A stretch of DNA of 8,384 nt from positions 1-8,384 of the forward strand of contig JADFON010000060.1 in NCBI GenBank assembly GCA_022562855.1, written 5' to 3'. Both the position numbers and the translations under genes were made by a program. The DNA is from Candidatus Zhuqueibacterota bacterium (lineage in GTDB: Bacteria; SM23-31). The notes under the pieces were generated by a model, which saw nothing but the letters and a program-made list of their open reading frames with translations, did no database searches and had not been told where the DNA came from. Positions 1 to 8,384 of the stretch are shown one piece after another (the stretch's first letter is position 1; every line of letters starts with the position of its first letter).

Positions 1-41
1 TTTATAGTTAAAAGTATAATAGAAAAATATGCTTAACGGAG

Positions 42-1124
42 TTATGAATCTGTTGTCATGTCAAATACATCTACCAGAGTATCACCTGCATCATCTGTGC
101 GATATGTAAACGCAAAGACAAAATTGCCATCCGATAGCAAGCGCTGCAGAGGTGGCAAAAAAATCTCTTCCTCAATAATTTCCACAGCTTTATCGTTCAT
201 ATACTGATAATATCGTCTCATTTCCTCTGCCCTTCCGGGAACCTGACTCGATATGCGCACCGGTGAACTTTCCGAGTATATTTTTTTGACGGAATCCGGA
301 ATTGCGACGGGAGAATAGGGGTATTCGATCTTATTATTGCTAAAATCATCCAAAGATGTAATATGAAGTTTATATAAGTATTGTTTATTCACAAGTCTCT
401 TGTCATGATCGGGATGCAGATAAACGACCTTTTCTTCCGGGGTCGTCGTCCATAAAAAAGCCCCTCTAAAAAACAACTCAAGACCAGCGTTATCACGAGA
501 CATCATGGAAGAATTCATATACTCGGCTATTTTACGGATATTTCCGTCATTGTCATAAAGCAAAAAGTAGTAAGACCGATATTCACTATCCATATTATTT
601 CTTCTGCCGCTAAATTCAATTATTAAATCACTTTCCTCAAATGATGCAGATTTAACCGGAGTTCCTATTGAAAAAGAGTCTCTTTCCACAACCGTTTTAT
701 ACTTTTCGTTAAGTCTTAAATTTCCCTTCGATAACAGCCGATGATCCGGCGAAAAAAGACTCAGCCCCCTTGAATCAATCACAGACAGGTTTCCCGAATA
801 TCCGACTGAAAGACTTCTTGATCTCCTAAATTCACCTGGACCCTGACCCGGTCTGCCGATTATATTTTCAGGATTTCCAGCATCATCATATACTTTGATC
901 CGGTCCTCATCAATCACAAAAATTTGCCCTTGATCGTTTACAGCAAGAGTCAATGGAAAAGCAAGCAGATATTCATCCGGCAGGTCTTTATCGCCAAATG
1001 ATAATTCGAAGGTCAACGCATTTTCAATTATATCATTCGATGCTGAATCATCAGAACCCGTTTGACCGGAGCAACCGTTTAATAAGAAAGCGAAAATAAT
1101 GATTTTTAAATTCGTTTTTGTCAA
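42..1124 (-). CDS. 6-bladed beta-propeller lipoprotein, function unknown
   Basis: The 360-residue product begins with a short lipoprotein signal: basic residues K3 and K7, a hydrophobic run at 8-15, and a lipobox L15-N16-G17-C18. It is probably anchored to a membrane facing the periplasm or cell surface; S19 at +2 does not suggest inner-membrane retention. Residues 36-130 match the 6-bladed beta-propeller family: a strand near 'LSFGD', then 'FVIDEDRIKVYD' (69-80), the signature GQGPGEF (93-99) and a second blade strand 'NLSVIDSRGLSLF' (112-124). The remainder is less conserved and ends in a blade-like 'VDVFD' (351-355). The start is TTG: an in-frame TAG lies four codons upstream and no ATG occurs near the signal peptide. 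A weak AGG at 1133-1135 sits 8 nt before it. The gene follows gpsA by 24 nt, so it is probably co-transcribed. No ligand or enzyme activity can be assigned. Confidence 0.85.
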   Translation of the reverse strand: MTKTNLKIIIFAFLLNGCSGQTGSDDSASNDIIENALTFELSFGDKDLPDEYLLAFPLTLAVNDQGQIFVIDEDRIKVYDDAGNPENIIGRPGQGPGEFRRSRSLSVGYSGNLSVIDSRGLSLFSPDHRLLSKGNLRLNEKYKTVVERDSFSIGTPVKSASFEESDLIIEFSGRRNNMDSEYRSYYFLLYDNDGNIRKIAEYMNSSMMSRDNAGLELFFRGAFLWTTTPEEKVVYLHPDHDKRLVNKQYLYKLHITSLDDFSNNKIEYPYSPVAIPDSVKKIYSESSPVRISSQVPGRAEEMRRYYQYMNDKAVEIIEEEIFLPPLQRLLSDGNFVFAFTYRTDDAGDTLVDVFDMTTDS

Positions 1125-1148
1125 TGTTTTTACCTATTTATTCGGAAA

Positions 1149-2186
1149 TCAATGTTCTGTTTTCGGTTCACGGGTCATGAGGTCGATTGCCGCTTGTTTC
1201 GGGTCAAGGTCGTTGAACAGCATGTCGTACACTTTTTCCATTATCGGTGTTTCGACTCCTTCACGGATCGCCAGTTGACGGACAGATTCCGCAGTTTTGA
1301 CCCCTTCCGCAACGTTTACCATTTCCCCAAGAATTTCATCCAGCTTTCTGCCTTTACCCAATTCTTTACCGACATGGAGATTCCGGCTCAGTTTTCCCAT
1401 ACACGTCAGAATGAGGTCGCCGATACCGGAAAGACCCGCAAACGTCTTTGTGTCGGCGCCAAGTTTTACGCCGAGACGAGTCATTTCCGCGATTCCCCGT
1501 GTCAGAAGCGCCGCCTTCGAATTATCCCCGAACCCGACGCCGTCGACGATACCCGAAGCGATCGCCATTACGTTCTTGAACGACCCGCCGAACTCCACCC
1601 CCGCGACATCGGTATTGATATATACTCTGAAAGTGGGACCCATAAACAAATCTTGAATCTCACGCGCATACGATTCGTCTTCGGAAGCGGCAACAACCGC
1701 GGTCGGAACTTCACGGGCTACCTCGGCGGCAAAACTGGGACCCGACATCACCGCAAACCTGTTATCCGGCAGCGCAGGTATTTCCTCCTTGATAATCTCC
1801 GACATCCGCTTGAGCGTGTCATTCTCGATTCCTTTTGCGGCGCTGATTATCTTCTTTTTTCCAAGCGAAAGGTCTGGTGACAGGGACGCCGCCTGCTTTG
1901 CAACGCTTCGAAAAACATGACTTGGAATTACAAAAATGACGTAGTCGCCGGACGATAGCGCATCGGAAAGACTGCTGGTGATACTTATGCCGTCCGGAAG
2001 GTTGACACCGGGAAGAAACGTCTTATTTTCACGTTCTTCTTTCATCTTTCCGGCAAGATCCTCCTGGTATTCCCACAGGGTAACGGTATGCCCGTTCCTT
2101 GCCAGCAAAACCGCTATGGCTGTTCCCCAACTGCCACCCCCGAGGACACAGACATTACTTGTCTGAAAACTTGATTTCCGTGCCAT
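1149..2186 (-). CDS. gpsA: NAD(P)H-dependent glycerol-3-phosphate dehydrogenase GpsA
   Basis: This cytosolic enzyme reduces dihydroxyacetone phosphate to sn-glycerol 3-phosphate (EC 1.1.1.94), the backbone for phospholipids. At 345 residues it has the usual family length. The Rossmann nucleotide-binding motif is VLGGGSWGTA (14-23, GxGxxG at 16-21). Further family blocks are 'SAAKGIE' (115-121, with K118), 'MSGPSFAAEV' (147-156), 'FKNVMAIASG' (203-212, with the catalytic Lys at K204), 'KAALLTRGIAEM' (224-235), 'GLSGIGDLILTC' (251-262) and 'LSRNLHVGK' (266-274). The ATG at 2186 lies inside plsY, giving a 32-nt overlap. No later start codon occurs before the Rossmann motif, so the overlap is forced. 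No strong Shine-Dalgarno sequence precedes it, which fits translational coupling to plsY. Its product is the direct substrate of PlsY, so the pairing makes biochemical sense. Confidence 0.97.
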   Translation of the reverse strand: MARKSSFQTSNVCVLGGGSWGTAIAVLLARNGHTVTLWEYQEDLAGKMKEERENKTFLPGVNLPDGISITSSLSDALSSGDYVIFVIPSHVFRSVAKQAASLSPDLSLGKKKIISAAKGIENDTLKRMSEIIKEEIPALPDNRFAVMSGPSFAAEVAREVPTAVVAASEDESYAREIQDLFMGPTFRVYINTDVAGVEFGGSFKNVMAIASGIVDGVGFGDNSKAALLTRGIAEMTRLGVKLGADTKTFAGLSGIGDLILTCMGKLSRNLHVGKELGKGRKLDEILGEMVNVAEGVKTAESVRQLAIREGVETPIMEKVYDMLFNDLDPKQAAIDLMTREPKTEH

Positions 2187-2781
2187 TAATCAATCTTTGT
2201 ATATTGCTGCGATGAGTGAAAATGATAAGAACGCTTGTTAACAGCGTCAGGATAAAAAGTACGGTTCCTATGTCATGCATCAACAGGTATTTTCTTATGG
2301 CTACAATCATTACTAACGATACCGCACCTGTTATGGAAGTTGCCGAAACGTATTTTGTAACCATAAAGACAGTCGAAGCGACCGCAATACAGAGAATCAC
2401 TGAGACAGGCGACAAGCCAAAAAACATGCCTATCACCGTCAGGACGCCTTTGCCCCCCTTGAATCCGGAAAAGACCGTCCAAATATGTCCGATGACTGCG
2501 GACAGACCTGCCGCTATCCGTACAATATCATGGCTCACAGGAACATCGCCAAAGGCAATCCCGGAAATATAAACGGTTGCGACAAAACCTTTCAGGAGGT
2601 CGATGATTCCCACGACAGATGCGGCTTTCCATCCCAGCACCCGGAACACATTTGTAGCTCCCGCGTTTCCGCTGCCGTGTTCCCGGATATCGATACTTTT
2701 GAGTACTTTACCCGCTATTATGCTTGTGGGTAAAGAACCTGCAAGATAACTCAGAATTATTATTACGGCAATTGAAATCAA
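2155..2781 (-). CDS. plsY: Glycerol-3-phosphate acyltransferase PlsY
   Basis: This integral membrane enzyme transfers the acyl group from acyl-phosphate to sn-glycerol 3-phosphate, making lysophosphatidate (EC 2.3.1.275), the first acylation in the PlsX/PlsY route. The 208 residues are hydrophobic, with about five to seven membrane segments. The three cytoplasmic motifs are present: 'GSLPTSIIAGK' (15-25) with 'GSGNAGATNVFRVLG' (36-50); 'GHIWTVFSGFKGGKG' (98-112); and 'HRSNIQRLINGTE' (190-202). 'DLLKG' (61-65) and 'KYVS' (143-146) are also typical. T102 stands where many homologues have proline (GHxxP). The start is TTG at 2781-2779, 1 nt after the purM stop, and is supported by a GGAG six bases upstream. 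The 3' end overlaps gpsA by 32 nt. PlsX, which makes the acyl-phosphate, is not in the window. Confidence 0.96.
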   Translation of the reverse strand: MISIAVIIILSYLAGSLPTSIIAGKVLKSIDIREHGSGNAGATNVFRVLGWKAASVVGIIDLLKGFVATVYISGIAFGDVPVSHDIVRIAAGLSAVIGHIWTVFSGFKGGKGVLTVIGMFFGLSPVSVILCIAVASTVFMVTKYVSATSITGAVSLVMIVAIRKYLLMHDIGTVLFILTLLTSVLIIFTHRSNIQRLINGTEIKFSDK

Positions 2782-2798
2782 ATTAATCTCCGTCCTCC
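2782..2798 (-). promoter_or_regulatory. Ribosome-binding site that fixes the TTG start of plsY
   Basis: On the minus strand GGAG (2791-2788) lies 6 nt before TTG (2781-2779), and a second GGAGG (2798-2794) lies 12 nt before it. Both sit inside the last codons of purM (the ...SEDGD end). No ATG or GTG is nearby in frame, so TTG is the best start, and purM and plsY translation are likely coupled. Confidence 0.7.
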
Positions 2799-4339
2799 GA
2801 AATTTTCCCGATGACCGTAGTTTTCAAGTTTTTTTCATTCAAGATACTTCTGATTTCATCAACTTTTTTTTCATCCGCAACGACCGCAAGCCCTATCCCA
2901 AGATTGAAGACCCGTTTCATTTCATCATCGGGGATATTTCCATACATCTGAATAGTTTTAAAAATCGGCAGCCAGTCCCAGCTATTCCAATCGATGTCCG
3001 CTTTGAGACCGGACGTCAGGAGTCTGCCGATATTACCGAGAATTCCTCCCCCGGTAATATGCGCAATACCGTGCACAAGACCCCGTTCGACAAGTTCATA
3101 AACTTCAGGATAATAACACTTATGAACCTTCAACAGCTCCTCACCGGCGCTCACGTTCAGACCGGGAATTGTCGAGTCCACATTCAGTCCTGCCTTTTCA
3201 AACAACACTTTTCTCGCCAGCGAAAACCCGTTTGTGTGAAGACCGGTAGAAGGCAGACCGATAATTACATCATCTTCGGCGATCCTGCCGCCGTCGAGAA
3301 TATTCTTCCGGTCGACTATTCCGACAATCGTGCCGGATATATCGTAATCTCCTTCACTGTATAAACCGGGCATTTCAGCGGTTTCACCGCCGATAAGGGC
3401 GCAATCCGCCTTTTCACATGCTTCTGCCAACCCGGTTACGACATCCTCGATGATGGATGGTTGGAGTTTGCCAAACGCAAGATAATCGAGGAAAAACAGG
3501 GGTTTGGCGCCACAACAAAGTATATCGTTTATACAATGATTTACCAGGTCGCTGCCTATTGATTTGTGACGCCCGGCGGCGACCGCCACCATCAGCTTCG
3601 TTCCGACCCCGTCCACGCTTGAAACGAGAACCGGTTGTTCGTAGCCGGTCAGGTCGGGCGCAAAAAATCCGCCGAACTTCCCCAATTCGGACAGAACATT
3701 GATCCCGTACGTCTTTTTGACAAGGGATTTTATTCGTTCAACGACCTCATCACCCTTATCGATATCCACTCCCGCATCCCGGTATGTTACGCTCTCCATG
3801 TGTTCACCGGAACCGCTATCCTGAAGTTGGTTTACATGCCTGCTTCTCACTTCAAAGAGAAAATCCCGTATCCATTGTTCCTTGTAGTCCGGGTATGTCC
3901 AGGGCAGCGGGTGATATTCTCCATCTTTAAGAATTAAATTGCAATCTCCGTAAATACCCTTTTCAAGATATATCCTGTGACTGAAATTCTTTGTCGAAGC
4001 CAATATGATATTTGCTTCACCGATATACCCTGGATCGATATTGACTGTTCTTTTGCCGTCGACAGACGTATCGGTTTCGTATTTAGTTGTGGACAATTTT
4101 ATGTCCGCGAGTGTTTCACGCGGAATAAGCTTCTTAAAACTGAAAAAAATCTTTTTTAGGTCGTCCCCCATTTCTTCCCGGTAATAATCGGTAAAGTTAA
4201 AATCAAATTCGGGAGTCCGGAAATCGATGGGACCGAATTGACCGGTAAGAAATCTTTCGGCAGATTGAAGCCGGCTGGAATCCCGGTAGGCAACCGCGGC
4301 GATCAGTTTGACTTTTTGTGGAGTTTGTGGTTTTATCAT
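2783..4339 (-). CDS. purM: DUF4416-PurM fusion: phosphoribosylformylglycinamidine cyclo-ligase (AIR synthetase) with N-terminal DUF4416 domain
   Basis: The 518 residues fall into two parts. Residues 8-168 match my recollection of the DUF4416 family (no known function): 'FGPIDF' (35-40), 'FTDYYREEMG' (49-58), 'LADIKLSTTKYE' (77-88), 'VNIDPGYIGEANIILASTKN' (99-118), 'HRIYLEKGIYGD' (121-132) and 'LPWTYPDYK' (145-153). Residues 181-518 form a complete PurM (338 aa; E. coli PurM is 345): 'SSVDGVGTKL' (240-249), 'DLVNHCINDIL' (264-274), 'GGETAEMPGLY' (317-327), 'GLPSTGLHTNGFSLAR' (361-376), 'HITGGGILGNIGR' (427-439) and 'FNLGIGL' (478-484). PurM converts FGAM plus ATP to AIR in purine synthesis (EC 6.3.3.1). 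No stop separates the halves; the linker is short and polar (about 170-180). An internal ATG with a good ribosome site at the junction could also make free PurM. No strong ribosome site precedes the first ATG. The PurM call is firm; the role of DUF4416 is unknown. Confidence 0.95.
   Translation of the reverse strand: MIKPQTPQKVKLIAAVAYRDSSRLQSAERFLTGQFGPIDFRTPEFDFNFTDYYREEMGDDLKKIFFSFKKLIPRETLADIKLSTTKYETDTSVDGKRTVNIDPGYIGEANIILASTKNFSHRIYLEKGIYGDCNLILKDGEYHPLPWTYPDYKEQWIRDFLFEVRSRHVNQLQDSGSGEHMESVTYRDAGVDIDKGDEVVERIKSLVKKTYGINVLSELGKFGGFFAPDLTGYEQPVLVSSVDGVGTKLMVAVAAGRHKSIGSDLVNHCINDILCCGAKPLFFLDYLAFGKLQPSIIEDVVTGLAEACEKADCALIGGETAEMPGLYSEGDYDISGTIVGIVDRKNILDGGRIAEDDVIIGLPSTGLHTNGFSLARKVLFEKAGLNVDSTIPGLNVSAGEELLKVHKCYYPEVYELVERGLVHGIAHITGGGILGNIGRLLTSGLKADIDWNSWDWLPIFKTIQMYGNIPDDEMKRVFNLGIGLAVVADEKKVDEIRSILNEKNLKTTVIGKISEDGD
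3797..3808 (-). promoter_or_regulatory. Possible internal translation start for stand-alone PurM
   Basis: Codon 181 of the fusion is ATG (3799-3797), exactly where family PurM proteins begin. On the minus strand GGTGA (3808-3804) lies 4 nt upstream. Because GGTGA pairs with the 5' side of the anti-Shine-Dalgarno sequence, this corresponds to normal spacing of about 7 nt from the GG. Free PurM of 338 residues could therefore be made as well as the fusion. Use of this start is inferred. Confidence 0.45.
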
Positions 4340-4348
4340 CGGATATGT

Positions 4349-4375
4349 ATATTATTGTTAATATCGCAGAAGCAA
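4349..4375 (-). promoter_or_regulatory. Weak promoter candidate for the purM-plsY-gpsA run
   Basis: On the minus strand TTGCTT (4375-4370) and TAATAT (4354-4349) are 15 nt apart, which is short of the ideal 17. The start of transcription would fall close to the purM ATG at 4339, leaving almost no leader. AT-rich sequence gives such matches by chance, and read-through from the upstream gene is also possible. Confidence 0.2.
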
Positions 4376-4381
4376 ACGCAG

Positions 4382-4400
4382 GCGGCACGAAAAGTGCTGC
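4382..4400. repeat. Hairpin, 7-bp stem with GAAAA loop
   Basis: GCGGCAC (4382-4388) and GTGCTGC (4394-4400) pair around a five-base loop. One of the seven pairs is G-T on the plus strand and becomes a C-A mismatch on the minus strand. It is not followed by a T-run on either strand, so it is not a typical terminator. It resembles a decayed intergenic palindromic repeat. Confidence 0.5.
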
Positions 4401-4457
4401 GTAAGCCGTCCCTTATGGCGTGAGCCATCCCTAATCACATAGTGACCACTCACGTGG
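4401..4457. repeat. Imperfect 19-nt direct repeats with nested inverted repeats
   Basis: Positions 4401-4419 and 4420-4438 are adjacent 19-nt units agreeing at 14 of 19 bases (core AGCCRTCCCT). Inverted repeats overlap them: ATGGC-GTGA-GCCAT (4415-4428), CGTGAG (4419-4424) with CTCACG (4449-4454), TCAC-ATA-GTGA (4435-4445) and CCAC-TCAC-GTGG (4446-4457). This looks like remnants of mobile or REP-like intergenic palindromes. No coding capacity is evident. Confidence 0.45.
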
Positions 4458-4523
4458 CGGCTACTTTATACTGCATTTGTCGGGTTGTACGTCCATGCAC
4501 CTGTTCGATTGTTCAATTCAGAA

Positions 4524-4543
4524 AGGCGAACAACCGTTCGCCT
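4524..4543. repeat. Perfect 8-bp stem palindromic element; possible weak terminator after the acyl-CoA synthetase gene
   Basis: AGGCGAAC (4524-4531), loop AACC, GTTCGCCT (4536-4543). On the minus strand, the direction of transcription, the stem is followed by only a short TTTCT, so termination would be weak. The core GGCGAAC-n-GTTCGCC resembles a palindromic intergenic repeat I recall from many bacterial genomes, so it may be a repeat copy rather than a dedicated terminator. Confidence 0.6.
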
Positions 4544-4610
4544 CTACAATTATGAACAATACGCGGTATGTAATTTTTCACACAAGAATCGTATAGTAAA
4601 GAATAATCGA

Positions 4611-4648
4611 TCCGACACCCGACACTCGACACTCAAAATTCGACATTC
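4611..4648. repeat. Short 7-nt tandem repeat, consensus YYCGACA
   Basis: Units start at 4611, 4618, 4625, 4632 and 4639: TCCGACA, CCCGACA, CTCGACA, CTCAAAA (degenerate) and TTCGACA, then a partial TTC. The array ends 6 nt before the stop codon of the acyl-CoA synthetase gene at 4655-4657. It is a microsatellite-like array with no clear function. Confidence 0.7.
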
Positions 4649-4654
4649 TCTTCA

Positions 4655-6445
4655 TTATTCCGAGTACATTTTATCGATCTGCTTTGCAAATTTCTTTTCC
4701 ACAACACTTCGTTTTACCTTAAAGGTCGGGGTAAGTTCGCCGTTTTCCTGTGTGAGTTCGTTCTCAAGAATAATGAATTTTTTTATGACCTCGAAGTTTG
4801 ACAGATCAGCCGATAATCTTTTTATCTCGCTATCGATGAGTTCGTATGTTTCGGGGCGTTTTGCCATCTCTTTGCGCGAAGCAGCGGGACAGTCAATCGA
4901 TTTGAGGTATTCCTCCAGGTTATTATATGCAGGTACGACTACGGCGGAAGGGAACTTCCTTCGGTCGCCTATCATCATGATCTGCTCAATGTACCTGCTG
5001 ACAGCCATCAGGTTTTCGATAGGCTGCGGCGCGATATTTTTTCCGCTGGATGTAACAATAAGGTTTTTCTTGCGGTCGGTTATTGTCAGGAATCCGTCTT
5101 TGTCGATAAACCCGATATCGCCGGTATAAAACCAGCCGTTTTCGTCCATTACTTTTTTTGTCTCTTCGGGTTTGTTGTAATACCCTTTCATGATGTGGAG
5201 ACCGCGTGTGCAAATCTCACCGTCATCAGCAATTTTCAATTCGATACCGGGCGGCGGTTTTCCCACGGTTCCCGGACGGCAGTCCCCGGGCGTGTTGACC
5301 GCGACTAACGCGGCTGTTTCTGTTAGACCGTAACCTTCGAGGATCGTAATTCCGGCATATGCAAAAAATTCGGCTATCTCTTTTGGCAAAGGCGCTCCAC
5401 CTGAAACAAAAAACCTGATCTTCCCACCCGTACGCATTCGAAGTTTTTTGAACACCAGCTTGTCCGCCAGCGCAAATTTTCTTTTATTCACGTAGGAAAC
5501 ATGCCCCTTATTCGTGCTCAAATAGTGGGCTTTCCCCGCACGAAGGCACCATCTGAATAAAATCTTTCTGATTACGGAGCTTTTCGCCACATTATCTTGA
5601 ACAAGAGCGTACATTTTTTCATACAGTCTTGGAACGCTGATCATGACGGTCGGATGCACTTCACGCATATTGTCACCAACTTTTTCGGTGCTTTCAGCAT
5701 AAGCGATAGTCGATCCTGCACTCAGCGGGAGGTAATATCCTGCCATTCGTTCATACACATGGCTCAGAGGCAAAAAAGAAAGAAACAGGTCGTTTTCGCT
5801 GAAACTGATTATTTCTTTTACGCTCTTGATCTCTTCAATAAAATTGGTGTGCGTCAGCATCACTCCCTTCGGTACCCCTGTTGTGCCGGAGGTATAGATA
5901 ATTGTCGCGAGATCGGAGGCATCGAGTTCCTTACGCCGGTTAATTAGAAAATCCGGGTTGTTTTTTCGAGATTCTTCGCCTTTCGATTTAAAATCCTGAA
6001 ATTCGGTCGCGATTTTATGAGGATCGTCTTCGGGATGAAACAAAGTTATCACCCTTTTGAGGTCTTTCAAATTATTAAATATATCATTTATCGACGCTAA
6101 ATGTTCCGGCTGGGAAAGGACAACTATTTTACTGTGAGAGTCGTTGAGTATATACTCTATCTGCTTTGACGACATCGTGGGATAAACAGGGACCGTTAAA
6201 CAACCGAGAGACAGTGCGGCAAGATCTGTATACACCCATTCAGGTCTGTTCTCGGAAAGAATCGCGATTTTGTCATTTTTCTGAAGTCCAGCGTCGTGAA
6301 AAGCATAGGCAAGATCCGCAACTGTTTCGGCAAAGCTGCCGTAGGTAATATCGGTATACACCCCGTCAATTTTCTGCATAAGGGCAGGTTTATCTCGAAA
6401 TTTCTCCGCAATATGAAAAAAAGCGTCGGCAAGTGTTTCGGGCAT
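4655..6445 (-). CDS. fadD: Long-chain fatty acid-CoA ligase (AMP-binding, FadD15-like)
   Basis: This 596-residue adenylate-forming enzyme activates fatty acids to acyl-AMP and then acyl-CoA (EC 6.2.1.3). It is probably cytosolic or membrane-associated; no transmembrane segment or signal peptide is evident. The ANL-superfamily motifs are in order: 'YTSGTTGVPKG' P-loop (184-194), 'LPLSHVYER' (225-233), 'VSGGAPLP' (347-354), 'EGYGLTET' (370-377), 'YTGD' (440-443), 'DRKKNLIVTSSGKNIAPQPIE' split here as DRKKNLIV (457-464) and SGKNIAPQPIE (467-477), and 'LTPTFKVKR' (571-579) with the likely catalytic Lys at K576. Length and the 'LTPTxKVKR' ending fit the roughly 600-residue FadD15-like subgroup rather than E. 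coli FadD. The ATG at 6445 has GGAG (6455-6452) 6 nt upstream. It may feed beta-oxidation or recycle fatty acids into lipids next to plsY and gpsA. Chain-length preference cannot be read from sequence. Confidence 0.94.
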   Translation of the reverse strand: MPETLADAFFHIAEKFRDKPALMQKIDGVYTDITYGSFAETVADLAYAFHDAGLQKNDKIAILSENRPEWVYTDLAALSLGCLTVPVYPTMSSKQIEYILNDSHSKIVVLSQPEHLASINDIFNNLKDLKRVITLFHPEDDPHKIATEFQDFKSKGEESRKNNPDFLINRRKELDASDLATIIYTSGTTGVPKGVMLTHTNFIEEIKSVKEIISFSENDLFLSFLPLSHVYERMAGYYLPLSAGSTIAYAESTEKVGDNMREVHPTVMISVPRLYEKMYALVQDNVAKSSVIRKILFRWCLRAGKAHYLSTNKGHVSYVNKRKFALADKLVFKKLRMRTGGKIRFFVSGGAPLPKEIAEFFAYAGITILEGYGLTETAALVAVNTPGDCRPGTVGKPPPGIELKIADDGEICTRGLHIMKGYYNKPEETKKVMDENGWFYTGDIGFIDKDGFLTITDRKKNLIVTSSGKNIAPQPIENLMAVSRYIEQIMMIGDRRKFPSAVVVPAYNNLEEYLKSIDCPAASRKEMAKRPETYELIDSEIKRLSADLSNFEVIKKFIILENELTQENGELTPTFKVKRSVVEKKFAKQIDKMYSE

Positions 6446-6474
6446 TGAATTCTCCGTTAAATTTAGGGATGCAA

Positions 6475-6503
6475 TTATTACAGTTAGAAAGTTTTATGAA
6501 TAA
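6475..6503 (-). promoter_or_regulatory. Weak promoter candidate for the acyl-CoA synthetase gene
   Basis: On the minus strand TTATTC (6503-6498) and TAATAA (6480-6475) are separated by 17 nt. The -10 is reasonable and the -35 is poor. The leader to the ATG at 6445 would be about 25 nt and would contain the GGAG ribosome site. Confidence 0.25.
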
Positions 6504-6517
6504 TTTTTCTGCCGATT

Positions 6518-6555
6518 AATCCCGCCGGTGCGGGGTTGTCGGATTTAAAAATCCG
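6518..6555. repeat. Two adjacent hairpins upstream of the acyl-CoA synthetase gene
   Basis: The first is AATCCCGC (6518-6525), loop CGGT, GCGGGGTT (6530-6537), an 8-bp stem with one G-T pair. Two bases later comes CGGATTT (6540-6546), AA, AAATCCG (6549-6555), a perfect 7-bp inverted repeat. Neither is followed by a T-run. They lie beyond the minus-strand promoter candidate and could be a repeat remnant or an operator region. Confidence 0.5.
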
Positions 6556-6673
6556 TTACTCATTCGGATAATTGTAATTATTTTACGGCTAAAAATCAAT
6601 TAAAATGTGAAATTCAATTAATTGGAAAACGAGAACGGTTAATCCTGACATTAAAGGCGACCCTAAAAAAGTG

Positions 6674-6704
6674 TTGACTATGGTTATGAACCACCCTATA
6701 TTTG
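6674..6704 (+). promoter_or_regulatory. Promoter candidate directed toward the S9 peptidase gene
   Basis: TTGACT (6674-6679), a 17-nt spacer and TATATT (6697-6702) form a good sigma-70-like promoter. The same bases read TTG-N20-TATATTTG, fitting the Bacteroidota pattern TTG / TAnnTTTG. Transcription would begin near 6710, leaving a leader of about 280 nt before the ATG at 6989. Confidence 0.5.
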
Positions 6705-6755
6705 TTGGTACTTTGGTGAAAATCATATCTGTGGATATATTTCGATCAACTTCAT

Positions 6756-6808
6756 CCCCAAACCCCGAAAAACGGAGCCAAGTAGCGGCAGGCAGGCTAA
6801 GTTTGGGG
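6756..6808. ncRNA. Structured element, possible compact three-way junction; identity unknown
   Basis: A perfect 8-bp outer stem, CCCCAAAC (6756-6763) with GTTTGGGG (6801-6808), encloses two smaller stems: CCG (6765-6767) with CGG (6773-6775) around AAAAA, and AGCC (6776-6779) with GGCT (6795-6798). The first inner stem extends to five pairs only in minus-strand RNA, through a U-G pair. An alternative TAGC (6784-6787?) to GCTA pairing is also possible within the second arm. It could be a leader RNA structure or a folded repeat or transposable remnant. I do not recognise a known riboswitch. Confidence 0.35.
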
Positions 6809-6949
6809 GCGCCACAATTTAGCTTACATTCTGCTATGATTTTTCCATCAAAAGGTAATATAAATCAAAAATTATTAAAGTGCTGATTTTATATTATTTC
6901 TTCCCGTTTCCATTCTTGTAATTACTGTTTATTGATTTGTTTACCATAA

Positions 6950-6971
6950 TTTAATTATCCGGATAATTAAA
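6950..6971. promoter_or_regulatory. Perfect 22-bp palindrome, candidate operator or leader hairpin
   Basis: TTTAATTATCC (6950-6960) is followed directly by its exact reverse complement GGATAATTAAA (6961-6971). It ends 17 nt before the ATG at 6989 and 7 nt before the GGAGG ribosome site (6979-6983). The position suits a homodimeric repressor site, or an mRNA hairpin affecting initiation. No binding family can be named from the sequence. Confidence 0.5.
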
Positions 6972-6988
6972 CGTTCCTGGAGGGGATC

Positions 6989-8384
6989 ATGAAAATATTC
7001 AAGCTGCATCCTCAAAATTTACACTATTTATTTCTGTTTTTCTTTCTTTCCGTCTTTATTACCGGTTTCAACTGCTCAGGCACACCCGGTACAGTTGTTC
7101 CGGTCCAGACGTTTACAACCGATTTTCCAGAACCTGCCGGAAGGGCGGTAACCATTGAAGATTATTACAGGAATAATTCTATCGGCAGACCGTCAATTTC
7201 TCCAAACGGACGGTGGGTATCGTTTTCGTACTCGTATCCTGACGAGGAAAACAACAACAGCCGGAGTGAGATATGGCTTGTTCCCTCCGACGGGTCGGCA
7301 GAACCAAGACGGCTGACTTCACAAAACTCGAATAGTTCGAGACCCCGGTGGACTGAGGATGGTCTGTTAATGTATACGATTCAGAGTGAAACCTGGTATC
7401 TCGATGTCGAAAAACCGAATTCGAGACCCTTTCAGAGCAAAAACAGGAACGATACGGCAAATTTCAGTCCTGATAAGAAATGGATAGCGGAGACCCGCGA
7501 TACACCGGTTCCAAAAAGTGAAAAATCATACGCTTCGGACTTTATCCAAAGACACGAAGAGAGGTTTGAAGGGATCCAATTTGACTGGATGAATTTTCAG
7601 AGGGACGGCAGGGATATGCCGATTCCCGATTCAAGGGATCCAAGCGTCAATCCATCTACGGAAATTTTTATACTACCTGCCGAAGGGGGCGAAGCAAAAC
7701 AATTGACCGACCTGGATTTGAGACCTTCCGGTATTACGTGGCGACCGGACGGAAGGGAGCTTGTTTTTACGGCGGATTCGCATTACCGTGACGAGATGAC
7801 GTACGGAAGATCCGATCTGTGGACGGTGACAATCGAAGGCGATGTGACGCGGATTACCGATGACGGTTACACATACGGCAGTACGGGATATTCGCCGGAC
7901 GGAAAATATATTTCCTACACAAGGGGTTATGGCACGGATATGGTCATAGCGGGACGAATGGACAACGGCGGACCGAGAGACTTGTTTATCATGCCGGCTG
8001 ATGGAGGAACGCCGGTAAACCTGACCGCCTCGTGGGACCTGTCGCCCGGAAGCCCGCGGTGGAGTCCGGACAGTCAATTTATTTATTTTACCGCCGGCAT
8101 TGGCGGCAGCACACATTTATTCCGGGTATCAGCTGACGGCGGCGAGGTTCAACAGGTTACATCGGGTGAACGCAGGCTTGGCAGTCTGACAATAGATAAT
8201 GATTTCAAGACAATGGCGTATACGGTTGGCAGAATTGAAGGACCTTCTGAGATTTACACTGCCGATATCGACGGGTCGAACGAAAAACAGATTACCGGAA
8301 TGAGCAATGATTTCACAACCGAAATAACATTCAGCAAAGCGGAACGTCTGCTTTATGCGAGTTATGACGGTACTCCCATCGAGG
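6989..8384 (+). CDS. Exported S9-family (prolyl oligopeptidase-type) peptidase, N-terminal propeller part; cut by window end
   Basis: The frame is open for 465 codons to the window edge. Residues 1-28 look like a signal peptide with the hydrophobic core at 11-27. C29 follows 'TGFN', which is a poor lipobox, so lipidation is uncertain. The rest is a beta-propeller of PD40/WD40-like blades, with '(S/R)PDG' turns at 'SISPNGRWVSFS' (69-80), 'RWTEDGLLMYT' (120-130), 'FSPDKKWIAET' (159-169), 'WRPDGRELVFT' (251-261), 'YSPDGKYISYT' (301-311) and 'WSPDSQFIYFT' (358-368). 'FDWMNFQRDGRD' (198-209) and the final 'ASYDGTPIE' (457-465) match the S9 acylaminoacyl-peptidase/dipeptidyl-peptidase pattern, the latter being the usual lead into the hydrolase domain. 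The catalytic Ser-Asp-His would lie beyond the window. The ATG has GGAGG 5 nt upstream. A TolB-like propeller alone is the main alternative. The probable role is periplasmic peptide degradation. Confidence 0.85.
   Translation, partial: MKIFKLHPQNLHYLFLFFFLSVFITGFNCSGTPGTVVPVQTFTTDFPEPAGRAVTIEDYYRNNSIGRPSISPNGRWVSFSYSYPDEENNNSRSEIWLVPSDGSAEPRRLTSQNSNSSRPRWTEDGLLMYTIQSETWYLDVEKPNSRPFQSKNRNDTANFSPDKKWIAETRDTPVPKSEKSYASDFIQRHEERFEGIQFDWMNFQRDGRDMPIPDSRDPSVNPSTEIFILPAEGGEAKQLTDLDLRPSGITWRPDGRELVFTADSHYRDEMTYGRSDLWTVTIEGDVTRITDDGYTYGSTGYSPDGKYISYTRGYGTDMVIAGRMDNGGPRDLFIMPADGGTPVNLTASWDLSPGSPRWSPDSQFIYFTAGIGGSTHLFRVSADGGEVQQVTSGERRLGSLTIDNDFKTMAYTVGRIEGPSEIYTADIDGSNEKQITGMSNDFTTEITFSKAERLLYASYDGTPIE

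Follow-up and report, generated by a model that had tools for sequence, protein, structure and literature searches.

The window, the whole stretch of DNA analysed here, is an entire contig of 8384 bases and was found to carry a gene that reads as a single open frame from ATG to stop, in which a domain of the uncharacterised family DUF4416 precedes PurM (Table 1). In the preliminary description this gene had been taken for an in-frame fusion, with a DUF4416-like domain in residues 8-168, a short polar linker and a complete AIR synthetase in residues 181-518, and this architecture was confirmed: the frame is open throughout, with no stop or frameshift between the halves, and the linker is short and polar and varies among relatives. 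The DUF4416 half matched its Pfam model (positions 2-161 of 162) with an E-value of 3e-57 and 193.5 bits, against a gathering cut-off of 27, and the purM equivalog TIGR00878 was matched over model positions 1-331 of 332 with 394 bits, against a curated cut-off of 236. The Pfam domains AIRS and AIRS_C were located at residues 237-342 and 355-517, respectively. Profile searches matched the N-terminal partner to DUF4416 only and to no enzyme of the purine pathway. No regulatory RNA or promoter signal above chance was found 5' of the gene.

Table 1 Features of the 8384-base window. Positions are those of the whole window.
Feature	Position	Strand	Basis or remark
Fused DUF4416–PurM gene	2783..4339	-	518 codons; Pfam and NCBIfam matches
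DUF4416 domain (PF14385), residues 9-167	3839..4315	-	Pfam
Linker, residues 168-183	3791..3838	-	Between domain matches
PurM (phosphoribosylformylglycinamidine cyclo-ligase) domain, residues 184-515	2795..3790	-	NCBIfam match, conserved positions
Met181, inside linker	3797-3799	-	Possible relic of stand-alone purM start
Long-chain acyl-CoA synthetase (fadD-like), upstream block gene	4655..6445	-	Pfam, NCBIfam
plsY, glycerol-3-phosphate acyltransferase	2155..2781	-	Pfam, NCBIfam; 1 nt after fusion gene
gpsA, glycerol-3-phosphate dehydrogenase	1149..2186	-	Pfam, NCBIfam; overlaps plsY by 32 nt
Predicted lipoprotein, after gpsA	42-1124	-	Weak six-bladed beta-propeller match (DUF5128)
Secreted PD40/DPP IV-like beta-propeller peptidase, N-terminal part	6989-8383	+	Cut by contig end

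Both halves are well preserved. All 13 residues that are invariant across 35 aligned DUF4416 domains are kept (F47, Y52, Y53, E56, G58, K81, E88, R97, N100, D102, G104, K117 and R165), and, of 70 columns found near-invariant among 25 stand-alone PurMs, the PurM half deviates at none; it aligns end to end with PurMs of solved structure, the best being 2btu. The fusion is genuine and conserved, and its PurM half has the look of a fully functional enzyme. In the draft genome from which the contig derives (2.5 Mb in 491 contigs, 80% complete), it was the only DUF4416 and the only PurM found. PurL and PurH were also detected, PurL with a score under its model's curated cut-off yet a match to 699 of 718 positions. 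With both present, the organism probably has an intact de novo purine pathway, which must then use the fused PurM.

The same architecture, which the preliminary description had proposed to look for elsewhere, was found in five more genomes. A complete fusion of 514 aa, 59% identical, occurs in the window's family (G002), and one of 462 aa, truncated on the 5' side where its contig ends, in a different family of the same class (G003). The other three (G405, G406 and G407) are in-frame fusions from a single genus, g348, of family f248 in a different phylum, and f248 also includes relatives in which DUF4416 and purM are separate genes. An assembly artefact or frameshift is ruled out by the recurrence of the two-domain frame in independent genomes. 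Open-frame lengths had suggested further fusions in G314, G317, G360 and G381, which proved on reading the DNA to be separate genes, and none of about 120 other DUF4416 proteins sampled outside the fusion-bearing groups was fused to PurM. In a tree of both domains combined the six fusions need two origins; forcing them into one clade cost 113 log-likelihood units (p-AU 6e-50), and a single origin was rejected. Within the window's class the three fusions form one group, moderately supported (94/96), which makes one origin there likely though not certain. The DUF4416–PurM fusion has arisen at least twice independently.

Selection on the two halves was compared among the fusions. In those of g348, dN was about 0.12-0.16 and dS 0.8-1.8 in both halves, on which purifying selection is about equally strong; the linker changes some 2-3 times faster and is variable in length. 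Between the window and G002, where synonymous sites are saturated, the amino-acid-changing rate was again similar in the two halves (0.37 and 0.30) and far higher in the linker. As both halves are constrained while the linker varies, DUF4416 is a working part of the protein and not a scar.

The genes around the fusion belong to a conserved block of the order fadD–DUF4416–purM–(plsY)–gpsA, which in many genomes is followed by a class II tRNA synthetase, asparaginyl to judge by its sequence, an acylphosphatase and a phosphoribosyltransferase. The block is as much one of glycerophospholipid synthesis (fadD, plsY, gpsA) as of purine synthesis; purC lies between plsY and gpsA in part of the phylum of genome G078. 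Whether stand-alone DUF4416 genes adjoin pur genes had been raised in the preliminary description, and such genes indeed lie directly 5' of purM in numerous genomes from at least two further phyla. In the phylum of G050 this arrangement, on the same strand, was counted in at least 58 of 82 genomes, three fusions and two directly read loci included, and in the phylum of G078 in 17 of 40; the same order is seen at a contig end in G006. The two frames overlap in 30 of 50 measured pairs, by 4 nt in 11, as determined from the first possible starts and not from mapped ones. A four-base overlap is typical of coupled translation. Overlap of purM with gpsA is likewise common in the block, and overlap with DUF4416 is therefore not special. 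In five of the 50 pairs the DUF4416 stop is immediately followed by an in-frame TTG or GTG start of purM, so that loss of one stop would fuse the pair.

Each gene also occurs in the block without the other. DUF4416 is present without purM in G290, G291 and G005; in the last of these, from a third family of the window's class, DUF4416 and purM are on different contigs, and in G004, of the same family as G005, DUF4416 is followed by plsY. At loci L212 and L213 the block has DUF4416 and no purM; in relatives from that family a divergent PurM, about 30% identical, is encoded at another place. Conversely, purM is present without DUF4416 in family f224 and in G195 and G355, which have none nearby. 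No DUF4416 at all was found in f224, whose loci (L204, L205, L209) keep the order fadD–purM–plsY–gpsA, a natural absence of the domain.

In a sample of 290 genomes from across the bacterial families, 127 had DUF4416, and most of the genes for it sit away from purM in unrelated contexts. PurM was found in 112 of the 127 genomes with DUF4416 versus 133 of the 163 without it, and presence of the two was not associated across the 290 genomes (Fisher p = 0.14). The remaining 15 DUF4416 genomes have no detectable PurM; some of these are at least 90% complete (for example G095, G098 and G126) and gave no match at E 1e-20, a search that a divergent PurM could escape. In family f118, DUF4416 is the last gene of a cluster pyrF-pyrE-purM-purN-x-purH-(x)-dCMP deaminase-DUF4416, with gene names read from the sequences and, for PurM and PurH, also assigned by comparison. 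The purM-paired copies form a largely separate cluster (44 rows, SH-aLRT 92), and many genomes of the phylum of G050 hold a second DUF4416 away from the purM-linked one. In another branch (13 rows, SH-aLRT 99), to which the second copy of G050 belongs, almost every member is immediately preceded by an N-acetyltransferase-like gene (Acetyltransf_2); such a gene lies directly 5' of DUF4416 at 11 loci (L100, L105, L110, L112, L119, L120, L133, L137, L141, L146 and L149). YicC adjoins DUF4416 at seven loci, six of which (L043, L068, L102, L125, L142, L151) have the order DUF4416, yicC, guanylate kinase-like gene and one (L104) lacks the kinase. A 4Fe-4S protein gene is directly upstream at eight loci (L044, L054, L061, L072, L093, L104, L121, L132), where all eight match Fer4_16 and form one cluster of related genes, and radical SAM genes adjoin other DUF4416 genes.

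Sequence searches of the PDB disclosed no relative of DUF4416, and a structure predicted from a three-sequence alignment (window, L032, L033) had a mean pLDDT of 34, too low to be of use. No DUF4416 was found on viral contigs. A literature search by name returned no paper on DUF4416; the sole paper found with PF14385 concerns, to judge by its title and abstract, the stabilisation of swine faecal samples. Searches on the block and on the fusion gave nothing useful.

Observation covers both domains, their conservation, the pairing of their genes and two origins. The account to which we lean is that a coupled DUF4416–purM pair was probably fused by loss of a stop codon, with PurM making AIR and DUF4416 having a job of its own at a 1:1 ratio. 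One gene would then give one two-domain protein, the C-terminal half of which would be the cell's PurM, closing FGAM to AIR, as suggested by the family match and by PurL and PurH in the genome, and the N-terminal half an intact DUF4416 with its own selected function. Neighbouring genes, DUF4416 then purM with overlapping or abutting frames as seen in relatives, would have been the starting point, and with a purM start lying in frame just after the DUF4416 stop, the loss of a single stop codon would suffice. Fusion would fix the two proteins at 1:1 and in the same place, and a benefit of co-production may be supposed. The biochemical function of DUF4416 would be separate from cyclo-ligase chemistry and dispensable for it, because most PurM enzymes have no DUF4416; the genomes with one of the two and not the other, and the lack of association between them, fit such independence.

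A closer relationship is possible, although clearly less probable, in which DUF4416 would in these lineages be dedicated to working with PurM, binding the enzyme, its substrate or its product and regulating, stabilising or channelling the conversion of FGAM to AIR, a partnership that fusion would make permanent. At least two independent fusions together with the pairing across at least two large phyla exceed the needs of mere co-expression and keep such a partnership in play, and the separate clustering of paired copies in genomes that often hold a second DUF4416 elsewhere, the purC gene in the block of part of one phylum and the f118 cluster point the same way. Against it stand the blocks that have either gene without the other and the lack of association between the two across the sampled genomes. 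The proposal of the preliminary description that DUF4416 works with purine synthesis, for example in channelling, regulation or complex assembly, is affected by the same observations: the genomic link to purM holds, whereas the family occurs mostly in other contexts, and a role as a general purine-synthesis factor is only partly supported. It is conceivable, if rather doubtful, that in the purM-linked branch PurM has an accessory subunit so far overlooked, one that acts on the step from FGAM to AIR or on what becomes of AIR and that was fused to PurM at least twice.

Since fadD lies upstream and plsY and gpsA downstream of DUF4416 in several phyla, even without purM, DUF4416 might instead serve phospholipid synthesis (acyl-CoA, glycerol-3-phosphate, PlsY), the process on which the block centres, with purM as a joined passenger; this seems improbable, as in most genomes DUF4416 is away from these genes and the fusions seen were all to PurM and none to PlsY, GpsA or FadD. 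The position of Met181 is that at which stand-alone PurM begins, and an internal ATG there could give a separate PurM besides the fusion. An equivalent Met is absent from the linkers of G002, G003, G405, G406 and G407, which makes two products quite improbable. Least probable, and already disfavoured, is a neutral accident with the DUF4416 half carried along without a role: one or few mutations would be enough to fuse overlapping or abutting frames, but that half retains all its invariant residues and its dN/dS is about equal to that of PurM in the g348 fusions.

The fusion delineates a clear route from overlapping neighbour genes to a fused protein, both states of which are present among relatives. 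The conserved neighbour and the two fusions also provide a first lead on the unstudied DUF4416, namely a concrete partner, PurM, with an established assay. Compared with other DUF4416 proteins (PF14385), the DUF4416 half of the fusion shares the full-length domain and all invariant residues, but those proteins stand alone, mostly at about 175-200 aa, whereas that of the window is fused to PurM. Stand-alone bacterial PurMs (TIGR00878; 2btu, 1cli) have in common with it the full-length cyclo-ligase and the near-invariant positions, and differ in having no N-terminal DUF4416. In eukaryotes AIRS lies within multifunctional purine proteins, GARS-AIRS and GARS-AIRS-GART (yeast Ade5,7 and animal GART). 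The window protein resembles these in that PurM/AIRS is one domain of a longer protein, but there AIRS is joined to purine enzymes whose chemistry is known, whereas its partner here is the uncharacterised DUF4416, placed at the N-terminus.
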